Assembly (NCBI GenBank): GCA_035461765.1 | Contig: DATHUY010000053.1 | Span: 1-64,000 of the forward strand | DNA length: 64,000 nucleotides | Reading direction: 5' to 3' | DNA from: Longimicrobiales bacterium | Lineage (GTDB): Bacteria > Gemmatimonadota > Gemmatimonadetes > Longimicrobiales > RSA9 | Shown here: positions 1-64,000 of the stretch, in pieces | How positions within the stretch are numbered: position 1 is the first letter of the stretch | Layout: the number at the start of each line of letters is the position of its first letter | Position numbers and translations under genes: made by a program | The notes under the pieces: generated by a model | What the model was told of the DNA's origin: nothing | Database searches by the model: none | What the model saw: the letters and a program-made list of their open reading frames with translations, nothing else

Positions 1-2
1 TG

Positions 3-1028
3 TCCGCCCTCAGGGTGGTCCTGGGCCTGGGGCTGCTGTGGTACGTGCTGGTGAAGACCGACGCCCGCCACGCCCTGATTCCTTTCCTTCAGGCATCGTG
101 GGTGCTGCCGGCACTGCTGCTCGGCGTGCTTTTCGGAGCCGGGGTCGAAGCGGTGCGTCTGCGCGTGCTGTTTCGTGCCGCCGGGCTTCGGCTGAGCCTC
201 TCCGGTGCGTACCGCGTGGTCATGATCGGCAGCTTCTTCAACTTCTGCATACCGGGCGGCACCGGTGGGGATGTGGTGAAGCTGTACTACATCGCCAGCG
301 GGAATCGAAACAGGGGCATCGAAGTGGCCACCGTGCTCCTGATGGATCGCGTCCTGGCTCTGCTGGCGCTGCTCACCCTGGTGCTGGTCCTGGCGGGATT
401 CAACGCCAACGTGGTGAGGACCGAACCGGTATTGCTGTCTCTCGTGGCGACAGCTGCGGGCGTGCTGTGTACGGTGCTGCTCGTGATGGGGGCTGTCGGC
501 TCGCGTCGCGTGCGAGCGTCGCGCCTGTACGCGGCGGTTCTGAACCGGTTGCCGATGCGGGGTTACATGGAGCGGGCAGCCGACGCCGCGCACGCGTTTC
601 GTGACCGGAAGCTCGTTCTGCTCGCGGCAGGTGGGGTTTCGCTGGTAGGGCACATCGGAGCGGCGATCATGCTGGCGGTGATCGGGAGTCTGGTGGTCCC
701 GTCGGTGGCGTCCGGGCTGACCGCGCTGCTGTCTCTGATGGGGATGGTCGCGAACGCGTTACCGGTGACGCCCGGCGGCCTCGGTGTAGGCGAGGCGGCG
801 TTCGACCAGCTGTTCCGGGTGGTCGGAGCGAGCGGTGCGGCGGCCATCCTGATTGGCTGGCGTATGGCACTGATTCCCTTCGCGGCGGCGGGCGCACTCA
901 TGTATATGGCCGGTGCGGGAAAGCGGCTGGCCGCGCCGGATGAATCGCGGCAGCCGGGCGTGGACGTTTTGACCGGCCCGGTCGACCTGCGAGACACGGA
1001 CATCGCCGGGATGCGGCTGGAACGATGA
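3..1028 (+). CDS. Flippase-like membrane protein, LPG-synthase transmembrane family (5' end outside window)
   Basis: The reading frame is open to the left edge, so the true start lies outside; a GTG at 15 exists but the codons before it already look like the hydrophobic first helix. The product is polytopic with about eight membrane segments. Two family hallmarks are seen: a PGGTGGD stretch near position 250 and a PGGLGVGE stretch near position 775, as in the lysylphosphatidylglycerol synthase transmembrane (UPF0104/AglD-like) family. Such proteins accompany glycan and glycolipid loci and are presumed to move or accommodate lipid-linked substrates in the inner membrane; the substrate cannot be read here. 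The stop overlaps the next gene by ATGA, so it is translationally coupled to the sulfatase-fold gene. A second family member is at 43316-44359. Confidence 0.8.
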   Translation, partial: SALRVVLGLGLLWYVLVKTDARHALIPFLQASWVLPALLLGVLFGAGVEAVRLRVLFRAAGLRLSLSGAYRVVMIGSFFNFCIPGGTGGDVVKLYYIASGNRNRGIEVATVLLMDRVLALLALLTLVLVLAGFNANVVRTEPVLLSLVATAAGVLCTVLLVMGAVGSRRVRASRLYAAVLNRLPMRGYMERAADAAHAFRDRKLVLLAAGGVSLVGHIGAAIMLAVIGSLVVPSVASGLTALLSLMGMVANALPVTPGGLGVGEAAFDQLFRVVGASGAAAILIGWRMALIPFAAAGALMYMAGAGKRLAAPDESRQPGVDVLTGPVDLRDTDIAGMRLER

Positions 1029-2965
1029 CTGGATCAGTGTCCATGGGACGGACGACGCATCCGGCAATGCACTCAGAAGCTCCGGCTCTTCTGTCCAGCC
1101 GGATCCTGGCGCTTGCGGTCTGGTTCGGACTGTTCACGGGCCTTCTGGAGGTGGCGCTGCTCGCGGTGAAGAAATTTCACCTGCACAGGGTGGTGCGCGT
1201 CAGCCCGCACGTGGTCTGGATGGCGCCACTCGCCGATATCGTGATCTTCTCCGTCATCGCTGTGCTGGTGATCGTCGTGGCGAAGTGGCGGCCGCGGCTG
1301 GCAGGATACGGCCCCGTCATCGGCGTATTCGCCTTCCTGTCCTTCTTCACGCTGACGCTGCACTACACACCGATCCACCTGGCCGCGAAGGCGCTGCTCG
1401 CCGTCGGTGTCGGCGTGCAGTCCGGACGGTGGGCGGCCGCACATCCCGGAGCGTTCGCGTCGCTCGTGAGTCGTACGCTGGGCTGGACCGGCTGGATGGG
1501 ACGGCGGCGCGGAACGGTGCCCGGCAGTGCGGGCTGGGCGGCGAGCCGTCACATCATAGTCGGCGCAGTACTCGTTCTCGTCAGTCTTTTCGGCGTGGTG
1601 TCCGCGCGCGCATGGGCGATGGAACGGGCGCGCATTGCTGCATTGCCCGAGTCATTTCAGGGACGCAACATCCTGCTGATCGTCTGGGACACCGTGCGTG
1701 CGAGGAGCCTCGGCCTGTATGGCTATGAGCGGCGCACCACACCCCAACTCGAGGACTTCGCGCGCGATGCGGTCGTGTTCGAGCGCGCGTTCGCCACGGC
1801 GCCGTGGACGCTTCCCACTCACGCAAGCATGTTCACCGGCCGCTGGCATCATGAGATCTCGGCGGACTGGGATGACGGGCTGGACCGGGAGCACCCTACA
1901 CTCGCGGAATTCCTGGGTAGTCGTGGCTACACGACAGCGGGCTTCGTGGCGAACACGTTCTACGGCTCGTTCGAACACGGCCTGAACCGCGGATTCGCAC
2001 GCTATGAGGACTATCGCATCTCTCCAGGTCAGATTTTCGTCAGCTCGGCTCTCGGGAATACGCTCGGCTGCGGCATCCGCAACGTTGCCGGTTGCCGGTT
2101 GCGGGGACTGACAGGTTATCACGACCTGTTCGGACGCAAGACCGCCGCGCATGTGAACGGCTCATTTCTCGGGTGGCTGGACGAGCGCGACGAGTCACGG
2201 CCGTTCTTCGCATTCCTCAACTACTTCGATGCCCATGCGCCGTACCTGCCGCCCGAGCCGTACGCATCACAGTACGCGCCCGGTCCGCGCGGCAATCCCA
2301 TGCAGCTGGACATCCCCGGGTGGACATGGACGCCTGAGGAAGTGCGGGCCGAGCAGGACGCCTACGAGGGTGCGATCGCCTATCTGGACGCACAGCTCGG
2401 CGTTCTGTTCGATGAGCTCGACGCACGTGGTCTTCTCGACGAGACGATCGTCGTGGTTACATCGGACCATGGCGAAGAATTCCTCGAGCATGGCGTGATG
2501 GCGCACAGCAACAGCCTCTACATGCCATCGCTTCACGTGCCGCTGGTTATCCGCGCGCCGGGGATGGCACGCCCGACCCGTATTGCCGAGCCTGCGAGCG
2601 TGCGCGACCTGCCAGCTACGCTGATGCAGCTGCTCGGCATCCGCGCGCATCCATTCCCCGGCCGGCCGCTGCTTGGACCGGCGCCGGAGGTTCGTACGCC
2701 GGAAGTACTGCACGCAGACCTGACGGGCCTGTCGTTCCGGCCGGCGACGTATCCGGTGAGCCGGGGCGACATGCGATCAGTCGTGATCGATCCCTACCAT
2801 TACATCCGGGACGGTGACGGCCGCGAGGAGATATACGACATACGAAACGATCCACTGGAGACGCTGGAGCTGTCCGCGGATCCGGGAATGAACTCGGCCC
2901 GGGCGCTGCTGCGCGAGGCTGTGGATCGACGTGACAACGGGTTGAGCAGGGGAGGCGGACAGTGA
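1025..2965 (+). CDS. Membrane-anchored sulfatase-fold enzyme with threonine nucleophile (paralogue 1)
   Basis: 646 residues: about five N-terminal membrane helices (residues 20-200) followed by an extracytoplasmic alkaline-phosphatase/sulfatase domain. Metal-site and catalytic elements are visible: D222 in a WDTVRA motif, T262 in PWTLPTH, and D481-H482 in SDHGEE. Type I sulfatases have Cys or Ser in C/S-x-P-x-R for formylglycine; here the aligned residue is Thr and the Arg is His. Thr is the nucleophile in LtaS and phosphoethanolamine-transferase members of the same superfamily, so phospho-group transfer or hydrolysis is at least as likely as sulfate-ester hydrolysis. Paralogues lie at 16475-18301 and 27015-28811. 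It overlaps its neighbours as ATGA and GTGA, placing it firmly in the polysaccharide operon. Confidence 0.85.
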   Translation: MTGSVSMGRTTHPAMHSEAPALLSSRILALAVWFGLFTGLLEVALLAVKKFHLHRVVRVSPHVVWMAPLADIVIFSVIAVLVIVVAKWRPRLAGYGPVIGVFAFLSFFTLTLHYTPIHLAAKALLAVGVGVQSGRWAAAHPGAFASLVSRTLGWTGWMGRRRGTVPGSAGWAASRHIIVGAVLVLVSLFGVVSARAWAMERARIAALPESFQGRNILLIVWDTVRARSLGLYGYERRTTPQLEDFARDAVVFERAFATAPWTLPTHASMFTGRWHHEISADWDDGLDREHPTLAEFLGSRGYTTAGFVANTFYGSFEHGLNRGFARYEDYRISPGQIFVSSALGNTLGCGIRNVAGCRLRGLTGYHDLFGRKTAAHVNGSFLGWLDERDESRPFFAFLNYFDAHAPYLPPEPYASQYAPGPRGNPMQLDIPGWTWTPEEVRAEQDAYEGAIAYLDAQLGVLFDELDARGLLDETIVVVTSDHGEEFLEHGVMAHSNSLYMPSLHVPLVIRAPGMARPTRIAEPASVRDLPATLMQLLGIRAHPFPGRPLLGPAPEVRTPEVLHADLTGLSFRPATYPVSRGDMRSVVIDPYHYIRDGDGREEIYDIRNDPLETLELSADPGMNSARALLREAVDRRDNGLSRGGGQ

Positions 2966-3714
2966 CGGTCATCGGCCAGGACAAGGAGTCGGAGCGGCGC
3001 TTCTACGATGAACTCTTCCGTAAGCGTCGGCGCTTCGATCAGTTCAATGACGACATTTATCGTCGCATCGCACGTGAGGCTCGTGCGGGCACGGATGGCT
3101 CACAGGTGCTCGATCTGGGGTGCGGTTCAGGCACGCAGGCTCTCTGTCTGATGGACGAAGGGTTTTCCGTTGTAGCGGCGGACCTTTCGATCGAGGCGGT
3201 CCGGGTAGCGGAGGCGGGAGCGAGACAGGCAGATCGAACATTGCCCGTGATCAATGCCGACGCGGAGCGCCTGCCCCTGGCAGACGCGTCACTCGACGCG
3301 TGTGTCTGCGGACTGCTGCTCCACCACTTCACGAACCTGGAAGCGGTAGCGGCCGAGCTGAGGCGTGTCGTCAAGCCGGGGGGTGTGGTCGTTGCGATCG
3401 ATGCCAACGCCCACAATCCGCCCACGTGGATGTTCCTGAATGTCGTCCATCGGCTTCGTCCGCTCGCTCGGCTCACACCGAACCAGCGCGCGTTGCGCAG
3501 CAGTGAGATCCGGCAGACCTTCGGTCGTGCCGGGTTCGGCGAGTTCCGCTTCTCATCGGTGACGAGCGAGCTCAGGCGGGACTGGCTGGGTGACTCTCTC
3601 GGTGCCCGGCTGAACTACTACAGCCGGGCCGCTCTGCTCGGCGTCTCCAACGCGGTTCTGCCCCAGATCGGCCGGGGCAACATGCTGCTGTCGGTATTCC
3701 GCCGTGCGCCCTAG
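2962..3714 (+). CDS. Class I SAM-dependent methyltransferase
   Basis: 250 residues, with the SAM-binding glycine motif VLDLGCGSGTQ near residue 50, an acidic residue at the end of strand 2 (VVAADLS) and a motif-IV-like CGLLLHHF segment, as in UbiE/Methyltransf_11 enzymes. The C-terminal part is a basic helical region. Substrate cannot be told from sequence; in this operon a sugar hydroxyl, amine or a lipid carrier is plausible. The GTG start overlaps the stop of the sulfatase-fold gene (GTGA), and the last 11 bases overlap the aminotransferase gene, so it is co-translated with both. Confidence 0.85.
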   Translation: MTVIGQDKESERRFYDELFRKRRRFDQFNDDIYRRIAREARAGTDGSQVLDLGCGSGTQALCLMDEGFSVVAADLSIEAVRVAEAGARQADRTLPVINADAERLPLADASLDACVCGLLLHHFTNLEAVAAELRRVVKPGGVVVAIDANAHNPPTWMFLNVVHRLRPLARLTPNQRALRSSEIRQTFGRAGFGEFRFSSVTSELRRDWLGDSLGARLNYYSRAALLGVSNAVLPQIGRGNMLLSVFRRAP

Positions 3715-4939
3715 CCTCGGCCTGCGTGACGCATCACCGGTGCTCTCGGCGAGCGCTTCCCGCCCCGGTCATCCGGGGCTCGGGATTCCGCAGTCGGTCG
3801 GTGGCGCTCGCAGCGACGACGTGGTGACGCGCTATGAGCAGGCGTTCGCGGTCGAGGTGGGCGCAACGCACGCCGTGGCGTTTGCGTACGCACGGAACGC
3901 ACTGACGGCCATCCTGCACGCGCTCGGTCTGGTGCCCGGTGATGGCGTCGTACTGTCACCACTCACGTGCAAGGTGGTGCCGCTGGCTCTGCTCGGAGCC
4001 GGCTTTCGGCCGGTCTATGCCGACATACGGAAAGGCGGGCTGAATCTCGACGCGGCGTCCGCACGAGCGGCGGGTGCCGAGCCGCGAGCCATCCTGTTCC
4101 AGCATACCTATGGCCTGACGGATGGTGCGGCGGCCGTAGCGCAGGTCGCGCAACAGCACGGCCTGCCGCTCATCGAGGATTGCGCCCAGTGCATGCCCGA
4201 AGCCGGGGCAGGGAAAGCCGGCACGTTTGGCGCAGCGTCGATCTACAGCAACAACCCCGGCAAGCCGCTGCCCTCGGGGAGCGGCGGTCTCGCCGTCCTG
4301 CGAGACCCGTCACTGGCCGCGCGGGTGCGTGCACGGCGTGACGACCTGCCGGTGCGCGGCGCGGCGGCATCACTCGCTCTCCGCCTCGAGAACACGATCC
4401 GAAACCGGCTGCCGCACGCGCTCTACTGGCCAGCATACGAGCTCCACGGCCGGCTGCGGGGACGCGAGACGCGCGATACGCTCACCCGCGAGATCGCGCG
4501 CGAGGTGCTTGCCACGTCTGTTCGTATAACGCCTGCGGATGCAGCCCGCGGCGAGCGGTGGCTCGGCCGGATCGGTTCGCTGCGCGCTCACCGCGCCGCA
4601 TGCTGTGCGGCCTATGAGTCGGCACTGAGCGCCGCACCCGGTATCGATCATGTCGGCAGGGGAGCAGGTACGGCGCTCTATTACTATCCCGTACTGGTCG
4701 ACAACAAGGACGAGCTGCTGCAGCGTGCACGCCGCCGCGGGGTGCAGCTGGTCGCGTGGCCCATTCGGACCCCGATCTACCCGGTGGAAGACGAGTCAAT
4801 GCTGCCTCGCTATGGCTACCAGCCCGGCACCTGCCCGATCGCCGAGGAGACGGCGCGGCGCCTGATCGGTCTTCCCACGGACCTCGCGACGGACCGCCGT
4901 GCAATCGAACGGGTGGTTGCCACCCTGTGCGAGCAATGA
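3704..4939 (+). CDS. DegT/DnrJ/EryC1/StrS-type PLP aminotransferase (copy 1)
   Basis: 411 residues, starting at a GTG inside the end of the methyltransferase gene. Fold type I features are present: an IEDCAQ segment (PLP ring-stacking Asp) near residue 160 and the probable Schiff-base lysine K187 in NPGKPLPSGSGG. Family members transaminate keto sugars bound to nucleotides, giving amino sugars for polysaccharides. The Lys-flanking sequence is not the usual SF-x-x-x-K-N form, so assignment as a sugar aminotransferase, rather than a non-catalytic or differently specific relative, is moderately secure. It is directly followed by FemAB and deacetylase genes, a trio repeated at 54818-57944. Confidence 0.85.
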   Translation: MRPSLGLRDASPVLSASASRPGHPGLGIPQSVGGARSDDVVTRYEQAFAVEVGATHAVAFAYARNALTAILHALGLVPGDGVVLSPLTCKVVPLALLGAGFRPVYADIRKGGLNLDAASARAAGAEPRAILFQHTYGLTDGAAAVAQVAQQHGLPLIEDCAQCMPEAGAGKAGTFGAASIYSNNPGKPLPSGSGGLAVLRDPSLAARVRARRDDLPVRGAAASLALRLENTIRNRLPHALYWPAYELHGRLRGRETRDTLTREIAREVLATSVRITPADAARGERWLGRIGSLRAHRAACCAAYESALSAAPGIDHVGRGAGTALYYYPVLVDNKDELLQRARRRGVQLVAWPIRTPIYPVEDESMLPRYGYQPGTCPIAEETARRLIGLPTDLATDRRAIERVVATLCEQ

Positions 4940-6000
4940 CCGCTGTGGCGGGTACGACGCACGTCGAGCGGCTCGGAGCTTCGGCTGTCCCTGCGTTGCG
5001 GGACTTTCTGGGCCAGCGCGCGGATGCGCACGTGTTCCATTCGCCTGAGTGGCTCGACGTCATCCGCGACGCGTACGGCCACCGCTGCGATTACTGGGTT
5101 GCCCGGTCGGGGAACACCATTGTCGGTGCATTCCCGGTGCTCGTCGTGAACGTACCCCTGCTGGGCACCAAGATGATCGCACTCGCCTATCAGATGGACA
5201 CGGGACTGCCGCTCGCGGATACACCCGAAACTGCTGCCGCGCTCATGGACAGTGCAGCAGCCGAGGCGCGGCGCACGGGTGTGAAATATCTCGAGGTGCG
5301 CAGCCTCATCGCAGCGCCCGAGCTGGAAGAGCATGGGTTCTCAGCCGTCGATTCAGGTCTCGTCACCACGATAATTGCCCTCGACCGTCTGGAGCGCGGC
5401 AGCGTGCGCCGCAATCACCGGCGGGGCATCCGGTCCGCCGAGGAGCAGGGTGTGACGATCACGGAATCCCGCACGCGCGAGGACCTGCGTCGATTCGTAC
5501 AGTTGTACGTCGAGGAAGGACGCGCACTCGGCGCGCCGCAGGCTGGCCGCCGTTTCTTCGACGCGCTGCACCGCCACGCCTCTGATCTCTACCGTCTGTA
5601 TCTGGCGCGCGTGCAGGGAGTGGTGGTGGGGGGGTTGGTGACAGTAGGCGACGGGCGCGTGACCTACGCGCGACATGCCGCATACAGCTCACCGGCGGCA
5701 CTCGCACATCATGCCGGCACAGCCCTCTACTGGCGCGCCATCAGCGATGCAGCTTCGGCGGGCGTAACGCACTTCAACTGCGGAATCTCATGGGAGGGTG
5801 ACACTGGGCTGATCCACTGGAAGGAAGGCTGGTCCGGTGAGACCGTTCCCGTGCGGCTCTATGCACTGGGTGTCCGCGGCACACTGCATCCTCCCGGTGA
5901 CTACCTGGGCGGGTATGGCCGAATGAAGGCCGTGTGGCGCCGGCTGCCGCTGCCGGCGGCGGAGCTCGGCGGACATCTGGTGACCCGTTGGATCTGTTGA
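4936..6000 (+). CDS. FemAB-type GNAT acyltransferase (copy 1)
   Basis: 354 residues from the ATG that overlaps the aminotransferase stop (ATGA); the open frame runs 60 codons further upstream, but inside the aminotransferase gene, so the coupled ATG is preferred. The protein has the two-lobed GNAT layout of FemAB/MprF-like enzymes: an N-terminal lobe opening with HVFHSPEWLD and a C-terminal lobe with GGLVTVGDGRVTYAR and an ALYWRAI helix. FemAB enzymes transfer amino acids from aminoacyl-tRNA to amines; relatives in PEP-CTERM/exosortase-type loci have unproven substrates. The position between an aminotransferase and a deacetylase suggests acylation of an amino sugar, which is an inference. Confidence 0.78.
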   Translation: MTAVAGTTHVERLGASAVPALRDFLGQRADAHVFHSPEWLDVIRDAYGHRCDYWVARSGNTIVGAFPVLVVNVPLLGTKMIALAYQMDTGLPLADTPETAAALMDSAAAEARRTGVKYLEVRSLIAAPELEEHGFSAVDSGLVTTIIALDRLERGSVRRNHRRGIRSAEEQGVTITESRTREDLRRFVQLYVEEGRALGAPQAGRRFFDALHRHASDLYRLYLARVQGVVVGGLVTVGDGRVTYARHAAYSSPAALAHHAGTALYWRAISDAASAGVTHFNCGISWEGDTGLIHWKEGWSGETVPVRLYALGVRGTLHPPGDYLGGYGRMKAVWRRLPLPAAELGGHLVTRWIC

Positions 6001-6908
6001 TGGATGCGCGCGCCTCGGGCGGGCAGCTCTCGCAGAAGGCAGCGGGGACCGCCGCCGTGCACCTCGACCTGGATGGTGCCCGTCACATTTTCCGCCTGCA
6101 CGGCTGGCGCTATGGAGACGAGCATGATCCGATTTTCGAGTCAGGTCTGCGGCACGCACTCGACACTTTTGACGACGCCGGTGTGACTGCGACCCTGTTC
6201 GTGATTGCGGAGGACCTCGAGGACAGGTCGAAGCGGGCGCTGATCGAGGAGGCTCGGCAGCGGGGCCATGAGATCGCCTCGCATTCGTTGACTCACTGCC
6301 GGCTCGCGAATCTCACCCGGCTCGAAAAGCAGCACGAGATCGCTGGCAGCCGATCCAGGATAATGCAGGCGCTGGGAGTGGCTGTGGACGGGTTCCGCGC
6401 GCCCGACTTCTCACTCGACCCTGAGTGCCTGGAATTGATCGCCGACGCCGGCTATGCGTACGACTCATCCAGGATCGCGGCATCCCGGCGCGGGGCGGCG
6501 AAAGGGATGGAACCGGCACGGGCCGGAGCGCATCGACCGCTCAGCGGGCGTGACCTCATCGAGCTGCCCCTGCCACCGCACGCGCCCCTGCCCGTACCGT
6601 TCCATCCGTCCTACAGCCTCGTGCTCGGGGAGTGGTATTTCGCAGCGGGGCAGCGCATGGCACCCACGGATACGGGACCGTTCGTCCTGCTATTCCATCT
6701 GATCGACTTCACCGACCCGCTTCCGAAAGCACTGCTGTCGGGGTGGAAGCAGCGGCTGTATACGCTTTCGTACCTTTCGGGCGCCAGGAAGCGGGCGGCA
6801 TGCCGACGCATGCTTGAACGCATCAGTGGCGCATTCACGATTTCGTCGACGAACAGCATTGTGCAGTCGCTCAGAATACAATCCGAAAACCAGCAGCCCG
6901 TGAGATGA
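6000..6908 (+). CDS. Polysaccharide deacetylase, NodB-fold (copy 1)
   Basis: 302 residues. The start is the ATG sharing its A with the previous stop (TGATG); an in-frame upstream start lies inside the FemAB gene. The NodB metal-site histidines are seen as H95 and H99 in SHSLTH, with GFRAPDFS as motif 3. The usual first motif TFDDG is replaced by LDLDG (D23, D25), which resembles the altered motif of the exosortase-associated deacetylase subfamily. No signal peptide is visible, so it should act in the cytoplasm or be exported by an unrecognised route. The predicted reaction is removal of N- or O-acetyl groups from a glycan or lipid-linked sugar. Confidence 0.82.
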   Translation: MDARASGGQLSQKAAGTAAVHLDLDGARHIFRLHGWRYGDEHDPIFESGLRHALDTFDDAGVTATLFVIAEDLEDRSKRALIEEARQRGHEIASHSLTHCRLANLTRLEKQHEIAGSRSRIMQALGVAVDGFRAPDFSLDPECLELIADAGYAYDSSRIAASRRGAAKGMEPARAGAHRPLSGRDLIELPLPPHAPLPVPFHPSYSLVLGEWYFAAGQRMAPTDTGPFVLLFHLIDFTDPLPKALLSGWKQRLYTLSYLSGARKRAACRRMLERISGAFTISSTNSIVQSLRIQSENQQPVR

Positions 6909-6912
6909 CCCA

Positions 6913-9114
6913 ATGAAAGCCGTAATTCAGGACCTTGATGGTGGCGGGCTGATCGTCGGTGACGTGCCTCCGCCGGCGTTGCAGCCGGGCGGGATACTTG
7001 TTGCCGTGCGTCGTTCGCTGATCAGCATCGGCACCGAGCGCGCCGTGATCGGACTGGCACGCAAGGGACCGATCGGGAAGGCGCGCGATCGGCCGGACCT
7101 CGCCCGGAAGGTCATGAACAAGGCGAAGCAGGAAGGCTACTGGAGTACCTACAAGGTAGTGCGGAACCTCATCAAGTCTCCCATCCCGCTCGGTTATTCG
7201 TGCGCGGGTGAAGTCATCGCCGCCGGCGCCGGCGCCGGTGAGTTCCGAGTGGGTGACCGGGTGGCGTGTGCCGGACTGAACTACGCGAATCACGCTGAGA
7301 TCAACTATATCCCTCGTAACCTCGCTGCGAAGATCCCCGACGCGGTTCCGGACGATGCAGCGTGTTTCGTCACGCTCGGAGCGATCGCGCTGCAGGGCGT
7401 GCGACTGGCTGACCTGCAGCTTGGCGAACGTGTCCTGGTGATCGGCCTCGGACTGGTAGGGCAGGTCGCAGCGCAACTCGCACGCTGCGCAGGCGCCAGC
7501 GTATTCGTTCACGACCTCGATCCCGCAAAAGTCGAGATGGCGCGTCAGCTCGGCGCCCATGCGGGCGAGAGCGCACCCGATCAGCTCGCCGGGGCCGTCG
7601 CCACCTTCACCGGCGGGCACGGGGCCGATGCAGTGCTGGTCTGTGCCGCCACGAAGTCGGACGATCCGCTCCGGATCGCCGCCGAAGTCTCCCGTCTCAA
7701 GGGGCGCGTCATCGTCGTCGGCGACGTCGGCATGAAACTCCGCAGACGCCCCTACTTCGAGAAGGAGCTGAGCCTGGTGGTGAGCCGCTCCTACGGTCCG
7801 GGCCGCTACGACCCCGCGTACGAGGTGCACGGTGTGGACTACCCGCTGCCGTACGTGCGCTGGACCGAACAACGCAACATGCAGTCTTTCCTGGAGCTCA
7901 TTGCGCGCGGCGACCTGCACCTGGACCCGCTGATCACGCATCGCTACCCCATCCAGGAGGCGCCTGCGGCATACCGCGTCGTGACCGGCGAGAGCAGGGA
8001 ACGAGCTGTAGCGATACTCCTGGAATACTCCGACCCGGCGCCGCCGAAGAAGCGGATCACACTGACGACCGCGCGCGCTGCGCGTGGCGCCGATACCGTG
8101 CGCCTGGGCGTGATCGGAGCCGGACAGTTCGCAAAGGGAGTCCTGCTGCCGGCATTCGCCGGCATCAAGGGTGTGCGGCTCGATGCGTTCTGCACGGCCA
8201 GCGGGTTCACCAGCAAGGCCGTGGGTGGCGCGTACAGTGCCCGCTACTGCACGAGTGAACCGGAGGAGGTGCTGTCGGATCCGGATATTGATGCGGTGGT
8301 GATTGCGACCCGTCATGACCAGCACGCGACACTGGTGGCCGATGCGCTCCGCGCAGGCAAGGCGGTCTTCGTGGAAAAGCCGCTCGCCATCGATGAGGCG
8401 TCGTTCGGCGAGCTCGAGGAACTGCTGCTGTCGCTGGAGTCGCCGCGACTCATGGTGGGCTTCAACCGCCGTTTTGCTCCGCTGGCAGTGAGGACACGCG
8501 ACTTCTTTGCTCGCAGACGCGCGCCCCTGTTCATATCCTATCGAGTGAACGCTGGAACCTTTCCGCCGGACAGCTGGGTATTCGATCCAGCTGTCGGCGG
8601 CGGCAGAATACTCGGTGAGGTCTGTCACTTCGTCGACACAGTCTGCTTTCTCACCGGCTCCCTGCCGAGCCGCGTATTCGCGGAAGAAGTGCGCTATTCG
8701 GAGGAACCCGCGCATCGTCGCGACAGTGTCACAGTTACATTGCGTATGGTCGATGGTTCTGTCGCCGCCATCCACTACCTGGCGGACGGTGATGCGAGCG
8801 TAGCGAAGGAGTACGTGGAGGCATGCGCGGACCAGCGCACCGCGATTCTCGACAACTACCGCACGCTCGCGTTGCACTCTGGAAACCGTCGACGTCGCAG
8901 GCGGCTGCTCAACCAGGCGAAAGGTCACGCGGAAGAGGCGCAGGCGTTCATCGCGGCACTTCGCGCGGGCGGTCCGATGCCAATCTCTCTGGAGTCAATG
9001 CTGGCTGTTACGCAGACGGGCTTCCTCGTGCATCGGAGCCTCGACACCGGCGCACCTGCCACCTTCACTACCGACGTCGGCGGTGTGCAGATGGCTCCAC
9101 TCCAGACGGTCTGA
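6913..9114 (+). CDS. Bi-domain oxidoreductase: MDR dehydrogenase fused to Gfo/Idh/MocA dehydrogenase
   Basis: 733 residues with two Rossmann enzymes in one chain. Residues 1-375 resemble zinc-type medium-chain dehydrogenases (GYSCAGEVIAAG near 95, VLVIGLGLVGQVAAQ near 176) but the typical structural-zinc cysteine cluster is not evident. Residues 395-730 are a Gfo/Idh/MocA enzyme (LGVIGAGQFAKG, then VEKPLAID and GEVCHFVDT). Such fused proteins recur in polysaccharide loci next to heparinase-like and asparagine-synthase-like genes, the arrangement seen here. Oxidation of a sugar at one site and reduction at another is a reasonable guess; the substrate is unknown. It starts four bases after the deacetylase. 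Confidence 0.88.
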   Translation: MKAVIQDLDGGGLIVGDVPPPALQPGGILVAVRRSLISIGTERAVIGLARKGPIGKARDRPDLARKVMNKAKQEGYWSTYKVVRNLIKSPIPLGYSCAGEVIAAGAGAGEFRVGDRVACAGLNYANHAEINYIPRNLAAKIPDAVPDDAACFVTLGAIALQGVRLADLQLGERVLVIGLGLVGQVAAQLARCAGASVFVHDLDPAKVEMARQLGAHAGESAPDQLAGAVATFTGGHGADAVLVCAATKSDDPLRIAAEVSRLKGRVIVVGDVGMKLRRRPYFEKELSLVVSRSYGPGRYDPAYEVHGVDYPLPYVRWTEQRNMQSFLELIARGDLHLDPLITHRYPIQEAPAAYRVVTGESRERAVAILLEYSDPAPPKKRITLTTARAARGADTVRLGVIGAGQFAKGVLLPAFAGIKGVRLDAFCTASGFTSKAVGGAYSARYCTSEPEEVLSDPDIDAVVIATRHDQHATLVADALRAGKAVFVEKPLAIDEASFGELEELLLSLESPRLMVGFNRRFAPLAVRTRDFFARRRAPLFISYRVNAGTFPPDSWVFDPAVGGGRILGEVCHFVDTVCFLTGSLPSRVFAEEVRYSEEPAHRRDSVTVTLRMVDGSVAAIHYLADGDASVAKEYVEACADQRTAILDNYRTLALHSGNRRRRRRLLNQAKGHAEEAQAFIAALRAGGPMPISLESMLAVTQTGFLVHRSLDTGAPATFTTDVGGVQMAPLQTV

Positions 9115-9118
9115 CGCC

Positions 9119-10813
9119 ATGGTACCCGGACACACCGCCGTCGTCGACGCCATCGAGACTGACCGCGCGCCTTATGCCCGCGCGATCCTCGAGCAGGCTC
9201 CGCGCGTGCTCAGTCTGATGGATCGCGAGCGGTTCAGCCGCACGGCCGGTTGCATGGACCGGACATACTGGGCGTGGAAGTTCGTCGACTTCCCGGGCGC
9301 CCGCTTCCAGGAGGGATTGTGCACACTCTCGTATCTGTACGCCACCGAGCTGGCTGACAATCCGTATTACCGTCAGAGTGCCATCCTGGAATGGATCTGT
9401 GCCGGCCTCGACTTCTGGTCTTCCATTCAGCACCGGGACGGCAGCTTTGACGAAGCATACCCCTTCGAGCGGTCGCTGGCGGCCACATCATTCAGCAGCT
9501 TCTACGTTGCGGAAGCAGTCGCCCGCATGGGCGCTGATCTCCCCCCGGATGTGCTGGAACGGACGCGCAGTACACTGGCGCGCGCGGGCGGGTGGCTGAA
9601 GCGCAACGATGAGACGCACGGCTTTCTGTCCAATCACCTGGCGGCAGCAGCAGCGGCCCTGCACCACATTCACCTCCAGACCGGGGCGCAGGAGTTCGCG
9701 ACTCGCAGCCGATATTTCGTCGATCGAATCCTGGCTCGACAGTCGACGGAAGGATGGTACGACGAGTATGGCGGTGCCGACCCCGGCTACCAGACCCACG
9801 GCAGTTTCTACCTCGCCCGCCTCTGGCAGCTCACCGGCGATGAGAAGCTTGCGTCATCACTCGAGCGATCGATGACGTTCCTCGCTCATTTCGTGCATCC
9901 GGACGGCAGCATCGGCGGTGAATACGCCAGCCGCAATACACAGACCTATTACCCGGCGGCCTTCGAGATATTTGCTGCGCGGCACGGCGCGGCATCATGG
10001 ATCGCCGAGACGATGCGACCGCACACCATCACTCCCGACGCGGCCGGGCTTCGGTCGATCGATATCTACAACTACTTTCCGATTCTCAACAACCTCGTTT
10101 TCGCGCAGCAGGCGCGCGACGATACGGTGGCTGTCGCAGAACCATCGGAACCGTCTGCCGACCAGCCGGTCGTGTGGTTTCCCCGGGCGGGGATCGTACG
10201 GGTGAGGCGCGACCGTTACGACGCGTACGTCGGCGTTGCGAAGGGCGGTGTGGTGAAGGTGTTCGATCGCCGCGCCTGTGCGCTGGTATGCAGTGACGGC
10301 GGGTACATTGGCGTACTCGCATCCGGTGACGTTGCGTCGACGCAGTATCTGGACACCGCGCGGACGGCCAGTGTCGACTCGGCGCGTGTCGAGGTGGCAG
10401 GCGGTTTCGTGATAACGACCACACCCGTGATGGATCCCGTGCGCTTTGCCGGGTTCCGCCTGTTCACCCTCACTGCGGGACGCCTGGCGGGTGCAGGACG
10501 GTGGCTGAAACGGCAGCTCGTGCGTGTCCTCATTCACCGCACGCGCAGACTGGACGCAGGTTTCCGGCGAACTGTGAGCTTCACAGATACCCGGATTGTC
10601 ATTACTGACGAGATGTCCGGACCGGCGCTCGCAAGGTTTCAGCGACTGGAGCGAGGCGAGGTGTTCACGACCATCCACATGGGATCGTCGCGCTACTTCA
10701 TTGCGAATGAGCTCGCAGCCCACGCAACGGGGGTGCCGGCCGCTGAACGCAAGGTGGACGTTCGGCGTTCGGCCGGTGGCATCGAGCTGATGCGCACAGT
10801 GGAATTCGAGTAA
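9119..10813 (+). CDS. Uncharacterised protein, possible helical-toroid glycan-active enzyme
   Basis: 564 residues from the ATG four bases after the previous stop; an upstream in-frame ATG at 9083 lies inside the dehydrogenase gene. Residues 1-340 are helix-rich with spaced aromatic and acidic clusters (YWAWKFVDF, HRDGSFDEAYPF, STEGWYDEYGG, HPDGSIGGEY), as in (alpha/alpha)n-toroid enzymes such as heparinase or glucuronyl hydrolases. Residues 360-560 look beta-rich, also as in lyases with a C-terminal sandwich. I could not identify a family with certainty. There is no signal peptide, which argues for an intracellular role. In related loci a heparinase II/III-like gene occupies this slot. Confidence 0.6.
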   Translation: MVPGHTAVVDAIETDRAPYARAILEQAPRVLSLMDRERFSRTAGCMDRTYWAWKFVDFPGARFQEGLCTLSYLYATELADNPYYRQSAILEWICAGLDFWSSIQHRDGSFDEAYPFERSLAATSFSSFYVAEAVARMGADLPPDVLERTRSTLARAGGWLKRNDETHGFLSNHLAAAAAALHHIHLQTGAQEFATRSRYFVDRILARQSTEGWYDEYGGADPGYQTHGSFYLARLWQLTGDEKLASSLERSMTFLAHFVHPDGSIGGEYASRNTQTYYPAAFEIFAARHGAASWIAETMRPHTITPDAAGLRSIDIYNYFPILNNLVFAQQARDDTVAVAEPSEPSADQPVVWFPRAGIVRVRRDRYDAYVGVAKGGVVKVFDRRACALVCSDGGYIGVLASGDVASTQYLDTARTASVDSARVEVAGGFVITTTPVMDPVRFAGFRLFTLTAGRLAGAGRWLKRQLVRVLIHRTRRLDAGFRRTVSFTDTRIVITDEMSGPALARFQRLERGEVFTTIHMGSSRYFIANELAAHATGVPAAERKVDVRRSAGGIELMRTVEFE

Positions 10814-10819
10814 ACGGAC

Positions 10820-12760
10820 ATGTGCGGAATCTGCGGCATTGCCGGTTTTCGTGACGACGACCTGCTGGATCGTATGACAGCTGCGCTCGTTCACCGTGGC
10901 CCCGACTCTGCCGGGCACTTCCGCACGGACCACGCGAGCCTCGGGCACCGCCGCCTCAGTATCATCGACGTGTCCGGCGGCCAGCAACCGATCCTCAGCG
11001 AGGACGGGTCGGTTGTCATCATCTGCAACGGCGAGATCTACAACTTTCGCGAGCTGCGCGAGGATCTCCATGCCCGCGGGCACCAGTTCCGCACGAACTC
11101 GGACAGCGAAGTGATCCTTCATCTGTACGAGGAGCACGGCCCGGAAGGCTGCCTGCGCCGTCTGACGGGGATGTTTGCGTTTGCACTGTACGACACCCGG
11201 GAGCGGCTGCTGTTCGTGGCGCGGGACCGGCTGGGAATCAAGCCGCTCTACTACATGGAGCAGGGCAACCGGTTCCTCTTTGCATCGGAATCGAAGGCGA
11301 TCCTGCGTTACGGCGGATTCGAGCCGACACTCGACCCGTCCGCGCTGCATCAGTATCTGGCCCTGCGCTACGTGCCTGGACCGGGCGGGATGTTTCGCGA
11401 GATCCGCAAGCTCCCGGCGGCGCATTATGCGGTGTTCCGGGACGGCGCACTTTCGCTGCACCGGTATTGGACGCCCGAGCTCTGCGCGGGTCCCTTCCGC
11501 GGCAGTGCGGACGACTACCTGGAAGGATTCGCCGACCATTTCGAACGCTCCATCCAGCGACGTCTGATTTCCGAGGTCCCTCTCGGGGCCTACCTGAGTG
11601 GCGGCCTCGACTCGAGTGTCATTGTCGGTGCAATGTCGCGTATCACTTCCGAGCCGGTACGCACGTTCACCGTGGGGTTCGATTTCGAGCACGACGAGCT
11701 GGAAGATGCGGCTGAGACTGCGCGCATGCTCGGCTGCCGCCACACGGAGGTGGAGTGCCGCGTTCAGGATGTGTCTCTGCTGCCTGACATCGTCTACCAC
11801 CTGGACGAACCGATCGGCGATGCGATCGTCATCCCGATGTACCTACTGGCGCGCGAAGCGAAGAAGCAGGTCACCGTGGTGTTGTCCGGGGAAGGTGCCG
11901 ACGAGATCCTCGGTGGCTATCTCTTTCACAAAGTCCTGTCCTCGGCACATCGATTCGCGCAGGTAGTCCCTCTCGGACTGCGGCGCGCGCTGGTTTCCCC
12001 GACCCTTTCGGCAGTGCCGGCCGCGCTGCTGGATCGTGCCTTCAGCTACCCCGGTGCCCTCGGTCAGAGGGGAAAACAGAAGCTCCTCGACCTGCTGGAG
12101 CTGCTGGAGCCGCAACAACTGCCGGACGCCTACGCGCACCTGATATCCCTGTTCGACCGCCGCGATACGGACTCTCTCTATACGGAGCAGTTCCGCCACC
12201 AGCTTCGGGGACAGGCAGCGTTTGAGGAAGTTCCTGGCTCTGCCGGCGCGCCGTGGCTCAACCGCCTTATCCACCTGCAGTTCGAGCACTGGCTTCCGGA
12301 TGATATCCTGATGAAGCAGGACAAGATGTCGATGGCGAGCGGCATCGAGGCCCGGGTGCCGTTTCTGGATCACGAGCTCGTGGAGTACGCGCTGCGCATA
12401 CCGCCCGACCTGAAGATCCGCAGGGGCGTCTCGAAGTACATCCTGCGGAGCTACGCGGAGCGCCTGTTGCCGAGAGACGTTGCCTCTCGCCCGAAACGAC
12501 CGTTCTACGCTCCTGTCGAGAAATACCTGGAGGACCCGGCGTTCCGCGACCTGCTGGAGGACACCCTGTCGGAGCGATCCGTGAGGGAGCGGGGCTTGTT
12601 CCGTCCCGACGCCATCGCGCGTCTGCGGCGCCGAATGCACGCCGGCGAGTTCGTCTATGTCAAGCAGGTGTTCAGCCTGATCGTCCTGGAGCTGTGGTTT
12701 CGCATGGCGGTCGATCGCAGGGCCCTGCCCGAACGGGAACCTCAGCTGGTGGCCCCATAG
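10820..12760 (+). CDS. asnB: Asparagine synthase (glutamine-hydrolysing) family amidotransferase
   Basis: 646 residues. It begins MCGICGIAGF, placing the Ntn glutaminase nucleophile Cys at position 2 after Met removal, and has the synthetase pyrophosphate loop SGGLDSS at about 260-266. The length and layout match class B asparagine synthases of polysaccharide loci, some of which are called exosortase-A-system amidotransferases. Such enzymes may amidate a uronic acid or act on another acid rather than make asparagine; sequence alone cannot decide. It is the last gene of the left plus-strand operon, six bases after the previous stop, and is followed by a 128-base gap. Confidence 0.88.
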   Translation: MCGICGIAGFRDDDLLDRMTAALVHRGPDSAGHFRTDHASLGHRRLSIIDVSGGQQPILSEDGSVVIICNGEIYNFRELREDLHARGHQFRTNSDSEVILHLYEEHGPEGCLRRLTGMFAFALYDTRERLLFVARDRLGIKPLYYMEQGNRFLFASESKAILRYGGFEPTLDPSALHQYLALRYVPGPGGMFREIRKLPAAHYAVFRDGALSLHRYWTPELCAGPFRGSADDYLEGFADHFERSIQRRLISEVPLGAYLSGGLDSSVIVGAMSRITSEPVRTFTVGFDFEHDELEDAAETARMLGCRHTEVECRVQDVSLLPDIVYHLDEPIGDAIVIPMYLLAREAKKQVTVVLSGEGADEILGGYLFHKVLSSAHRFAQVVPLGLRRALVSPTLSAVPAALLDRAFSYPGALGQRGKQKLLDLLELLEPQQLPDAYAHLISLFDRRDTDSLYTEQFRHQLRGQAAFEEVPGSAGAPWLNRLIHLQFEHWLPDDILMKQDKMSMASGIEARVPFLDHELVEYALRIPPDLKIRRGVSKYILRSYAERLLPRDVASRPKRPFYAPVEKYLEDPAFRDLLEDTLSERSVRERGLFRPDAIARLRRRMHAGEFVYVKQVFSLIVLELWFRMAVDRRALPEREPQLVAP

Positions 12761-12818
12761 CTCCTGGCAGCATGTCTGCGGATCCGGCGAAACTACTGCA
12801 CTTCCGTGGGCAGATCGC

Positions 12819-12824
12819 TATATT
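12819..12824 (+). promoter_or_regulatory. Weak -10-like hexamer before the small membrane gene pair
   Basis: TATATT in the 128-base gap between the asparagine-synthase gene and 12889. A 17-base spacer upstream gives CTGCAC, which matches only three of six bases of the consensus -35. It would allow the two small membrane genes to be transcribed separately from the operon, but support is thin. Confidence 0.2.
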
Positions 12825-12888
12825 GGAGGAGCGTACGCAACTGACCCAAACCGTGGCCAGTTGAGCACGAACGCGAACCACCCGGATC

Positions 12889-13269
12889 ATGGCAACAGAC
12901 AGCATTAACTCCACCAGCACTGTCCGCGATTCCGAACCGCAGCTGGAACTCGCGTTCCTGCCGGTGCACAAGCGGGCGTTCGGTACGGCCGCAGCCGTCG
13001 CGAGCGGCCTGCTGGTATTCGCGATGACGCTGATTCACATGGTCCGCGCGGATGACGCCTACCCCCTCAGCCTTCTTGCGCAGTACTTCTACGGCTATAC
13101 GGTGTCCCTGCAGGGAGCGGTGATCGGCATGTTCTGGGCGGGTGTCGCCGGCTTCGTGGCCGGCTGGTTCTTCGCGTTCTGTCGCAACCTCGCCCTCGCA
13201 ATATCGACGTTCCTGGTTCGGACTCGAGCCGAGCTCAGTGGCGCTCGGGACTTTCTGGATCACATCTGA
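12889..13269 (+). CDS. Small membrane protein of the YxGY type (tandem copy 1)
   Basis: 126 residues with two or three hydrophobic segments (about 32-52, 67-85, 88-108) and a polar C-terminal tail. The core QYFYGYTVSLQGAVIG matches the core of the next gene (IYFPGYTVTFVGSLIG), so the two are tandem paralogues. The pattern resembles short bacterial membrane proteins that databases often name bacteriophage holin, although nothing else phage-like is nearby. No function can be assigned. It follows a 128-base gap and is 15 bases before its partner. Confidence 0.75.
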   Translation: MATDSINSTSTVRDSEPQLELAFLPVHKRAFGTAAAVASGLLVFAMTLIHMVRADDAYPLSLLAQYFYGYTVSLQGAVIGMFWAGVAGFVAGWFFAFCRNLALAISTFLVRTRAELSGARDFLDHI

Positions 13270-13284
13270 TGAGGAAGTAGTACG

Positions 13285-13581
13285 ATGGACGTTCAACCGC
13301 CGGCGGTAAGACATGCGGTGCTCCGCATCAACGCGCGCGCCTGGGGCATTTCCACAGGCCTGCTCCTCGGATTAGGTGTGTTCCTGGCCACCAATCTGCT
13401 CGTGGTGCGCGGTGGTGTGAACGTCGGACAGCACCTGCAACTCCTGGGAATCTATTTCCCGGGCTACACGGTCACTTTCGTCGGAAGTCTGATCGGCTTC
13501 GTCTATGCGTTCGTCGTGGGATACGGCGTGGGCCGGATCATCGGCTGGATCTACGCGCTCGCTGCCGGATTCCCGGACTGA
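13285..13581 (+). CDS. Small membrane protein of the YPGY type (tandem copy 2)
   Basis: 98 residues, ATG start after a GAGGAAG ribosome-binding sequence. Two or three hydrophobic segments surround the motif IYFPGYTVTFVGSLIG, shared with the preceding gene, and a glycine-rich GYGVGRIIGWIYAL helix ends the protein. The family resemblance is to short holin-named membrane proteins with a YPGY loop. The last 44 bases overlap the 3' end of the PHP gene on the opposite strand, so the transcripts converge. Confidence 0.75.
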   Translation: MDVQPPAVRHAVLRINARAWGISTGLLLGLGVFLATNLLVVRGGVNVGQHLQLLGIYFPGYTVTFVGSLIGFVYAFVVGYGVGRIIGWIYALAAGFPD

Positions 13582-14329
13582 CACCTGCCACGGCCCCGGT
13601 GTCCATCGGCGGTACACGACCGCTCAGAAGACGGATGGCATGCACGCCGACGGATGCGACGTGCACCAGTGGCATGCTGGTGTGAATGCCGACCGGTCGA
13701 GCATCCTCGAGCGCCGCACGAAGGCTTGCCGGACCGTCGAACGATGGCATCTCCGTGAACGCACTACCGACCTCATAACCAAAATGGCTGTCGCTTCCCG
13801 CCACGCCCGGCAGACCGGTGGCTCGCGCGGCGTCCGCCGCACGGCGGTTCCACCGCGGCAGGAACGCACGGGCATTATGGACCTCGACCATGTCAGCGAC
13901 GGACAGTGTCCGCTGTGCTCTCCCGCCCGGGTCGGTGAGGTACGCGTACGGATGCGGAGCGTACACGAGACCGCCCTGGTCGCGAATCCGCTCGACTACC
14001 TCTTCCATCCGTAATCCGGCCGGTATTCTCTCGTGCAGGTACAGCCCGATGAGATGCGTACCGTCAGCGCAATCCACCTCCTCGCCGATGATGACGAGGG
14101 ATGGATCCAGGGCCGCCGCCTCGAGCGCGCCGTCCATCCGATTATGATCCGTGACAGCGATGCGATCGAGGCCGGCAGCGCGGGCCCGGTCCACGAGCTC
14201 CGAGGGCGACAGCGTTGCATCATGGGAATGGGAGGTATGGGTGTGGAAGTCGACCTTGATACGGCTCAACTCTGTAGCTCCATCGGGCAAGGGTGCGCTC
14301 CCGCTGCTGTTGAATCGACCCGGCGACAT
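13538..14329 (-). CDS. PHP-domain metal-dependent phosphoesterase
   Basis: 263 residues. Motif 1 is FHTHTSHSHDA around residues 28-38, followed by VTDHNRMDG, a conserved-looking GEEVD, an APHPYA segment and a C-terminal GSDSHF: the metal-binding His/Asp set of the PHP fold. Family members include phosphoesterases and some tyrosine phosphatases of capsule loci; the sequence looks like the general phosphoesterase type. It is transcribed opposite to its surroundings, diverging from the GT-C-like gene at 14458 and running tail to tail into the small membrane pair. An upstream part before residue 22 is poorly conserved in character, so the start could be later. Confidence 0.82.
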   Translation of the reverse strand: MSPGRFNSSGSAPLPDGATELSRIKVDFHTHTSHSHDATLSPSELVDRARAAGLDRIAVTDHNRMDGALEAAALDPSLVIIGEEVDCADGTHLIGLYLHERIPAGLRMEEVVERIRDQGGLVYAPHPYAYLTDPGGRAQRTLSVADMVEVHNARAFLPRWNRRAADAARATGLPGVAGSDSHFGYEVGSAFTEMPSFDGPASLRAALEDARPVGIHTSMPLVHVASVGVHAIRLLSGRVPPMDTGAVAGVSPGIRQRARRSSR

Positions 14330-14457
14330 TCGGCGCGGTCCGGCTCCCGGTCCGCCATGCCCGCGGGTACGGCGTTGAGTATCAGCAAAAAGGTGCGGGG
14401 ATGGAAGGACGGCCCGGCATATCCGCTCGCAGCTGCTGATCCCGGGCGGGGACGCTC

Positions 14458-16470
14458 ATGACGGCCGGCGCGCGCGCGGCAGCCGGATGGCTGGTGCTGG
14501 CGGTGCTCGGCCAGGCGGCGGCGCTTCAGCTGATGAATGCGGGGTCGAGCATCGGCTTTCAGCGTTTCCTGCCACCAGGGGAGTTGTTCGGACCTGAAGG
14601 CCTGCCGTGGCTCCTGGTGATTGGCGCTCAGACGACAGCCGTCGTCGTTGCCGGAGCGGCCACATGGGGTGCCGTGTGGAGCTGGCTGCGCCGCAACGTT
14701 CCCGCGTGGAAACTGGGTATGCTGGGGGCGGTGTTCGTCGGTACCGCCGCAGTGGCCGAGCTCGATCTCCGGGCGTATGGAGTGCACCTCCTGTTCGGAG
14801 CATTCACGCAGCTGGTGGCCGTGGCCACGATCGTGCTGGCAGCGCGGGCTCTGGATGTTGAGACGGCCGTCCGTCTGGCCGGCGGTGTGGACCGATTCCT
14901 CGGCAGCGCGGACACGAGAAATACCGACGCCCATCACTTCGCCCGCTATGCCGCCGCATATGTCTTCTGCGTGACGGCTCTGCTGGGCTGGTTCGTTTAT
15001 CAGTGGCACCCCCATGTCCCCGATGAACTGGTCTATCTGATTCATGCCCGCTACTTCGCAGATGGCATGCTCGCGATGCCGCTCCCGCCGGTACCCGAGG
15101 CGTTCAACCTCGATCTCATGACCTATGAGGAGGCCCGTTGGTACTCGCCGGTAACTCCGGGGTGGCCTGCTGTCCTTGCTGTGGGTGCGGCCCTGGGTGT
15201 GCCGTGGCTCGTGAACCCGCTGCTCGCCGGCATCTGCGTGTTGCTGACTCATGATCTGGTGCGCGGGCTCTACGACGAGCGTACATCCCGAATGACAGTC
15301 GTGCTGCTCTGCGCGTCGCCGTGGTTTCTATTCATGTCGATGAACCTGCTGACGCACACGTTCACGCTCGCTGCCGCGCTCGCCGGCGCGGTAGCAGTCT
15401 CCCGCATGATATCACGCGGGAGACTGCGCTGGGCATTGCCCGCGGGTGTGTCCATCGGCGTCCTCGGTCTGATACGCCCGCTCGAAGGTCTCACAGTGGC
15501 GTTGCTGTTCGCGCTCTGGGTCATGTCCCTCGGGGCACGCCGCCGCGTCGTCGGTGTCGCACTGATGGCGCTCGCGGCGATCGCCGTCGGTGCGATCACT
15601 CTTCCGTACAATGCGTACCTGACGGGTGAGGCGATGCAGTTTCCGATCATGGCGTATACCGACGCGCTCTACGGTGAGGGTACGAACGCGCTCGGATTCG
15701 GGGCCAATCGCGGACTCGGCTGGACCGGTCTCGATCCAATCCCGGGTCACGGGCCCGTGGATGTGGTGATGAACACGATGCTGAATGCGTACCTGGTGAA
15801 CGTGGAGCTGCTGGGCTGGGCGACCGGCTCACTCCTGCCTCTCGCCTTGCTGCCGCTCCTGCGTCGGCCGCGGCGGGAGGATCGCATGATGTTGATCGCC
15901 ATTCTCGCCATCGTCGCCGCCCACGCTCTCTACTGGTTCAGCGGTGGGCCTGATTTCGGTGCCAGGTACTGGTACCTGATCATCGTACCGTGCTGTGTGG
16001 TGGTCGCCCGGGGCATCCTCGTGCTGGCCGAGCGGCTGGGCCCTGCAACATCGGAACGGGCGGCGGCGCCCGGCGACGCGCGTGTCCGCGTGCTGCTGGC
16101 AGCCGGGGCGCTGTGCCTGGCCGCGCTCATCACGTTCGTACCCTGGCGTGCAGCCGACAAATACTTTCACTACCGCGGCATGCGGCCTGACATTCGCCGC
16201 CTGGCGAACGAGCACGACTTTGGCCCGGATCTGGTCCTCGTGCGTGGTCGCCGTTTTCCCGATTATGCGTCGGCCGCCGCTTACAATCCGATAGACCTGC
16301 GTTCGGATCACACCATCTACGCCTGGGACCGGTCGCCGGAAGTCCGCGCAGCCGTGCTCGAGGCATACCCGGATCGATGGGTCTGGATTGTGGCCGGGCC
16401 GTCGGTAACCGGGGACGGCTACGAGGTCGAACGGGGCCCTGTGAGGGCGACCGAGCTGCGCGAGAGGTAG
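14458..16470 (+). CDS. Polytopic membrane protein, GT-C-like glycosyltransferase candidate
   Basis: 670 residues with about 12 predicted membrane helices. The loop after an early helix reads WHPHVPDELVYLIHARYF, an acidic pair in the position where ArnT/PMT-type GT-C enzymes carry catalytic Asp/Glu, and a YSPVTPGWPAVLA segment follows, like the substrate loop of family 39. The C-terminal 120 residues are soluble and extracytoplasmic. This suggests transfer of a sugar from a polyprenyl-phosphate donor outside the membrane; polymerase or unknown function are alternatives. The start is ATG, 128 bases from the divergent PHP gene. The stop lies four bases from the stop of the convergent sulfatase-fold gene. 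Confidence 0.72.
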   Translation: MTAGARAAAGWLVLAVLGQAAALQLMNAGSSIGFQRFLPPGELFGPEGLPWLLVIGAQTTAVVVAGAATWGAVWSWLRRNVPAWKLGMLGAVFVGTAAVAELDLRAYGVHLLFGAFTQLVAVATIVLAARALDVETAVRLAGGVDRFLGSADTRNTDAHHFARYAAAYVFCVTALLGWFVYQWHPHVPDELVYLIHARYFADGMLAMPLPPVPEAFNLDLMTYEEARWYSPVTPGWPAVLAVGAALGVPWLVNPLLAGICVLLTHDLVRGLYDERTSRMTVVLLCASPWFLFMSMNLLTHTFTLAAALAGAVAVSRMISRGRLRWALPAGVSIGVLGLIRPLEGLTVALLFALWVMSLGARRRVVGVALMALAAIAVGAITLPYNAYLTGEAMQFPIMAYTDALYGEGTNALGFGANRGLGWTGLDPIPGHGPVDVVMNTMLNAYLVNVELLGWATGSLLPLALLPLLRRPRREDRMMLIAILAIVAAHALYWFSGGPDFGARYWYLIIVPCCVVVARGILVLAERLGPATSERAAAPGDARVRVLLAAGALCLAALITFVPWRAADKYFHYRGMRPDIRRLANEHDFGPDLVLVRGRRFPDYASAAAYNPIDLRSDHTIYAWDRSPEVRAAVLEAYPDRWVWIVAGPSVTGDGYEVERGPVRATELRER

Positions 16471-16474
16471 ATTG

Positions 16475-18301
16475 TCAGGGTGGCGGCGCGCGGCCCAGCA
16501 GTGTGACGGTGCCGCCATTACGCAAACGTTCCAACTCCTCGCGTGCGCGCTGAAGCGTGGCCCGCGCCCGGGAAGAATCGGATAGGTCCACGAGCTCATC
16601 AGGGTCGATCGAGAGATCGAACAGCTCTTCCGTTCCGTCGCCATTCACGATGTAGTGGAAATCCCCCAGCACGGCGGAGTACATCGTCCCCTTCGCGAGC
16701 GGCAGCCATGGCGCAGTCCGGATACCTTCGCGCACTTCCGAATACAGCGGCGCGGGCGAGGCTGTGTCGGCAGTCAAATGCGACAGGAGCGACGTACCGG
16801 GAAACGGTGAAGGCCCGGTGCTGCTGAGTTCTGTAAGGGTTACGGCCAGATCACGGAGCGAAACGGGTGTCTCGATTCGCACGCCGGCAGGTATTGCCCG
16901 GGGGAACCGTATGATGAGCGGCACGCGGAGCAGCTGGACATAAAGGCTGTTCCCGTGGTCCATAAGACCGTGCTCACCGAACTGCTCGCCGTGATCACTG
17001 GTCACGACGACCACCGTATTGTCGAGTATACCGCGTTCTGAGAGGACGTTGAAGAGACGGCTGAGCTGATGATCGATCGAGGCCAGGCTCTCCTTGTACG
17101 CCGCACGTTCCGCCGCGATCTCGTCAGGTTTCCACCCGTTGAAGTTGGAGAGATCGTGCATGGCTCGCTTCTGCCGGCGCGGGCCGAAGCGACCGGCAAG
17201 CGAGTCCGGCGGGAGATAAGGTGCGTGCGCGTCGAAGTAGTTCAGAAATGCAAAGAATGGACGACCCGGGTTTGCATCCTGCCACGAGAGGAAGTCGTCG
17301 GTCAGTGAACGCCCGGACTTGCGCACCAGCTTCTCGTCGATACCGGCGGTGCGAAGGAGTTTCGTCGCCAGCCGGCGAGTAAGGGTCGAGCTGTTCGCAA
17401 TCATGGCGGGGCTGATCGGATAACCCTCGTAATGCAGGAATCCGCGGGACAGGCCCATCATTCGATTGCCATAGCGAATGTTCGCGGTGAACCCGGCGGT
17501 CGCGTAGCCGTGGCCGCTGAAGTGCTCTGCGAGCGTCGGAAACGTGTCGTCCAGCGGCGTGATGAGATCCGTCGACAGCTCCCACGAATGCCGACCCGTG
17601 AAGAGACTGGCGTGCGACGGCAGCGTCCAGGGCGAAGTCGACCAGGCGTGATCGAACACCACTCCCTGCAGCGAGAACTCCTCGAGATTGGGTGTCGTGG
17701 GGTGCTCGGAACCGTACAGGCTCATGCTGGCCGCCCTGACGGTGTCGAGAATGATCAGGAGGATGTTGGGCGTGCCGGCGCGGGCGTCGCCGAGACCTGC
17801 GATCGCTCGCCGCTCCCGGACGACCTGCCCTGCGGTCATCCCGGCTGCCGTCAGCACGAGTAGCAGGCTCAGCCCCGGAACGGCGTATCTGGACAGCCTC
17901 AGTACGTTGCTCGTCCTGGGCGTAAGAATGCGAGCCGCCTGCACAGCCAGGCCCGCCGCGGCAATGAACTGGGCCCATCGCGCCAGCCAGTTCATGGCGA
18001 GCAATGGGCCGAGAGCGGCCAGGAACAGCAGCAGCGTCATGACGAGGGCAGAGGAGATCCGCCGCCGACTCCCGACTATGGCCAGTGGCCCGGCGACCAG
18101 GACGAACAGCGCGGTACAGGCGAGCGGGGTCATCCAGATGTAATGCACGCTGACGAGCGGATCCGGGCGGCCCGCAATCTGGGCCAGCCCCCGAACGGCG
18201 ACCTCTGCAAAACCAGTAAGCAGGCCGAACAGCAGTGCGAGCAGGAGAGTCGCACTGCCACTCAGACCAGGCTCCTTCGCGATCAGACGGGCCAATGTCA
18301 C
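16475..18301 (-). CDS. Membrane-anchored sulfatase-fold enzyme with threonine nucleophile (paralogue 2)
   Basis: 608 residues; five N-terminal membrane helices (about 15-165) and an extracytoplasmic sulfatase-fold domain. Visible sites are D186 in LDTVRAASMS, T226 in SPWTLPSH, D357 and H359 in FDAHAPY, and D436-H437 in SDHGEQFGEHG. As in the other copies, Thr replaces the Cys/Ser that is converted to formylglycine, so the name sulfatase may mislead. It closely resembles the copy at 27015 (shared DSLAGRFGPRR and MDHGNSLY). It stands alone on the minus strand, converging with the GT-C-like gene; the next upstream gene ends 76 bases away on its 5' side. Confidence 0.85.
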   Translation of the reverse strand: MTLARLIAKEPGLSGSATLLLALLFGLLTGFAEVAVRGLAQIAGRPDPLVSVHYIWMTPLACTALFVLVAGPLAIVGSRRRISSALVMTLLLFLAALGPLLAMNWLARWAQFIAAAGLAVQAARILTPRTSNVLRLSRYAVPGLSLLLVLTAAGMTAGQVVRERRAIAGLGDARAGTPNILLIILDTVRAASMSLYGSEHPTTPNLEEFSLQGVVFDHAWSTSPWTLPSHASLFTGRHSWELSTDLITPLDDTFPTLAEHFSGHGYATAGFTANIRYGNRMMGLSRGFLHYEGYPISPAMIANSSTLTRRLATKLLRTAGIDEKLVRKSGRSLTDDFLSWQDANPGRPFFAFLNYFDAHAPYLPPDSLAGRFGPRRQKRAMHDLSNFNGWKPDEIAAERAAYKESLASIDHQLSRLFNVLSERGILDNTVVVVTSDHGEQFGEHGLMDHGNSLYVQLLRVPLIIRFPRAIPAGVRIETPVSLRDLAVTLTELSSTGPSPFPGTSLLSHLTADTASPAPLYSEVREGIRTAPWLPLAKGTMYSAVLGDFHYIVNGDGTEELFDLSIDPDELVDLSDSSRARATLQRAREELERLRNGGTVTLLGRAPPP

Positions 18302-18377
18302 CAGGAATCCGGCACGGCTGCTAATGTGACGAGTAGGGTGTCAGAGCCGCAGGCCCGCACCACGAGAATCCAGCTCC

Positions 18378-20048
18378 CTACTTCGCGTACACCGTAAGCA
18401 CGCCGCGTCCCGGTATACCGGTCGAGAGTGCCTTGCCAGCCTCCAGAACGATCTCGGGCAGCTCCACACCGAACTGACTTACCGTGTGGTCGTCCGGACC
18501 CGTCGTGTATGATACGCCGTAGCGACCGGGCGGAAGACCGCCAATGGTGAAGTTGCTGGCGCCGCCAGACTTCACGACCACCGCGTACTTGCCGTTGCTG
18601 TTGATGAAGGCGAGCGGATCGAGCCCGCTCCTGCCCGTGGTGGCATCAACGCGCGTGGCACCCCTCCGGATGTACTTGAAGTACTGCCGCAGGTACTGCG
18701 AACGGCTCGCGAGCCTCACGATCGGATTCGTCGGATTCGATGCGTCGATGAGGAAGTGACGGCCGCCCGTGTCATTGGGCGCGCAACCCGCCAGCGTATA
18801 CTGCTGCCACGCCGAATTGCGCGCGAGCTTCAGGTCCTCGTGCAGATGCACGTAGCCGCTACCGATGTGCTCGGTCATGGCCGTACGAACACCGTACTGG
18901 ATCCCGCGCTGCGCGATGCTCTGCAGAAGTTGCGCGCTCGGGGCGGTGCCGTATCGATGGTACGCCAGCTCGCTGATTACCTGTGGTACGCCCGAAACGG
19001 CCACCATCTCATCGAAGAGCTCGAGTGCGCGGCTGGCGGTCATTCCGGACGGACCAATAAACTCAGGTGTGAAGCCGGCAGTGCGCAGTCGATTCGCTGT
19101 TGCGACGATCGCGTTCCCGATCTGCGTCCCGCTCCACCCGCCCTCCGTATTGTCGGGCTCGAGGATGATCTCCACGGCGTCCGGCACCAGGTTCCAGCGG
19201 TCGCGCAGGTGCTGGAACGTCGCCACCATGAACTCAGCGTACTCCGCCGGGTTGTTGCGGAAGTCCAGTCCGCCTGCCTTGAACTTGATGAAGTTCAGAT
19301 TCAGATAGAGCTGCTCGCCCGCCGCTTCAAGCCTCTGCTTCAGGGGCAGTACCGCCGTCTCGACCGCAAGATCCATTTCCGTGAAATTGTAGCCGGACGC
19401 ATTAATGGACCCCGGATTGGTATTGTCGTTGATAGCCTCGTACCAGACACTGGTATACTGTTGTTCGGTTATGCTCCCGTCGCGGAACGCGCCAAAAGGA
19501 TCGTCCGGTCGTTCGGCAGATGCACGCACCTCGAGTCGAATCCGATTGATGCCGAGGTCGAACACCGCGTCAAACAGCGGATCACGATATCGTTGGTAGA
19601 TTTCCGTCGGGAAGGGCACTCCTGCGCATGCCCACTGGCCGACCCACGCCGTGGCCTCCCAGCCATGCATCGTCTGGTACGCAACGCCCGGATTCAGCAT
19701 CACATCGCCCGTCGCTGACTGGCCGGGACTCACCGTCAGATTCGCCGAGGCAGATCGACCGCCACTGCTTGCGGTGATCTTCGTAGCACCGGCCGCCACG
19801 GCCGTAACCCGACCCGTCTGGTCGACGGTCGCGATACTCGTGGACCCGACGGTCCACGAAACCCTGGCTCCTGACAGGACGCCGTCGCTCGCGTCCAGCG
19901 CCGCCGCGTTGAACTGCTGCGACTGACCGACGCCCAGCGTGGCTGCGCTCGGATTGATGAGAATGGATGCGACGTTCGCCGATGGCCCGGCGCCGTCATC
20001 GCCGCACGCGAGCACAACCGTGACCATTAAAATGATAAAATTTCGCAT
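18378..20048 (-). CDS. Secreted lipoprotein with Ig-like domain and GH-A-type glycosidase barrel
   Basis: 556 residues from the ATG at 20048; an upstream in-frame start is less likely because this ATG begins a lipoprotein signal with lipobox VLAC (C15). Residues 25-108 form a Big_2-like Ig domain (SILINPSAATLGVGQSQQF). Residues 118-480 look like a clan GH-A barrel: TMHGWEATAW resembles the entry motif of GH30-like enzymes, E297 in ILEPDN is the likely acid/base and E393 in MTEH the likely nucleophile. It should be anchored outside the cytoplasm and cleave a beta-linked glycan, perhaps trimming the polymer made here. The first codons are unusually AT-rich. Confidence 0.75.
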   Translation of the reverse strand: MRNFIILMVTVVLACGDDGAGPSANVASILINPSAATLGVGQSQQFNAAALDASDGVLSGARVSWTVGSTSIATVDQTGRVTAVAAGATKITASSGGRSASANLTVSPGQSATGDVMLNPGVAYQTMHGWEATAWVGQWACAGVPFPTEIYQRYRDPLFDAVFDLGINRIRLEVRASAERPDDPFGAFRDGSITEQQYTSVWYEAINDNTNPGSINASGYNFTEMDLAVETAVLPLKQRLEAAGEQLYLNLNFIKFKAGGLDFRNNPAEYAEFMVATFQHLRDRWNLVPDAVEIILEPDNTEGGWSGTQIGNAIVATANRLRTAGFTPEFIGPSGMTASRALELFDEMVAVSGVPQVISELAYHRYGTAPSAQLLQSIAQRGIQYGVRTAMTEHIGSGYVHLHEDLKLARNSAWQQYTLAGCAPNDTGGRHFLIDASNPTNPIVRLASRSQYLRQYFKYIRRGATRVDATTGRSGLDPLAFINSNGKYAVVVKSGGASNFTIGGLPPGRYGVSYTTGPDDHTVSQFGVELPEIVLEAGKALSTGIPGRGVLTVYAK

Positions 20049-20066
20049 CGCTCCGAACATTAAGTT

Positions 20067-20094
20067 TACGCTCCAGTCAGGCAATACCACTCTG
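20067..20094 (-). promoter_or_regulatory. Candidate sigma-70-like promoter of the lipoprotein glycosidase gene
   Basis: Read on the minus strand, TTGCCT is followed after 16 bases by TAATGT in an AT-rich stretch just upstream of the ATG at 20048. The match to consensus is partial and the leader would be very short, so this is only a candidate. Confidence 0.25.
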
Positions 20095-20202
20095 AGACCT
20101 CACGGTTCCGGTGGGTGGCTATTACTGAAATCGTTGCCCCACCGGCCCTTGGACTGTCCCCGGTCCTGTCTGTGCGGCTCAAGGTCGACCGGCTTATGTA
20201 GC

Positions 20203-20219
20203 AAAAAGCGGCCCTCCGC
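20203..20219 (-). terminator. Short intrinsic-terminator-like hairpin after the sugar isomerase gene
   Basis: On the minus strand, GCGG-AGGG-CCGC (20219-20208) is followed at once by five T (20207-20203). It lies about 55 bases after the stop of the gene ending at 20275. The stem is only four pairs but all G-C, and it separates that operon from the glycosidase gene. Confidence 0.4.
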
Positions 20220-20274
20220 AGGATCGTGAGAGAATGCCAGCGGGCACGAAACGGCTGTTCCTGAGGCGGGATCG

Positions 20275-21081
20275 TCAACCGTACACGGCAGCCGCGAACT
20301 CCAGCGCGCGGCGTGCCGTTGGCAGGACGTCGGCGTCCGGTGCGCGCATCTCTATTGAGCACCAGCCGCTGTAGCCCAGCCCTCGCAGGGCGGCCGCATA
20401 GCCCGAGTGATCGACCTGCGATTCTGCGTTCACCGGCGCCAGATAGGGCTCGCTGATATGAAAGTGGCGGGGCAGGGGTCCGGCGCCGAGCGAACCCGGG
20501 CCATCGTGCGTCAGCGCCATGGCTGCACTGTCCACGTGCAGAGCGAAGCCGGGAGAATCAACCCGGTCGACGAGCGACTGCGCCTCTCTGAGTGTCTGCA
20601 CGAAATCGCAACCATACTCAGCCGGGTTGGGCTCGATGCAGAGTACCACGTCGAGCGCAGCGGCAGTGTCACCGGCCTGGCGGAAGAAATCCGTTGCAAT
20701 GCGGGTTCTCTCCTTTGCCGACAGATCTCCCGCCACCCTGTTGCGCGGCGAGCCGAACACGAGCGGTCCAGCGCCGAGCCACGCGGCCAGGCGAAACACG
20801 GCGTGGAGGTACGCCAGCAGCTCGGAACGCCGCGCCGCCGTGCCAAACAGTTGCAGATCAGGCCGTCCATAGAGGATAGCCTGGAGCGCGACGATGTCGA
20901 TGCCGCGCGCTTCCCATGTGGAGCGGTAGGCTGTCGCCTGCGCCTCGGTGACTGCATCGAGCCGAGGCCACACGGCGGTCGGAGCCACCTCCAGGCCTCG
21001 AACACCGAGCTCCTGAAGCAGGTGCGTTACCGCGGGCTCATCGGCCGGAGGCCAGGCGATGTTAGAGATCGCCAGCCGCAC
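20275..21081 (-). CDS. Sugar phosphate isomerase/epimerase (TIM barrel, AP-endonuclease-2 family)
   Basis: 268 residues. The chosen GTG at 21081 begins VRLAISNIAWP, the first barrel strand; the open frame upstream lies inside the preceding gene and does not look like protein. Barrel motifs include CIEPNPAEYG (metal-binding Glu), HVDSAAM and GWCSIEMR near the C-terminus. Family members isomerise or epimerise sugars or inositols. It is the last gene of the minus-strand operon that begins at 24814, overlapping the upstream epimerase by 20 bases. Confidence 0.8.
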   Translation of the reverse strand: MRLAISNIAWPPADEPAVTHLLQELGVRGLEVAPTAVWPRLDAVTEAQATAYRSTWEARGIDIVALQAILYGRPDLQLFGTAARRSELLAYLHAVFRLAAWLGAGPLVFGSPRNRVAGDLSAKERTRIATDFFRQAGDTAAALDVVLCIEPNPAEYGCDFVQTLREAQSLVDRVDSPGFALHVDSAAMALTHDGPGSLGAGPLPRHFHISEPYLAPVNAESQVDHSGYAAALRGLGYSGWCSIEMRAPDADVLPTARRALEFAAAVYG

Positions 21082-21847
21082 GGATTCGCTCTCTCGCGAT
21101 GAATTCCCGCATGGCACCGAGGATCGCTTCGCGCGAGCGCAGGTACGGCCCGTCGCCTCCGAGTGCCGCGGAATGAACCGTACGAAAGTCGTACTTTGCC
21201 GCTTGCTGCCGCATCTCGTTGCTGAACTCGAAGTCGAAGGCCTCACGCGCGACGTCCGCGACGCGGACGGGTTCCGTTGCGAAATTGATCAGGTCGATAG
21301 CGGCACGCCGGACTCTCTGAATGTCCAGCCACAGGTCCGACAGGTCATAAAACTGGAATGTGCTCTCCGGGTTTATCAGGTCGAGCCGGTTTCCATGAAG
21401 AAAATCGAACACGACGTTTTTCCTCAGGCCGGGCCCGAAGAGGCCGGGCAGTCGAACGATTGTCGAAGCGAAGTGGTCCGCCACGAATTCCTCCAGAATT
21501 CTGCGGTGGCGGCCATAGGCATCGTTTTGCCGATTGTCGATCGGAGTATTCTCATCGACGCCGATGGGTACGGGATAGACATCCACGGTCGAGATCAGCA
21601 CGAGGTGATCGGCCTGCACCTGCTTCAGCGCACCGACCAGTCGCTCGATGCTTCGACGGTCGAGCTCGGGCTGCTGATTGGCGAACCACTTCGTGCCGGG
21701 CGCGGCCGCACACGCAATGAGACTGTATTCGCGATTTGCGATCTGTTCGATGTTCGAGGAATTGAACAGATCATCAAAGTGCTCCTGCGCGGCGAGATTT
21801 CCACCAATGAAACCCGTGTAGCCGATCAGGGCCTGACGTCCCATCAT
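21062..21847 (-). CDS. SDR-type NAD-dependent epimerase/dehydratase
   Basis: 261 residues with an N-terminal Rossmann motif GYTGFIGGNLA. The catalytic tyrosine is probably in DAYGRHR, giving Y-x3-R where most extended SDRs have Y-x3-K. Either the neighbouring Arg substitutes, as in some atypical members, or catalysis is changed. The C-terminal half carries RVADVAREAFDFEF, typical of the substrate-binding lobe. The gene overlaps the stop of the upstream GT2 gene and itself overlaps the isomerase, so it is translated as part of the five-gene operon. The start could be either of two adjacent ATG codons. Confidence 0.78.
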   Translation of the reverse strand: MMGRQALIGYTGFIGGNLAAQEHFDDLFNSSNIEQIANREYSLIACAAAPGTKWFANQQPELDRRSIERLVGALKQVQADHLVLISTVDVYPVPIGVDENTPIDNRQNDAYGRHRRILEEFVADHFASTIVRLPGLFGPGLRKNVVFDFLHGNRLDLINPESTFQFYDLSDLWLDIQRVRRAAIDLINFATEPVRVADVAREAFDFEFSNEMRQQAAKYDFRTVHSAALGGDGPYLRSREAILGAMREFIARERIRAAGDL

Positions 21848-22680
21848 CGATGCACCGTCTCCCGGCCGCTCGGCGTCGACGGCGGATCAAACCGGTTGAG
21901 ACAGGCCGCAAACAGGGCGCGCAGGACGCGCAGGTTACCGCGTATGGGAGTGATCTTGGTCGGCGCGGGGGCCGCTGCGGGATAGGCGCGCGTCACCGGG
22001 ATCTCGCACACGCGGTAGCCCAGTCGGGCCGCGCGAATAGCCAGATAGTAGTGAAGCTCGTAGCCCGTGAAAACGGCCCGGAAAGGCGACACTCGCGGAT
22101 CGTTCAGGAATTCGCGTGCATACGCGCGGAATCCGTTCGTCGTATCGGTGTAGGGCCATCGGGCAGCGAGTCGCATGAGCGGTGCGTGAACGAGGCGGAC
22201 ACCCCACTTGCGGAGGAAGGGCGTGTTCAACGCGACGCCGCCAGGGACGTAACGCGACCCCTGGACGTGCTGACAACCACTTTCCAGAGCGCTTATGAAG
22301 CCCGGTATGGCAGCGGGATCATCCTTGTCGTTGCCGTCCATGGTAATAACGGCATCGTAACCCTCCCGCAGGGCAAAGTCGAATGCCATGACCATCTGTG
22401 CGCCGAGCCGGCCGGGCCCCTGCTTTACGAGAAGCGTGCGCACGCCTCGTCCTGCCAGGTTGCTGGCCGATGTGGACCCATCGCTGCTGCCGCCATCAGC
22501 AACAATGATATCGACGAGTCGGGTGTAAGGCTGCATGCGGTCCAGTTGCGCCAGGAGCCGCGGTCCCTCGTTGATTACGAAGATCGCAAGGCAGTAGCGA
22601 GTGCGCCGTTCCCGCCAGGCCTCCACCCGGTGCGGGACGACGTAATGGCCGGTGGTAGCAGGCGGTCTGGCCGCACTCAT
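21844..22680 (-). CDS. Family 2 glycosyltransferase
   Basis: 278 residues. The GT-A pattern is clear: FVINEGPRLLAQL, then IIVADGGSSDGST (nucleotide-binding Asp), and VITMDGNDKDDP, where the metal-binding DxD motif is seen as DGND. It resembles the dolichyl-phosphate sugar synthase-like branch and lacks obvious C-terminal membrane helices. It would transfer a sugar from a nucleotide donor at the cytoplasmic face. Four-base overlaps with both neighbours tie it to the operon. Confidence 0.85.
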   Translation of the reverse strand: MSAARPPATTGHYVVPHRVEAWRERRTRYCLAIFVINEGPRLLAQLDRMQPYTRLVDIIVADGGSSDGSTSASNLAGRGVRTLLVKQGPGRLGAQMVMAFDFALREGYDAVITMDGNDKDDPAAIPGFISALESGCQHVQGSRYVPGGVALNTPFLRKWGVRLVHAPLMRLAARWPYTDTTNGFRAYAREFLNDPRVSPFRAVFTGYELHYYLAIRAARLGYRVCEIPVTRAYPAAAPAPTKITPIRGNLRVLRALFAACLNRFDPPSTPSGRETVHR

Positions 22681-23678
22681 GATGTCGTGCGTTCCACCGA
22701 ATGGACGACCACATTGCGGCGCTGCTCGTCGGCAATGAGGATCGAGCTGTTGCGCTCCTCGAGCACATAGTAGAGCGGCCCCACCTTTACTTCACCGAGC
22801 AGGCGGCCCAGGTACTCGCTGACGAACGTGAGCGTAAGGAACAGAAAGAAGAATGCTACCGCGGATTGCATGGACAGCGTGACCCATCCTTCGGCGAAGC
22901 CGGGCTTGAACAGGTAGATCCCCACGATGTAGAACATGTAGAGCAGGTGGAAGGCACTTATGAGCAGGGCCAGCCATGTGATCAGCCGCAGCGGCCGTGT
23001 GGAGTTGGATACGACAATACTGATGGCGAGGTCAACTGATTCCACCAGGTTCTTGGTCCGGGGCGGCGTGCGACGCTGCACCGGATCATACTCGAAGCCC
23101 TGGTTGCCGTAGCCGACGAACGCGCTGAGCGTTCGCAGGTAACGGGTTCGGTCCTGCGTACGGATCACGGCATTCAGTGCCTGCCGGCTGAGCACGCGAA
23201 AGTGTGTGGAGTTGCGCGGCAGGTTGAGATCGAGCCAGCGGTTGCAAACCGTGTAGAAAAGGGAAGCACCGGCGCGCAGCCACATCGGCTCGCCTGCCCG
23301 TGTGCGACGGATGCCGAAGACAATGCCCGCACCCTGACGCGAGCGCTCGATCATCAGCGGTATCTGGTCCGGTGGGTCGCTGTCCGGCAGCATCACCACG
23401 ACGAAATCGCCGATCACGGAATCCAGTCCGGCGGAAATGGCGATTTCCTGACCGAAGCGGCGGGACAGTCGGATCAGGCGCACACAGGAATGGCGCTGCA
23501 GCAGATCTGTCGCGCGCTCCACGGTGTCATCGCGTGAGCCATCGTCGACCAGCACGAGCTCGTAGTTTTCATAGTTATCGGCCAGCATGCGTATGGTGTC
23601 ATCGACATAGCTGGCGATGATGTCGGCATCGTTGTGCAGCGGTGCCACCACCGAAACGAAGAGGTCAGTGCTCGACAT
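22677..23678 (-). CDS. Family 2 glycosyltransferase, polyprenyl-phosphate sugar synthase type
   Basis: 333 residues: a GT-A domain (VVAPLHNDADI, LVLVDDGSRDDT, VMLPDSDPPD as the DxD region) followed by two hydrophobic helices at about 230-290, as in ArnC/DPM1-like enzymes that charge undecaprenyl phosphate with a sugar. The lipid-linked sugar could feed the GT-C-like membrane proteins in this window. It overlaps the next GT2 gene by four bases and starts eight bases after the FAD oxidoreductase gene. Confidence 0.85.
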   Translation of the reverse strand: MSSTDLFVSVVAPLHNDADIIASYVDDTIRMLADNYENYELVLVDDGSRDDTVERATDLLQRHSCVRLIRLSRRFGQEIAISAGLDSVIGDFVVVMLPDSDPPDQIPLMIERSRQGAGIVFGIRRTRAGEPMWLRAGASLFYTVCNRWLDLNLPRNSTHFRVLSRQALNAVIRTQDRTRYLRTLSAFVGYGNQGFEYDPVQRRTPPRTKNLVESVDLAISIVVSNSTRPLRLITWLALLISAFHLLYMFYIVGIYLFKPGFAEGWVTLSMQSAVAFFFLFLTLTFVSEYLGRLLGEVKVGPLYYVLEERNSSILIADEQRRNVVVHSVERTTS

Positions 23679-23686
23679 ATCTGTAG

Positions 23687-24814
23687 TCAGTCCGGCTGCC
23701 GTATGGTTAACGCACGGATCTCGTCCATGACATCATAGATGCAGTCGATCTTCGATCCGATTATGCACGAAAGATCCGGCATGCCGACGTCCCGCCGGAA
23801 CAGGATCGGACGGCTGTCGTCCATCTCACTGCGCGGCAGCACGGTCTTGATCTCCCATAACGATCCCACGTGACGCGCTTCCCCCAGCGCCGGAATGTAT
23901 CTCTGTGCATCGCGCACCATGTGCAGAAACCTGCTGCGCTTCTCCACACGCTCCAGTACGGCATACGGGTCGGGAGGCTCCACGGCCGGGCTGTCATGCC
24001 ACTCCGCGTGGGGGGTGTAGCGGACGTGTGTAAATGAATGCACACCCAGAGATGGAAACGGCATGAACGAAAAGAAAGGCCCGCACATCACCGTCACGCC
24101 GAGTGCGGCCAGCGGCTCCGGCAACTCTGCCAGGGCGACCTCCGTGAGCTCATGCTTGAGCGGGAGGGCAGCGATACCCGAGTCGGCCAGAACACGGTTC
24201 GTCCGCGAGTACACGCAAGTGAACACCCGTGCCGCCGTTACCGTGTCGCGTTCCCCCACACCATGCTCGACGCGGATCCCTCCGCTGATGGGCTGCATCC
24301 TCCGGACGGGCCGCTCGACTCGCAATTCCACCTCTGCGGCGTGCATTTCCTCCAGCATTCGCAGACGCAGGCGCCGTGCGTCGAAGGCATATTCGCGCAC
24401 GCGGAAGACGCGCTCGATATGTCTGCGATCGAACAGGTCAGCCACCTCGGGCGCCGCCGGTTCCAGGGGTGCTGAAATCCGTTCGCAGAACCGTGTGAAT
24501 TGCTCCGCCGTCACGTGCGACCCGCTGCGCGCGATGGCGTAATACTTGTCGAAGCCATCGGTCACGCAATCGGCAAAGTCGCTTATGAAACGCGGGAAGT
24601 TCAGGCTGGAGCGCAGACCTGTGAGGAGACTGCGCGGATAGTGGTAGCCATGGTGGACACGCGCCTGATTCACGTAGGATGCGCGCTGAAGGATCTCGGC
24701 GCCGGCCTCCAGCACGAGAACGCGTTCACGGTGTGCTCTCGCCAGGTGTGTGGCCAGGCTGCACCCGTAGAATCCACCGCCGACGATGATCGTGTCGTAG
24801 TCTGTTGAGGTCAC
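23687..24814 (-). CDS. FAD-dependent oxidoreductase (DAO-like)
   Basis: 375 residues with a clear dinucleotide-binding start, DTIIVGGGFYGCSLA, followed about 25 residues later by VLVLEAG. The middle contains YVNQARVHHGYHYPRS and the end CIIGSKIDCIYDV. Related proteins act on sugars, amines or lipids. It is the first gene of the minus-strand operon 24814-20275 and is divergent from the gene at 25012 across a 197-base region. Confidence 0.78.
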   Translation of the reverse strand: MTSTDYDTIIVGGGFYGCSLATHLARAHRERVLVLEAGAEILQRASYVNQARVHHGYHYPRSLLTGLRSSLNFPRFISDFADCVTDGFDKYYAIARSGSHVTAEQFTRFCERISAPLEPAAPEVADLFDRRHIERVFRVREYAFDARRLRLRMLEEMHAAEVELRVERPVRRMQPISGGIRVEHGVGERDTVTAARVFTCVYSRTNRVLADSGIAALPLKHELTEVALAELPEPLAALGVTVMCGPFFSFMPFPSLGVHSFTHVRYTPHAEWHDSPAVEPPDPYAVLERVEKRSRFLHMVRDAQRYIPALGEARHVGSLWEIKTVLPRSEMDDSRPILFRRDVGMPDLSCIIGSKIDCIYDVMDEIRALTIRQPD

Positions 24815-24930
24815 TCGTCAGTCTGTGGTTCACGTACTACATTCATGCACCCGGTCATGAAAACACAAGACAACCAGTGGAATGGGCGGTCTCCATGCTT
24901 TCGCGCGACATCGCCCGGGTGGCATGCTTG

Positions 24931-24959
24931 TTGACCAGCGCGACCGCGTCCAGCATACA
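24931..24959 (+). promoter_or_regulatory. Sigma-70-like promoter for the operon starting at 25012
   Basis: TTGACC at 24931-24936, an exact 17-base spacer, then CATACA at 24954-24959, in the divergent region between the FAD oxidoreductase and the GT-C-like gene. The -35 matches five of six consensus bases and the -10 four of six. The predicted transcript starts about 45 bases before the GTG at 25012. It is the best promoter-like site in the window. Confidence 0.45.
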
Positions 24960-25011
24960 GAGTTATGAGCCCTGAAGCGAGGGTCGCATCGGGACGTTTC
25001 GAGGTGATAGC

Positions 25012-27018
25012 GTGCGCACCCGCAGGCGCAAGATCCATTCCCCGCAAGCAGTTGGGGAATCCCTGAAATCGACAGCCGCAAGAAGCGACGCGCCGTCGCG
25101 GGAACTGCTGCTCGGCCTGGCTATGTTCGCGGGTCTGGTGCCGCTTCTCGCGTTCGGCCCACTTCTGTTTCCCGTCGCCGACGATGTGGTGAGCGCTGCT
25201 GCCGCCGAGGGCTACAACTCGCAGGCTGCATACGTGATTGCCGCGTGCTGGCTTCTGCTCGTCACGGGAGCTGCAGCCCTGCTCGGTGCCGGACAGCCTC
25301 CGACGCCCGAGGCCACGGTCGCGCACGCCCATGGCGTCGCGCGGAGAGATCGTGGCCTGCAGATCGGGATGCTCGCAGTGTTTCTGCTCCTGATCCTGGT
25401 CTACTTCCCGCCCTTTCTGGCGGCTGGCGGTCCCTACATCGAAGATCAGATCCATCTGACGGCCCTGCATCGAATGCTGGACGGGCAACGCCCTTACACG
25501 GATTTCGAATTTCTGTACGGACCGCTCATGCTGTATCCGGCGCGGTTGTGGACGCAGGTATTCGGATATTCCGGCCTCAGCTTCTACAGCTATGTCGCGA
25601 TCCTGGAGGCGATCCAGTACGCCGCACTGTTCGCGATCGTGTGGGTGCTCGTTCCGAACCGCAACTGGAGGCTGGCGGCGCTGATCGTGGTCGGCGGCCT
25701 CATGTTCAATGCCCTCGTCGGCCCGAACTGGAGCTCGTCGCGCAGGCTGCTGGGGCTCGCCGGGATGGTGGCTGTTGCGCACGCGCCCCTGCGACACTCC
25801 GTTATCGCGACCGCTGCGATACTGCTGGGTCTCCAGCTGGCGTATTCGCATGACGTGGGTGTGGCCGCGCTCGTCGGTGCGGGGGCGATGTATGCGCTCG
25901 TGCTGGCGCGATCGCCAGGATGGCGCGTGGTCGCGTCCGGACTCGCAGTGGCGGCAGGAGCCGCAGCGGTCTGGTTCGTCACATCGCGCGCTCTGCTGGG
26001 CAGCGGCTTTGCGGATTATCTGGCGGAGATGCGGGACCTGACCGCCCGCTTCTCTGCCGGGGAGGCAGGCTTCAGGTTCTTCTGGACGGTGAACTCGCTG
26101 GCGCTGTTCGGGACGCTCATCTTCGCCGCGGTCGTGATCGGTGGTGGCCTGGTGCGAAACCGCGGACGCGATCCGCAGCGTCCGGACCTGCTCCTGCTGG
26201 GGGCGTTTGCGTATGCCCTCGTGAGCCTGAAGAGCGGGCTGAATCGTGCCGACCACTGGCACCTCGATGCGGCGATCGTTCCGCTCGCCATTGCATTGCT
26301 GGCGCCCCCAGGTCGAATGTTATATTTCGGCAGGCACGCACGCCGCCTGGTGCTGGCGCTGCTCGCCATTACGTCCATGACCTACGTCTTCGGTCTGCTG
26401 CCCAGTGGCAGTATGCTGGCATCCGGGTGGGTGCATGGTGCCGCGGCGACACTGGCCAGCCAGGACGCGGTCGCTTCGCCACCGCGCTCGCGGGCTCCCA
26501 TGATCGGCCGGGCTCGAACCGACTCCGAGTCTGTGGGTTATCGCCTCGCCGTCCTGCTGTCCAGTGCCGAGTGGGTTGATCGGCCGGTACTCTTCTACTC
26601 CGACGTGTGGTCTCTGCCCCGCAGCGTCGGTGTGTTCAAGAGAGATCCGATCAACGATGATTTTCTTTACTCGGATGAACGCGGCCTCCGGGTGCGGGCG
26701 TTTCTGGAGGAGCGTCCGGATGCGGTGGTGCTGATGAGCCAGGAAGTCCACGACAGGCTTTATGGAAGCTTGCCTGCGGATTCGTTCCCCGAGCACACAC
26801 GCCGCGTCAAACCGACGGTGGCGAAGCGGATGGCAGGGTGGCTCTCAACGCCGCACTACCGCGGGCTGACGACGGAGGTGCGACTCAAGGACGAACGCTG
26901 GCGCCGCACCGTCGGTGATTACATACGACCGCGCTACGTGGCGGTGGCCCGGACAGGGCGCATCATCATGCTGGCTCCGAAGCCCCGCGACACCATTCGC
27001 GAGCACGTGGATCAATGA
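25012..27018 (+). CDS. Polytopic membrane protein, possible GT-C-like glycosyltransferase
   Basis: 668 residues, GTG start, with about 10-12 membrane helices. The first large loop contains GGPYIEDQIHLTALHRMLDG, acidic residues in the place of GT-C catalytic residues, and FEFLYGPLMLYPARL next to it. The C-terminal 190 residues are soluble. No family could be named. The gene follows the promoter at 24931 and overlaps the third sulfatase-fold gene by ATGA; each of the three sulfatase-fold genes has such a large polytopic neighbour, which suggests they act together. Confidence 0.68.
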   Translation: MRTRRRKIHSPQAVGESLKSTAARSDAPSRELLLGLAMFAGLVPLLAFGPLLFPVADDVVSAAAAEGYNSQAAYVIAACWLLLVTGAAALLGAGQPPTPEATVAHAHGVARRDRGLQIGMLAVFLLLILVYFPPFLAAGGPYIEDQIHLTALHRMLDGQRPYTDFEFLYGPLMLYPARLWTQVFGYSGLSFYSYVAILEAIQYAALFAIVWVLVPNRNWRLAALIVVGGLMFNALVGPNWSSSRRLLGLAGMVAVAHAPLRHSVIATAAILLGLQLAYSHDVGVAALVGAGAMYALVLARSPGWRVVASGLAVAAGAAAVWFVTSRALLGSGFADYLAEMRDLTARFSAGEAGFRFFWTVNSLALFGTLIFAAVVIGGGLVRNRGRDPQRPDLLLLGAFAYALVSLKSGLNRADHWHLDAAIVPLAIALLAPPGRMLYFGRHARRLVLALLAITSMTYVFGLLPSGSMLASGWVHGAAATLASQDAVASPPRSRAPMIGRARTDSESVGYRLAVLLSSAEWVDRPVLFYSDVWSLPRSVGVFKRDPINDDFLYSDERGLRVRAFLEERPDAVVLMSQEVHDRLYGSLPADSFPEHTRRVKPTVAKRMAGWLSTPHYRGLTTEVRLKDERWRRTVGDYIRPRYVAVARTGRIIMLAPKPRDTIREHVDQ

Positions 27019-28811
27019 CGAAAGAACAGGAAACTCTCCGGTCCGCGGATGTGCTGTGGATTGCTCTCGCCGTGGCACTCCTGGCCGGTCTCGCGGAGGT
27101 GGGGGTGCGGCTGCTCCAGCATAACATCTTTGGCGGGCGCGTATGGGTGAGTCAGCATTTCGTGTGGATGGGTCCCGTGTCACTCGCGGCGCTAACCATG
27201 GTGGCAGCCCTGGCGCTGGTCGCGGGATCGCGGATCCTGCGTCGCGCGGTGCCCGTCAGGGTCGCGCTCGCGGTGTTCATCTTCCTTGGCATCGCCGGGC
27301 CAATGCTTTCGGTGGGACGGCTTCACCGCGCGGCCATGCTGATCGTGGCGCTGGGGATAGCCGTGCAATCGGCGCGGCTGCTCTCGGCGCGGAGCCGATT
27401 CATCCGGAAGCACGCCCGTCCGGCGGCGGTGGCGTCGAGCGCCGTCGTTCTGCTCCTGGCTGGCTTCATTTTCGGCCGTCAGGCGCTCGCCGAACGCCGT
27501 GGTCTGGCCGCGCTGCCGCCTTCCACCGGCGATGCACCCAACGTGCTGCTCATCATCCTGGATACGGTGCGCGCCGCCAGCATGAGCGTGTACGGATACC
27601 ACCATCCCACGACACCCAACCTCGAGGAGATCGCGGCGGAAGGGACGGTGTTCGAGCACGCGTGGTCCACATCACCGTGGACCCTGCCCTCGCATTCGAG
27701 CATTTTCACCGGTCGCTTCGCTCATGAGCTGTCGGCCGATCTCGTCACGCCCCTCGACGAGACCTTCCCCACAGTTGCTGAACATTTCCGGGACCGCGGA
27801 TACGTTACGGCCGGGTTCGCGGCCAATCTCCTCTACACAACCCGTGAGGTGGGGCTGAGCCGGGGCTTCGTTCATTATGACGACTACCCGCTCTCCGCTG
27901 CCGTCCTTGCAACAAGCTCCTCGCTGGGGCGCCTGCTGGCCGGTCAGGTTGCGGCAGCACTGGGTAGCGACCAGAAGCTGGTGCGCCGTTCCGGCGAGAG
28001 CATGACGAACACATTCCTGTCCTGGGCGCGGCAGCCGCGCGACCGGCCCTTCTTCGCCTTCATCAACTACTTCGATGCCCACGCGCCGTATCTTCCGCCG
28101 GATTCGCTGGCAGGTCGTTTCGGACCACGGCGGTCGGGGCGGGCGCTGCATGACCTCTCGAACCGCGAGCACTGGACTGCTGCCGAGATCGATGCCGAGC
28201 GGGCTGCCTACGATGAGGTTCTGGCCGACCTGGATGGGCAGCTCGGACGCCTGTTCGACGGGATGCGGGAGCTCGGAATGCTGGACAACACCATTGTCCT
28301 GATCTCGAGCGATCACGGCGAGCAGTTCGGTGAGCACGGCCTCATGGATCATGGCAACAGCCTCTACCGTCCGCTCCTGGAGGTCCCCCTCATCATTCGC
28401 TTTCCGGCGCGCGTGCCTGCGGGCGAACGTATCAGCACGCCGGTGTCGTTGCGTGATATCGCCGTGACACTGGTCGATCTGGCCGATCAGCACCCTTCGC
28501 CGTTTCCCGGCACACCGCTCTCCTCATTGTGGTCTGGTGGCGAACAGCCGCCCTCACCGGTGCTGTCCGAAGTACGCGAGGGCATTCGTACGGTCCCATG
28601 GCTTCCGCTGGCGAAAGGTGACATGCAGTCACTCGTGGCGGATGATCACCATTACATCCGGGATGGCGCCGGAACAGAGGAGGTCTATCATATCGACGAT
28701 GTCGCCGAAGCCAGCGATCTGAGTCATGAGACAGACGTCGTCCTCTCTCTGCGCTCCCTGATCGCGCGTCTGGTCGGTGAGACGTACTCCGGGAGCGCCG
28801 CAGGCCACTGA
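27015..28811 (+). CDS. Membrane-anchored sulfatase-fold enzyme with threonine nucleophile (paralogue 3)
   Basis: 598 residues with five N-terminal membrane helices and an extracytoplasmic sulfatase-fold domain. Sites: D183 in LDTVRAASMS, T223 in SPWTLPSH, D354 and H356 in FDAHAPY, D433-H434 in SDHGEQFGEHG. Thr occupies the nucleophile position and no formylglycine motif exists. It is closer to the copy at 16475 than to the one at 1025. The ATG overlaps the stop of the preceding membrane protein gene, so the two are probably a functional pair. A 219-base gap follows, in which I saw no convincing signal. Confidence 0.85.
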   Translation: MTKEQETLRSADVLWIALAVALLAGLAEVGVRLLQHNIFGGRVWVSQHFVWMGPVSLAALTMVAALALVAGSRILRRAVPVRVALAVFIFLGIAGPMLSVGRLHRAAMLIVALGIAVQSARLLSARSRFIRKHARPAAVASSAVVLLLAGFIFGRQALAERRGLAALPPSTGDAPNVLLIILDTVRAASMSVYGYHHPTTPNLEEIAAEGTVFEHAWSTSPWTLPSHSSIFTGRFAHELSADLVTPLDETFPTVAEHFRDRGYVTAGFAANLLYTTREVGLSRGFVHYDDYPLSAAVLATSSSLGRLLAGQVAAALGSDQKLVRRSGESMTNTFLSWARQPRDRPFFAFINYFDAHAPYLPPDSLAGRFGPRRSGRALHDLSNREHWTAAEIDAERAAYDEVLADLDGQLGRLFDGMRELGMLDNTIVLISSDHGEQFGEHGLMDHGNSLYRPLLEVPLIIRFPARVPAGERISTPVSLRDIAVTLVDLADQHPSPFPGTPLSSLWSGGEQPPSPVLSEVREGIRTVPWLPLAKGDMQSLVADDHHYIRDGAGTEEVYHIDDVAEASDLSHETDVVLSLRSLIARLVGETYSGSAAGH

Positions 28812-29030
28812 GCGTCGCCATCCGCTGTTCCGTCCCCTCCGCAGGTATGCTGCATTGGTACCACAGTGAGGGGTAAAAAAGCGCGGTATTACAACGAAAA
28901 CAGGCGGTATCCTTCTTGCTTTTCTCCGCCGCCGACCCGCGGGCCGGTCCCGATGTCCTGCCGGTCCATTCTTCCTTCAAATTCAAGCACAGTGCAATGA
29001 CAGGCACCAGCAGCCGCCAGATTCGCAGCA

Positions 29031-30728
29031 GTGCCCGTGGAGCGCATGCTCCATAACAGCGAGAGCACCGCCGTGCGCCCGGCGCCGGCGGAGAGGGGAC
29101 CGGTCGAGCCGGCCAGCCCTTCTACGGAGCATCCGCATGCGGTGGACTCCCACGCGTGGCGCGGCCGTGGTGGCTGGACGCGTGGCGCCATTCCGCTCCG
29201 TATCTTTCTGACCTGCTGGATCGTATACGCCCTTCACTTTGCGACGGACATAGTGCGCGAGCACTACCCCGCCGTGGCGCTGGGCGATGATTTCTCCTTT
29301 CGGGTCGATGACTACGGCGGGTTGCATCCCGACCTGTTCGAGACACCGGACCGCGGCTGGCACATCGGGAACAACCCGGGCGTCTCGATGCTTGCGGCGA
29401 TCCCGTACTTCCTTGCGCGGCCGGTGATCGATCCGTTGACCGAGCTCGTGCGTGCCCGGCGGGCCGCCAGCGGCCAGACCACGCCACCGGAGTTTTCCAC
29501 GCCGCGACCGAATGCACGACGGTTCTTTGCGGAAGCCTGGCGTCGCGGTCTCGACGTGAAGCTGGGCCTGGCCGCATGGGTCATGCACGTGCTGCTGATG
29601 GCGCCCAGCTCGGCTGCCGGTGCCGTGCTCGTCTTCCTTGCGCTTCGCCACGTGACGCAATCCGCTCAGACTGCTACATGGCTGGCGCTGCTGTACGCTT
29701 TCGGCACGCCGGTCTTCTTCCGGACAGGATTCCTGAACCACAACCTGATGCTGGGGCACATCGCGTTCGCCGGTTTCATCATGCTGTGGAACCCGGGCGA
29801 CCTGACGAGACTGTCGGTGCGGACTCGACACATACTCGCCGGCGTGGCCGGCGGCACGGCGGTGCTGTTCGACTACAGCGGTGTGGTGTTTCTGCTGGGT
29901 CTGTTCGCCTACGCTCTCGTCCGGCGCTACATCCTGAGCACACCGCGCGCGGCGCTCGTACAGGGCTTCTGGTATGTGCTCGGTTCCGTGCCGCCGATCC
30001 TGCTGTTGTGGTTCTATCAGTGGCGGGCTTTCGGCAACCCGTTTCTACCGGGACAGCACTGGATGCCGCCGGTCGAGTTCATCGATCGTGGCTATCAGGG
30101 TTATGGCGGGCCGCAGCTGAATCTGCTCGTGTCACTTCTGTTCGACCACAGGTATGGTCTGCTGGCTGCTGCACCATTGCTTGCGCTCGCGTTTGCAGCG
30201 CCGTGGCTGCGGGACCGGCGGCGTGCCCTGCCACGCATCGAAGAGCTGGCCTGTCTGGGGCTGTTCGTTGCGCTCTGGGTGTTCTTCAGCGGCAACAATT
30301 ACACGCGGCTCCAGTGGAATACCGGCATCCGCTACATGACGCCAATTCTGCCCTTCCTGTTCCTCCCGGCCGCGGCCGTGCTGCTGCGTCTGCCCCGGCT
30401 GCTGCTCTACGTTGCCGGCATCGGCTCCGTCGTGCTGGGCTGGTGCATGGCGATGAACCGCGAGGTATGGAGGCCGCTCGGCGTGCTCGATCCGGTGGTG
30501 CGCGTGTTCACGGGCGGATTCGAGCTCCCGGTACTGACGACGGTGGAACGGATGAGCGGAATGTTCGGTGACCTCGTGTCGCGCGGCGTCTCACCGCTGC
30601 CGCTGTTCGCGCTGGCCGGCGTGGCGATCTACCTGCTCTGGACGCCACGGTTCCGCTCCGCGCCGCAAATGAATCCGGGTTCCGGGGCACCGGCCCAGGC
30701 ATTCCCGGTCGGAAAGGGGAGAAGCTGA
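29031..30728 (+). CDS. Polytopic membrane protein, possible glycosyltransferase
   Basis: 565 residues from GTG 29031, or 560 from ATG 29046, which is equally credible. About ten membrane helices. An early loop contains LGDDFSFRVDDYGGLHPDLF and GWHIGNNPGVSML, acidic and aromatic as in GT-C enzymes, and a later loop contains GNNYTRLQWNTGIRYMTP. The function is unknown; lipid-linked sugar transferase or O-unit ligase would fit. It abuts the following GT2 gene with a shared base, suggesting donor supply by that GT2. Confidence 0.68.
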   Translation: MPVERMLHNSESTAVRPAPAERGPVEPASPSTEHPHAVDSHAWRGRGGWTRGAIPLRIFLTCWIVYALHFATDIVREHYPAVALGDDFSFRVDDYGGLHPDLFETPDRGWHIGNNPGVSMLAAIPYFLARPVIDPLTELVRARRAASGQTTPPEFSTPRPNARRFFAEAWRRGLDVKLGLAAWVMHVLLMAPSSAAGAVLVFLALRHVTQSAQTATWLALLYAFGTPVFFRTGFLNHNLMLGHIAFAGFIMLWNPGDLTRLSVRTRHILAGVAGGTAVLFDYSGVVFLLGLFAYALVRRYILSTPRAALVQGFWYVLGSVPPILLLWFYQWRAFGNPFLPGQHWMPPVEFIDRGYQGYGGPQLNLLVSLLFDHRYGLLAAAPLLALAFAAPWLRDRRRALPRIEELACLGLFVALWVFFSGNNYTRLQWNTGIRYMTPILPFLFLPAAAVLLRLPRLLLYVAGIGSVVLGWCMAMNREVWRPLGVLDPVVRVFTGGFELPVLTTVERMSGMFGDLVSRGVSPLPLFALAGVAIYLLWTPRFRSAPQMNPGSGAPAQAFPVGKGRS

Positions 30729-31612
30729 TGTCCAGGGACGAGATGGAAGTCGAGGGTGCCGCCCTTCGGGATGCCGGCGTCCCCGCTGTGGAGGCCGCAC
30801 CGGTTACGACCTATGCGGTCGACGTGGTCATTCCGGTGCTCAACGAGGCGCACGTCCTGGAGCGCAGCGTCGACACGGTGCGCGCGTTCCTGAGTGAGAA
30901 CTTCGCCCACCGCTGGCGGGTCGTGATCGTCGATAACGGCTCCACGGACGGAACCGGTGAGATCGCGGAGCGGCTGGCTGCGCGATACAGTGACGTCGCG
31001 TATCATCACCTGGCGAAGCGCGGGCGGGGCAGCGCACTGCGCCATGCATGGACGCGAAGCAGTGCGGATGTGGTATGCTATACGGACGTGGATCTCTCGA
31101 CCGAGCTGGCGGCCCTGCCGAAGATCGTCGACGCCATTCTCGTTGATGGCTACGACCTGGCCACGGGGTCGCGGCTGATGCGGGAGTCGCGCACACGCCG
31201 TTCCCTGAAGCGCGAGGCGATCTCACGAGCGTACAACCTGCTGCTGAAGGCCGTGCTCTTCACGTCCTTCAGCGACGCGCAGTGCGGCTTTAAGGCGGTG
31301 AGCCGGCGCATCGTGGAGCGGGTGGTGCCGGAGGTGAAGGACACGTGCTGGTTTTTCGACACGGAGTTGCTGGTGCTGGCGGAGAAGTGGGGTTATCGCA
31401 TCAAGGACGTGCCGGTCATCTGGATCGAGGATGACGACAGCCGCGTAAAAATCGTTCGTACTGCATGGGACGATATCAAGGGCGTATGTCGGGTCCGGTG
31501 GCGGCTGTGGGGTGAGGTGATGTCGCCGAGTGGGCGCCGCACCGCCGCAGCGCTCCGGCGGGAGCCACGTCTCGCGATCAGCGGACTCGGCCGCGTACGC
31601 GATAACAGCTGA
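30728..31612 (+). CDS. Family 2 glycosyltransferase, dolichyl-phosphate glucosyltransferase-like
   Basis: 294 residues. GT-A signatures: DVVIPVLNEAHVLERSV, VVIVDNGSTDGTGEIA and VCYTDVDLST (DxD-type metal site), then the KREAISRAYNLLL and AQCGFKAVSRR segments that mark the DPG-synthase (ALG5-like) branch of GT2. It probably makes a polyprenyl-phosphate sugar for the neighbouring membrane transferase. It starts on the last base of the previous stop. Confidence 0.87.
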   Translation: MSRDEMEVEGAALRDAGVPAVEAAPVTTYAVDVVIPVLNEAHVLERSVDTVRAFLSENFAHRWRVVIVDNGSTDGTGEIAERLAARYSDVAYHHLAKRGRGSALRHAWTRSSADVVCYTDVDLSTELAALPKIVDAILVDGYDLATGSRLMRESRTRRSLKREAISRAYNLLLKAVLFTSFSDAQCGFKAVSRRIVERVVPEVKDTCWFFDTELLVLAEKWGYRIKDVPVIWIEDDDSRVKIVRTAWDDIKGVCRVRWRLWGEVMSPSGRRTAAALRREPRLAISGLGRVRDNS

Positions 31613-31637
31613 TGTCCCGCGACAGAGTCGATCGCCG

Positions 31638-32546
31638 ATGACGGCTGCGTTGTGTGTGACCGGCGCGACCGGATTCATTGGCCGCGCCCTCGTCAGGACG
31701 CTTCAGTCGAAGGAACATCGGCTCGTCCTGCTGCAGCGGACGCCAGCCACCCATCCATCGGAGGCGGACTCCCGCACGAGCATCGTGTATGGAGATGTGC
31801 TGGACACGTCCTCCTACCGCGCGGCGCTCGACGGCGTTGACACGGTAGTCCATCTTGCGGCCACCACCGGTCAGGCACCTCGTGAGCTTTACCACCGCGT
31901 CAATGTAGAGGGTACGGCGCGTCTGCTCGAAGCGAGTACCCGTGCCGGCGTGCGGAATTTCCTGTTCGTCAGCTCCATCGCGGTCCGCTTTCGCGATGCC
32001 CCTCATTATCACTACGCCGCAAGCAAGCGGGAGGCAGAGGAGCTGGTTCGGCGGAGCGGCCTCCGCTACGCGATCGTGCGGCCGACGATCGTGCTGGGGC
32101 CGGGCTCCCCCATCGGACAACGCTTCCTCAGCCTTGCACGTCTACCGGTAACGCCCATCTTCGGGAGCGGATCCGTGCGCGTGCAACCCATCGACGTGCG
32201 CGATGCCGCAGGCCTCATTGGCGCGCTCATTGACCGGAATCGATTCGAGGCCGAGACGCTGGAGATGGGTGGCCCGGAGATCCTCACTCTCGAGGAGCTG
32301 CTCAGGCGGCTACGCGCGCTGGTGCGCGCGTCTCCGGCGCACATACTGCACCTGCCGCTTGTCCCGATCAGAGCGGCCCTCGGCCTGGCGGAGCGGATTT
32401 CACCATTGCTCACGCCCATTACGGCCGGACAGCTGGCGGCGTTCGCAAACGACAGTGTGGCGGAGCCGCATCCGTTCGTCCAGGACCATGCAGCGTCCTT
32501 CAGGACGACCGATGAGATGCTGACCGGGCTGATCACGAATGAGTGA
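31638..32546 (+). CDS. NAD-dependent epimerase/dehydratase (extended SDR)
   Basis: 302 residues from the ATG at 31638 (an earlier in-frame ATG lies within the GT2 gene). The glycine motif is GATGFIGRALV, a conserved VVHLAATTG strand follows, and the catalytic pair is Y-x3-K in YHYAASKREAE. It belongs with UDP-sugar epimerases and related reductases of O-antigen loci. The 3' end overlaps the next gene by eight bases. Confidence 0.85.
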   Translation: MTAALCVTGATGFIGRALVRTLQSKEHRLVLLQRTPATHPSEADSRTSIVYGDVLDTSSYRAALDGVDTVVHLAATTGQAPRELYHRVNVEGTARLLEASTRAGVRNFLFVSSIAVRFRDAPHYHYAASKREAEELVRRSGLRYAIVRPTIVLGPGSPIGQRFLSLARLPVTPIFGSGSVRVQPIDVRDAAGLIGALIDRNRFEAETLEMGGPEILTLEELLRRLRALVRASPAHILHLPLVPIRAALGLAERISPLLTPITAGQLAAFANDSVAEPHPFVQDHAASFRTTDEMLTGLITNE

Positions 32547-33021
32547 CATCGATGCCGCGTCGCTGACGCGGGAATGCGACGTGCTTGCCCGTCGCATCGG
32601 AGCGCCAGCATCCTCCGCCTTTATCACGGCCAAATACATTCTCGCTCACGAGCAGGGGCACCTCGAGCCGGTGGACCGTGACGATGCGCTCGATCGTCTC
32701 CTGGTGCGGTTTGCAGCGCTCGGTCCTGCCGCAGCGGCGCTGGCTGACACCTACGCGCGATTCGCCAGACCAGCCGGCACGCTGCGCAGGAAGCTCGTGC
32801 TGACTGCCGCGCTGCTGGAGAGCACCGCGCCCGGTTACATGACATTCGAACCTCCATCCGCCTCTCACGCGCTCACCGTCGTTGCTCGACTGGCAGGGCG
32901 GGGCGCCCTCTTCGCGCTGGTCCTCGGCGCTTCGATACTGGTACTCGGGCCTGTGCACCTGGTGCTTCGGCTCACGCGCAGGTCCGGCCGCCGCGACGCA
33001 CCGAGCGTCGTGCGCCAATGA
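32539..33021 (+). CDS. Uncharacterised protein with one C-terminal membrane segment
   Basis: 160 residues: a helical soluble part (1-115) and one hydrophobic helix (about 117-142) followed by a basic tail. It overlaps the epimerase upstream and the GMC oxidoreductase downstream by ATGA. Small membrane-anchored partners next to GMC-type enzymes exist in other systems (gluconate dehydrogenase gamma subunits), and a similar accessory role is possible here, but no shared motif was seen. I do not recognise the family. Confidence 0.7.
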   Translation: MSDIDAASLTRECDVLARRIGAPASSAFITAKYILAHEQGHLEPVDRDDALDRLLVRFAALGPAAAALADTYARFARPAGTLRRKLVLTAALLESTAPGYMTFEPPSASHALTVVARLAGRGALFALVLGASILVLGPVHLVLRLTRRSGRRDAPSVVRQ

Positions 33022-34619
33022 AGCCTCTGGTGGTCGTCGGCTCAGGTGCCAGCGGGGTCCATTTCGCACTCACCGCGCTGGAGCGAGGGCGGCAGGTCCT
33101 GATGCTCGATGTCGGACACGAGCGGACGCCACAGCCCGCGCCGGAGGCGAGCTTCACCCAGCTCAAAGACACGCTCGCCGACCCGGTGGAGTATCTGCTG
33201 GGGAATCGATTCGAAGGCGTCACGTTCCCCGGTGGGGCGGGCGAGTACTACGGAATACCTCCGAGCAAGTCGTTCGTGTTCGCGGGCGCGGGTGAGGCGG
33301 ACCCGCACGGCGACGGCTTCTCCCCGCTCTTCTCGTTCGCCCGCGGCGGACTTGCGGAAGCGTGGACTGCCGGAGTCTATCCTTTCAACCGCGATGAGAC
33401 GGCAGACTTTCCGTTCGACCACGCGGACCTGCATGCCGCCTACGGCGAGGTGGCGCGCAGGATCGGTGTTACGGGTACGCACGACGACCTGTCCCGTTTC
33501 ATGCCGGAGCACGACCATCAGCTGGAGCCGCTCCAGCTCGATCGTTCATCGACGAAGCTGCTCGGCCGCTATGAGCGCGTGCGGCACCGGCTGAACGAGC
33601 GACTCGGCTGCTACATGGGTCGGTCCCGGCTGGCGACGCTCACGCAGGAGCGGGCGGGGCGTAAACCCTGTACGTACCTCGGGCGCTGCCTGTTCGGCTG
33701 CCCACATGAGGCTCTCTATACGCCGTCCGTCACGCTTGCCGAATGCCTCGCTCACCCCGGATTCCGCTACGTGCCGGGGGTATTCGTGACACACTTCGAG
33801 TACGGGGGCGATGGCCGGATTCGAACGGTGGTCGCCGCGGGTGCGGATGGATCGGGGCCACACGCGTTTCCCGTCGACGATCTCGCGCTGGCGGCGGGCA
33901 CGCTTTCGAGCGCCCGCATCTTCCTGAATTCCGTCTATCGTGAGACTGGCGAGATCCTGCGGTTGCCTGGTCTCATGGATAATCGCCAGGTGCTCGTGCC
34001 CTTCGTCAACACGGCCATGCTCGGCGTCCCGTACGATCCCGCAAGCTACCAGTACCACCTGCTTGGCATGGGTCTCGAACAGGATCACCCGGCCGAGTAC
34101 GTCCATTGTCAGATAACGACGCTGACGACCGGCATGGTGCATCCGGTACTCCAGAGTATGCCGTGCGATATGCGCACGGCCGCCGCCGTCTTTCGCCAGG
34201 TCCGCTCTTCGCTCGGCGTCGTCAACGTCAATTTCCACGATACCCGCCGCGACGACAACTTCGTCACTCTGGAGGCCCGCGAGGGGAAGGTTCGGCTGGC
34301 ACTTCAATACCGGCCCGCTGCGGATGAGCCCGCACGGATCGATCGTGCGCTGCGCCGCCTCCGAAAGGCCCTGCGCGAGCTCCGTTGCATGATCCCGCCG
34401 GGAATGGAGCACGTCCGGCCCATGGGGGCCAGCGTGCACTATTCGGGTACGTTCCCCATGCAGACGACGGGCGGTGCCCTCTCGACCACGCCTGAGGGCC
34501 GCAGTCGTGAGTTCAGCAACCTGCTGTTTGTCGACGGCTCGACGTTCCCCTTTCTGCCCGCGAAGAACATTACGTTTACGCTGATGGCCAATGCGGTCCG
34601 GATCGGCCGCTCGCTATAG
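33018..34619 (+). CDS. GMC-family FAD oxidoreductase
   Basis: 533 residues. The N-terminus LVVVGSGASGVHFAL is the FAD-binding fold, FAGAGEADPHG and the C-terminal VDGSTFPFLPAKN lie where GMC enzymes bind FAD and the catalytic His/Asn pair sits, although the canonical His-x-x-Gly-x-x-Met pattern is not exact. A cysteine-rich CTYLGRCLFGCP is present near residue 220. The substrate is probably a sugar or polyol. It follows the small membrane protein at 32539, overlapping by ATGA, and ends the operon before a 276-base gap. Confidence 0.8.
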   Translation: MKPLVVVGSGASGVHFALTALERGRQVLMLDVGHERTPQPAPEASFTQLKDTLADPVEYLLGNRFEGVTFPGGAGEYYGIPPSKSFVFAGAGEADPHGDGFSPLFSFARGGLAEAWTAGVYPFNRDETADFPFDHADLHAAYGEVARRIGVTGTHDDLSRFMPEHDHQLEPLQLDRSSTKLLGRYERVRHRLNERLGCYMGRSRLATLTQERAGRKPCTYLGRCLFGCPHEALYTPSVTLAECLAHPGFRYVPGVFVTHFEYGGDGRIRTVVAAGADGSGPHAFPVDDLALAAGTLSSARIFLNSVYRETGEILRLPGLMDNRQVLVPFVNTAMLGVPYDPASYQYHLLGMGLEQDHPAEYVHCQITTLTTGMVHPVLQSMPCDMRTAAAVFRQVRSSLGVVNVNFHDTRRDDNFVTLEAREGKVRLALQYRPAADEPARIDRALRRLRKALRELRCMIPPGMEHVRPMGASVHYSGTFPMQTTGGALSTTPEGRSREFSNLLFVDGSTFPFLPAKNITFTLMANAVRIGRSL

Positions 34620-34675
34620 GGTACATCGACCGCTGCGGGGCTGCGGGACTGTTGTTGAATCATCGCATCGTAGTG

Positions 34676-34704
34676 TTGCCCGGGTGCCACTGTCGGAACA
34701 TATT
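34676..34704 (+). promoter_or_regulatory. Candidate sigma-70-like promoter in the 276-base gap
   Basis: TTGCCC (34676-34681), 17-base spacer, CATATT (34699-34704). Each hexamer matches four of six consensus bases. It would transcribe toward the small ORF at 34896 with a leader of about 185 bases that includes the hairpin at 34845-34860. Confidence 0.35.
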
Positions 34705-34844
34705 GGCTGTGCGCCGCAAGCCTGAAATCGCACGCAGCATAGCCGACATGCGCCGCAGAACGCGCCGTCCCGAAAGAGTGATGCCCGGGCAGGATTCTTG
34801 ATCTGCAGGTCCTGATGCCGGCAGTATCATGGAGATCAGCCGCG

Positions 34845-34860
34845 GCGGACCTCGGTCCGC
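34845..34860 (+). other. Hairpin in the leader of the small membrane gene
   Basis: GCGGAC-CTCG-GTCCGC is a perfect six-pair stem with a tetraloop, located 36 bases before the ATG at 34896. No T-run follows, so it is a leader structure rather than a clear terminator. Confidence 0.3.
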
Positions 34861-34895
34861 GGCGGCGTATCGTTCACCGACTGGAGAGCAGCCCG

Positions 34896-35051
34896 ATGTA
34901 CATTGGCCCCGAAGTAATGATGCCGCTCGCGTCCATACTGGCCGCCGTCACAGGCTTCCTGCTCATGTTCTGGCGCCGGTTCGTGGGTATGGCCCGCACG
35001 ACAGCACAGGCTGTCAGCCGCACGTTTTCACGTCTCTTCGCTGCCCGCTGA
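34896..35051 (+). CDS. 51-residue single-pass membrane protein
   Basis: The ATG at 34896 is preceded by GGAGAG at a good ribosome-binding distance, which favours it over an in-frame ATG at 34815. The protein has one hydrophobic helix (MPLASILAAVTGFLLMFW) followed by a basic amphipathic tail (RRFVGMARTTAQ). No family or function is recognised; it may be an independent small gene rather than part of the operon since gaps flank it on both sides. Confidence 0.5.
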   Translation: MYIGPEVMMPLASILAAVTGFLLMFWRRFVGMARTTAQAVSRTFSRLFAAR

Positions 35052-35182
35052 GCGTTCTTCAGGGCCACTTCGGAGTAGTCATATTGTTGCGAGAGGCCCT
35101 GGTGCCGGGCAGACCGGATACCTGCATCCGCGGTACCCGCGCGCGACGCGGTCTGCCTGGCCGCGTCGACTGACGGCTGACC

Positions 35183-35785
35183 ATGCCCACACCCGTCGGA
35201 CATGGACTGGCGGGCCTCGCCCTCCATCTCGGCGCCCGGGATTCCGCGGCGGGAGGAAGGGGCTGGGGCCTCGGTCTGTGGCTCATAGCTCTCGCGAACC
35301 TGCCCGACATCGACTTCCTCCCGGGATACTTCACAGGTCAGCCGAGCGCGTTTCACTGGAGTGCTACCCACAGTGTCGCGGCAGCGCTGATCGCCGGGCT
35401 GGCGGGCGGCGCGTTCCTCAGGCGCTGGACCGGATCGTTCTCTCGCGGTTTCGGGCTGGCGTTCGTGGCCTACGGCTCCCATATCGTCCTTGATCTGCTG
35501 CTCGGGCCGGGCGGCCCGCCGGCGGTCGGTTTGCAGGTGTTCTGGCCCTTCAGCATGGAGCGCCACATGCTGCCGTGGAATGTGTTCCAGATGATGCCGC
35601 TACCCGGTGACGACGGCGGTCCGATCAGAGCGCTGTTCAGCAGGCAGGCGGTCCCCGTGATCGTCCGGGAGGTCCTGATCCTCGGCCCGATCTGCCTGGC
35701 GGCGTGGGCAGTTGGCCGGGTCAGACACGGCATCACGACAGAACGCGATCGGACGGCTCTGCCGCATGCGTCAGGCAGGAACTGA
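35183..35785 (+). CDS. Membrane metal-dependent hydrolase, YdjM-like
   Basis: 200 residues with about four membrane helices. The family pattern is present: an N-terminal MPTPVGHGLAGLAL, the NLPDIDFLPGY acidic motif and FHWSATHSV with two histidines, as in the YdjM/DUF457 group of membrane-bound hydrolases. The catalytic role of the group is poorly known. It starts a new plus-strand operon that continues to 40689. Confidence 0.8.
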   Translation: MPTPVGHGLAGLALHLGARDSAAGGRGWGLGLWLIALANLPDIDFLPGYFTGQPSAFHWSATHSVAAALIAGLAGGAFLRRWTGSFSRGFGLAFVAYGSHIVLDLLLGPGGPPAVGLQVFWPFSMERHMLPWNVFQMMPLPGDDGGPIRALFSRQAVPVIVREVLILGPICLAAWAVGRVRHGITTERDRTALPHASGRN

Positions 35786-35789
35786 GTCG

Positions 35790-36800
35790 ATGACTCAATC
35801 GCAGCGCGGCTTGGCTCGCGCTGGCAGCGCAGCGCAGCTCCCGGCTTACGCCGGTGCGCCCGTTCTGGTGCTCGGCGCGAGTGGCTTCATCGGCCATCGC
35901 GTCGTGGCAATGCTGGCCGGGCATGGCGCTTCCGTGACCGCGGCCATCCGGCGGGAGACGGCGAGCGAGCCTCTGCTCCACACGGGTGCAGAGCGCACGG
36001 TCGTTTGTGACGCGGCCGACCCGGACGCCATCCGGTCACTTGTCGGCGACAGCCGCCCGGCGATCACGTTCAATGTCGCAGGGTACGGAGTGGACCGGGC
36101 CGAAAATGACGAGTGCCCGGCGAACGAGATAAACGCCATGCTGCCGGCCAGGCTCGCCGCGTGTCTGGCCACCGAACGGCTCCCGCCTTGGAGTGGCCTG
36201 AGGCTGGTGCACGTGGGCTCGGCGCTGGAGTACGGGAGGGCCGGAGGTGATCTGCGGGAGAGCACCCCGCCCGAGCCCGGTACGCTGTACGGCCGCACCA
36301 AGCTCGCGGGTACGGTTTCCATGGGAGAGCGGGCCAGGGAGTCCGGTTTACCGGCGGTAACGGCGCGGTTGTTCACGGTATACGGTCCGGGGGAGCACGC
36401 AGGGCGGCTGCTGCCCACATTGCTGGATACCGTGCGGACGGGTGAGCCCGTGGATCTGACCGCCGGCATGCAGCGCCGGGATTTTGTCTACGTCGATGAT
36501 GTCGCGGAAGGCCTGCTGCGACTGGGGCTGTCGGACGTGCAACCGGGCGAGGTCGTGAACCTTGCCATGGGAGAACTGACGACAGTGCGTTCGTTCGTGG
36601 AGAGGGCCGCCCACGTACTCGGGATCAGGCCCGCGCTGCTGCGTTTCGGGTTGCTCGAGACGCGGCCGGAAGAAATGAACCACGAGCCCGTCTCCATTGA
36701 GCGACTTCGTGTCCTGACCGGATGGTCCCCCACGATCCAGATCGAGGATGGTGTGTTGCGTGCCCTTACGGAGGTGGAACAGCTGAATGCAGACGTCTAG
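35790..36800 (+). CDS. NAD-dependent epimerase/dehydratase (extended SDR)
   Basis: 336 residues from the ATG four bases after the previous stop; an in-frame start at 35712 falls within the hydrolase gene. The Rossmann loop is LGASGFIGHRVV and the catalytic motif is LYGRTKLAG (Y-x3-K). RDFVYVDDVAEGLL and the C-terminal Arg/Lys pattern are typical of nucleotide-sugar epimerases and 4-ketoreductases. It overlaps the Gfo/Idh gene by 14 bases, so both are likely to act on one sugar. Confidence 0.85.
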   Translation: MTQSQRGLARAGSAAQLPAYAGAPVLVLGASGFIGHRVVAMLAGHGASVTAAIRRETASEPLLHTGAERTVVCDAADPDAIRSLVGDSRPAITFNVAGYGVDRAENDECPANEINAMLPARLAACLATERLPPWSGLRLVHVGSALEYGRAGGDLRESTPPEPGTLYGRTKLAGTVSMGERARESGLPAVTARLFTVYGPGEHAGRLLPTLLDTVRTGEPVDLTAGMQRRDFVYVDDVAEGLLRLGLSDVQPGEVVNLAMGELTTVRSFVERAAHVLGIRPALLRFGLLETRPEEMNHEPVSIERLRVLTGWSPTIQIEDGVLRALTEVEQLNADV

Positions 36801-37866
36801 GAGATTCCCGGCTGGCCTGCGCTTCGGACTGATCGGCGCGGGCGACATCGGGCAGGTTCGTGCTGCCGCGGTGGCGGAAAGCGGGTCGCACCGTCTGGTC
36901 GCTGTCAGCGACAAGGATGTCGAACGGGGCGCCGGGCTCGCCGCGCGGCACGATGCCGAACATTGCCCGGACTGGACCCGTCTGCTGGAACGGGACGATA
37001 TCGATGCTGTAATCGTCTCGACCCCGCCCGCACTTCATGAAGATATGTGCGTTCGTGCGCTCGCCGCGGGAAAGCACGTGCTGTGCGAGAAGCCGCTCGC
37101 GCGCAGTCCGGAAGAGTGTCGCCGCATGCTGGGTGCAGCGGAGCGCGCCGGTCGCGTGCTGGCGACCGGCTTCAACTATCGGTTCTATCCCTCCTTCGCT
37201 CTTGCGCGCGAGCTCCTCGCGAGTGGCGCGATTGGTGACCTGAGTCACATTCGCAGCTATGGGGGCTATTCCGCCACGAGTCACAACCAGCCGTGGGTGC
37301 ATGACGCCGACGTCGTCGGGGGCGGCGCGCTGCATGATATCGGCATCCATCTGATCGACCTGACGCGTGACTACCTGGGTGACGTGACCGAGGTCGTCCG
37401 CTGCGACAGTGGCAGCGTCTGGAATTTCCCCGGCTGCGAGGACAACGGGTTCCTGCTCATGCGCTCGGCGGCGGGCCGAGTTGCGACACTGCACGCCAGC
37501 TGGACGGAATGGGGACGCTATCAGTTTATCGTGGAGCTGATTGGCACTCGAGGCTCGATTCGAGCCTCGTGCTTTCCCATGCGCGTCGAAATGATTTCGG
37601 CCCGGGAGACAGGTGGGAAAACGCGTCGACGGGTCTGGCGATTTCCGGGCATATTCGTGGGCGAGCACCTCCATTCATACCGCTGGGTGGTTCGCAAGAG
37701 CTTCGTTGCCGAGCTTGACGCGTTTGGCAGAGCGGTGGCCGGCGAAACATCGGCTGTGGCGAGTGGCCTCGACGGCTTGCGCGCCATCGAGATCGCGCGC
37801 GGCGTGGTCCACCCGGACGGGGTCTCGCCGCAGGGACAGATGGCTGTCGCCGGGGAGCGTCATTGA
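36787..37866 (+). CDS. Gfo/Idh/MocA-family oxidoreductase
   Basis: 359 residues: N-terminal Rossmann FGLIGAGDIGQV, the conserved CEKPLARSPEE lysine motif near residue 100 and DIGIHLIDL with the catalytic-type His near 185. Family members oxidise or reduce sugar hydroxyls, for example in UDP-3-keto sugar pathways feeding DegT aminotransferases. Overlap with the epimerase upstream and one shared base with the GT2 downstream place it in one translation unit. Confidence 0.88.
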   Translation: MQTSRRFPAGLRFGLIGAGDIGQVRAAAVAESGSHRLVAVSDKDVERGAGLAARHDAEHCPDWTRLLERDDIDAVIVSTPPALHEDMCVRALAAGKHVLCEKPLARSPEECRRMLGAAERAGRVLATGFNYRFYPSFALARELLASGAIGDLSHIRSYGGYSATSHNQPWVHDADVVGGGALHDIGIHLIDLTRDYLGDVTEVVRCDSGSVWNFPGCEDNGFLLMRSAAGRVATLHASWTEWGRYQFIVELIGTRGSIRASCFPMRVEMISARETGGKTRRRVWRFPGIFVGEHLHSYRWVVRKSFVAELDAFGRAVAGETSAVASGLDGLRAIEIARGVVHPDGVSPQGQMAVAGERH

Positions 37867-38786
37867 TGTCCGCCACACTCTCTGTCTGCGTGATCCAGTT
37901 CACGAGCGATGCGCATCTGGTTCGCTGCCTCGACGCCCTGACCGTACAATCGGCCGTCACCGAAGTGCTGGTTCCACACGATGACACGCTCGGCAGCCTC
38001 GCCGCGCTGCGTGATCGTTTCCCGCGGTGCAGATTCGTATCGCTGCACGGGCGACAGACACCCGCTGCCCTGCGTACCGCAGCGACGCATGCTGCCGGCG
38101 GTGAGATCATCGCGTTTCTCGAGGATCATTGTGTGCCGGCTCCTGACTGGGCGGACCAGCTGCTCGAGGTCCATCGGGCACCCCACGCGGCGGTGGGCGG
38201 TGCGGTGGACAAGGGGTTTCCGCCTGGCCGGGACGACGATTCCGCATTGAACTGGGCAGTCTACTTCACGGACTACAGCCGCTACATGAATCCGCAACCG
38301 GGCGGGCCGTCACATTCGCTGACTGACTGCAATGTGTCGTACAAGCGAGCGGACCTGGAGGCGGTCCGCGATTCCTGGAACCTGGAGTTCCACGAGAACA
38401 TCGTGAACGAAGCGCTCGCAGCACGCGGCGCAACCCTGTGGCTTGCGCCTGAGGTTGTCGTGCTCGAGCAGCGCACCCTCACGCTGGGCGGAGCGCTTCG
38501 CGATCGTTACGCGTTTGGACGGCTGTTTGCCAGTACACGCGTGAGCGGTGCGCCGCTCCGCAGTCGCCTGACCTTTACGGCGGGTTCCATGATCATGCCG
38601 CCGATCCTCGTCGCACGTGTGGTGCGAAACCTCTTTGCGCGGCGTCGCCATCGAGCGCAGCTCCTACGCGCGCTTCCAGCGTTGCTCCTCGTCACGAGCA
38701 CGTGGATGCTGGGCGAATTCGTTGGCTACGTTACGGGCGCGCCTGCCGCCCGGCTGCGACCCGTCGCCGCACTGGACCCTTCGTAA
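37866..38786 (+). CDS. Family 2 glycosyltransferase
   Basis: 306 residues from the ATG overlapping the previous stop (TGATG); a TTG one codon earlier is also possible. The GT-A fold is suggested by SVCVIQFTSDAHL, EVLVPHDDTLG, an AAGGEIIAFLEDHCVP segment (acidic metal site, EDH instead of DxD) and NVSYKRADLE. Two hydrophobic stretches lie near the C-terminus. The acceptor is unknown. Confidence 0.8.
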   Translation: MSATLSVCVIQFTSDAHLVRCLDALTVQSAVTEVLVPHDDTLGSLAALRDRFPRCRFVSLHGRQTPAALRTAATHAAGGEIIAFLEDHCVPAPDWADQLLEVHRAPHAAVGGAVDKGFPPGRDDDSALNWAVYFTDYSRYMNPQPGGPSHSLTDCNVSYKRADLEAVRDSWNLEFHENIVNEALAARGATLWLAPEVVVLEQRTLTLGGALRDRYAFGRLFASTRVSGAPLRSRLTFTAGSMIMPPILVARVVRNLFARRRHRAQLLRALPALLLVTSTWMLGEFVGYVTGAPAARLRPVAALDPS

Positions 38787-38799
38787 TGGCAGGTGTCCG

Positions 38800-39609
38800 A
38801 TGACCTCCGGCCGCAAGATCGCTGACTTCCTCGGATGCGCCTGGACGCTGGGTGACGGCGCGGGTTCACGAGCCGCAATCCTCTGGCGTGAGACAAAGAA
38901 CCTGCGAGCTCGCCTGAAGCTGGCGCGCTATCACCCGAACGACCTCTTCGAGCTGCGTACCCGCTTTGGCACGCTGCATTTCAGGGACAACTTCGGCGAT
39001 ATCACCAACCTGACGAATCTGCTGTACCGTCGGATATACACGCTGCCTCGGCAACCTGCCGACGGCGCAGTGCTCGATGTGGGCGGTAATATCGGTATGG
39101 CCGCCGTCTGGTTCCGCAACATGCTCCCCGGACGCCCCATCCACTGCTTCGAACCGCTCGTGGAGAATACGCGGCTGATCGCCTTGAACTGTCCGGAAGC
39201 GGTCGTTCATCCGGTGGCGGTTGGCGCCACCGCCGGGGAGCTGGTGCTCGACGTGGACGAAGACGCGGTGATGGCATCGAGCGTTCCGTGGATGCCCGTT
39301 GCCGAACAGCGCCGAGTCGAAATGGTCTGCCTGGACGATCACATTCGTGCGCACGGCATCGAGCGCATAGCTGTGTTGAAGATCGATGCGGAGGGGATGG
39401 AGCTCGACGTCCTGCGCGGCGCGGTAGAGACACTCCTGCGAACGGACCAGGTGGTGCTCGAGACGCATGGGATGGACAGGCACGCTGCCACGATCAGTGC
39501 GCTGACGGAAGCCGGCTTCAGCATACCGCAGCAGGAGTTCGGCGGAACGACCGGCATGGTGTTTGGCGCCCGCGAACGAGCGGCGGCCACGGTGCTTCGA
39601 GCAGGCTGA
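38800..39609 (+). CDS. FkbM-family methyltransferase
   Basis: 269 residues from the ATG at 38800. VLDVGGNIGMAAV is the SAM motif, with ECFE-like HCFEPLVENTRL at strand 2 and VLKIDAEGMELDVLRGA, the signature of FkbM methyltransferases, near residue 195. Such enzymes O-methylate sugars or macrolides. The upstream part of the open frame lies in the GT2 gene and is not protein-like. Confidence 0.86.
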   Translation: MTSGRKIADFLGCAWTLGDGAGSRAAILWRETKNLRARLKLARYHPNDLFELRTRFGTLHFRDNFGDITNLTNLLYRRIYTLPRQPADGAVLDVGGNIGMAAVWFRNMLPGRPIHCFEPLVENTRLIALNCPEAVVHPVAVGATAGELVLDVDEDAVMASSVPWMPVAEQRRVEMVCLDDHIRAHGIERIAVLKIDAEGMELDVLRGAVETLLRTDQVVLETHGMDRHAATISALTEAGFSIPQQEFGGTTGMVFGARERAAATVLRAG

Positions 39610-39612
39610 CGA

Positions 39613-40689
39613 ATGCGCCTCGCGGGCATCGATCTCGTATGTCCGGCGTGCGGTGGCGGGCTGGCCTCCCGGGGATCGCGCGGCGACGACGGCGTCGCGG
39701 CGGACATCGCGGATGACGGCGAGATCAGCTGCACGGCATGCGGCCGCACCTACCCCATGGTCCTCGGCATCCCTGATCTGCGGCTCTGGTCAGACCCCTA
39801 CATCAGCATGGACGAGGACCGCGCGAAGGCGCGCATGCTGGCCGAGCGCTGTGCGGGACTCGGATTCGCCGAGTCGCTCGAGGTCTACTACAGCATCACC
39901 ACGGCTGTGCCGCCGTTCCAGGCCAGACGCTTCGTGCGAGCGCTGCTCGCGGCGGACGGGCGTTCAAGAGATTGGCTGGACAACATGGATGCGCGTTCCG
40001 AACCGTACAATGGCGACTTGCTCGACGTCGGGTGCGGGACCGCCCCATTACTCGTGGCAGCCGCTCCACGCTTCGCGCGGGTTTGCGGGGTGGACGTCGC
40101 CATGCGCTGGCTCATCATGGCTCGAAAGCGACTCGACGAGGCTGGAGTCGCGGCCCCGCTCGTGTGCGCGTGCGCGGAGGCGCTCCCGTTCCCCCGCGAG
40201 TCGTTTGCCTGCGTCACGGCTGACAGTACGCTCGAACATCTGCGCGATCAATCGGCGGGGAGTCGCGAGATCCACAGGGTTCTGTGCGCGGGCGGACGCG
40301 TGTACGTCGCAACCCCGAACCGGCGAAGCCTCGGTCCGGACCCGCACACCGGCCTGCCGGCCGGTGGCTGGTTGCCCGATTCCCTCACTGCGGCGTACGT
40401 CCGACGTAAAGGCGGGATACCGCCGCTACGGCGGTTGCTCACGGAACGCGCCCTCCGCAGTCTGCTCGCAGGGGCGGGATTCGAGCGGATCACCGTCGAA
40501 CCGTACCGCGTGTCTGCCGTCCAGCGTGCGTCATTCGGCCCGGCTACCAGAGCGGCAATCGATGCCTACATGGTGGTCAGGAAGCTGCCGGGTGGATCCG
40601 GCGTTCTCCGAGCCATCGGCCCACTCCTGAATGCCACGGCGTACAAACCAGCGCACCGTCTTCCGGTCAGTCCTCCGGTCGTCGAGTAA
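39613..40689 (+). CDS. SAM-dependent methyltransferase with N-terminal Trm112-like zinc finger
   Basis: 358 residues. The N-terminal segment has two CxxC pairs (CPACGG and CTACGR, about residues 10-50) like Trm112-type zinc-binding domains. The Rossmann methyltransferase core follows with LLDVGCGTAPLLV near residue 136 and a DSTLEHLRD motif IV. It may methylate a sugar or lipid-linked intermediate. Its last 23 bases overlap the convergent methyltransferase at 40667. Confidence 0.83.
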   Translation: MRLAGIDLVCPACGGGLASRGSRGDDGVAADIADDGEISCTACGRTYPMVLGIPDLRLWSDPYISMDEDRAKARMLAERCAGLGFAESLEVYYSITTAVPPFQARRFVRALLAADGRSRDWLDNMDARSEPYNGDLLDVGCGTAPLLVAAAPRFARVCGVDVAMRWLIMARKRLDEAGVAAPLVCACAEALPFPRESFACVTADSTLEHLRDQSAGSREIHRVLCAGGRVYVATPNRRSLGPDPHTGLPAGGWLPDSLTAAYVRRKGGIPPLRRLLTERALRSLLAGAGFERITVEPYRVSAVQRASFGPATRAAIDAYMVVRKLPGGSGVLRAIGPLLNATAYKPAHRLPVSPPVVE

Positions 40690-41734
40690 CGCTGCGGATC
40701 CACAGCCGGAATCCGCCGTACTGATAGAACTCTTCCTCGCGGTCGCTCACCCGCAGGGGGCGCGTTATGCGGAGTTGTCGCAGGTAAAGGAAGAGCTTGT
40801 GCGGCAGCATGCGCTGCAGCACGTACCGCAGCGGCGGCATTCGGAATCGCAGCGCTGAGATATTGCGGTACCGAGGTCCGGCGGTATCGCAGGAGATCAG
40901 GTCGAGCCCTGCTGATTGCAACAGGCGCGACAGTGCCTCTGTTGTAAAGAAGGTCATGTGCGGCTCGTCGCACCGCGGCGCCCACATGTGGTCAGGATAT
41001 TCTGTCAACGACTCTGTTGGAATATTGGGCACCTCGATATAGAGCACGCCTCCAGGGGCGAGGCGGTCGTACAGGAGCGCGAGGACGGCGCGCGGCTCCA
41101 GCAGGTGTTCCAGAACGTGGGACAGTACGATCACGTCGAACTGTCGCTCCAGCCGCGGCAGTGCGTGTTCGACGGGTTCCGTCAGCACTTCCACACCAAG
41201 CGCCCTGAGGTGATCGACTGCGTAATCGTTGAACTCGATGGCGATTCGGCGTGACTCCGGGAATCGCTCGCCGAACGCGTGCAGAACGTGACCGAACCCT
41301 GTTCCGATGTCCAGAATCTCCGGACGTTCGGTCCGCACATGAGGCGCGACCAGCTCGGCGATCGACATTCCGCGATTGTAGTAGAACAGGTTGTCTTTCG
41401 GAAAACTCACCGCATTGCTGACATCGGTGCCGTAGACGAGTCCGCTGCGGTAATCGCTCTCGTAATAGTCAGCCAGGGCTCCGGCGTCCGGACGCGGCCA
41501 GGCCTGCGCCAGGCCGCACTGTGCGCAGTGATACAGCCATGCATCACCAAAGACTGCAGGTCCGTAGCTGGTGTTGGTCCTGTAACGCCGCACGCGCCGC
41601 AGGTCCGTGCCGCCACAACCGAGGCAGGCATCGCCCGCTGTGATCTGTGGATCGCGAACGACCGCTTCCTGCCTGGACGCGCGGGACTGCGAGTCGATGT
41701 CTGCTTTGCCCGGAGGCGATCCCCTGTCAATCAT
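40667..41734 (-). CDS. SAM-dependent methyltransferase with zinc ribbon
   Basis: 355 residues if started at ATG 41734; a TTG at 41845 would add 37 residues that are not conserved in character. An N-terminal ribbon has CLGCGG and CAQCGL. The SAM motif is ILDIGTGFGHVL and the core carries VIVLSHVLEHL and GGVLYIEVPNI, typical of Methyltransf_23-type sugar C- or O-methyltransferases. It is the last gene of the large minus-strand block and ends inside the convergent gene. Confidence 0.82.
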   Translation of the reverse strand: MIDRGSPPGKADIDSQSRASRQEAVVRDPQITAGDACLGCGGTDLRRVRRYRTNTSYGPAVFGDAWLYHCAQCGLAQAWPRPDAGALADYYESDYRSGLVYGTDVSNAVSFPKDNLFYYNRGMSIAELVAPHVRTERPEILDIGTGFGHVLHAFGERFPESRRIAIEFNDYAVDHLRALGVEVLTEPVEHALPRLERQFDVIVLSHVLEHLLEPRAVLALLYDRLAPGGVLYIEVPNIPTESLTEYPDHMWAPRCDEPHMTFFTTEALSRLLQSAGLDLISCDTAGPRYRNISALRFRMPPLRYVLQRMLPHKLFLYLRQLRITRPLRVSDREEEFYQYGGFRLWIRSVTRRPED

Positions 41735-41828
41735 GTCCCTATCCGTGATGTCGAGATGGCCGTCGGAGTGAATACGCGACGAGCTGCATTCATCCTGGTG
41801 TAACGCGCCCGCAGTGAACGCCGCCCGC

Positions 41829-43259
41829 TCATACGGAGACCGCAATGCCGCTGCGGCGGATGCGGATTCCGCCCGTGAGGACGAGTCCGACCGTGTACGC
41901 CGCAGCGCCCAGAGGCAACGCGGTCCAAATGGCGTCCGGACTGAGCAGAAGGAGGGCGGCGCCCATGACCACCGCAGCCGCCAGGCTCCGAGTGAACCGG
42001 ATCGGTGGTGTCATTGGAAACTCTTCTCGCCGAGCGTACCACCAGGCCGCCAGCATACGAACCGCCTCTGCGATTACTGTGGTGAAGGCCGCACCATAGA
42101 GGCCGAACATGGGAACCGCGATGAGGTTCAGTCCAACGTTCGACGCCGCGGCCGCAATCGTTGTGCGCAACACGAGGTCCTGTCTCCGGCGCGCGATGAG
42201 GCCTGCCTGCAGCACTGACCGTATCAGTACGAAGGGGATAGTCCAGATCAGGATGGCGAGGACTCCCCCGGATGCTGTGTATTCGGAGCCATACACGAAT
42301 CCTATGAGCAGCGGCGCAGTGAGGGCACCGCCGACAGCGATAGGAGCTCCCGCCGCGAACACGCGCGCGATGCTGTCGCTGAAGAGCGTGTCACGCTCCG
42401 TCGCGGAGTGACCAAGCCGTGTGAACGCAGGCACGAGGGTCAGTGCGACAACGTGGCCGAGAATGCCGAGAAAATTGATGAGCGCATAACCTGCGAGATA
42501 CAGGCCGACCTCAGCCGTGTCTCGAAAGATACGCAGGAACACGAGGTCGGCATTGTAGATCATGACAGCCAGCAGCGCGCTCACGGCCATGGGTGCGGCG
42601 CGCCGGAACACCGCCCGGGCGAGATTGGCGTCGACATGCAGACGCAGGCGGACCCCGCAAGCGCGCGCACCGGCGAGGAGCATGATCGCCGTCAGAACGT
42701 TCGCGGTGATCTCGGCGAGCGGCACAACGACAATATCCTCGGGCCCGCGGACGAGCACGACGACGGCCAGGACACGCAGCAGCTCCGCGGCGGTTCGGGC
42801 TGCGGACACCAGTGTGGCGCGTTGCAGGCCGAGGTGCAGCCAACGCGTGTACGCGCCGACAGGCAGGAGCGCCAATCCATACAAGGCCAGAACCGTGCGC
42901 TCGATACCGGAAAAGAACAGCGTGGCCGCGAGCACGGTCAAACCTGCGACTACAGTCGCCCAGACGAGGCGCAGGAGCAGCAGAGTGGAGGCCAGGTCTG
43001 AAAGATGCTCACCCGCCTCCGCGACCTCGCGTGGGCCGGTGTGCTCCAGCCCGGCGTCCACCAGCGTCGTGCCGTAAAGCACCAGGGCGAGGCCGAAACC
43101 GATGATGCCGTATGCGTCGACGCCGAGCGCGCGTGCGATATAGACAGTGGCGCCGAAGCCGATCAGGCGGGACAGCAACTCGCCTGCGCCGAGCGTCAGG
43201 AAGTTGCGGAGGACGAGGCCGGCAATCGGTGCCCGGAGCGTGTCTCCCGGAGTACTCAT
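41829..43259 (-). CDS. Wzx-type oligosaccharide flippase
   Basis: 476 residues, about 14 hydrophobic helices in the MATE/MOP flippase arrangement, starting after a short polar N-terminus with NFLTLGAGELLSRLIGFGATVYIARALG, which is longer than a usual motif but has the typical G-x-x-x-x-A-R-x-L-G end. This is the expected exporter of lipid-linked repeat units in a Wzx/Wzy system. It is followed by the methyltransferase with only a short gap. Confidence 0.86.
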   Translation of the reverse strand: MSTPGDTLRAPIAGLVLRNFLTLGAGELLSRLIGFGATVYIARALGVDAYGIIGFGLALVLYGTTLVDAGLEHTGPREVAEAGEHLSDLASTLLLLRLVWATVVAGLTVLAATLFFSGIERTVLALYGLALLPVGAYTRWLHLGLQRATLVSAARTAAELLRVLAVVVLVRGPEDIVVVPLAEITANVLTAIMLLAGARACGVRLRLHVDANLARAVFRRAAPMAVSALLAVMIYNADLVFLRIFRDTAEVGLYLAGYALINFLGILGHVVALTLVPAFTRLGHSATERDTLFSDSIARVFAAGAPIAVGGALTAPLLIGFVYGSEYTASGGVLAILIWTIPFVLIRSVLQAGLIARRRQDLVLRTTIAAAASNVGLNLIAVPMFGLYGAAFTTVIAEAVRMLAAWWYARREEFPMTPPIRFTRSLAAAVVMGAALLLLSPDAIWTALPLGAAAYTVGLVLTGGIRIRRSGIAVSV

Positions 43260-43315
43260 CGCCGCGCTCGTCCGGCTACTGCCGGTGAGATGATGGCCGC
43301 GTCGCGCAGCTGCAT

Positions 43316-44359
43316 TCAGCCGACGTTCAGTGTCGTAAGCGACGCCGAAGCGGGCCGTGCGGCGTCACTGTCCGGGGAATGGCGACCGAGACTCATGGAT
43401 ACCAGGCCCCCGATGAGGCCGCCGCTGATCACGACTACCTGGAATACCAGGCTGGCCGCGACGGCAAGGGCTGCGGCGACGCCGAACGGTGCAAAGAGCG
43501 CCGCAAGGGCTGCTTCGCGCACCCCCAGGCCGCCCTGCGTCAGAGGCAGAGTCGCGGCTATCTTGGCGAGCGGCCACACGAGCAGCCACACCTGGAATGG
43601 CGCGTCGAGGCCGGCCATGCCGGCCAGCCACGCGTTCAGTACGATCTGGAGGGTCTGAAGCACCATGCCGAGCAGGAACGCACCTGCCTGTGCACGGGGT
43701 CGGCTCGACAGGGATCGAAACGCGATGCGCACGCGGACCAGCCTGCGCCGGAATCGCAGCGGCAGGCGCCGTACAGGTGTCAGCCTGAGGACCAGCGCCA
43801 GCACGACAACAGCCACGACCGCCGTAATCGCCAGCACCCCGAATACGCTTCGGCTGCGCTCATCCAGCGCGGTCGGCAGCAGCAGGGCGCCGATTGCGGC
43901 CACGGCAGCAAGTCCGATCACATCCTGGACACGGTCCACCAGGCTTCCCAGGATCAGGCCGGCCATGGACCGAACGCGACGCGCGGCGACAGCTGCACGG
44001 ATAATGTCGCCACCCACCACTGACGGCAGGAATGTGTTTCCGAACAGTCCAGCGTAGTAGGAGCGGGTGGCGTGCAGCAGCGGCAGGTCTGCTCCTGCGG
44101 CGTTCACCAGCATACGCCACTTGAATACACCGATCAGGTGGAGCGCCATGTAGAGCGCGACGGCGACCGGCCATACGACTGCGGGGATACGTGCAATCGC
44201 GCCGCGTATCTGGTCGAGTGGCAACAGGTAGAAGAGCAGTGCGAGCAGGACTCCGCTTACACCGATCCTGACTGCCGCTACCCGCCACGACAGCGACCGG
44301 CGCACCTCCGCCATCCCATCCACGACGGGGACGTCGTCCGCCGCACTGATGCGATTCAT
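43316..44359 (-). CDS. Flippase-like membrane protein, LPG-synthase transmembrane family (second copy)
   Basis: 347 residues, about eight helices. The family motifs are FLPSVVGGDIIRA near residue 105 and LTQGGLGVREAAL near residue 275, matching the copy at the left edge. It would sit in the inner membrane and is thought to act on lipid-linked intermediates. It is upstream of the Wzx gene and downstream of GT2 and GT39 genes in the same transcription direction. Confidence 0.82.
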   Translation of the reverse strand: MNRISAADDVPVVDGMAEVRRSLSWRVAAVRIGVSGVLLALLFYLLPLDQIRGAIARIPAVVWPVAVALYMALHLIGVFKWRMLVNAAGADLPLLHATRSYYAGLFGNTFLPSVVGGDIIRAAVAARRVRSMAGLILGSLVDRVQDVIGLAAVAAIGALLLPTALDERSRSVFGVLAITAVVAVVVLALVLRLTPVRRLPLRFRRRLVRVRIAFRSLSSRPRAQAGAFLLGMVLQTLQIVLNAWLAGMAGLDAPFQVWLLVWPLAKIAATLPLTQGGLGVREAALAALFAPFGVAAALAVAASLVFQVVVISGGLIGGLVSMSLGRHSPDSDAARPASASLTTLNVG

Positions 44360-44372
44360 GGCGGTGCAGTGC

Positions 44373-45299
44373 TCAGCGGTTCGACGCGATGCGGGCGCTC
44401 TGATCTGCCAGCAATCCTACTGCCCAGATGATCAGCGCAGCCAGCAACGCGAAGATGGCGCTTTCGGACAGGTTTCCTATCACGACGTCGTAGATGAACT
44501 TCGCGAGTCCTGCCACCGCGAGCGCCAGCCCTATGGGGATGAACACCTTGAGCGGATTGAAGAAAACGATGGTACGGACGATCAGCAGCGCGAAGTCCAT
44601 GGCGTGGCGCGGGCGGATCTTCGACGAACCCAGTCGGGCGTGGTAGTCGATCGGCACGAACACGACGGGGTGCCCGTTGCATGCGCACGCGAGCGTTATG
44701 GTCGTTGTGAAGGAGAAGCCGTTCGGAAGCAGGTTGATGTATCGTTCCACGACCGATCGGCGCATGAGACGCAGACCAGAGTTCAGGTCCGGCAGGTGCT
44801 CTCCGGCAAGATAGCTCGCCAGCCGGTTCAGGAACCACTTTGCCGGCTTCCGCGTGACCGGGATGTGAACCTCCGCACCGATACGCGCACCGGTCACCAT
44901 GTCGATCCCGAGGTCCGGTCCGGAGACGTGCGCAAGAAGCTCCGGGATCGCATCCGCCGGGTATGTGCCGTCGGCGTCCGTGATCAGTATCCAGTCATGG
45001 CTTGCGGCGGCGATACCTCGCTTCAGCGCGGCGCCGTATCCGAAGTTGCGCAGGTTGCGTATGACGCGAACGCCGGTCTCCGCGGCGGCGGCGGCGGTCC
45101 CGTCCGTCGATCCGTCATCGACCAGAATGATCTCGAAATCCCAGTCGCACAGGGTCAGGACGGCTGCAACGCGATGAATCTGCTCGGCGACATGCGGCCC
45201 TTCGTTGAAGGCCGGTATCACCACGGTCACACCGCTACGGGTGCGCGTGACGGTCTCGGGTGCGCCGTCCGTCCAGTCGGCCACTCTGCTCTCGCTCAT
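44373..45299 (-). CDS. Family 2 glycosyltransferase, polyprenyl-phosphate type
   Basis: 308 residues: VVIPAFNEGPHVAEQI, IILVDDGSTDGT, ILITDADGTYP (DxD site) and RNFGYGAALKRG are the GT-A signatures of DPM1-like enzymes, and two C-terminal helices (about 225-300) anchor it to the membrane. The product, a polyprenyl-phosphate sugar, is the logical donor for the GT39 gene directly upstream, with which it overlaps by four bases. Confidence 0.88.
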   Translation of the reverse strand: MSESRVADWTDGAPETVTRTRSGVTVVIPAFNEGPHVAEQIHRVAAVLTLCDWDFEIILVDDGSTDGTAAAAAETGVRVIRNLRNFGYGAALKRGIAAASHDWILITDADGTYPADAIPELLAHVSGPDLGIDMVTGARIGAEVHIPVTRKPAKWFLNRLASYLAGEHLPDLNSGLRLMRRSVVERYINLLPNGFSFTTTITLACACNGHPVVFVPIDYHARLGSSKIRPRHAMDFALLIVRTIVFFNPLKVFIPIGLALAVAGLAKFIYDVVIGNLSESAIFALLAALIIWAVGLLADQSARIASNR

Positions 45300-46783
45300 C
45301 GATTCACTCTCACGTGGATCGCACCGCCCGCCAGGGTGCCCTGGAACACGGCCGCGGTTCGGAAGTCTCGTTCAATGACGTGCCACAGCTCAGGGGATCG
45401 TGCGGCTATCAGCTCGGGCATCGAATAGACGAGCCACACCGCAGCCGGCGCGGCGGCCAGATTGCGCAGCTCCATTTCGCTTTCGACGGGCGGCCAGTCG
45501 ACACCCAGATAGCTCTGGTACGTGAATCCGACTATCCCCACCGTAGCGACCGTGTCATCCGGACCCCGTTGCGCCATCACGTACTCGAGCGCTCCAGTGT
45601 AGTCCTGTTTCGGGCCGTATGCGCGCGGCAGGAGCAGGACGCTGCCGGCAAGCAGCAGCACTGACGCACCGACAGCCAGCACCTCGCCGCGGCGTCGATG
45701 CAGCCGCGCAAGGCGGAACACCCCGCGCACCAGGATGAGTACTGCGAAGCCGCCGGCAAAGAAGAAGAAGCGCGGCCACAGATTATGAGCGGTCGCGAGG
45801 AGCAACCCGGCTGTGATGAGCACGGGCAGGACCATCAATGCTGTTGCAATCCGATCGCGCCTGAAATAGTCCACCGCGCCCACGACCGGTACCAGGGCAC
45901 CGAATGCCAGCGTGACAATACCGCCGGGGATGCCCTGCGCCAGGCCGCGTGCGGTTTCGGCGATCATCCAGAGAGGATCCTTCCAGGCAATGTCCACCTT
46001 CGGGCCACTCCCCCCGAGGCCAGTCGCGATCGCGGAGAGACCAGGCGCGTAGAGAAGCAGTGACAGGAAGCCTGCCAGGATGAAGCCGGTCGCCTGGCCT
46101 GAGCGAATCGCTGCGCGCACCTGGCCGGTCCGCAGCGCGGCCGCGGCCCAGATCAGGGCGTGTGTTCCCAGAATGACGCCGGCCGTCAGGTGTGAATACA
46201 GTGCCAGCGTCATGACAGCGGCGTAGGCGATCGTGATTCTGCGGTTCGGAACCAGGGGGGCCCGGCACATACGCAGACACAGCGCTGTGCCGATCAGTGC
46301 AAAGAAGAGCAGCGCGGTATAGGCCCGCGCGTTCTGTGAGAACCACACGTGGTGGTATGAGACGCTCAGGAGTCCGGCGGCAGTCAGCGCCTCACGCGGT
46401 CGGGCTACGTGCAGCCCGAACCAGTAGACGGCACCTATGCTCCCGACTCCGAAAAGGACCGCGGGAAGGCGCAGCGCGGCTGGTGTGTCGCCGAACGCAA
46501 GCAGCGACAGTTTGGCCAGCAGCGAGTACAACGGGTGATTGTTCTGCGACTCGAAGTTTGTCACCACACTGCCCAGTGGCGCGCGCACGTTGTGGATCAG
46601 CGTCGCGATCTCATCGTGCCACAGGCCGGCGCCGAGGTCGTGGAGACGCAGTACCAGGGCGATAACCAGGAAGAAGCCCAGCGCGACGAGCTCGGCACGC
46701 GATCCGTCGACCGTTCCGACGTGCGCGCTGTCCTCGATCGGCCGGTCCTGCGAGGCGGTTGTGGCGATGGTACTCACGGCCAT
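45296..46783 (-). CDS. Family 39-like membrane glycosyltransferase
   Basis: 495 residues from ATG 46783, which sits just after the stop of the FAD gene; an upstream in-frame start overlaps that gene. Polytopic (about 11 helices). After the first helix the loop reads HDLGAGLWHDEIATLIHN, with the DE pair of PMT/ArnT enzymes, followed by FESQNNHPLYSLLAK, the NxHP motif. It should transfer a sugar from the polyprenyl-phosphate made by the adjacent GT2 onto an extracytoplasmic acceptor. Confidence 0.85.
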   Translation of the reverse strand: MAVSTIATTASQDRPIEDSAHVGTVDGSRAELVALGFFLVIALVLRLHDLGAGLWHDEIATLIHNVRAPLGSVVTNFESQNNHPLYSLLAKLSLLAFGDTPAALRLPAVLFGVGSIGAVYWFGLHVARPREALTAAGLLSVSYHHVWFSQNARAYTALLFFALIGTALCLRMCRAPLVPNRRITIAYAAVMTLALYSHLTAGVILGTHALIWAAAALRTGQVRAAIRSGQATGFILAGFLSLLLYAPGLSAIATGLGGSGPKVDIAWKDPLWMIAETARGLAQGIPGGIVTLAFGALVPVVGAVDYFRRDRIATALMVLPVLITAGLLLATAHNLWPRFFFFAGGFAVLILVRGVFRLARLHRRRGEVLAVGASVLLLAGSVLLLPRAYGPKQDYTGALEYVMAQRGPDDTVATVGIVGFTYQSYLGVDWPPVESEMELRNLAAAPAAVWLVYSMPELIAARSPELWHVIERDFRTAAVFQGTLAGGAIHVRVNR

Positions 46784-46785
46784 CC

Positions 46786-48195
46786 TCAGTCCTCCACCAC
46801 ATGCGTCGCAAACACGTCGCGATAGTGCTGCCACTTTGCCCGGTCAAAACCGGCATCGGTGAGGCAGTCGGTCGCGGCGCGCGCCATGTACAGACCGTGG
46901 TGCGTATTGTCATGCGCAAAGAGCGCCTGCCGACCGTACTGCAGAAAATCGGGAAGGGACTCACCCCACTCGTCCAGCGTCGCAAACGGGACTTCGTACC
47001 CGCTCCTGTAAATGGGATACGCATGCTTCAGCCGCCGTGTCACAACGCGAATCGGTGGACGTGCCAGCGGAATGCCTGCCTGTGCCAGATCATCGGCCAC
47101 CAGCCTGCCGACCTCGTCGTCGGTCATCGTCCACAGGGAATCCTCGGGCTGACACGGCAGCTCCGCGCACAGCACCGTGCGGCCTTTCGGCTCACTCGAG
47201 GCCGCGTAGTTCTTCGGCTCCGACAGCCGCGTCATCGCAATATTCTCTTCCGGAAAATAGTGCGCGTCCGTCGTCGTGAATTGATCGACATCGAGGACGA
47301 GGTAGGCCAGCACCATCGCGCGGTACGAGATCGATGCCGCGGCCGACTGCACTTCGGCGGGAACTTCCGGTCTCATCATGCGGGCGACCACCGGCGCAGG
47401 CAATGTGGACCAGACGTAGTCGGCCTCATAGCTCCTGTGTACCCCTTCGCACTCGGCCGTCACGGTCCAGCCGCGACCCGATGTGCGTTGCTCGAGCGAT
47501 GTGACCTTTGCCCGCGTCTGGATGACGGCCCCCTGTCCCACCGCGGCGTCCGCCAGAGCTTCGGTTATCTGACCATAGCCGTTTCGCGGATAATGGAACC
47601 GGCCTGCTCCCGGCGCCTTGATCAGCCGCTTGAGGAGCTTGCCGAAGGACCCGGCCGAAACGCGCTTGCGCGCCTGTATCGCCGACAATCGATCGGGAGG
47701 CAGACCCCACATCTTGCGCGCATACGGGAAATAGAAATGATCGCAGATCGTGGGACCCAGGTTCGCGCGGAGAACGGAGGCGAACGTGTCGCCCTCGTCC
47801 TTTCCATTCGTCAGGGCTCCGACGACCATATCCCGTAGCGAGCCGGCAGCGAATCCCTTGTCGAGACGCAGGACCAGGTCTACGGGCTTCAACGGGAAAT
47901 GAACCCATTTCCCACGCAATCGGATGCGTCCACGCCGCGGACGATCCAGCAGATCCTCGCCCAGGAGGGAATGCAAATCGGCGAGAATGGCAGGATCGGA
48001 CGCGTGGTGGAGGCGGTGACTGCCGAAGTCGACCCGCATGCCGTCGATCTCGAAGCTGCCGGCGTTGCCACCCACCACCGCCTGCTGCTCGAGCACGGTC
48101 ACGCTCGCGCGACCGGCCTTTGTGAGATAAAAGGCACCGCCAACACCCGCAGGTCCGCCGCCGAGAATCACGACATGAGGTTGCGCCATGATCAT
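46786..48195 (-). CDS. FAD-dependent amine-oxidase/protoporphyrinogen-oxidase-like protein
   Basis: 469 residues (two ATG starts are 6 bases apart). HVVILGGGPAGVGGAFYL with the VLEQQAVVGGNAGSF continuation is the FAD-binding signature of amine-oxidase-like and UDP-galactopyranose mutase-like flavoproteins. Aromatic segments such as HFYFPYARKMWGL recur in polysaccharide-associated members. It lies between the CDP-sugar dehydratase and the GT39 gene and may work on a sugar nucleotide or lipid-linked sugar; this is inferred from context. Confidence 0.78.
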   Translation of the reverse strand: MIMAQPHVVILGGGPAGVGGAFYLTKAGRASVTVLEQQAVVGGNAGSFEIDGMRVDFGSHRLHHASDPAILADLHSLLGEDLLDRPRRGRIRLRGKWVHFPLKPVDLVLRLDKGFAAGSLRDMVVGALTNGKDEGDTFASVLRANLGPTICDHFYFPYARKMWGLPPDRLSAIQARKRVSAGSFGKLLKRLIKAPGAGRFHYPRNGYGQITEALADAAVGQGAVIQTRAKVTSLEQRTSGRGWTVTAECEGVHRSYEADYVWSTLPAPVVARMMRPEVPAEVQSAAASISYRAMVLAYLVLDVDQFTTTDAHYFPEENIAMTRLSEPKNYAASSEPKGRTVLCAELPCQPEDSLWTMTDDEVGRLVADDLAQAGIPLARPPIRVVTRRLKHAYPIYRSGYEVPFATLDEWGESLPDFLQYGRQALFAHDNTHHGLYMARAATDCLTDAGFDRAKWQHYRDVFATHVVED

Positions 48196-48200
48196 TCCGC

Positions 48201-49223
48201 TCAGCTGGCGACGAGCGGGTTGCGCTTCGGCGTTCCGGCCGCCGGGCGGTCGAGATGGTCACGGTACCAGCTCACCGTCTCCAGCAGGCCCTCATCCATG
48301 GTGTACGAAGGTTGCCAGTCCAGCAGTCGGCGGGCCTTCGAACAATCGAGGTACTGCTGCGGAATCTCGTGCGTGGCCTCATTCAGAATACGCGGCGCCA
48401 GGTGCGAGGAACCGGTAAGAGCCAGGATGCGGTCCACCAGCTCCACCACCGACATGGGAGTTTCGGTGCCGAAATTGAAGGCATGCCCGACAAAGGCAGC
48501 TTCCGGCAGACGCTCGGCGAGCTGCATGTATGCTTCGACCGCGTCCCTGACATAGAAGTAGTCGCGAACGAAGGACCCGTCGCTTCGAATGACCGGCGGC
48601 TCGCCCCGGAGGACAGACCGGATCGTGCCCGGGATGAGACGGTTGAAGTTGAGATCACCACCACCATACAGATTGCCGCAGCGCGTCACGGCCAGCGGCA
48701 GTCCGTATGTCGCATGATAGGACAGCGAGATCAGATCAGCGCACGATTTCGAAGCGTCGTAGGGGAAGCGTCCCTGCAACGGCGTGTCCTCCGTGTAAGG
48801 CAGCTGCGGGTGTGCACCGTACGCCTTGTCGCTGGACGCAACGACGATGCGCTCGACGAGCCGGGGGCACACCCGACATGCCTCCAGCAGGTTCCATGTA
48901 CCCCGAATGTTCGATTCGAAGGTGGACAGCGGCGATCGCGATGCCGTTCCCACAATCGTCTGCGCACCGAGGTGGAAAACGGTATCGATCTCGTATTCGT
49001 TCAGAGCGCGGATCAGCGTCGCGAGATCCTCGAGATCACCACGGACGACGCGGGTGCGCGCTATCGACCCGGATTCGATGAGCCGGCTCTCGGGTACCCA
49101 GTCGCGCACGAGGCAGACAACGTCAGCCCCCTTTGCGATCAGCTCTTCGATCAGCGAGGAGCCAAGGAGGCCGGTTGCACCGGTGACGAAGACGTTTCGC
49201 TGGTTCCAGAATTCTCGTCCCAC
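48201..49223 (-). CDS. rfbG: CDP-glucose 4,6-dehydratase-type SDR
   Basis: 340 residues from GTG 49223, where the protein begins [15 protein letters not shown], as in RfbG proteins; a TTG at 49253 would add ten residues. The Rossmann loop is [11 protein letters not shown], with [16 protein letters not shown] (Y-x3-K catalytic) and [12 protein letters not shown] seen as in CDP-glucose 4,6-dehydratases. It converts CDP-glucose to the 4-keto-6-deoxy form. Its first 73 bases lie inside the end of rfbF, in another frame, so the two are tightly coupled. Confidence 0.85.
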
Positions 49224-49984
49224 AGTTTCCAAGGTGCCTTCCCGCTTGCCCAAAGTGATTCAAGGAGCTGCTTTTCGCGCAGGGTGTCCATCGGCTGCCA
49301 GAAGCCCTCGTGCCGAAACGCACGCAGTTCCTTCTCTTCCGCCAGCCGCTCGAGCGGCTCACGTTCCAGGATACAATCATCGTCGGCGATGTAATCCAGC
49401 ACACCGGGCTCGAAAACGAAGAACCCGCCGTTGATCCAGCCCTCGTCGGTCTGCGGCTTTTCGGAGAATCGGGCAACAGTGTCGCCGTCGATCGTGAGAC
49501 CGCCGAAGCGTGCAGGCGGGCGAACCGCGGTGACTGTTGCGAGGCGGCCGTGTCGACGATGGAACTCGACGAGGCCGCGAACATCGATATTCGCGAGACC
49601 ATCGCCGTAGGTGACCATGAAGGGCTGATCCCCGATCCAGGAGCGAAGCCGGCGTAGGCGGCCGCCGGTCATTGTATCGAGTCCTGTGTCGATCAGGCCC
49701 ACCCGCCAGTCCGTGCCGCTCGAGTTCAGCACATCGAGTGACCCGTCTTTCAGATTGATGACATAGTCGCTGCTGTGAATGAATGCGTTGTGAAAGTACT
49801 CCTTGATCATCTCGCCGCGGTAGCCGCACGCCACGAAAAACTCCTTGAATCCGTGGCTGGCGTAGATGCTCATGATATGCCACAGGAGAGGCTTGCCGCC
49901 GATCTCCACCATTGGCTTCGGTCGGACCTGCGTCTCTTCCGCGATACGGGTGCCGCGTCCGCCGGCCAGGATGATGACCTTCAT
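49151..49984 (-). CDS. rfbF: Glucose-1-phosphate cytidylyltransferase
   Basis: 277 residues: [16 protein letters not shown] with [16 protein letters not shown] is the nucleotidyltransferase signature, and [16 protein letters not shown] plus [11 protein letters not shown] follow as in RfbF. The conserved part ends at GKAPWKLW; a tail of about 20 residues follows, where the reading frame overlaps the start of rfbG. It makes CDP-glucose from glucose-1-phosphate and CTP for the dehydratase. It lies two bases from the start of the C-methyltransferase stop. Confidence 0.9.
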
Positions 49985-49985
49985 G

Positions 49986-51263
49986 TCACACGATTCTGGG
50001 TTGGGGAATCGGCAGGATGAAGCGGCCGCCTGCCTCGCGGTACGAGCGCTGCTGTTCCATGATCTCCTCCGCGAAGTTCCAGGCGAGGATCAGCACGTAG
50101 TCGGGGCGCCGGTCAAGTAGAGCGTCGGCGGGCAGGACAGGCAAGTGCATGCCCGGCGTAAAGCGGCCGACTTTCAGCGGGTTGCGATCGACGGTGAACG
50201 CCACCAGATCGTCATCAATGCCACAATAATTGAGCAGTGTATTGCCCTTCGCCGGCGCGCCGTAGGCAGCGATGGTGTGCCCCTCGCTGCGCAACTGCCG
50301 GAGCAACGTGACGAGGGCGGTGCGATTCGCTGCAACCTGCTCCGCGAGCTGACGGTAATTTTCGAAGCTGGTGACGCCGCTCTCGCGTTCCTGATCGAGG
50401 AGTGCCAGGATCTGTGGCTCGTGGCGCCCCGCATCCGGGGCCCGCATCGCGTACATGCGCACGGAGCCACCATGGATCGGCACGCGGTCAATGCGCACGA
50501 TGCGAAGGCCGACCTCATCACAGAGACGGGCGAGCGCAGTGACGGAAAAATAGCACAGGTGCTCGTGGTAGACGGTGTCGTACTCGAGGCGATCGAGTAG
50601 CTCACCGAGGTAAGGGACTTCGATCACGGCCAGCCCATCATCCGACAGCAGGGCACGGAATCCCGCGAGGAACCCGCGTGTGTCATCTACATGGGCGAGG
50701 ACGTTGTTCGCGATCACGGCACGTGCCGGTCCATGACGGCTGCGCAGCGCAAGTGCGGTTGGCAGGTCAAAGAACTCGTTGATCGTCGTGATGCCGGAGG
50801 CTTCCGCCAATGCCGCAATATTGGATGCGGGTTCCACGCCGAGCGTACGTACTCCGTGGTCGGCGAAGCGGCGCAGCAGGCTGCCATCGTTACTCGCAAC
50901 CTCCACGATCAGATCGTCGGCTGTTGCTTCCAGAAGGTCGACCACGGTTTGCGCATACTCGATGTTGTGAGCTGCGATCGTAGTAGATGTGCCGGAGACA
51001 TAGATGTAATCACGGAACAGGACTTCCGGGTCGATCACATCAATGAGCTGCACCAGAGTGCAGTCGTGGCAGAAGTAGACGGCCAGTGGAAAAACCGGTT
51101 CGTCAACGAACTCGGCCGGGCTGCGCGGGAATGCGTTCGCGAGCGGCTGATCGCCGAGGTCCAGGAAGCGCTCCAGCCTGTTTCCGCCACATGCGCGGCA
51201 ATCGCGTCGCACGGTGTGCACCGGTCGCGCGTCGGCATGCGTCCTGGTCGTAGCGGTACTCAT
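49986..51263 (-). CDS. Sugar C-methyltransferase-type SAM enzyme (TylCIII/NovU-like)
   Basis: 425 residues from the ATG at 51263, preceded by GAGGA at a fitting distance; the longer open frame lies in the GT2 gene. A zinc-binding [20 protein letters not shown] motif begins the protein, with CHDC further on, then a SAM domain ([14 protein letters not shown]), [11 protein letters not shown] and a C-terminal [16 protein letters not shown]. This three-part layout belongs to C-methyltransferases for 4-keto-deoxy sugars. Directly downstream of it are rfbF and rfbG, so the substrate is likely a CDP-4-keto sugar. Confidence 0.83.
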
Positions 51264-52108
51264 CTGGGGGTGTCCTCTGCAACAGTGGCGACGCGAGCCG
51301 ACTCCGTGAGTTCGTGCGACGCCGGTCCGTGTGCTGTCGGAGAGGGACGCTGCTGACCCCCTGTGTAGGAGAGACTGCGCTTCCATTCGCGCAGTGGTCC
51401 GCCGAATCGGAAGATCAGCAGGTTGCGAAAGAATTCCCAGCACGTGCTCGCGCGCACGTGCGACGCGCCACTGCCGCGCATGCGCGCGAACACATTGTAT
51501 TCGAGCACGCGCAGGCCCATGGCGTGCGCCTTCAGCATGATCTCCGGGTCGAGAAACCAGTTGCGAGATTCCAGGCGCATGGCGAGCACTGCATCGCGCT
51601 GCAGGATTTTGGGCGTGCCATTGATGTCGAGCGAGTCGAGGCGCGGCCAGAGCATGCGGATCAGCAGGTTGTAAACGACCGAGATGATCTTGCGTGGCAG
51701 GCCGTCCATCCGGAAGCGCCGGCGGGCCTTCGCCAGTACCTGCCCGTTCGACTCAGCAGCGGCCGCGTACAGCCGAGCGACATCCTCGGCATCGATCTGA
51801 CCGTCGGCAGGAATGAAGCCGATCCAGCGGCCGCGCGCCAGCGGGATACCGCTCAGAATGCCGTGCCCATAGCCCTGGTTCACTTCGACAGTGCACGGCC
51901 GAACGCTGTCGTGTTCTCCTGCCAGCTGCTTCAGGATGTCGCCGGTCCTGTCGCGCGAGCCGTTATCTACCGCAATGATCTCGATCGAATGGCCGGCGGC
52001 CTGGAACACGGATATCAGTCGGCGCACCGTGATGGCGACCGATTCCTCCTCATTATAGCACGGCATGACCAGCGAGAGGTCAGGCACGATCTGCTGTTCT
52101 GCAGCCAT
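51260..52108 (-). CDS. Family 2 glycosyltransferase
   Basis: 282 residues from ATG 52108; earlier in-frame codons lie in the epimerase gene. GT-A motifs are [30 protein letters not shown], and [10 protein letters not shown] (DxD-like), of the DPM1-like branch, with no evident C-terminal helices. The stop overlaps the start of the C-methyltransferase gene (ATGA). Confidence 0.85.
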
Positions 52109-52137
52109 TGGCGTCGTCCCGTGATGCGAGCGAAAAC

Positions 52138-53118
52138 TCACGCGAGCTGCAGCTCGGCAGTGGCTCGCTCGTACTGAAGCACGTCCTCGATGATCCTGTC
52201 GAGCGGCAGGCGCGGGCGGAACCCGATCGTCCGCTCCAGCTTGCCGACGTCCGGCACCCGGCGCGCCATGTCCTCGAAGCCCTCGGCATACGCTTCCTCG
52301 TATGGCACATGCACGATTTCCGATGAGCTGCCGGCTGCGGCGCGCACGCGTTCCGCCAGCTGGTTGATCGAGACTTCCTCGTCGTTGCCGATGTTGAACA
52401 CCTGCCCATACGCGGCGCGTGTCGAGATCAGTCGGTAGACGGACTCCGCGACATCCGTCACGTGAGCGAAGCAGCGCGACTGATCGCCGGTGCCGAACAC
52501 CGTGATGGGCCGGCCGCTGATGGCGCAGCGCACGAAGTTCGGCAGCACCATCCCGTAGCGACCTGTCTGACGCGGGCCGACCGTATTGAAGAAGCGCGCG
52601 ATGATGACGGGCAGGCCCTTCTCGCGGTAGTAGGCGAGAGCCAGCCACTCGTCGAGCGCCTTCGAGCAGGCATACGCCCAGCGGGAGTGCGTGGTGGAGC
52701 CGAGCACCAGATCGTCATCCTCGGAGAACGGGAAGCGCTCGCTCTTGCCGTACACTTCGGAAGTCGAAGCCACCAGCACCGGCTTCGCCTTGCGCGCCGC
52801 CGCTGCCAGTACCACCTCCGTGCCGTGGACGTTCGTCTCGATCGTGTGGACCGGCTGCTCCACGATGAGCCGCACGCCGACCGCGGCCGCCATGTGCACC
52901 GTCGCGTCGCAGCGATCCACGAGCTCACTGACGAGCGGGGCGTTCATCACGCTGCCGATCCGGTAGTCGAACCCGGGCCGGCCGATGAGGTGATCGATGT
53001 TCGACATCTGTCCCGTCGACAGGTCGTCGAGGAGCATGACCTGGTGGCCGTTCGTCAGCAGACACTCCGCCAGGTGCGACCCGATGAACCCCGCACCACC
53101 TGTGATGAACACCTTCAT
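52138..53118 (-). CDS. NAD-dependent nucleotide-sugar epimerase/dehydratase
   Basis: 326 residues: VFITGGAGFIGSHLAECL, LLDDLSTG, STSEVYGKSE and Y-x3-K in WAYACSKALDE, then RFFNTVGPRQTG, the set shared by UDP-glucose/UDP-glucuronate-acting SDRs of the GalE and UXS group. Exact substrate cannot be fixed. It overlaps the GT4 gene by four bases. Confidence 0.87.
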   Translation of the reverse strand: MKVFITGGAGFIGSHLAECLLTNGHQVMLLDDLSTGQMSNIDHLIGRPGFDYRIGSVMNAPLVSELVDRCDATVHMAAAVGVRLIVEQPVHTIETNVHGTEVVLAAAARKAKPVLVASTSEVYGKSERFPFSEDDDLVLGSTTHSRWAYACSKALDEWLALAYYREKGLPVIIARFFNTVGPRQTGRYGMVLPNFVRCAISGRPITVFGTGDQSRCFAHVTDVAESVYRLISTRAAYGQVFNIGNDEEVSINQLAERVRAAAGSSSEIVHVPYEEAYAEGFEDMARRVPDVGKLERTIGFRPRLPLDRIIEDVLQYERATAELQLA

Positions 53119-54509
53119 GACATGACCTCGTTCGAGAGTAGCCGGGCGGTTCGGGTGAGGCCCTTTCGCTCGGCGGCTGTTTCCAGCAATCGCAGGTAAT
53201 GCGGTACGACGACCGACTCCGACCAGTGCTCCCGGAAAGCGGCCTTCCCACTGGCCGCCAGCTTTTCGCGGTACGGCCGGTCGTGCGCGAGCGCATGCAG
53301 CGCTGCCACCAGCTCATCGCCGCTGCTGAACAGCAGCCCTCCCTGCGCACGCTCCACGATCTCCGGGAACGGACCCATCCGCCGGGCGATCACCGGCAGC
53401 CCCGACCGGAACGCCTCGATCAGGATGATGCCGAACGTCTCGAAGCCGACGGATGGCACCACCAGAGCCAGCGCGTGGGCATAATGTGCGGCCAGCTCCT
53501 CCGCGTTCAGCCGCCCGAGGAACTGCACGTTGTCCATGCCGGCGGCGCGTTCACGAAGCGCTGCCTCATGAGTCCCCGTGCCCGCGACCAGCAGGTCCGC
53601 GCCATCGAAGCGGCGGAACGCATCGATCACGTCCTCGAGTCCCTTGATCTTCTCCAGGCGTCCCACGAACAGGTAGAACGGCCGGCCATGCGGCGATGCA
53701 GATGGCGCCGGCCGCTCTGCCGCGTCGTCCGGCAGGAAGTATGGCTTCACCGCCATCGGTCTTGTGAAGCCGAACTCGCGATGCTTGTCCCGGCTGAACT
53801 CGCTCTTCGCAATGAACAGGTCCACCTGCTCGAGCTGCCGTTCCAGGTAGCCCGTGTAGCGCCACAGCTGCGGCGGGCGCCGGTACGCGAGTACGCAACG
53901 CGTGCACTCTCGACCCGTGCATGGTTCCCGGTCGTGGCGCCACAGTACGTGCGACGGACACACCAGCCAGTGCTCATGCGCCGTCATCACCTTCAACCCG
54001 CTGCCGGCCGACAGCACTCCCGGACCGCCCACCAGCGAGATGTTATGAAAGTTGATGACGTCGAAACGCCCGTTGTCGATGAGGCGACGGATCGCCGCTC
54101 CGTGCACCACCGGCCGCCCGGTCTGGTGCGTGAGGAGCTGGGTCAGGCGTCCCATCCGGCTGCGCAGACCCACCACCTCGACACCGTCGTCAGCCCCTGC
54201 CGCGGCCGGTTCCCGGCCGCCGTTCAGCATCAGATACGAATCCTCGTCATGGATCACCGTGACGTGGTGTCCGCGCCGGACCAGTGCCTGCGAGAGCCGC
54301 TGGATCCCGATGCCGTCGCCGCCGAAGTTGTACGGCGGATAGAACGTCGTGACCATGCAGAAGCGCAGCGCGCGGCCACCGTCGTCGTCCGCCGCAGCGG
54401 CCGCTCCGGCCGCATGGCTCTGACCGACCCGGGGCACGGTTGCACCCGTAAGACTCACCGCTGTCACCAGCCCCGGACGGGATAGAGGTGAATCGCGTTC
54501 ATCGCGCAC
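53115..54509 (-). CDS. Family 4 glycosyltransferase
   Basis: 464 residues from GTG 54509, though the first ~45 residues (Ala- and Gly-rich) look unconserved and the start is uncertain. GT-B features: FCMVTTFYPPYNFGGDG at strand 1, FNFHNISLVGGPG-like segments, and the C-terminal FVGRLEKIKGLEDVI and GFETFGIILIEAFRSG nucleotide-binding motif with the conserved E-x7-E. A CGTC-type cysteine cluster (CTGRECTRC) is also seen. It starts the sub-operon after a 308-base gap. Confidence 0.85.
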   Translation of the reverse strand: MRDERDSPLSRPGLVTAVSLTGATVPRVGQSHAAGAAAAADDDGGRALRFCMVTTFYPPYNFGGDGIGIQRLSQALVRRGHHVTVIHDEDSYLMLNGGREPAAAGADDGVEVVGLRSRMGRLTQLLTHQTGRPVVHGAAIRRLIDNGRFDVINFHNISLVGGPGVLSAGSGLKVMTAHEHWLVCPSHVLWRHDREPCTGRECTRCVLAYRRPPQLWRYTGYLERQLEQVDLFIAKSEFSRDKHREFGFTRPMAVKPYFLPDDAAERPAPSASPHGRPFYLFVGRLEKIKGLEDVIDAFRRFDGADLLVAGTGTHEAALRERAAGMDNVQFLGRLNAEELAAHYAHALALVVPSVGFETFGIILIEAFRSGLPVIARRMGPFPEIVERAQGGLLFSSGDELVAALHALAHDRPYREKLAASGKAAFREHWSESVVVPHYLRLLETAAERKGLTRTARLLSNEVMS

Positions 54510-54817
54510 GTCCTCATGACAGCGTGTTCGCAGGTCGCGCCCCGTCTACCGGACGGGGACACGGTCGTGTAGCTGAATCGATGTGCTGGAGCGCTGAACA
54601 GAGTCGCGCCGGAACGCCGAGGGGAGCAGGAGATGTGCCATGTGCAGGGTGTCCGGCGGCGTCTGTGGAATACGCGAGATGTGCGCGCCGGTGGCTGAAA
54701 TTCCCTGTCAGGGCTGCGCTCCTGCCGCGGCGGTCGCGATCGGGAGATCCTACCCGTTCGCGGCTTCTGTTGCGTACGCACAACAGGGCGTTGTGCGGTT
54801 GCAGTGCATCACTTCGC
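54510..54817. other. 308-base spacer with hairpin
   Basis: No credible gene is seen between the aminotransferase stop and the GT4 start. The part next to the aminotransferase holds an inverted repeat (54777-54797), listed separately; the rest shows nothing I could support. Confidence 0.5.
54777..54797 (-). terminator. Perfect eight-pair inverted repeat after the aminotransferase gene
   Basis: CGCACAAC, a five-base loop and GTTGTGCG form a strong stem 20 bases past the aminotransferase stop on the minus strand. No T-run follows, so it may stop or attenuate transcription less strictly than a Rho-independent terminator. The middle segment can pair instead with CTGTTG at 54768-54773 (minus strand downstream), giving two exclusive structures. 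Confidence 0.35.
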
Positions 54818-56044
54818 TCAGGTCCGGATTGCCGACGTGATGCTGCGGAGCTCGCCGTCGCGCAGCCGGCTGTGGGTCGGGAGCGTGAGGAGATCGCGAA
54901 CGAGCGCATCTGCGCCGGCTGTTCCGGCAGGGTTTCCGGCGGCCAGTCTGGCGCGTATGGCCGGAAGCTCGGCGAGCGTCGTGGGATAGGAAGGTGCGAC
55001 GCCCAGCTGGTGGAGCTGCCGCACGAGGGCGGCGGCGCGTCCGGGTATCCGCACGGGCAGACGCAGGTATCCGGCGTCGCCGCCAGCCGGTATGCGGATC
55101 GTGACCACGTCCGCGCCGAGACGGTCGATGATCGAGGCTGCGCGTTCCCGGCGGGCAGCCGCTTCGCGCCGAGCGGCCTCGCGTGTAGCCAGCACCAGCG
55201 CGGCCACGCTGCGCCCGGGACCGCAGGCCGGGGACGGCTCTCGATAGTGGGTTTCGCCCAATTCGAGCCATGGCAGTGATGCGGGAAAATGATAGAGCGA
55301 AGGCCGTCCGAGGGCCCACTGCGCGGTCGCCGCGACGAGCGTGCGGGCCGTGGAGAGCGCTCCGTTCGGAGGCAGATCCGCAACAGGCGGCGCTCCGTCG
55401 CCGCGCCACAGGAGGGCACCGCCGGCGCCCCCCGTCCACCCCTTGCCCCGGCCGAAGCTGAGCACGCTCAGTCGACCGTGCGCACCGAGCGGCCGGTCGC
55501 CCCACGTGGCGCCATGGCCCTGCGCGGCGTCCTCGATGACCAGCGCGCCATAGGGGCGGGCGAGCATTTCTATGGCGTCCCAGTCCACGGGGACGCCGTA
55601 GAGCGGCGACACCACGACCACGCCTGCGCCGTTTTTCAGTGCCGCTTCCAGTGAGGCGGGATCGGGCGCGAGCGTCGCGGGATCGATGTCGTACAGGGCG
55701 ACTGTGGCCTCCGCGCCGACGGCGGCCGTTGCGACGTCGTAGCACGTGAAGGCCGGGAGCGCGACGATCCGGCGCGCACCCGTCGCAGCCAGGGCCGTGC
55801 GGATCGCGAGCTGAAGCGCATGCGTGCCGCTGTCGGTGAGGAGCGCGCCGTCGGCGTGGAAGTCACGGACCAGCAGCGACCGAAGCCGGGCGCGCGGGTC
55901 CGCGCCGGGGATGACGGCGGAGCCGACGGCGCGGGCGAGCGCGCCCGGTGACAGAGGCGCATACACGGGCAGCTGATGGCGCCAGCCATGCGAGCCGGCC
56001 TCCGCGTCGAGCTCCCGCTGTCCGGCCGTGAGCGTCGGAATCAC
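54818..56044 (-). CDS. DegT/DnrJ/EryC1/StrS-type PLP aminotransferase (copy 2)
   Basis: 408 residues from GTG 56044, overlapping the FemAB stop (GTGA); the open frame extends much further but only in a shadow of the FemAB gene. PLP features: VIEDAAQGHGATWG (E171-D172) and the probable Schiff-base lysine K201 in SFGRGKGWTGG. It resembles copy 1 in the ALPAFTCYDV and PLTCKV strand region. It probably installs an amine on a keto sugar. It follows FemAB and deacetylase genes. Confidence 0.85.
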   Translation of the reverse strand: MIPTLTAGQRELDAEAGSHGWRHQLPVYAPLSPGALARAVGSAVIPGADPRARLRSLLVRDFHADGALLTDSGTHALQLAIRTALAATGARRIVALPAFTCYDVATAAVGAEATVALYDIDPATLAPDPASLEAALKNGAGVVVVSPLYGVPVDWDAIEMLARPYGALVIEDAAQGHGATWGDRPLGAHGRLSVLSFGRGKGWTGGAGGALLWRGDGAPPVADLPPNGALSTARTLVAATAQWALGRPSLYHFPASLPWLELGETHYREPSPACGPGRSVAALVLATREAARREAAARRERAASIIDRLGADVVTIRIPAGGDAGYLRLPVRIPGRAAALVRQLHQLGVAPSYPTTLAELPAIRARLAAGNPAGTAGADALVRDLLTLPTHSRLRDGELRSITSAIRT

Positions 56045-57087
56045 CACCAGGGGAGTCGGCTGGCGAGCGGAGGACCGATCCGGTTGGCGACGGGGAGCGG
56101 AAGGCGCTGCCAGGCGGAGGAGGCCGCGCGCACGAGGCGTGACGGTGATGAGGACGTGCGCGGCCGGGCCGTCCACTCGAGCCAGCGGAGCGGAACGTCG
56201 CGGCCGCCCCATTGTTTCTTGAAGCGGTGCGTGCTCGCGCCGGGCGTGCTGCGTCCGAAATTGAAGACGCGCACACCGCGCCCGATCATCTCCTCCATGA
56301 AGCTCCAGTACAGGAGCATGTTCGGAGCGAGCCGGTTGTAGTCGCGGATGCACGATGCCCAGGTGATCTCGAACTCGCCCTTCCATATGAAGCCGGCGGC
56401 CGCTCCGATCGGGCGTCCCTGGTGATAGATGGCGCCGAACACGACCTCCGGGAACGTCGCGGCCACGGCCTCGAAGAAGCGGCGCGAGTACACCGGCGTG
56501 CCCAGGTCCCGCATGTTGCGCGCGAACACGGTATAGAACGCATCCAGCTGGTCCGGTCCGACCCGGAACGTCATGCCTTCCTTCTGCGGCCGCCGGATCT
56601 GGCTGCGCACCTTGCTCGGGAACTGCGACCACAGCGCCTCCGGCGTGTCCGGCAGGTCGAGCAGAACCATCACCTTCTTCTCATCCGCCGCCGCACGGCT
56701 CGGCAGCGGAGGGCGGCATCGGACCTGGAGTACGCCGGCGCCCGACCGCTGCGCCTCCGCCACCGCGGCGTCCATGAGGACGCGCTGGGCCGCCGGCGTT
56801 CCGAGCGGACCGCCATAGTTGACGTAGGGCATGGAGATCAGCGAGTGGCCGAGCAGCGGTGTGCGGACCCGTACGAGAGGCAGGACGCCCTGCCAGGCCC
56901 CGTCCATGGTCACGGCTACAAGCGGCAGGTACTCACGGCCGAGCACGTCTTCGACAATGCCGCGCCAGCCGGAAAGCTGACAGAACGTACTCTCCGGCGC
57001 TTCCCGGACGAACGCGTCCCAGTGCGTGTCGTCGCGGTCCGCGCGCGCGACCCGCAACTGTACAGGGTGGGTGGTGACGGTGCTCAT
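56041..57087 (-). CDS. FemAB-type GNAT acyltransferase (copy 2)
   Basis: 348 residues from ATG 57087. Features of the FemAB group are visible: TFCQLSGWRGIVED, FPSKVRSQIRRPQKEG (a basic signature like that of exosortase-associated FemAB proteins), GTPVYSRRFFEAVAA and NFGRSTPGASTHRFKKQWGG at the C-terminal substrate loop. It likely moves an acyl or aminoacyl group to an amine. It starts two bases after the deacetylase stop and overlaps the aminotransferase by GTGA. Confidence 0.83.
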   Translation of the reverse strand: MSTVTTHPVQLRVARADRDDTHWDAFVREAPESTFCQLSGWRGIVEDVLGREYLPLVAVTMDGAWQGVLPLVRVRTPLLGHSLISMPYVNYGGPLGTPAAQRVLMDAAVAEAQRSGAGVLQVRCRPPLPSRAAADEKKVMVLLDLPDTPEALWSQFPSKVRSQIRRPQKEGMTFRVGPDQLDAFYTVFARNMRDLGTPVYSRRFFEAVAATFPEVVFGAIYHQGRPIGAAAGFIWKGEFEITWASCIRDYNRLAPNMLLYWSFMEEMIGRGVRVFNFGRSTPGASTHRFKKQWGGRDVPLRWLEWTARPRTSSSPSRLVRAASSAWQRLPLPVANRIGPPLASRLPWW

Positions 57088-57089
57088 GG

Positions 57090-57944
57090 CTACTGCGTTG
57101 CAGGCGCCAGCAGATCGAGCGTTTCCGCGATCGGCTGAAATCTGTAGGTTCCGAGCAGACGTTCGAGCCGCGGCGCCGTCCGACGCAGCCCGCCATAGTG
57201 GCGAACCCGCGTGAGCGGCGGCACCTTCACGCGCGGCTGGTCGACGTCGAGCTCCCATGGATGGATGTAGAATGTAGCCGGGGCGTTCCGCTGCTCCGCC
57301 TGCGTGAACGCCGCCTGCGTCAGTGCATACGGCAGCAGCCGGAAATAGCCTCCGCCTCCCGCCGGCAGGTTCGTGCTTCCCACCCGCACCGTGGCCGGAG
57401 GGACCTCCGCCAGCCGGCCGCTCGGGCGTTCGATCCAGTGCGTGTCCCGCGCTGCCGACGGGTAGCCGTACCCCCGGCGCCGGATCGGGAACAGACTCGA
57501 ATCGTAGCGATGCCCCTCTTCAATCAGGATGTCCAGCGCCCACTCGGTTCCCGGGATGATCGAAAAGCTCGGGGCCCGGAAGCCATACACCTGCTGTCCC
57601 GTCAGGTCCTCGAGCAGCGCACGCGTCCGCCGGATCGACTGCCGGAACTGCTCAGGTGTCTGTGTCGGTACGCGGGCGTGATCCCAACCGTGCGAGGCGA
57701 TCTCGTGGCCTCCCGACGCCACCTCCCGCACCAGCTCCGGCTGCCGCTCGGCGACCCAGCCCAGTATAAAAAAAGTGCCGCGCGCGCCATGTCGCGCCAT
57801 CAGGCTCAACAGCGCACGCGTGCTCCCCGCAACGCGGCTCGGCTGGTCGGCCCAGCCCGTGCGCGGGACCGCCCGCTCCAGCGCCGTGACCTGGAAATGC
57901 TCTTCCACGTCGATCGTGAAGTGATGAACCGCCACCAGCTCCAT
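57090..57944 (-). CDS. Polysaccharide deacetylase, exosortase/PEP-CTERM-locus type (copy 2)
   Basis: 284 residues starting HHFTIDVEEHFQVTAL, the hallmark of the exosortase-associated deacetylase subfamily, in which the second Asp of the usual TFDDG motif is replaced (D12, E14). Metal histidines are H85 and H89 in SHGWDH, then GFRAPSFSI. RGYGYPSAARDTHWIE and FYIHPWELD also fit. It would remove acetyl groups from an amino sugar. It opens the minus-strand operon that continues with FemAB and aminotransferase; 178 bases separate it from the phosphatase gene. Confidence 0.9.
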   Translation of the reverse strand: MELVAVHHFTIDVEEHFQVTALERAVPRTGWADQPSRVAGSTRALLSLMARHGARGTFFILGWVAERQPELVREVASGGHEIASHGWDHARVPTQTPEQFRQSIRRTRALLEDLTGQQVYGFRAPSFSIIPGTEWALDILIEEGHRYDSSLFPIRRRGYGYPSAARDTHWIERPSGRLAEVPPATVRVGSTNLPAGGGGYFRLLPYALTQAAFTQAEQRNAPATFYIHPWELDVDQPRVKVPPLTRVRHYGGLRRTAPRLERLLGTYRFQPIAETLDLLAPATQ

Positions 57945-58055
57945 GTCGTGTTACAGGTTGACGTTCGCGCTGATCAGCACGATTCGCCGACCCGAAATGC
58001 AAAGTCGACGCCCGCGCGGGCAGTCCGCACGAATTCTTGTGCGACAACGAAATCA

Positions 58056-58077
58056 CCCGGCTTGACACGCGGCCGGG
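58056..58077 (-). terminator. Hairpin after the tyrosine phosphatase gene
   Basis: CCCGGC, a ten-base loop and GCCGGG form a six-pair stem about 45 bases past the phosphatase stop at 58123 on the minus strand; a weak T-rich tail follows. A second small inverted repeat (CGCAC...GTGCG, 58026-58043) lies next to it. They separate the phosphatase from the deacetylase operon. Confidence 0.3.
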
Positions 58078-58122
58078 CGGCGCGGGTGGTGTAGCGTGGG
58101 CGCCACAGTCGGAGGGTGTTCC

Positions 58123-58710
58123 CTATCGCGGGTGTTGCATCGTCGACAGCAACGTATCGATGCACCGCTCGATCCGTTCGTAGACCTCATCGAAGACGGC
58201 GTCGCCATGGCTGTACGGATCGCGGATGGTGCGTGTGTCGATCGGCTGGGGATCGAGGTCGCCGAGTACCAGCACGCCTGCGCGGCGATCGAAACGCTCG
58301 AGCAGCTTGCGCCCCTGGGCCCGGTCCATGACGACGATCAGATCGGCACTCTCGATCAGGGCCGGGCTCACGAGTTGGGATCGGTGTGTGGACAGGTCAA
58401 TGCCGCGTCGCCGGGCGGCGCGCTGGGCGGTGTCAGGCGAGGCGCGGTCCGGACCGATGAATCCGGCGGAGTGGATGATCAGGTCCGCACCGTTCGAGCG
58501 CTGGCGCAGCACTTCCGCCGCGAAGGGGCTTCGGCAGATGTTGCCCAGGCACATGACCAGCACCGTTCGCGCCGGCCGGGACCGGAGGTGTCGGACCAGG
58601 TGCCGCTGACGGACGCGGTGAAGCAGCCGGTCAGGCGTGTGACGTAATTGCCGCGCCAGCCGGCGCGCCACGCCTGCGAGCAGCCGGACGCGCCTGGTCA
58701 TCAATGACAT
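58123..58710 (-). CDS. Low-molecular-weight protein tyrosine phosphatase, Wzb-like
   Basis: 195 residues from ATG 58710 (a second ATG at 58701 is possible). The P-loop CLGNICRS (C54, R60) and the general acid in RDPYSHG (D164) define the family. Such phosphatases dephosphorylate BY-type tyrosine kinases that control polymer length. The catalytic domain is preceded by about 48 residues very rich in Arg and His, longer than usual. No BY-kinase was found in the window. It is divergent from the receptor-like gene at 59054. Confidence 0.87.
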   Translation of the reverse strand: MSLMTRRVRLLAGVARRLARQLRHTPDRLLHRVRQRHLVRHLRSRPARTVLVMCLGNICRSPFAAEVLRQRSNGADLIIHSAGFIGPDRASPDTAQRAARRRGIDLSTHRSQLVSPALIESADLIVVMDRAQGRKLLERFDRRAGVLVLGDLDPQPIDTRTIRDPYSHGDAVFDEVYERIERCIDTLLSTMQHPR

Positions 58711-59053
58711 ATCCTGTTCATCCCGGGAAAGCGCAGCGGCCGCCGTTGGTCGCTGCCCAGTCAATGAACGATGCACATACGCAGGCGCCATATCAACCGG
58801 CGGTGGCGCGGGAACGCTGATTCCGCGAGCTGGGCGGACCGGGATGCTCGCATGCCCTCCTATGTTGTGCTTCCGCAACACCGGCGCGGTCGGGTGGCGT
58901 GTCGGCAGATAGTTCCAGCCGTCGTAACCTGCTGCGCGACAACGTGTGTCGCGCCTTGCGTCAGGCAGGCGGGACAGGGCACGCGACCTGCGCCACCCGC
59001 GGCCAGCGAACAAGTCGGATATCGAACCGTCCCGACCCACGAGGAACACATAC
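58711..59053. other. 343-base divergent region
   Basis: Space between the phosphatase (minus) and the receptor-like gene (plus). It must hold divergent promoters, but I could not point to convincing hexamers. A short inverted repeat, TGTTG ... CAACA, lies near 58862-58884. The plus-strand gene has a good GAGGAA ribosome-binding site at 59041-59046. Confidence 0.4.
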
Positions 59054-61987
59054 ATGCTGCCACACTGGCGAAGTGCGCCCCGCCCTGGTCTGCTTGCCGT
59101 GGTCCTGACGGTGCTCGTCTGCGCGCCGCTCCAGGCCCAGACGGCGACGACGGGAGCCGTGGACGGTCGCGTCGTGGATGCTTCGGGGGCACCTGTTCTG
59201 GACGCCATAGTGACGATTCGTGACGCGTCCGGCCTCGAGAAAGAGACCGACAGTGGTCGGCGCGGTGTGTTCTCGTTCGGCTACCTGGCGCCCGGCCTGT
59301 ATCAGCTTCGTGTCGAGCAGATCGGATATGCTCCGGGACTGGTCACAGGTATTCAGGTGCGCCCGGGTCGGACGCGCCAGGTCGAGGTCCGGCTGCCGGC
59401 GGCGGCACCGGCAGACGTCCAGCCCCGCGTCGTTCCGCACCAGGGTGCGGTGCAGCCGGCCACGTTGTATGGCGGAAGCCAGTGGCTGCCGTCGTTTGCC
59501 GTCCGGTCCGTGCCGTCCGCGACGCGCGAGCCGGCCGATCTCCTGCGCATGTCCTCGATCGCGGATGACCGCTGGATCGCGGAAGGGCTGCCCGCGAGCC
59601 TGTCCGTCCTCCGGATCGATGGCATTCCGTTCCGCCCCGCCGCGCACCCGCAGCTTCCTGATGCGGGATCCGCCTTCACCCTGACCGGCATCGAATCCGC
59701 CGAGCTGGTGACGAACGGTGTGGACGTCGACTGGAGTGGCGCGGCAGCCTCCTATCTGAGCACACAGTCGCGCCACGGCGCCTCAGCCGCAGCGGTGCAC
59801 GCCGCCGCGTTCTGGTCCGGCGACGCGCTGCCTTCGGGCATCGACGCCGGACCCCTGTCACATACCGACGTTCAGGGAGGCGTCGTCGTGCGGGGACCGT
59901 TCTTCGCCGACGGGAACCAGTTCAGTCTGGGCATCGAAGCGCGACGGCTGGAGACGCCGGTCTCCGCGGCGTGGGCCGACACCGAGGCAGCGGCCACGCT
60001 GGCAGAGGCCGATCCGGAGCTCGATCTGGAGTCGTACCGCAGGCCGGCCGTACTGAGCAGCAATGCGGCGTCGGCGTTCGCACGCGCCGACTGGTCCGTC
60101 GGTCGCAGCCACCGCGTCGAGCTGAGCGCGCATTTCGCCGCGCAGCCGGACGCCGAAACAGTGGACGAACGGGGGAGCCGGCTGGCCTGGCAGGGCAGCG
60201 ATCTCGTCGCGGGCGCCGCGCTGAGATCGGCGTTCGGCGCCTCCGTCGTCAACGAGCTGCGCGTGGCCGCCACGCGCAGTGCGCGCGAACGGCCTGCTCT
60301 CGATCAGGGCATCCCCACCCGACTCGTTTCCGACGACCTCGCGTTCGGGGCCGCGACGGCATCGCTGTCCTCGGCGGAAGACCTGATCGTCCACGTCAGT
60401 GATGCCGTCCGTGTGGCATCCGGTGCGCATACGTTCGAGGTGGGCGCCGCGGCGGCTCTGGGCATGTACAGCTACGAGCACCGGGAGAACGCGGACGGCG
60501 CGTACCTGTTCGGCGACGTATCCGATTTCGCAGCTGACTCGGGCGTCTTCATGCGCGCGGAGGGCGGCGCGCCGCTCGCGGAATGGACCTCACCGACACT
60601 GTCGGTGTTCGCGCAGGACCGGTGGCGTGCACTCTCCGGTCTCGAGGTGATGCTCGGCGTGCGCGTCGATCGCGAATCGCTGCCCGAGTCGGACGTGAAC
60701 CGGGACGATGAGTGGTTCCAGCTCACGGGCCTCGCGAACAATGACATCGGGAGCACGAGCCTCCGCATCAGTCCACGCGCCGGCATCACATGGGACGTGA
60801 ACGGATCGCGCGACTGGGTGGTCGAGGCGGGTGGCGGGCTGTACTACGATCGTGTGGACCCGCAGCTGCTCGCGCAGTGGCAGGTCGATGATGGCAGCGC
60901 GCTCATGCGGCGCGTGAACGGCTCGCTGAGCTGGCCGGATGATTCCGCGGGCGTGACCGCGCCACGGCTCACCATGCTCTCCTCCGACTTCGATGCGCCG
61001 CGCACGGCACGACTGGGCGCGGGTGTGACCCGCCGGCTCGCGGCCGGTACGTCCCTTTCGGTATCGGCGGTCGCGCGTCGCACGGAGAACCTGCCGAGAC
61101 AGAGCGATCTGAATCTCCTGCCGCTGCCCGGCGCGCGGGACCAGTACGGAAGGGAAGTGTACGGCGTGCTGGAACAGCACGGCGCACTGCTGGCCGCCGC
61201 GCCCGCATCCGGCCGCCGGTTCCCGGTCTACGATGAGGTCGCGCTCATCAGCGACGACGGCTGGTCGGAATACATCGGGGTCACGATCGGCGTCGACCGC
61301 GAATTGATGGACGGGTATGGCTTCCTGCTGCGCTACACGTTCGGACGCACGACCGACAACTGGGTCGACGCTGCGCGGGGCCGCTGGGGCCACTCCGGTG
61401 CCCCCGCCGTCGGTGGTGACCCGGACTGGGAGGAAGGCACGTCCGATTTCGATGTGCCGCACCGTGGCACGGCGGCTGTCGTGCTCGAGGCTCCGTTCGG
61501 CGTGCAGGTCTCCGGCGCTTACCGGTTTCAGAGCGGGCGCCCGTTCACGCCCGGCTTCCGCCCGGGTGTCGACGCCGATGCGGGAGGCTCGGGGACCGAT
61601 CCGGCGTTCGTGGATGGGGCCCTCGCCGGGATGTCGGACATCATCGGCGAGTGGGACTGTCTGCGCGACGCCGAGGACGCGTTCGTGGAACGCAACTCAT
61701 GCCGTGCAGCGGCCGTCCACGCACTCGATATCGGTGCGGCTCTCACGGTGCTCCGGTGGGGCGGAGCCGCGGCCGCGATCACGCTCGATGCATTCAACGT
61801 GTTCGACAGCTGGCATGAGCAGCCGGATGCTGCTCTCTACCTCATCGACCCGGCCGGCACCCTCACGTCCGATCCCGTCGCCCGTACCGTCGACGTTCCG
61901 TTGCTCGTCAACTCCGAATTCGGCAAGCCGCTCGCGCGGCGCCATTCCGGCCGCCGGCTTCGTCTCGGTCTTTCGCTGAACTGGTAA
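59054..61987 (+). CDS. TonB-receptor-like outer-membrane protein with carboxypeptidase-regulatory domain
   Basis: 977 residues from ATG 59054 (a longer in-frame start is disfavoured by the clear signal peptide, cut after LQAQ). Residues 30-115 form a CarboxypepD_reg-like beta sandwich (TTGAVDGRVVDASGAPV, GVFSFGYLAPGLYQLRV). A degenerate plug-like segment follows and the remaining about 700 residues are a barrel, ending in LRLGLSLNW with the terminal aromatic of outer-membrane barrels. Such proteins take up or sense ligands at the outer membrane. The plug is weak, so it may be a non-transport relative. It is four bases before the repeat lipoprotein, with which it may work. Confidence 0.72.
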   Translation: MLPHWRSAPRPGLLAVVLTVLVCAPLQAQTATTGAVDGRVVDASGAPVLDAIVTIRDASGLEKETDSGRRGVFSFGYLAPGLYQLRVEQIGYAPGLVTGIQVRPGRTRQVEVRLPAAAPADVQPRVVPHQGAVQPATLYGGSQWLPSFAVRSVPSATREPADLLRMSSIADDRWIAEGLPASLSVLRIDGIPFRPAAHPQLPDAGSAFTLTGIESAELVTNGVDVDWSGAAASYLSTQSRHGASAAAVHAAAFWSGDALPSGIDAGPLSHTDVQGGVVVRGPFFADGNQFSLGIEARRLETPVSAAWADTEAAATLAEADPELDLESYRRPAVLSSNAASAFARADWSVGRSHRVELSAHFAAQPDAETVDERGSRLAWQGSDLVAGAALRSAFGASVVNELRVAATRSARERPALDQGIPTRLVSDDLAFGAATASLSSAEDLIVHVSDAVRVASGAHTFEVGAAAALGMYSYEHRENADGAYLFGDVSDFAADSGVFMRAEGGAPLAEWTSPTLSVFAQDRWRALSGLEVMLGVRVDRESLPESDVNRDDEWFQLTGLANNDIGSTSLRISPRAGITWDVNGSRDWVVEAGGGLYYDRVDPQLLAQWQVDDGSALMRRVNGSLSWPDDSAGVTAPRLTMLSSDFDAPRTARLGAGVTRRLAAGTSLSVSAVARRTENLPRQSDLNLLPLPGARDQYGREVYGVLEQHGALLAAAPASGRRFPVYDEVALISDDGWSEYIGVTIGVDRELMDGYGFLLRYTFGRTTDNWVDAARGRWGHSGAPAVGGDPDWEEGTSDFDVPHRGTAAVVLEAPFGVQVSGAYRFQSGRPFTPGFRPGVDADAGGSGTDPAFVDGALAGMSDIIGEWDCLRDAEDAFVERNSCRAAAVHALDIGAALTVLRWGGAAAAITLDAFNVFDSWHEQPDAALYLIDPAGTLTSDPVARTVDVPLLVNSEFGKPLARRHSGRRLRLGLSLNW

Positions 61988-61991
61988 TCGA

Positions 61992-64000
61992 ATGCGTAGC
62001 AAAGTGCTGTCCCTGCTGTCCGTGGTGGCTCTTACCGCCCTCGCCGCCTGCAAAGACGGTGATCCGACGTCGATCGACGAACGCACCGGCGCGGTGGCCG
62101 GCGGCGCGTTCATCGACCGTGACCTCAATGGCGCATTCACCGCCGGTGACGCTCCCGCGGGCGGCGTCGTTGTCGGCCTGCTCCTGGAGGCGACCGGTGA
62201 CACCATGGAAACGGCGATCACGGAAGCGGATGGCTCCTTCCTGATCGATCGGGTGGCGATCGGGCAGTATCGGCTCGTCGCCCGGCGCGGCGCGACGCTC
62301 GGCGATACGGTCGAGGTGCTTGCCATAAGCAATGCCACCTTCTCCGTGACGGCGGCGGACACGGTCGTGCGCGTGATTCCGCTCGGGTATCCCACGGTCA
62401 CCGTGGCCGCCGCCCGCGCTCTGCCTGCCGGCCGCCGCGTCATGGTCACGGGCATCGCGCTCAACACCTGGACCGCGTTTGCCGATTCGACCGTGCACCT
62501 GCGCGACGCGTCCGGATCCATCCGCGCTGTGCGCACATCGCCCTCACCGCTCCAGGCGGGTGACAGCATCCGGATCTTCGGCACCACCGCGCTCGACAAC
62601 GGGCAGGCCGTCCTGGCCGATGCCTCCGTGCGCCTGCTGTCCCCGGCCGTCGGCGTTCCCGCGCCCGACTCCGTGGGAACCGGCGTTGCCGCAACGGCCG
62701 ATGGCGGCGCTCGCGCCGATGGTCAGGTCCGCATCGCGGGCGCGACGATCCTCGACACCACTTCGGTCGCGGGTGACCGGGTGCTGGGCGTCGACGACGG
62801 ATCCGGCCGCCTCGAGGTGGTCCTCGACCGCAATGTGCAGTTCGACGCCGGCCCCTGGGTGCCCGGCGCCAGATTTCATGGCTCCGGCGTGCTGGTGCCG
62901 GATACTGCGGGCGGCTGGCAGCTGAAGCCCCGCCACCGCACGGAGGCCTCCGTCACGTTCCCCAGCATGACCATCGCCGCCGCGCGCGCCACCACTGCGG
63001 GTCTGCGGGTCGTCGTCGAAGGGATTGCTCTGAACGGCTGGTTCGCGTTCGCCGACTCCACCGTACATATCGCCGACGCGACGGGCGCGATCCGGGGCGT
63101 CAGGGTGCTGGGCTTCGTCGGCCCCGGTGACTCGATCCGACTCAGCGGTACCGTGGCCACGCGCAACGGTCAGCCCGTGCTCTCGAATGCTACCGTTGCC
63201 CTCCTGAGCGCCGCGGTCGGACTGCCGGCTCTCGATTCGGTGTCCACCTCCACCGCCGCTTCCGCGCAGGGCGGCGTTCGCGATGCGGGCCAGGTCCGCA
63301 TCGGCGGGTCCATCACGGGCACGCAGAACCTCCCGAGCGGCGATGTCATCCTCACCGTCAATGACGGCTCCGGCGCCGTGCAGGTCCTCTTCGACAGGGA
63401 CATCGCCTTCAACCCGGGGCCGTACCAGCCCGGTGCACTGCTGCGCGCATCGGGCGTGCTCGTCCCGACCGGAACCGGGACCTGGCAGCTCAAGCCACGC
63501 AGCCGCGATGACGCCACCGCGTTCTACCCGACCGTCACCGTCGCGGGCGCGCGCGCGCTCCAGCCCGGTCAGACCGCGTACGTCGCGGGGATGGCGCTCA
63601 ACGGCACGAACACGTTTGGCGACAGCACCGTGCACGTGCAGGATGCTTCCGGGGCCATCCGCTTCACCACGGTCCCCGGCGCGCCCCCGATCCTGGCCGG
63701 GTACGCCGTCACGATCCTCGGCACGGCCGGTGTCCTCAACGGCACCCCGATCATGAGAGCGTCATCGGTCTCGCAGGTGAGCGTGGGAACACTCCCCGCC
63801 CCGGATTCAGTCTCCACCGCCACGGCCGCTTCCGCCCAGGGCGGCACCCGGGACGCCGGCCAGGTGGCGGTTTCCGGAACCATCGTGGCCGCCGTCACCG
63901 TGGGCAGCGACATCCTCCTGGCCATCACGGACGGGACCGGCACCCTCGAGGTGGTGCTCGATGCGGCGGTGGGATTCAACAGCGCCGCGTATCAGGTCGG
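61992..64000 (+). CDS. Repeat lipoprotein, cut by right edge (at least 669 residues)
   Basis: The frame is open from ATG 61992 to the window end, which I checked codon by codon. The signal MRSKVLSLLSVVALTALAAC has a lipobox ending at C20. A Cna-B/SdrD_B-like domain follows (AFIDRDLNGAFTAGD, ADGSFLIDRVAIGQYRL). Then three repeats of about 190 residues begin (62391, 62961, 63528), each with a first half (AFADSTVH-type strand, DASGAIR) and a second half (GQVRIAG, EVVLDR, WQLKPR). The pattern suggests tandem OB-fold- or Ig-like modules. It should be exported and anchored at the outer membrane. Its spacing after the barrel gene, four bases, makes a pair likely. Confidence 0.75.
   Translation, partial: MRSKVLSLLSVVALTALAACKDGDPTSIDERTGAVAGGAFIDRDLNGAFTAGDAPAGGVVVGLLLEATGDTMETAITEADGSFLIDRVAIGQYRLVARRGATLGDTVEVLAISNATFSVTAADTVVRVIPLGYPTVTVAAARALPAGRRVMVTGIALNTWTAFADSTVHLRDASGSIRAVRTSPSPLQAGDSIRIFGTTALDNGQAVLADASVRLLSPAVGVPAPDSVGTGVAATADGGARADGQVRIAGATILDTTSVAGDRVLGVDDGSGRLEVVLDRNVQFDAGPWVPGARFHGSGVLVPDTAGGWQLKPRHRTEASVTFPSMTIAAARATTAGLRVVVEGIALNGWFAFADSTVHIADATGAIRGVRVLGFVGPGDSIRLSGTVATRNGQPVLSNATVALLSAAVGLPALDSVSTSTAASAQGGVRDAGQVRIGGSITGTQNLPSGDVILTVNDGSGAVQVLFDRDIAFNPGPYQPGALLRASGVLVPTGTGTWQLKPRSRDDATAFYPTVTVAGARALQPGQTAYVAGMALNGTNTFGDSTVHVQDASGAIRFTTVPGAPPILAGYAVTILGTAGVLNGTPIMRASSVSQVSVGTLPAPDSVSTATAASAQGGTRDAGQVAVSGTIVAAVTVGSDILLAITDGTGTLEVVLDAAVGFNSAAYQV
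62391..62960 (+). repeat. Repeat module 1 of the lipoprotein
   Basis: 190 codons, from PTVTVAAARAL to the conserved WQLKPRHR region. The first half contains GIALNTWTAFADSTVHLRDA, the second QVRIAGATILDTTSV and EVVLDRNVQFDAGP. It is the least matched of the three but clearly homologous. Confidence 0.7.
62961..63527 (+). repeat. Repeat module 2 of the lipoprotein
   Basis: 189 codons, starting PSMTIAAARATTAG. It shows GIALNGWFAFADSTVHIADA, then STAASAQGGVRDAGQVRIGG, VLFDRDIAFNPGPYQPG and WQLKPRSR, aligning with modules 1 and 3. Confidence 0.75.
63528..64000 (+). repeat. Repeat module 3 of the lipoprotein (partial)
   Basis: At least 157 codons, starting PTVTVAGARALQPGQ, with GMALNGTNTFGDSTVHVQDA, STATAASAQGGTRDAGQVAV and EVVLDAAVGFNSAAYQV at the edge. 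The module is cut by the window end. Confidence 0.72.

Follow-up and report, generated by a model that had tools for sequence, protein, structure and literature searches.

A TonB-dependent barrel and its adjoining OB-fold lipoprotein in Gemmatimonadota: a candidate polymer-capture pair

What does a TonB-dependent barrel do together with a repeat-containing lipoprotein encoded directly behind it? The question is raised by the 3' end of the window, here meaning the whole stretch of 64,000 nucleotides analysed from contig DATHUY010000053.1 (C53) of a Longimicrobiales bacterium. The barrel gene (59054..61987, + strand, 977 aa) lies in an open reading frame that begins at 58946, and the ATG at 59054 yields a signal peptide. 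The lipoprotein gene (61992..64000, + strand) starts with an ATG at 61992, leaving four bases between the two genes, as an earlier note on this DNA had it. The contig runs 5.6 kb past the window, so the 3' end of the lipoprotein gene, which that note left to be obtained, was recovered: the final 97 bases lie outside the window, the stop is at C53:64097 and the complete protein has 701 residues.

The barrel protein combines a signal peptide, a CarboxypepD_reg domain, a plug and a barrel, and is predicted to be an Oar-like TonB-dependent transporter. Its Pfam matches, OMP_b-brl_4 (5.8e-41) and CarboxypepD_reg (6.4e-16), are both above the curated cut-offs (PF25183, 141.2 bits vs 30; PF13620, 58.9 bits vs 32.3). 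We take this combination of a CarboxypepD domain and an Oar-like barrel to link the family to Myxococcus xanthus Oar. The CarboxypepD_reg domain (residues 72-150 of the long reading frame; 59159..59395, + strand) corresponds to the regulatory N-terminal domain that had been proposed. The plug had been described as weak, which is true of its sequence, as no match to the Plug family was obtained in the barrel at E<=1 in Pfam, but not of the structural model (pLDDT 82.9, pTM 0.84). The model has the fold of a TonB-dependent transporter and matches complete transporters with the plug region included, among them Fiu (Z 36.9 over 549 residues); as modelled, the protein is a full TonB-dependent transporter whose plug is weak by sequence only. 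SusC structures are also among the fold matches. SusC carries an N-terminal CarboxypepD-like domain, and the window barrel resembles SusC/SusD systems in having both this domain and a plug.

The lipoprotein begins with a signal peptide and the lipobox LAAC (61992..62051, + strand), the cysteine of which, residue 20, is invariant in 24 aligned homologues. The domain structure suggested before, a Cna-B-like domain followed by modules of about 190 residues, is borne out by Pfam matches of the 669 residues in the window to SdrD_B (4.3e-5) and to the OB-fold family tRNA_anti-codon (1.2e-12), by the structural model (pLDDT 87.6), built on the first 669 of the 701 residues, and by repeat comparison. 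The Cna-B/SdrD_B-type domain (residues ~31-134; 62082..62393, + strand) aligns with SdrD (10ps) over 104 residues (Z 13.6, rmsd 2.7). It is followed on the + strand by module 1 (62391..62960), module 2 (62961..63530) and module 3 (63531..64000, continuing to contig position 64094), which share 46-55% pairwise identity. Modules 1 and 3 are delimited by the model and the repeat comparison, module 2 by Pfam as well. Each module consists of two OB folds in the predicted structure, a feature that goes beyond the earlier note. Foldseek places the model closest to tandem OB proteins that bind DNA, namely the p204 HIN-dsDNA domain, CST, RPA and BRCA2. The OB fold is widespread, and likeness to HIN or RPA proves no function. 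A basic charge, as a sign of DNA binding, is absent from the window lipoprotein (pI 5.3) and mixed across the larger of the two classes of loci defined below (4.1-10.2 in class A).

The pair was found to be a conserved unit. The lipoprotein search fetched 57 loci, with some weak matches left out of the set (G282:C98, G096:C2:5-157). Three of the loci fetched (L041, L103, L104) were excluded as they matched by the Cna-B domain alone and not by the lipoprotein profile. Among the remaining Gemmatimonadota homologues 52 of 54 adjoin a barrel, in each case on the same strand (41 loci in class A, 11 in class B); the two scored as lipoproteins without a barrel are L105, a 153-residue fragment, and L026, at a contig end. 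In the reverse survey, with the barrel alignment as query, 21 of the 22 closest named Gemmatimonadota barrels carry a lipoprotein, and the remaining one is at a contig edge. The intergenic gaps range from -4 to +80 nt with a median of 2 (n=35 measured), and adjacency extends across the phylum at ~30-47% identity. The co-occurrence that the earlier note proposed to survey is thus present, and barrel-less homologues, its refuting case, did not emerge as a pattern. In class A, which forms one clade and includes the window, the barrel precedes the lipoprotein, and in class B the lipoproteins precede the barrel. Searching with the class A profile recovers the lipoproteins of class B, with E values from 1e-28 to 1e-56. 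The literature searched yielded no paper on this pair in Gemmatimonadota.

The sister class is associated with nucleases. Endonuclease I is encoded 11 times in the 298 genomes, 10 of these genes adjoin class B pairs, and one class B lipoprotein (L095:8971-10866) matches DUF5689 (52.7 bits vs 28.6), a family (PF18942) to which the 669 residues of the window lipoprotein gave no match at E<=1. Among 14 Bacteroidota loci with DUF5689 pairs, 11 have a secreted EEP-type protein next to the barrel (three Pfam-confirmed). Locus L157 encodes a fusion of a DUF5689 domain with a nuclease, adjacent to a homologous barrel. In Riemerella anatipestifer, RA0C_RS04915 and RA0C_RS04920 encode a CarboxypepD barrel and a DUF5689 protein in one operon; according to the accessible portion of the report, this pair is required for natural transformation and the adjacency is conserved in Flavobacteriaceae (PMC8459023). 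The description of the window pair as a possibly unrecognised type was therefore too strong, as an analogous CarboxypepD barrel adjoining a lipoprotein/DUF5689 partner has been published. Class A itself could not be assigned to the Riemerella type. The profile comparison of class A with Bacteroidota DUF5689 lipoproteins was non-significant (E 0.014, probability 3%), and hhalign of the barrels, in which Bacteroidota pairs stood in for the Riemerella proteins, aligned 72 columns covering the CarboxypepD domain only. Because homology is non-significant, these pairs serve as the nearest studied analogue, with class B as the bridge. Riemerella-type pairs have a DUF5017/choice-of-anchor J tail, whereas the window lipoprotein has a Cna-B stalk and repeats. 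The portion of the report seen mentions neither a sigma-54 nor an exopolysaccharide link (PMC8459023), unlike what is found for class A.

Class A lies in an exopolysaccharide setting. A sigma-54-like -24/-12 site, GGGCACGCGACCTGCG (58977..58992, + strand), has its first base 77 nt 5' of the barrel ATG. It scores 13.4 of 16.4 and alone reaches p=0.05 against its own shuffled upstream DNA. In the 37 of 41 class A loci with sufficient upstream DNA, such a site was found 5' of the barrel in 25, compared to 29 of 315 control genes, at a cut-off of 13.4 that is the window's own score and was set after the fact; a threshold-free comparison gave p=4e-11, and kinship of the loci inflates both results. 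The sigma-54 gene is present, and this promoter-like sequence suggests that the pair may be under sigma-54 control. XrtA markers lie close by at 56041-57944 (TIGR03006, 337.8 bits vs 276.2; TIGR03019, 269 vs 260.35), while the exosortase of this genome is on contig C59. An XrtA deacetylase was found within 10 kb of the pair in 13 genomes. Among 96 class A neighbour proteins (97 were chosen and L073:2-3100 was left out) were XrtA deacetylase (7), FemAB/XrtA (3), PF00534 glycosyltransferases (6), low-molecular-weight phosphatase (4) and PEP-CTERM proteins (4). TIGR03006 exceeds its cut-off in 19 of the 38 genomes with class A pairs and in 51 of 260 others (Fisher p=1.3e-4; the class A and class B genome lists were assembled by hand). 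The locus thus resembles XrtA/PEP-CTERM exopolysaccharide loci in neighbourhood, sigma-54-like promoter and nearby PEP-CTERM gene, but differs in its TonB barrel-lipoprotein pair, which is not mentioned for such loci in the part of the source available (PMC9850573).

Our leading reading, to which we give slightly less than an even chance, is that the pair is a TonB-driven polymer-capture machine within a matrix programme, with nucleic acid as the likeliest ligand. It is based on predicted folds, conserved adjacency, clade structure, the promoter-like site, gene neighbourhoods and the nuclease association of the sister class. The lipoprotein would be anchored by its lipidated cysteine and raised off the membrane by the Cna-B-type stalk, and its six OB folds would grip an extended extracellular polymer. 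The polymer, or pieces of it, would be passed to the adjacent Oar-like barrel, which would drive it across the outer membrane using TonB energy. The class A pair would be turned on by sigma-54 alongside exopolysaccharide/PEP-CTERM matrix genes, and being switched on with them it would work in the cell's own biofilm. Matrix DNA or oligonucleotides would be the likeliest ligand, with polysaccharide a close second. That the two proteins form a physical complex is our inference, as are surface exposure, transport direction, ligand and sigma-54 control. Against this reading count the lack of a consistently basic charge in the lipoproteins, the non-significant Bacteroidota homology, the ubiquity of the OB fold and L026, as well as the class A neighbours, in which no nuclease was seen among the 25 most frequent of 74 matched families (96 proteins).

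The same machine may instead handle exopolysaccharide made by the cell itself, whole or as a fragment, which the barrel would retrieve, sense or retain on the surface; we hold this as a tentative but serious possibility. OB folds are able to bind sugars, the class A neighbours are exopolysaccharide genes and TIGR03006 is enriched in class A genomes, although half of these have no match above its cut-off. The nearest OB structures bind nucleic acid, however, and the sister class and the Bacteroidota analogues pair with nucleases rather than glycan enzymes.

It is improbable that the barrel exports matrix proteins, whether PEP-CTERM or others, in the way of Oar and that the lipoprotein receives them at the surface. 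Oar is needed, with the Ton system, for secretion of the protease PopC in M. xanthus, and the available part of that source mentions no OB-fold lipoprotein partner such as the window barrel has (PMC6434023). The barrels share sigma-54-like sites with the PEP-CTERM genes of the same loci, comparable to the RpoN-dependent pepA (PMC9850573, as far as its accessible text goes), and a PEP-CTERM gene at C53:64866 (TIGR02595, 22.6 vs 16) starts 769 bp past the lipoprotein. The exporter reading was downgraded since no exosortase was found in 23 of the 38 class A genomes, which speaks against strict co-occurrence, even though PF09721 is enriched (15/38 vs 40/260), and OB folds point to a non-protein ligand.

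An independent adhesin behind an iron-type receptor, or a chance neighbourhood, is very unlikely. Cna-B domains are frequent in adhesins, and L026, from the window's own genome, has no upstream barrel, but phylum-wide adjacency with near-zero gaps rules out chance. That the pair is a regular glycan importer of the SusC/SusD type whose SusD has degenerated is hardly credible: the operon layout, the CarboxypepD domain and the SusC fold matches agree with it, and SusC/SusD, BtuB/BtuG and TbpA/TbpB likewise join a TonB-dependent barrel and a cognate lipoprotein in one operon, but SusD has a helical fold, whereas the window lipoprotein, made of tandem OB and Cna-B domains, is largely beta and its helices are all short. 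SusD membership is ruled out by the absence of any SusD family match at E<=1 in Pfam, in line with the SusD-free SusC/SusD-like layout first described; the VIA-align matches listed for the model contain no SusD-like or helical lipoprotein, which is not counted as a test.

The ligands of many TonB-dependent transporters are unknown. For this family, the OB-fold partner, the nucleases of the sister class and the transformation phenotype of the analogue together yield a concrete and cheaply testable hypothesis of nucleic-acid capture and make the outer-membrane step of pilus-free DNA uptake testable; the pair appears distantly analogous to systems for taking up DNA or polymers. A bolder version, which we consider rather unlikely, is that at least two phyla share a kind of outer-membrane transporter for nucleic acids in which a string of OB folds replaces SusD as the lid of the barrel, class B feeding on DNA cut by a secreted Endonuclease I and class A recruited to the sigma-54 matrix programme for binding or recycling biofilm DNA. 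If so, the OB-lid transporter would take the place of the pilus in DNA uptake that proceeds without pili. To our knowledge, the outer-membrane steps of the XrtA-type matrix system are poorly known, and the sigma-54/exopolysaccharide link of class A would give that system an outer-membrane component. Both this setting and the tie of the sister class to a secreted nuclease were additions to what had been read from the window before.

The TonB-dependent, Oar-like barrel and the lipoprotein at the right end of the window are encoded by adjacent genes on the + strand. The barrel gene (59054-61987, ATG start) matches the Pfam families OMP_b-brl_4 (5.8e-41) and CarboxypepD_reg (6.4e-16), and the lipoprotein gene begins with the ATG at 61992, four bases downstream as the earlier note had it. 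The window covers positions 1-64000 of a contig (C53) of 69592 nt in full, belonging to a 4.68 Mb draft genome. The 3' end of the lipoprotein gene, which the earlier note lacked, was obtained from this same contig: the stop lies beyond the window at 64097, giving a product of 701 aa with matches to SdrD_B (4.3e-5) and the OB fold PF01336 (1.2e-12). The lipobox is LAAC with Cys20, a cysteine that is invariant in 24 aligned sequences.

The lipoprotein model (mean pLDDT 87.6, 18 sequences) covers the 669 residues encoded in the window. It shows a Cna-B-type domain and, after it, a recurring β pattern read as six OB folds, so that each of the three 190-residue modules would hold two; the modules are 46-55% identical to one another. 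The best Foldseek matches are DNA-binding tandem OB proteins (p204 HIN with dsDNA, human CST with POT1/TPP1, RPA, BRCA2 and RADX), with low TM-scores that we attribute to the modules being strung out. In VIA-align, residues 26-134 align with the SdrD B domain (Z 13.6) and residues 411-514 with the anticodon-binding OB domains of Asp/Asn-tRNA synthetases (Z about 12-13). The barrel model (pLDDT 82.9, pTM 0.84, 19 sequences) is matched by Foldseek to the TonB-dependent transporters YddB, FusA and SusC, and by VIA-align to Fiu (Z 36.9 over 549 residues). These matches extend across both plug and barrel, so the plug initially described as weak is a genuine one of diverged sequence.

The lipoprotein was found in 15/61 relatives and in 49 of 298 genomes drawn from the phylum, and the barrel's close relatives from named genomes are without exception Gemmatimonadota. 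Co-occurrence of the two genes in this phylum, which had been left to a survey, was followed in 57 loci fetched from the lipoprotein searches, every ORF being scanned with a lipoprotein (A1) and a barrel (A3) profile. In 41 loci (class A, including the window pair) the barrel ends immediately 5' of the lipoprotein on the same strand, the gap ranging from -4 to +80 nt with a median of 2 (35 class A loci), and in 11 (class B) one or two lipoproteins lie immediately 5' of the barrel. Two lipoproteins, in L026 and L105, have no adjoining barrel; that of L105 is a fragment. L026 holds a second copy in the window genome (L026:17991-19304; contig C131 from 21012 on), with no barrel upstream and running into the contig end. 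The loci L041, L103 and L104 were discarded, having been found via the Cna-B domain alone and holding no such lipoprotein. A barrel search over named genomes gave 22 close Gemmatimonadota loci with an adjoining lipoprotein in 21, L116 stopping at a contig end; the two adjacency counts are not independent, because the loci of both searches apparently overlap in many genomes. Beside eight barrels of greater divergence (Tannerellaceae, Acidobacteria, Neomarinimicrobiota), the class A profile detected no lipoprotein. The 40 class A barrels in a 66-barrel tree are set apart from the rest by a branch with full SH-aLRT support.

Pairs of a TonB barrel and its cognate lipoprotein are already known, and a barrel and DUF5689 pair has been published for the Flavobacteriaceae by authors who found barrel homologues in that family only (PMC8459023). 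The proposal of an unrecognised type of system goes too far in this respect; literature searches returned nothing on the Gemmatimonadota pairs. New are the conservation of the pair across the phylum, in two classes, and the predicted tandem OB-fold architecture of the partner lipoprotein. The SusC/SusD-like layout without SusD holds: the unit resembles transporter-lipoprotein pairs with a different lipoprotein fold, and the pair probably works in the manner of such a unit.

Also new is that class B is tied to Endonuclease I (PF04231), present in 11/298 genomes. Seven of these genes are no more than about 7 kb away from class B pairs that the lipoprotein search had turned up, three further ones proved on fetching to adjoin class B-type lipoproteins and barrels, and the eleventh is a partial match on a 4 kb contig. 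The class A profile recovers class B lipoproteins with E-values of 1e-28 to 1e-56, and the class B lipoprotein of L095 matches DUF5689 (PF18942) over the cut-off (52.7 bits). In the class B loci L095, L101, L102 and L107 two different barrels flank the two lipoproteins, one per side, and in the tree the outer ones fall close to those of Bacteroidota.

DUF5689 occurs in 75/148 Bacteroidota genomes. Among 14 loci with strong matches (L140-L153), a barrel-sized gene of 880-957 aa lies directly 5' in 11, one small gene intervenes in two, and L146 differs. A protein with FYN or FLN, x, and ENL or ENF near its start adjoins the barrel in 11/14, and the three of these that were scanned (L145, L150, L152) are Exo_endo_phos_3 nucleases (Pfam). 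In L157 (2215-8029), a class B-type OMP_b-brl_4 barrel is separated by one small lipoprotein-like gene from a DUF5689-Exo_endo_phos nuclease fusion with a Por secretion tail. One barrel and DUF5689 pair of Riemerella anatipestifer is reported as required for natural transformation, in a paper whose available text leaves the Exo_endo_phos_3-type neighbour gene unmentioned (PMC8459023); tonB mutations also reduce transformation in this species, an effect ascribed in part to iron by the authors (PMC8383284). Based on these relatives (class B and Bacteroidota) and on the modelled fold, a nucleic acid may be put first as ligand, by a small margin over polysaccharide. This reading does not draw on any direct homology between the window pair and the pair needed for transformation: profile comparison of the lipoproteins gives E 0.014 and a probability of 3%, and in the barrels the CarboxypepD domain alone aligns. 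Charge is of no help as a pointer to the ligand, with a pI of 5.3 for the window lipoprotein and 4.1 to 10.2 across class A.

A polysaccharide ligand comes a close second, favoured by the genes that surround the class A pairs themselves. Upstream of the window pair, on the opposite strand, lie an LMW phosphatase, an XrtA polysaccharide deacetylase (TIGR03006) and a FemAB/XrtA protein (TIGR03019), the latter two over cut-off. By eye, positions 1-58719 of the window hold mostly polysaccharide biosynthesis genes, with these XrtA markers near the right end; the genome's exosortase lies elsewhere, on contig C59. Downstream, just past the window, an HpsJ-like membrane protein (a weak match at E 8e-4 that stays under the cut-off) forms one unit with a PEP-CTERM protein (C53:64361-65576; L002:6361-7576). 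A scan of 96 class A neighbour proteins found XrtA deacetylase (7), FemAB/XrtA (3), glycosyltransferase PF00534 (6), LMW phosphatase (4) and PEP-CTERM (4); the 25 families listed, out of 74 matched, include no nuclease. Clusters of histidine kinases, response regulators, bactofilin-like, DUF4390 and VanZ proteins (51 proteins) had been left out beforehand. In 13 genomes an over-cut-off TIGR03006 match is no further than 10 kb from the lipoprotein, in five of them directly 3' of it; TIGR03006 is present over cut-off in 19/38 class A genomes vs 51/260 others (p=1.3e-4); exosortase PF09721 is present in 15/38 vs 40/260 (p=1.1e-3). The tie of class A to exopolysaccharide loci, likewise new, is thus real, but neither universal nor strictly coupled to protein sorting. 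Export of PEP-CTERM proteins by the barrel, modelled on Oar and PopC (PMC6434023), would be a less likely third reading. The pair is ruled out as SusC/SusD because its lipoprotein has another fold.

Class A also appears tied to a sigma-54-like -24/-12 site (TGGCAY N5 YTGCA), a further new feature, found 60-147 nt 5' of the barrel ATG in most loci. With the score of the window's own candidate (GGGCACGCGACCTGCG, 58977-58992; p=0.05 taken alone) as cut-off and a span of 160 nt before the ATG, 25/37 class A barrels carry a site vs 29/315 control genes from these loci, and 0/37 on the reverse complement; a cut-off-free rank test gives p=4e-11. None of nine class B operons tested reached the cut-off. 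The site-bearing control genes include three whose product looks, by eye, to end in a PEP-CTERM-like tail (L070:12656, L083:1536, L090:11546) and two from the deacetylase cluster (L067:4163, L078:5438). The HpsJ-like/PEP-CTERM unit has its own sigma-54-like site, TGGCCCGCCATGTGCA, 97 nt 5' of its first gene. In Aquincola, a PEP-CTERM gene has been shown to be under RpoN control through TGGCAC/CTGCTT (PMC9850573), and a sigma-54 gene is present in the window genome. Histidine kinases occur in 17 of the 57 loci, response regulators in 16, bactofilin-like proteins in 10 and VanZ in 16. Beside the pair in class A loci such as L075, L078, L083, L090, L092 and L097 there is repeatedly a bactofilin-like protein together with a histidine kinase and an NtrC-type response regulator, which may supply an activator of the sigma-54-like promoter.
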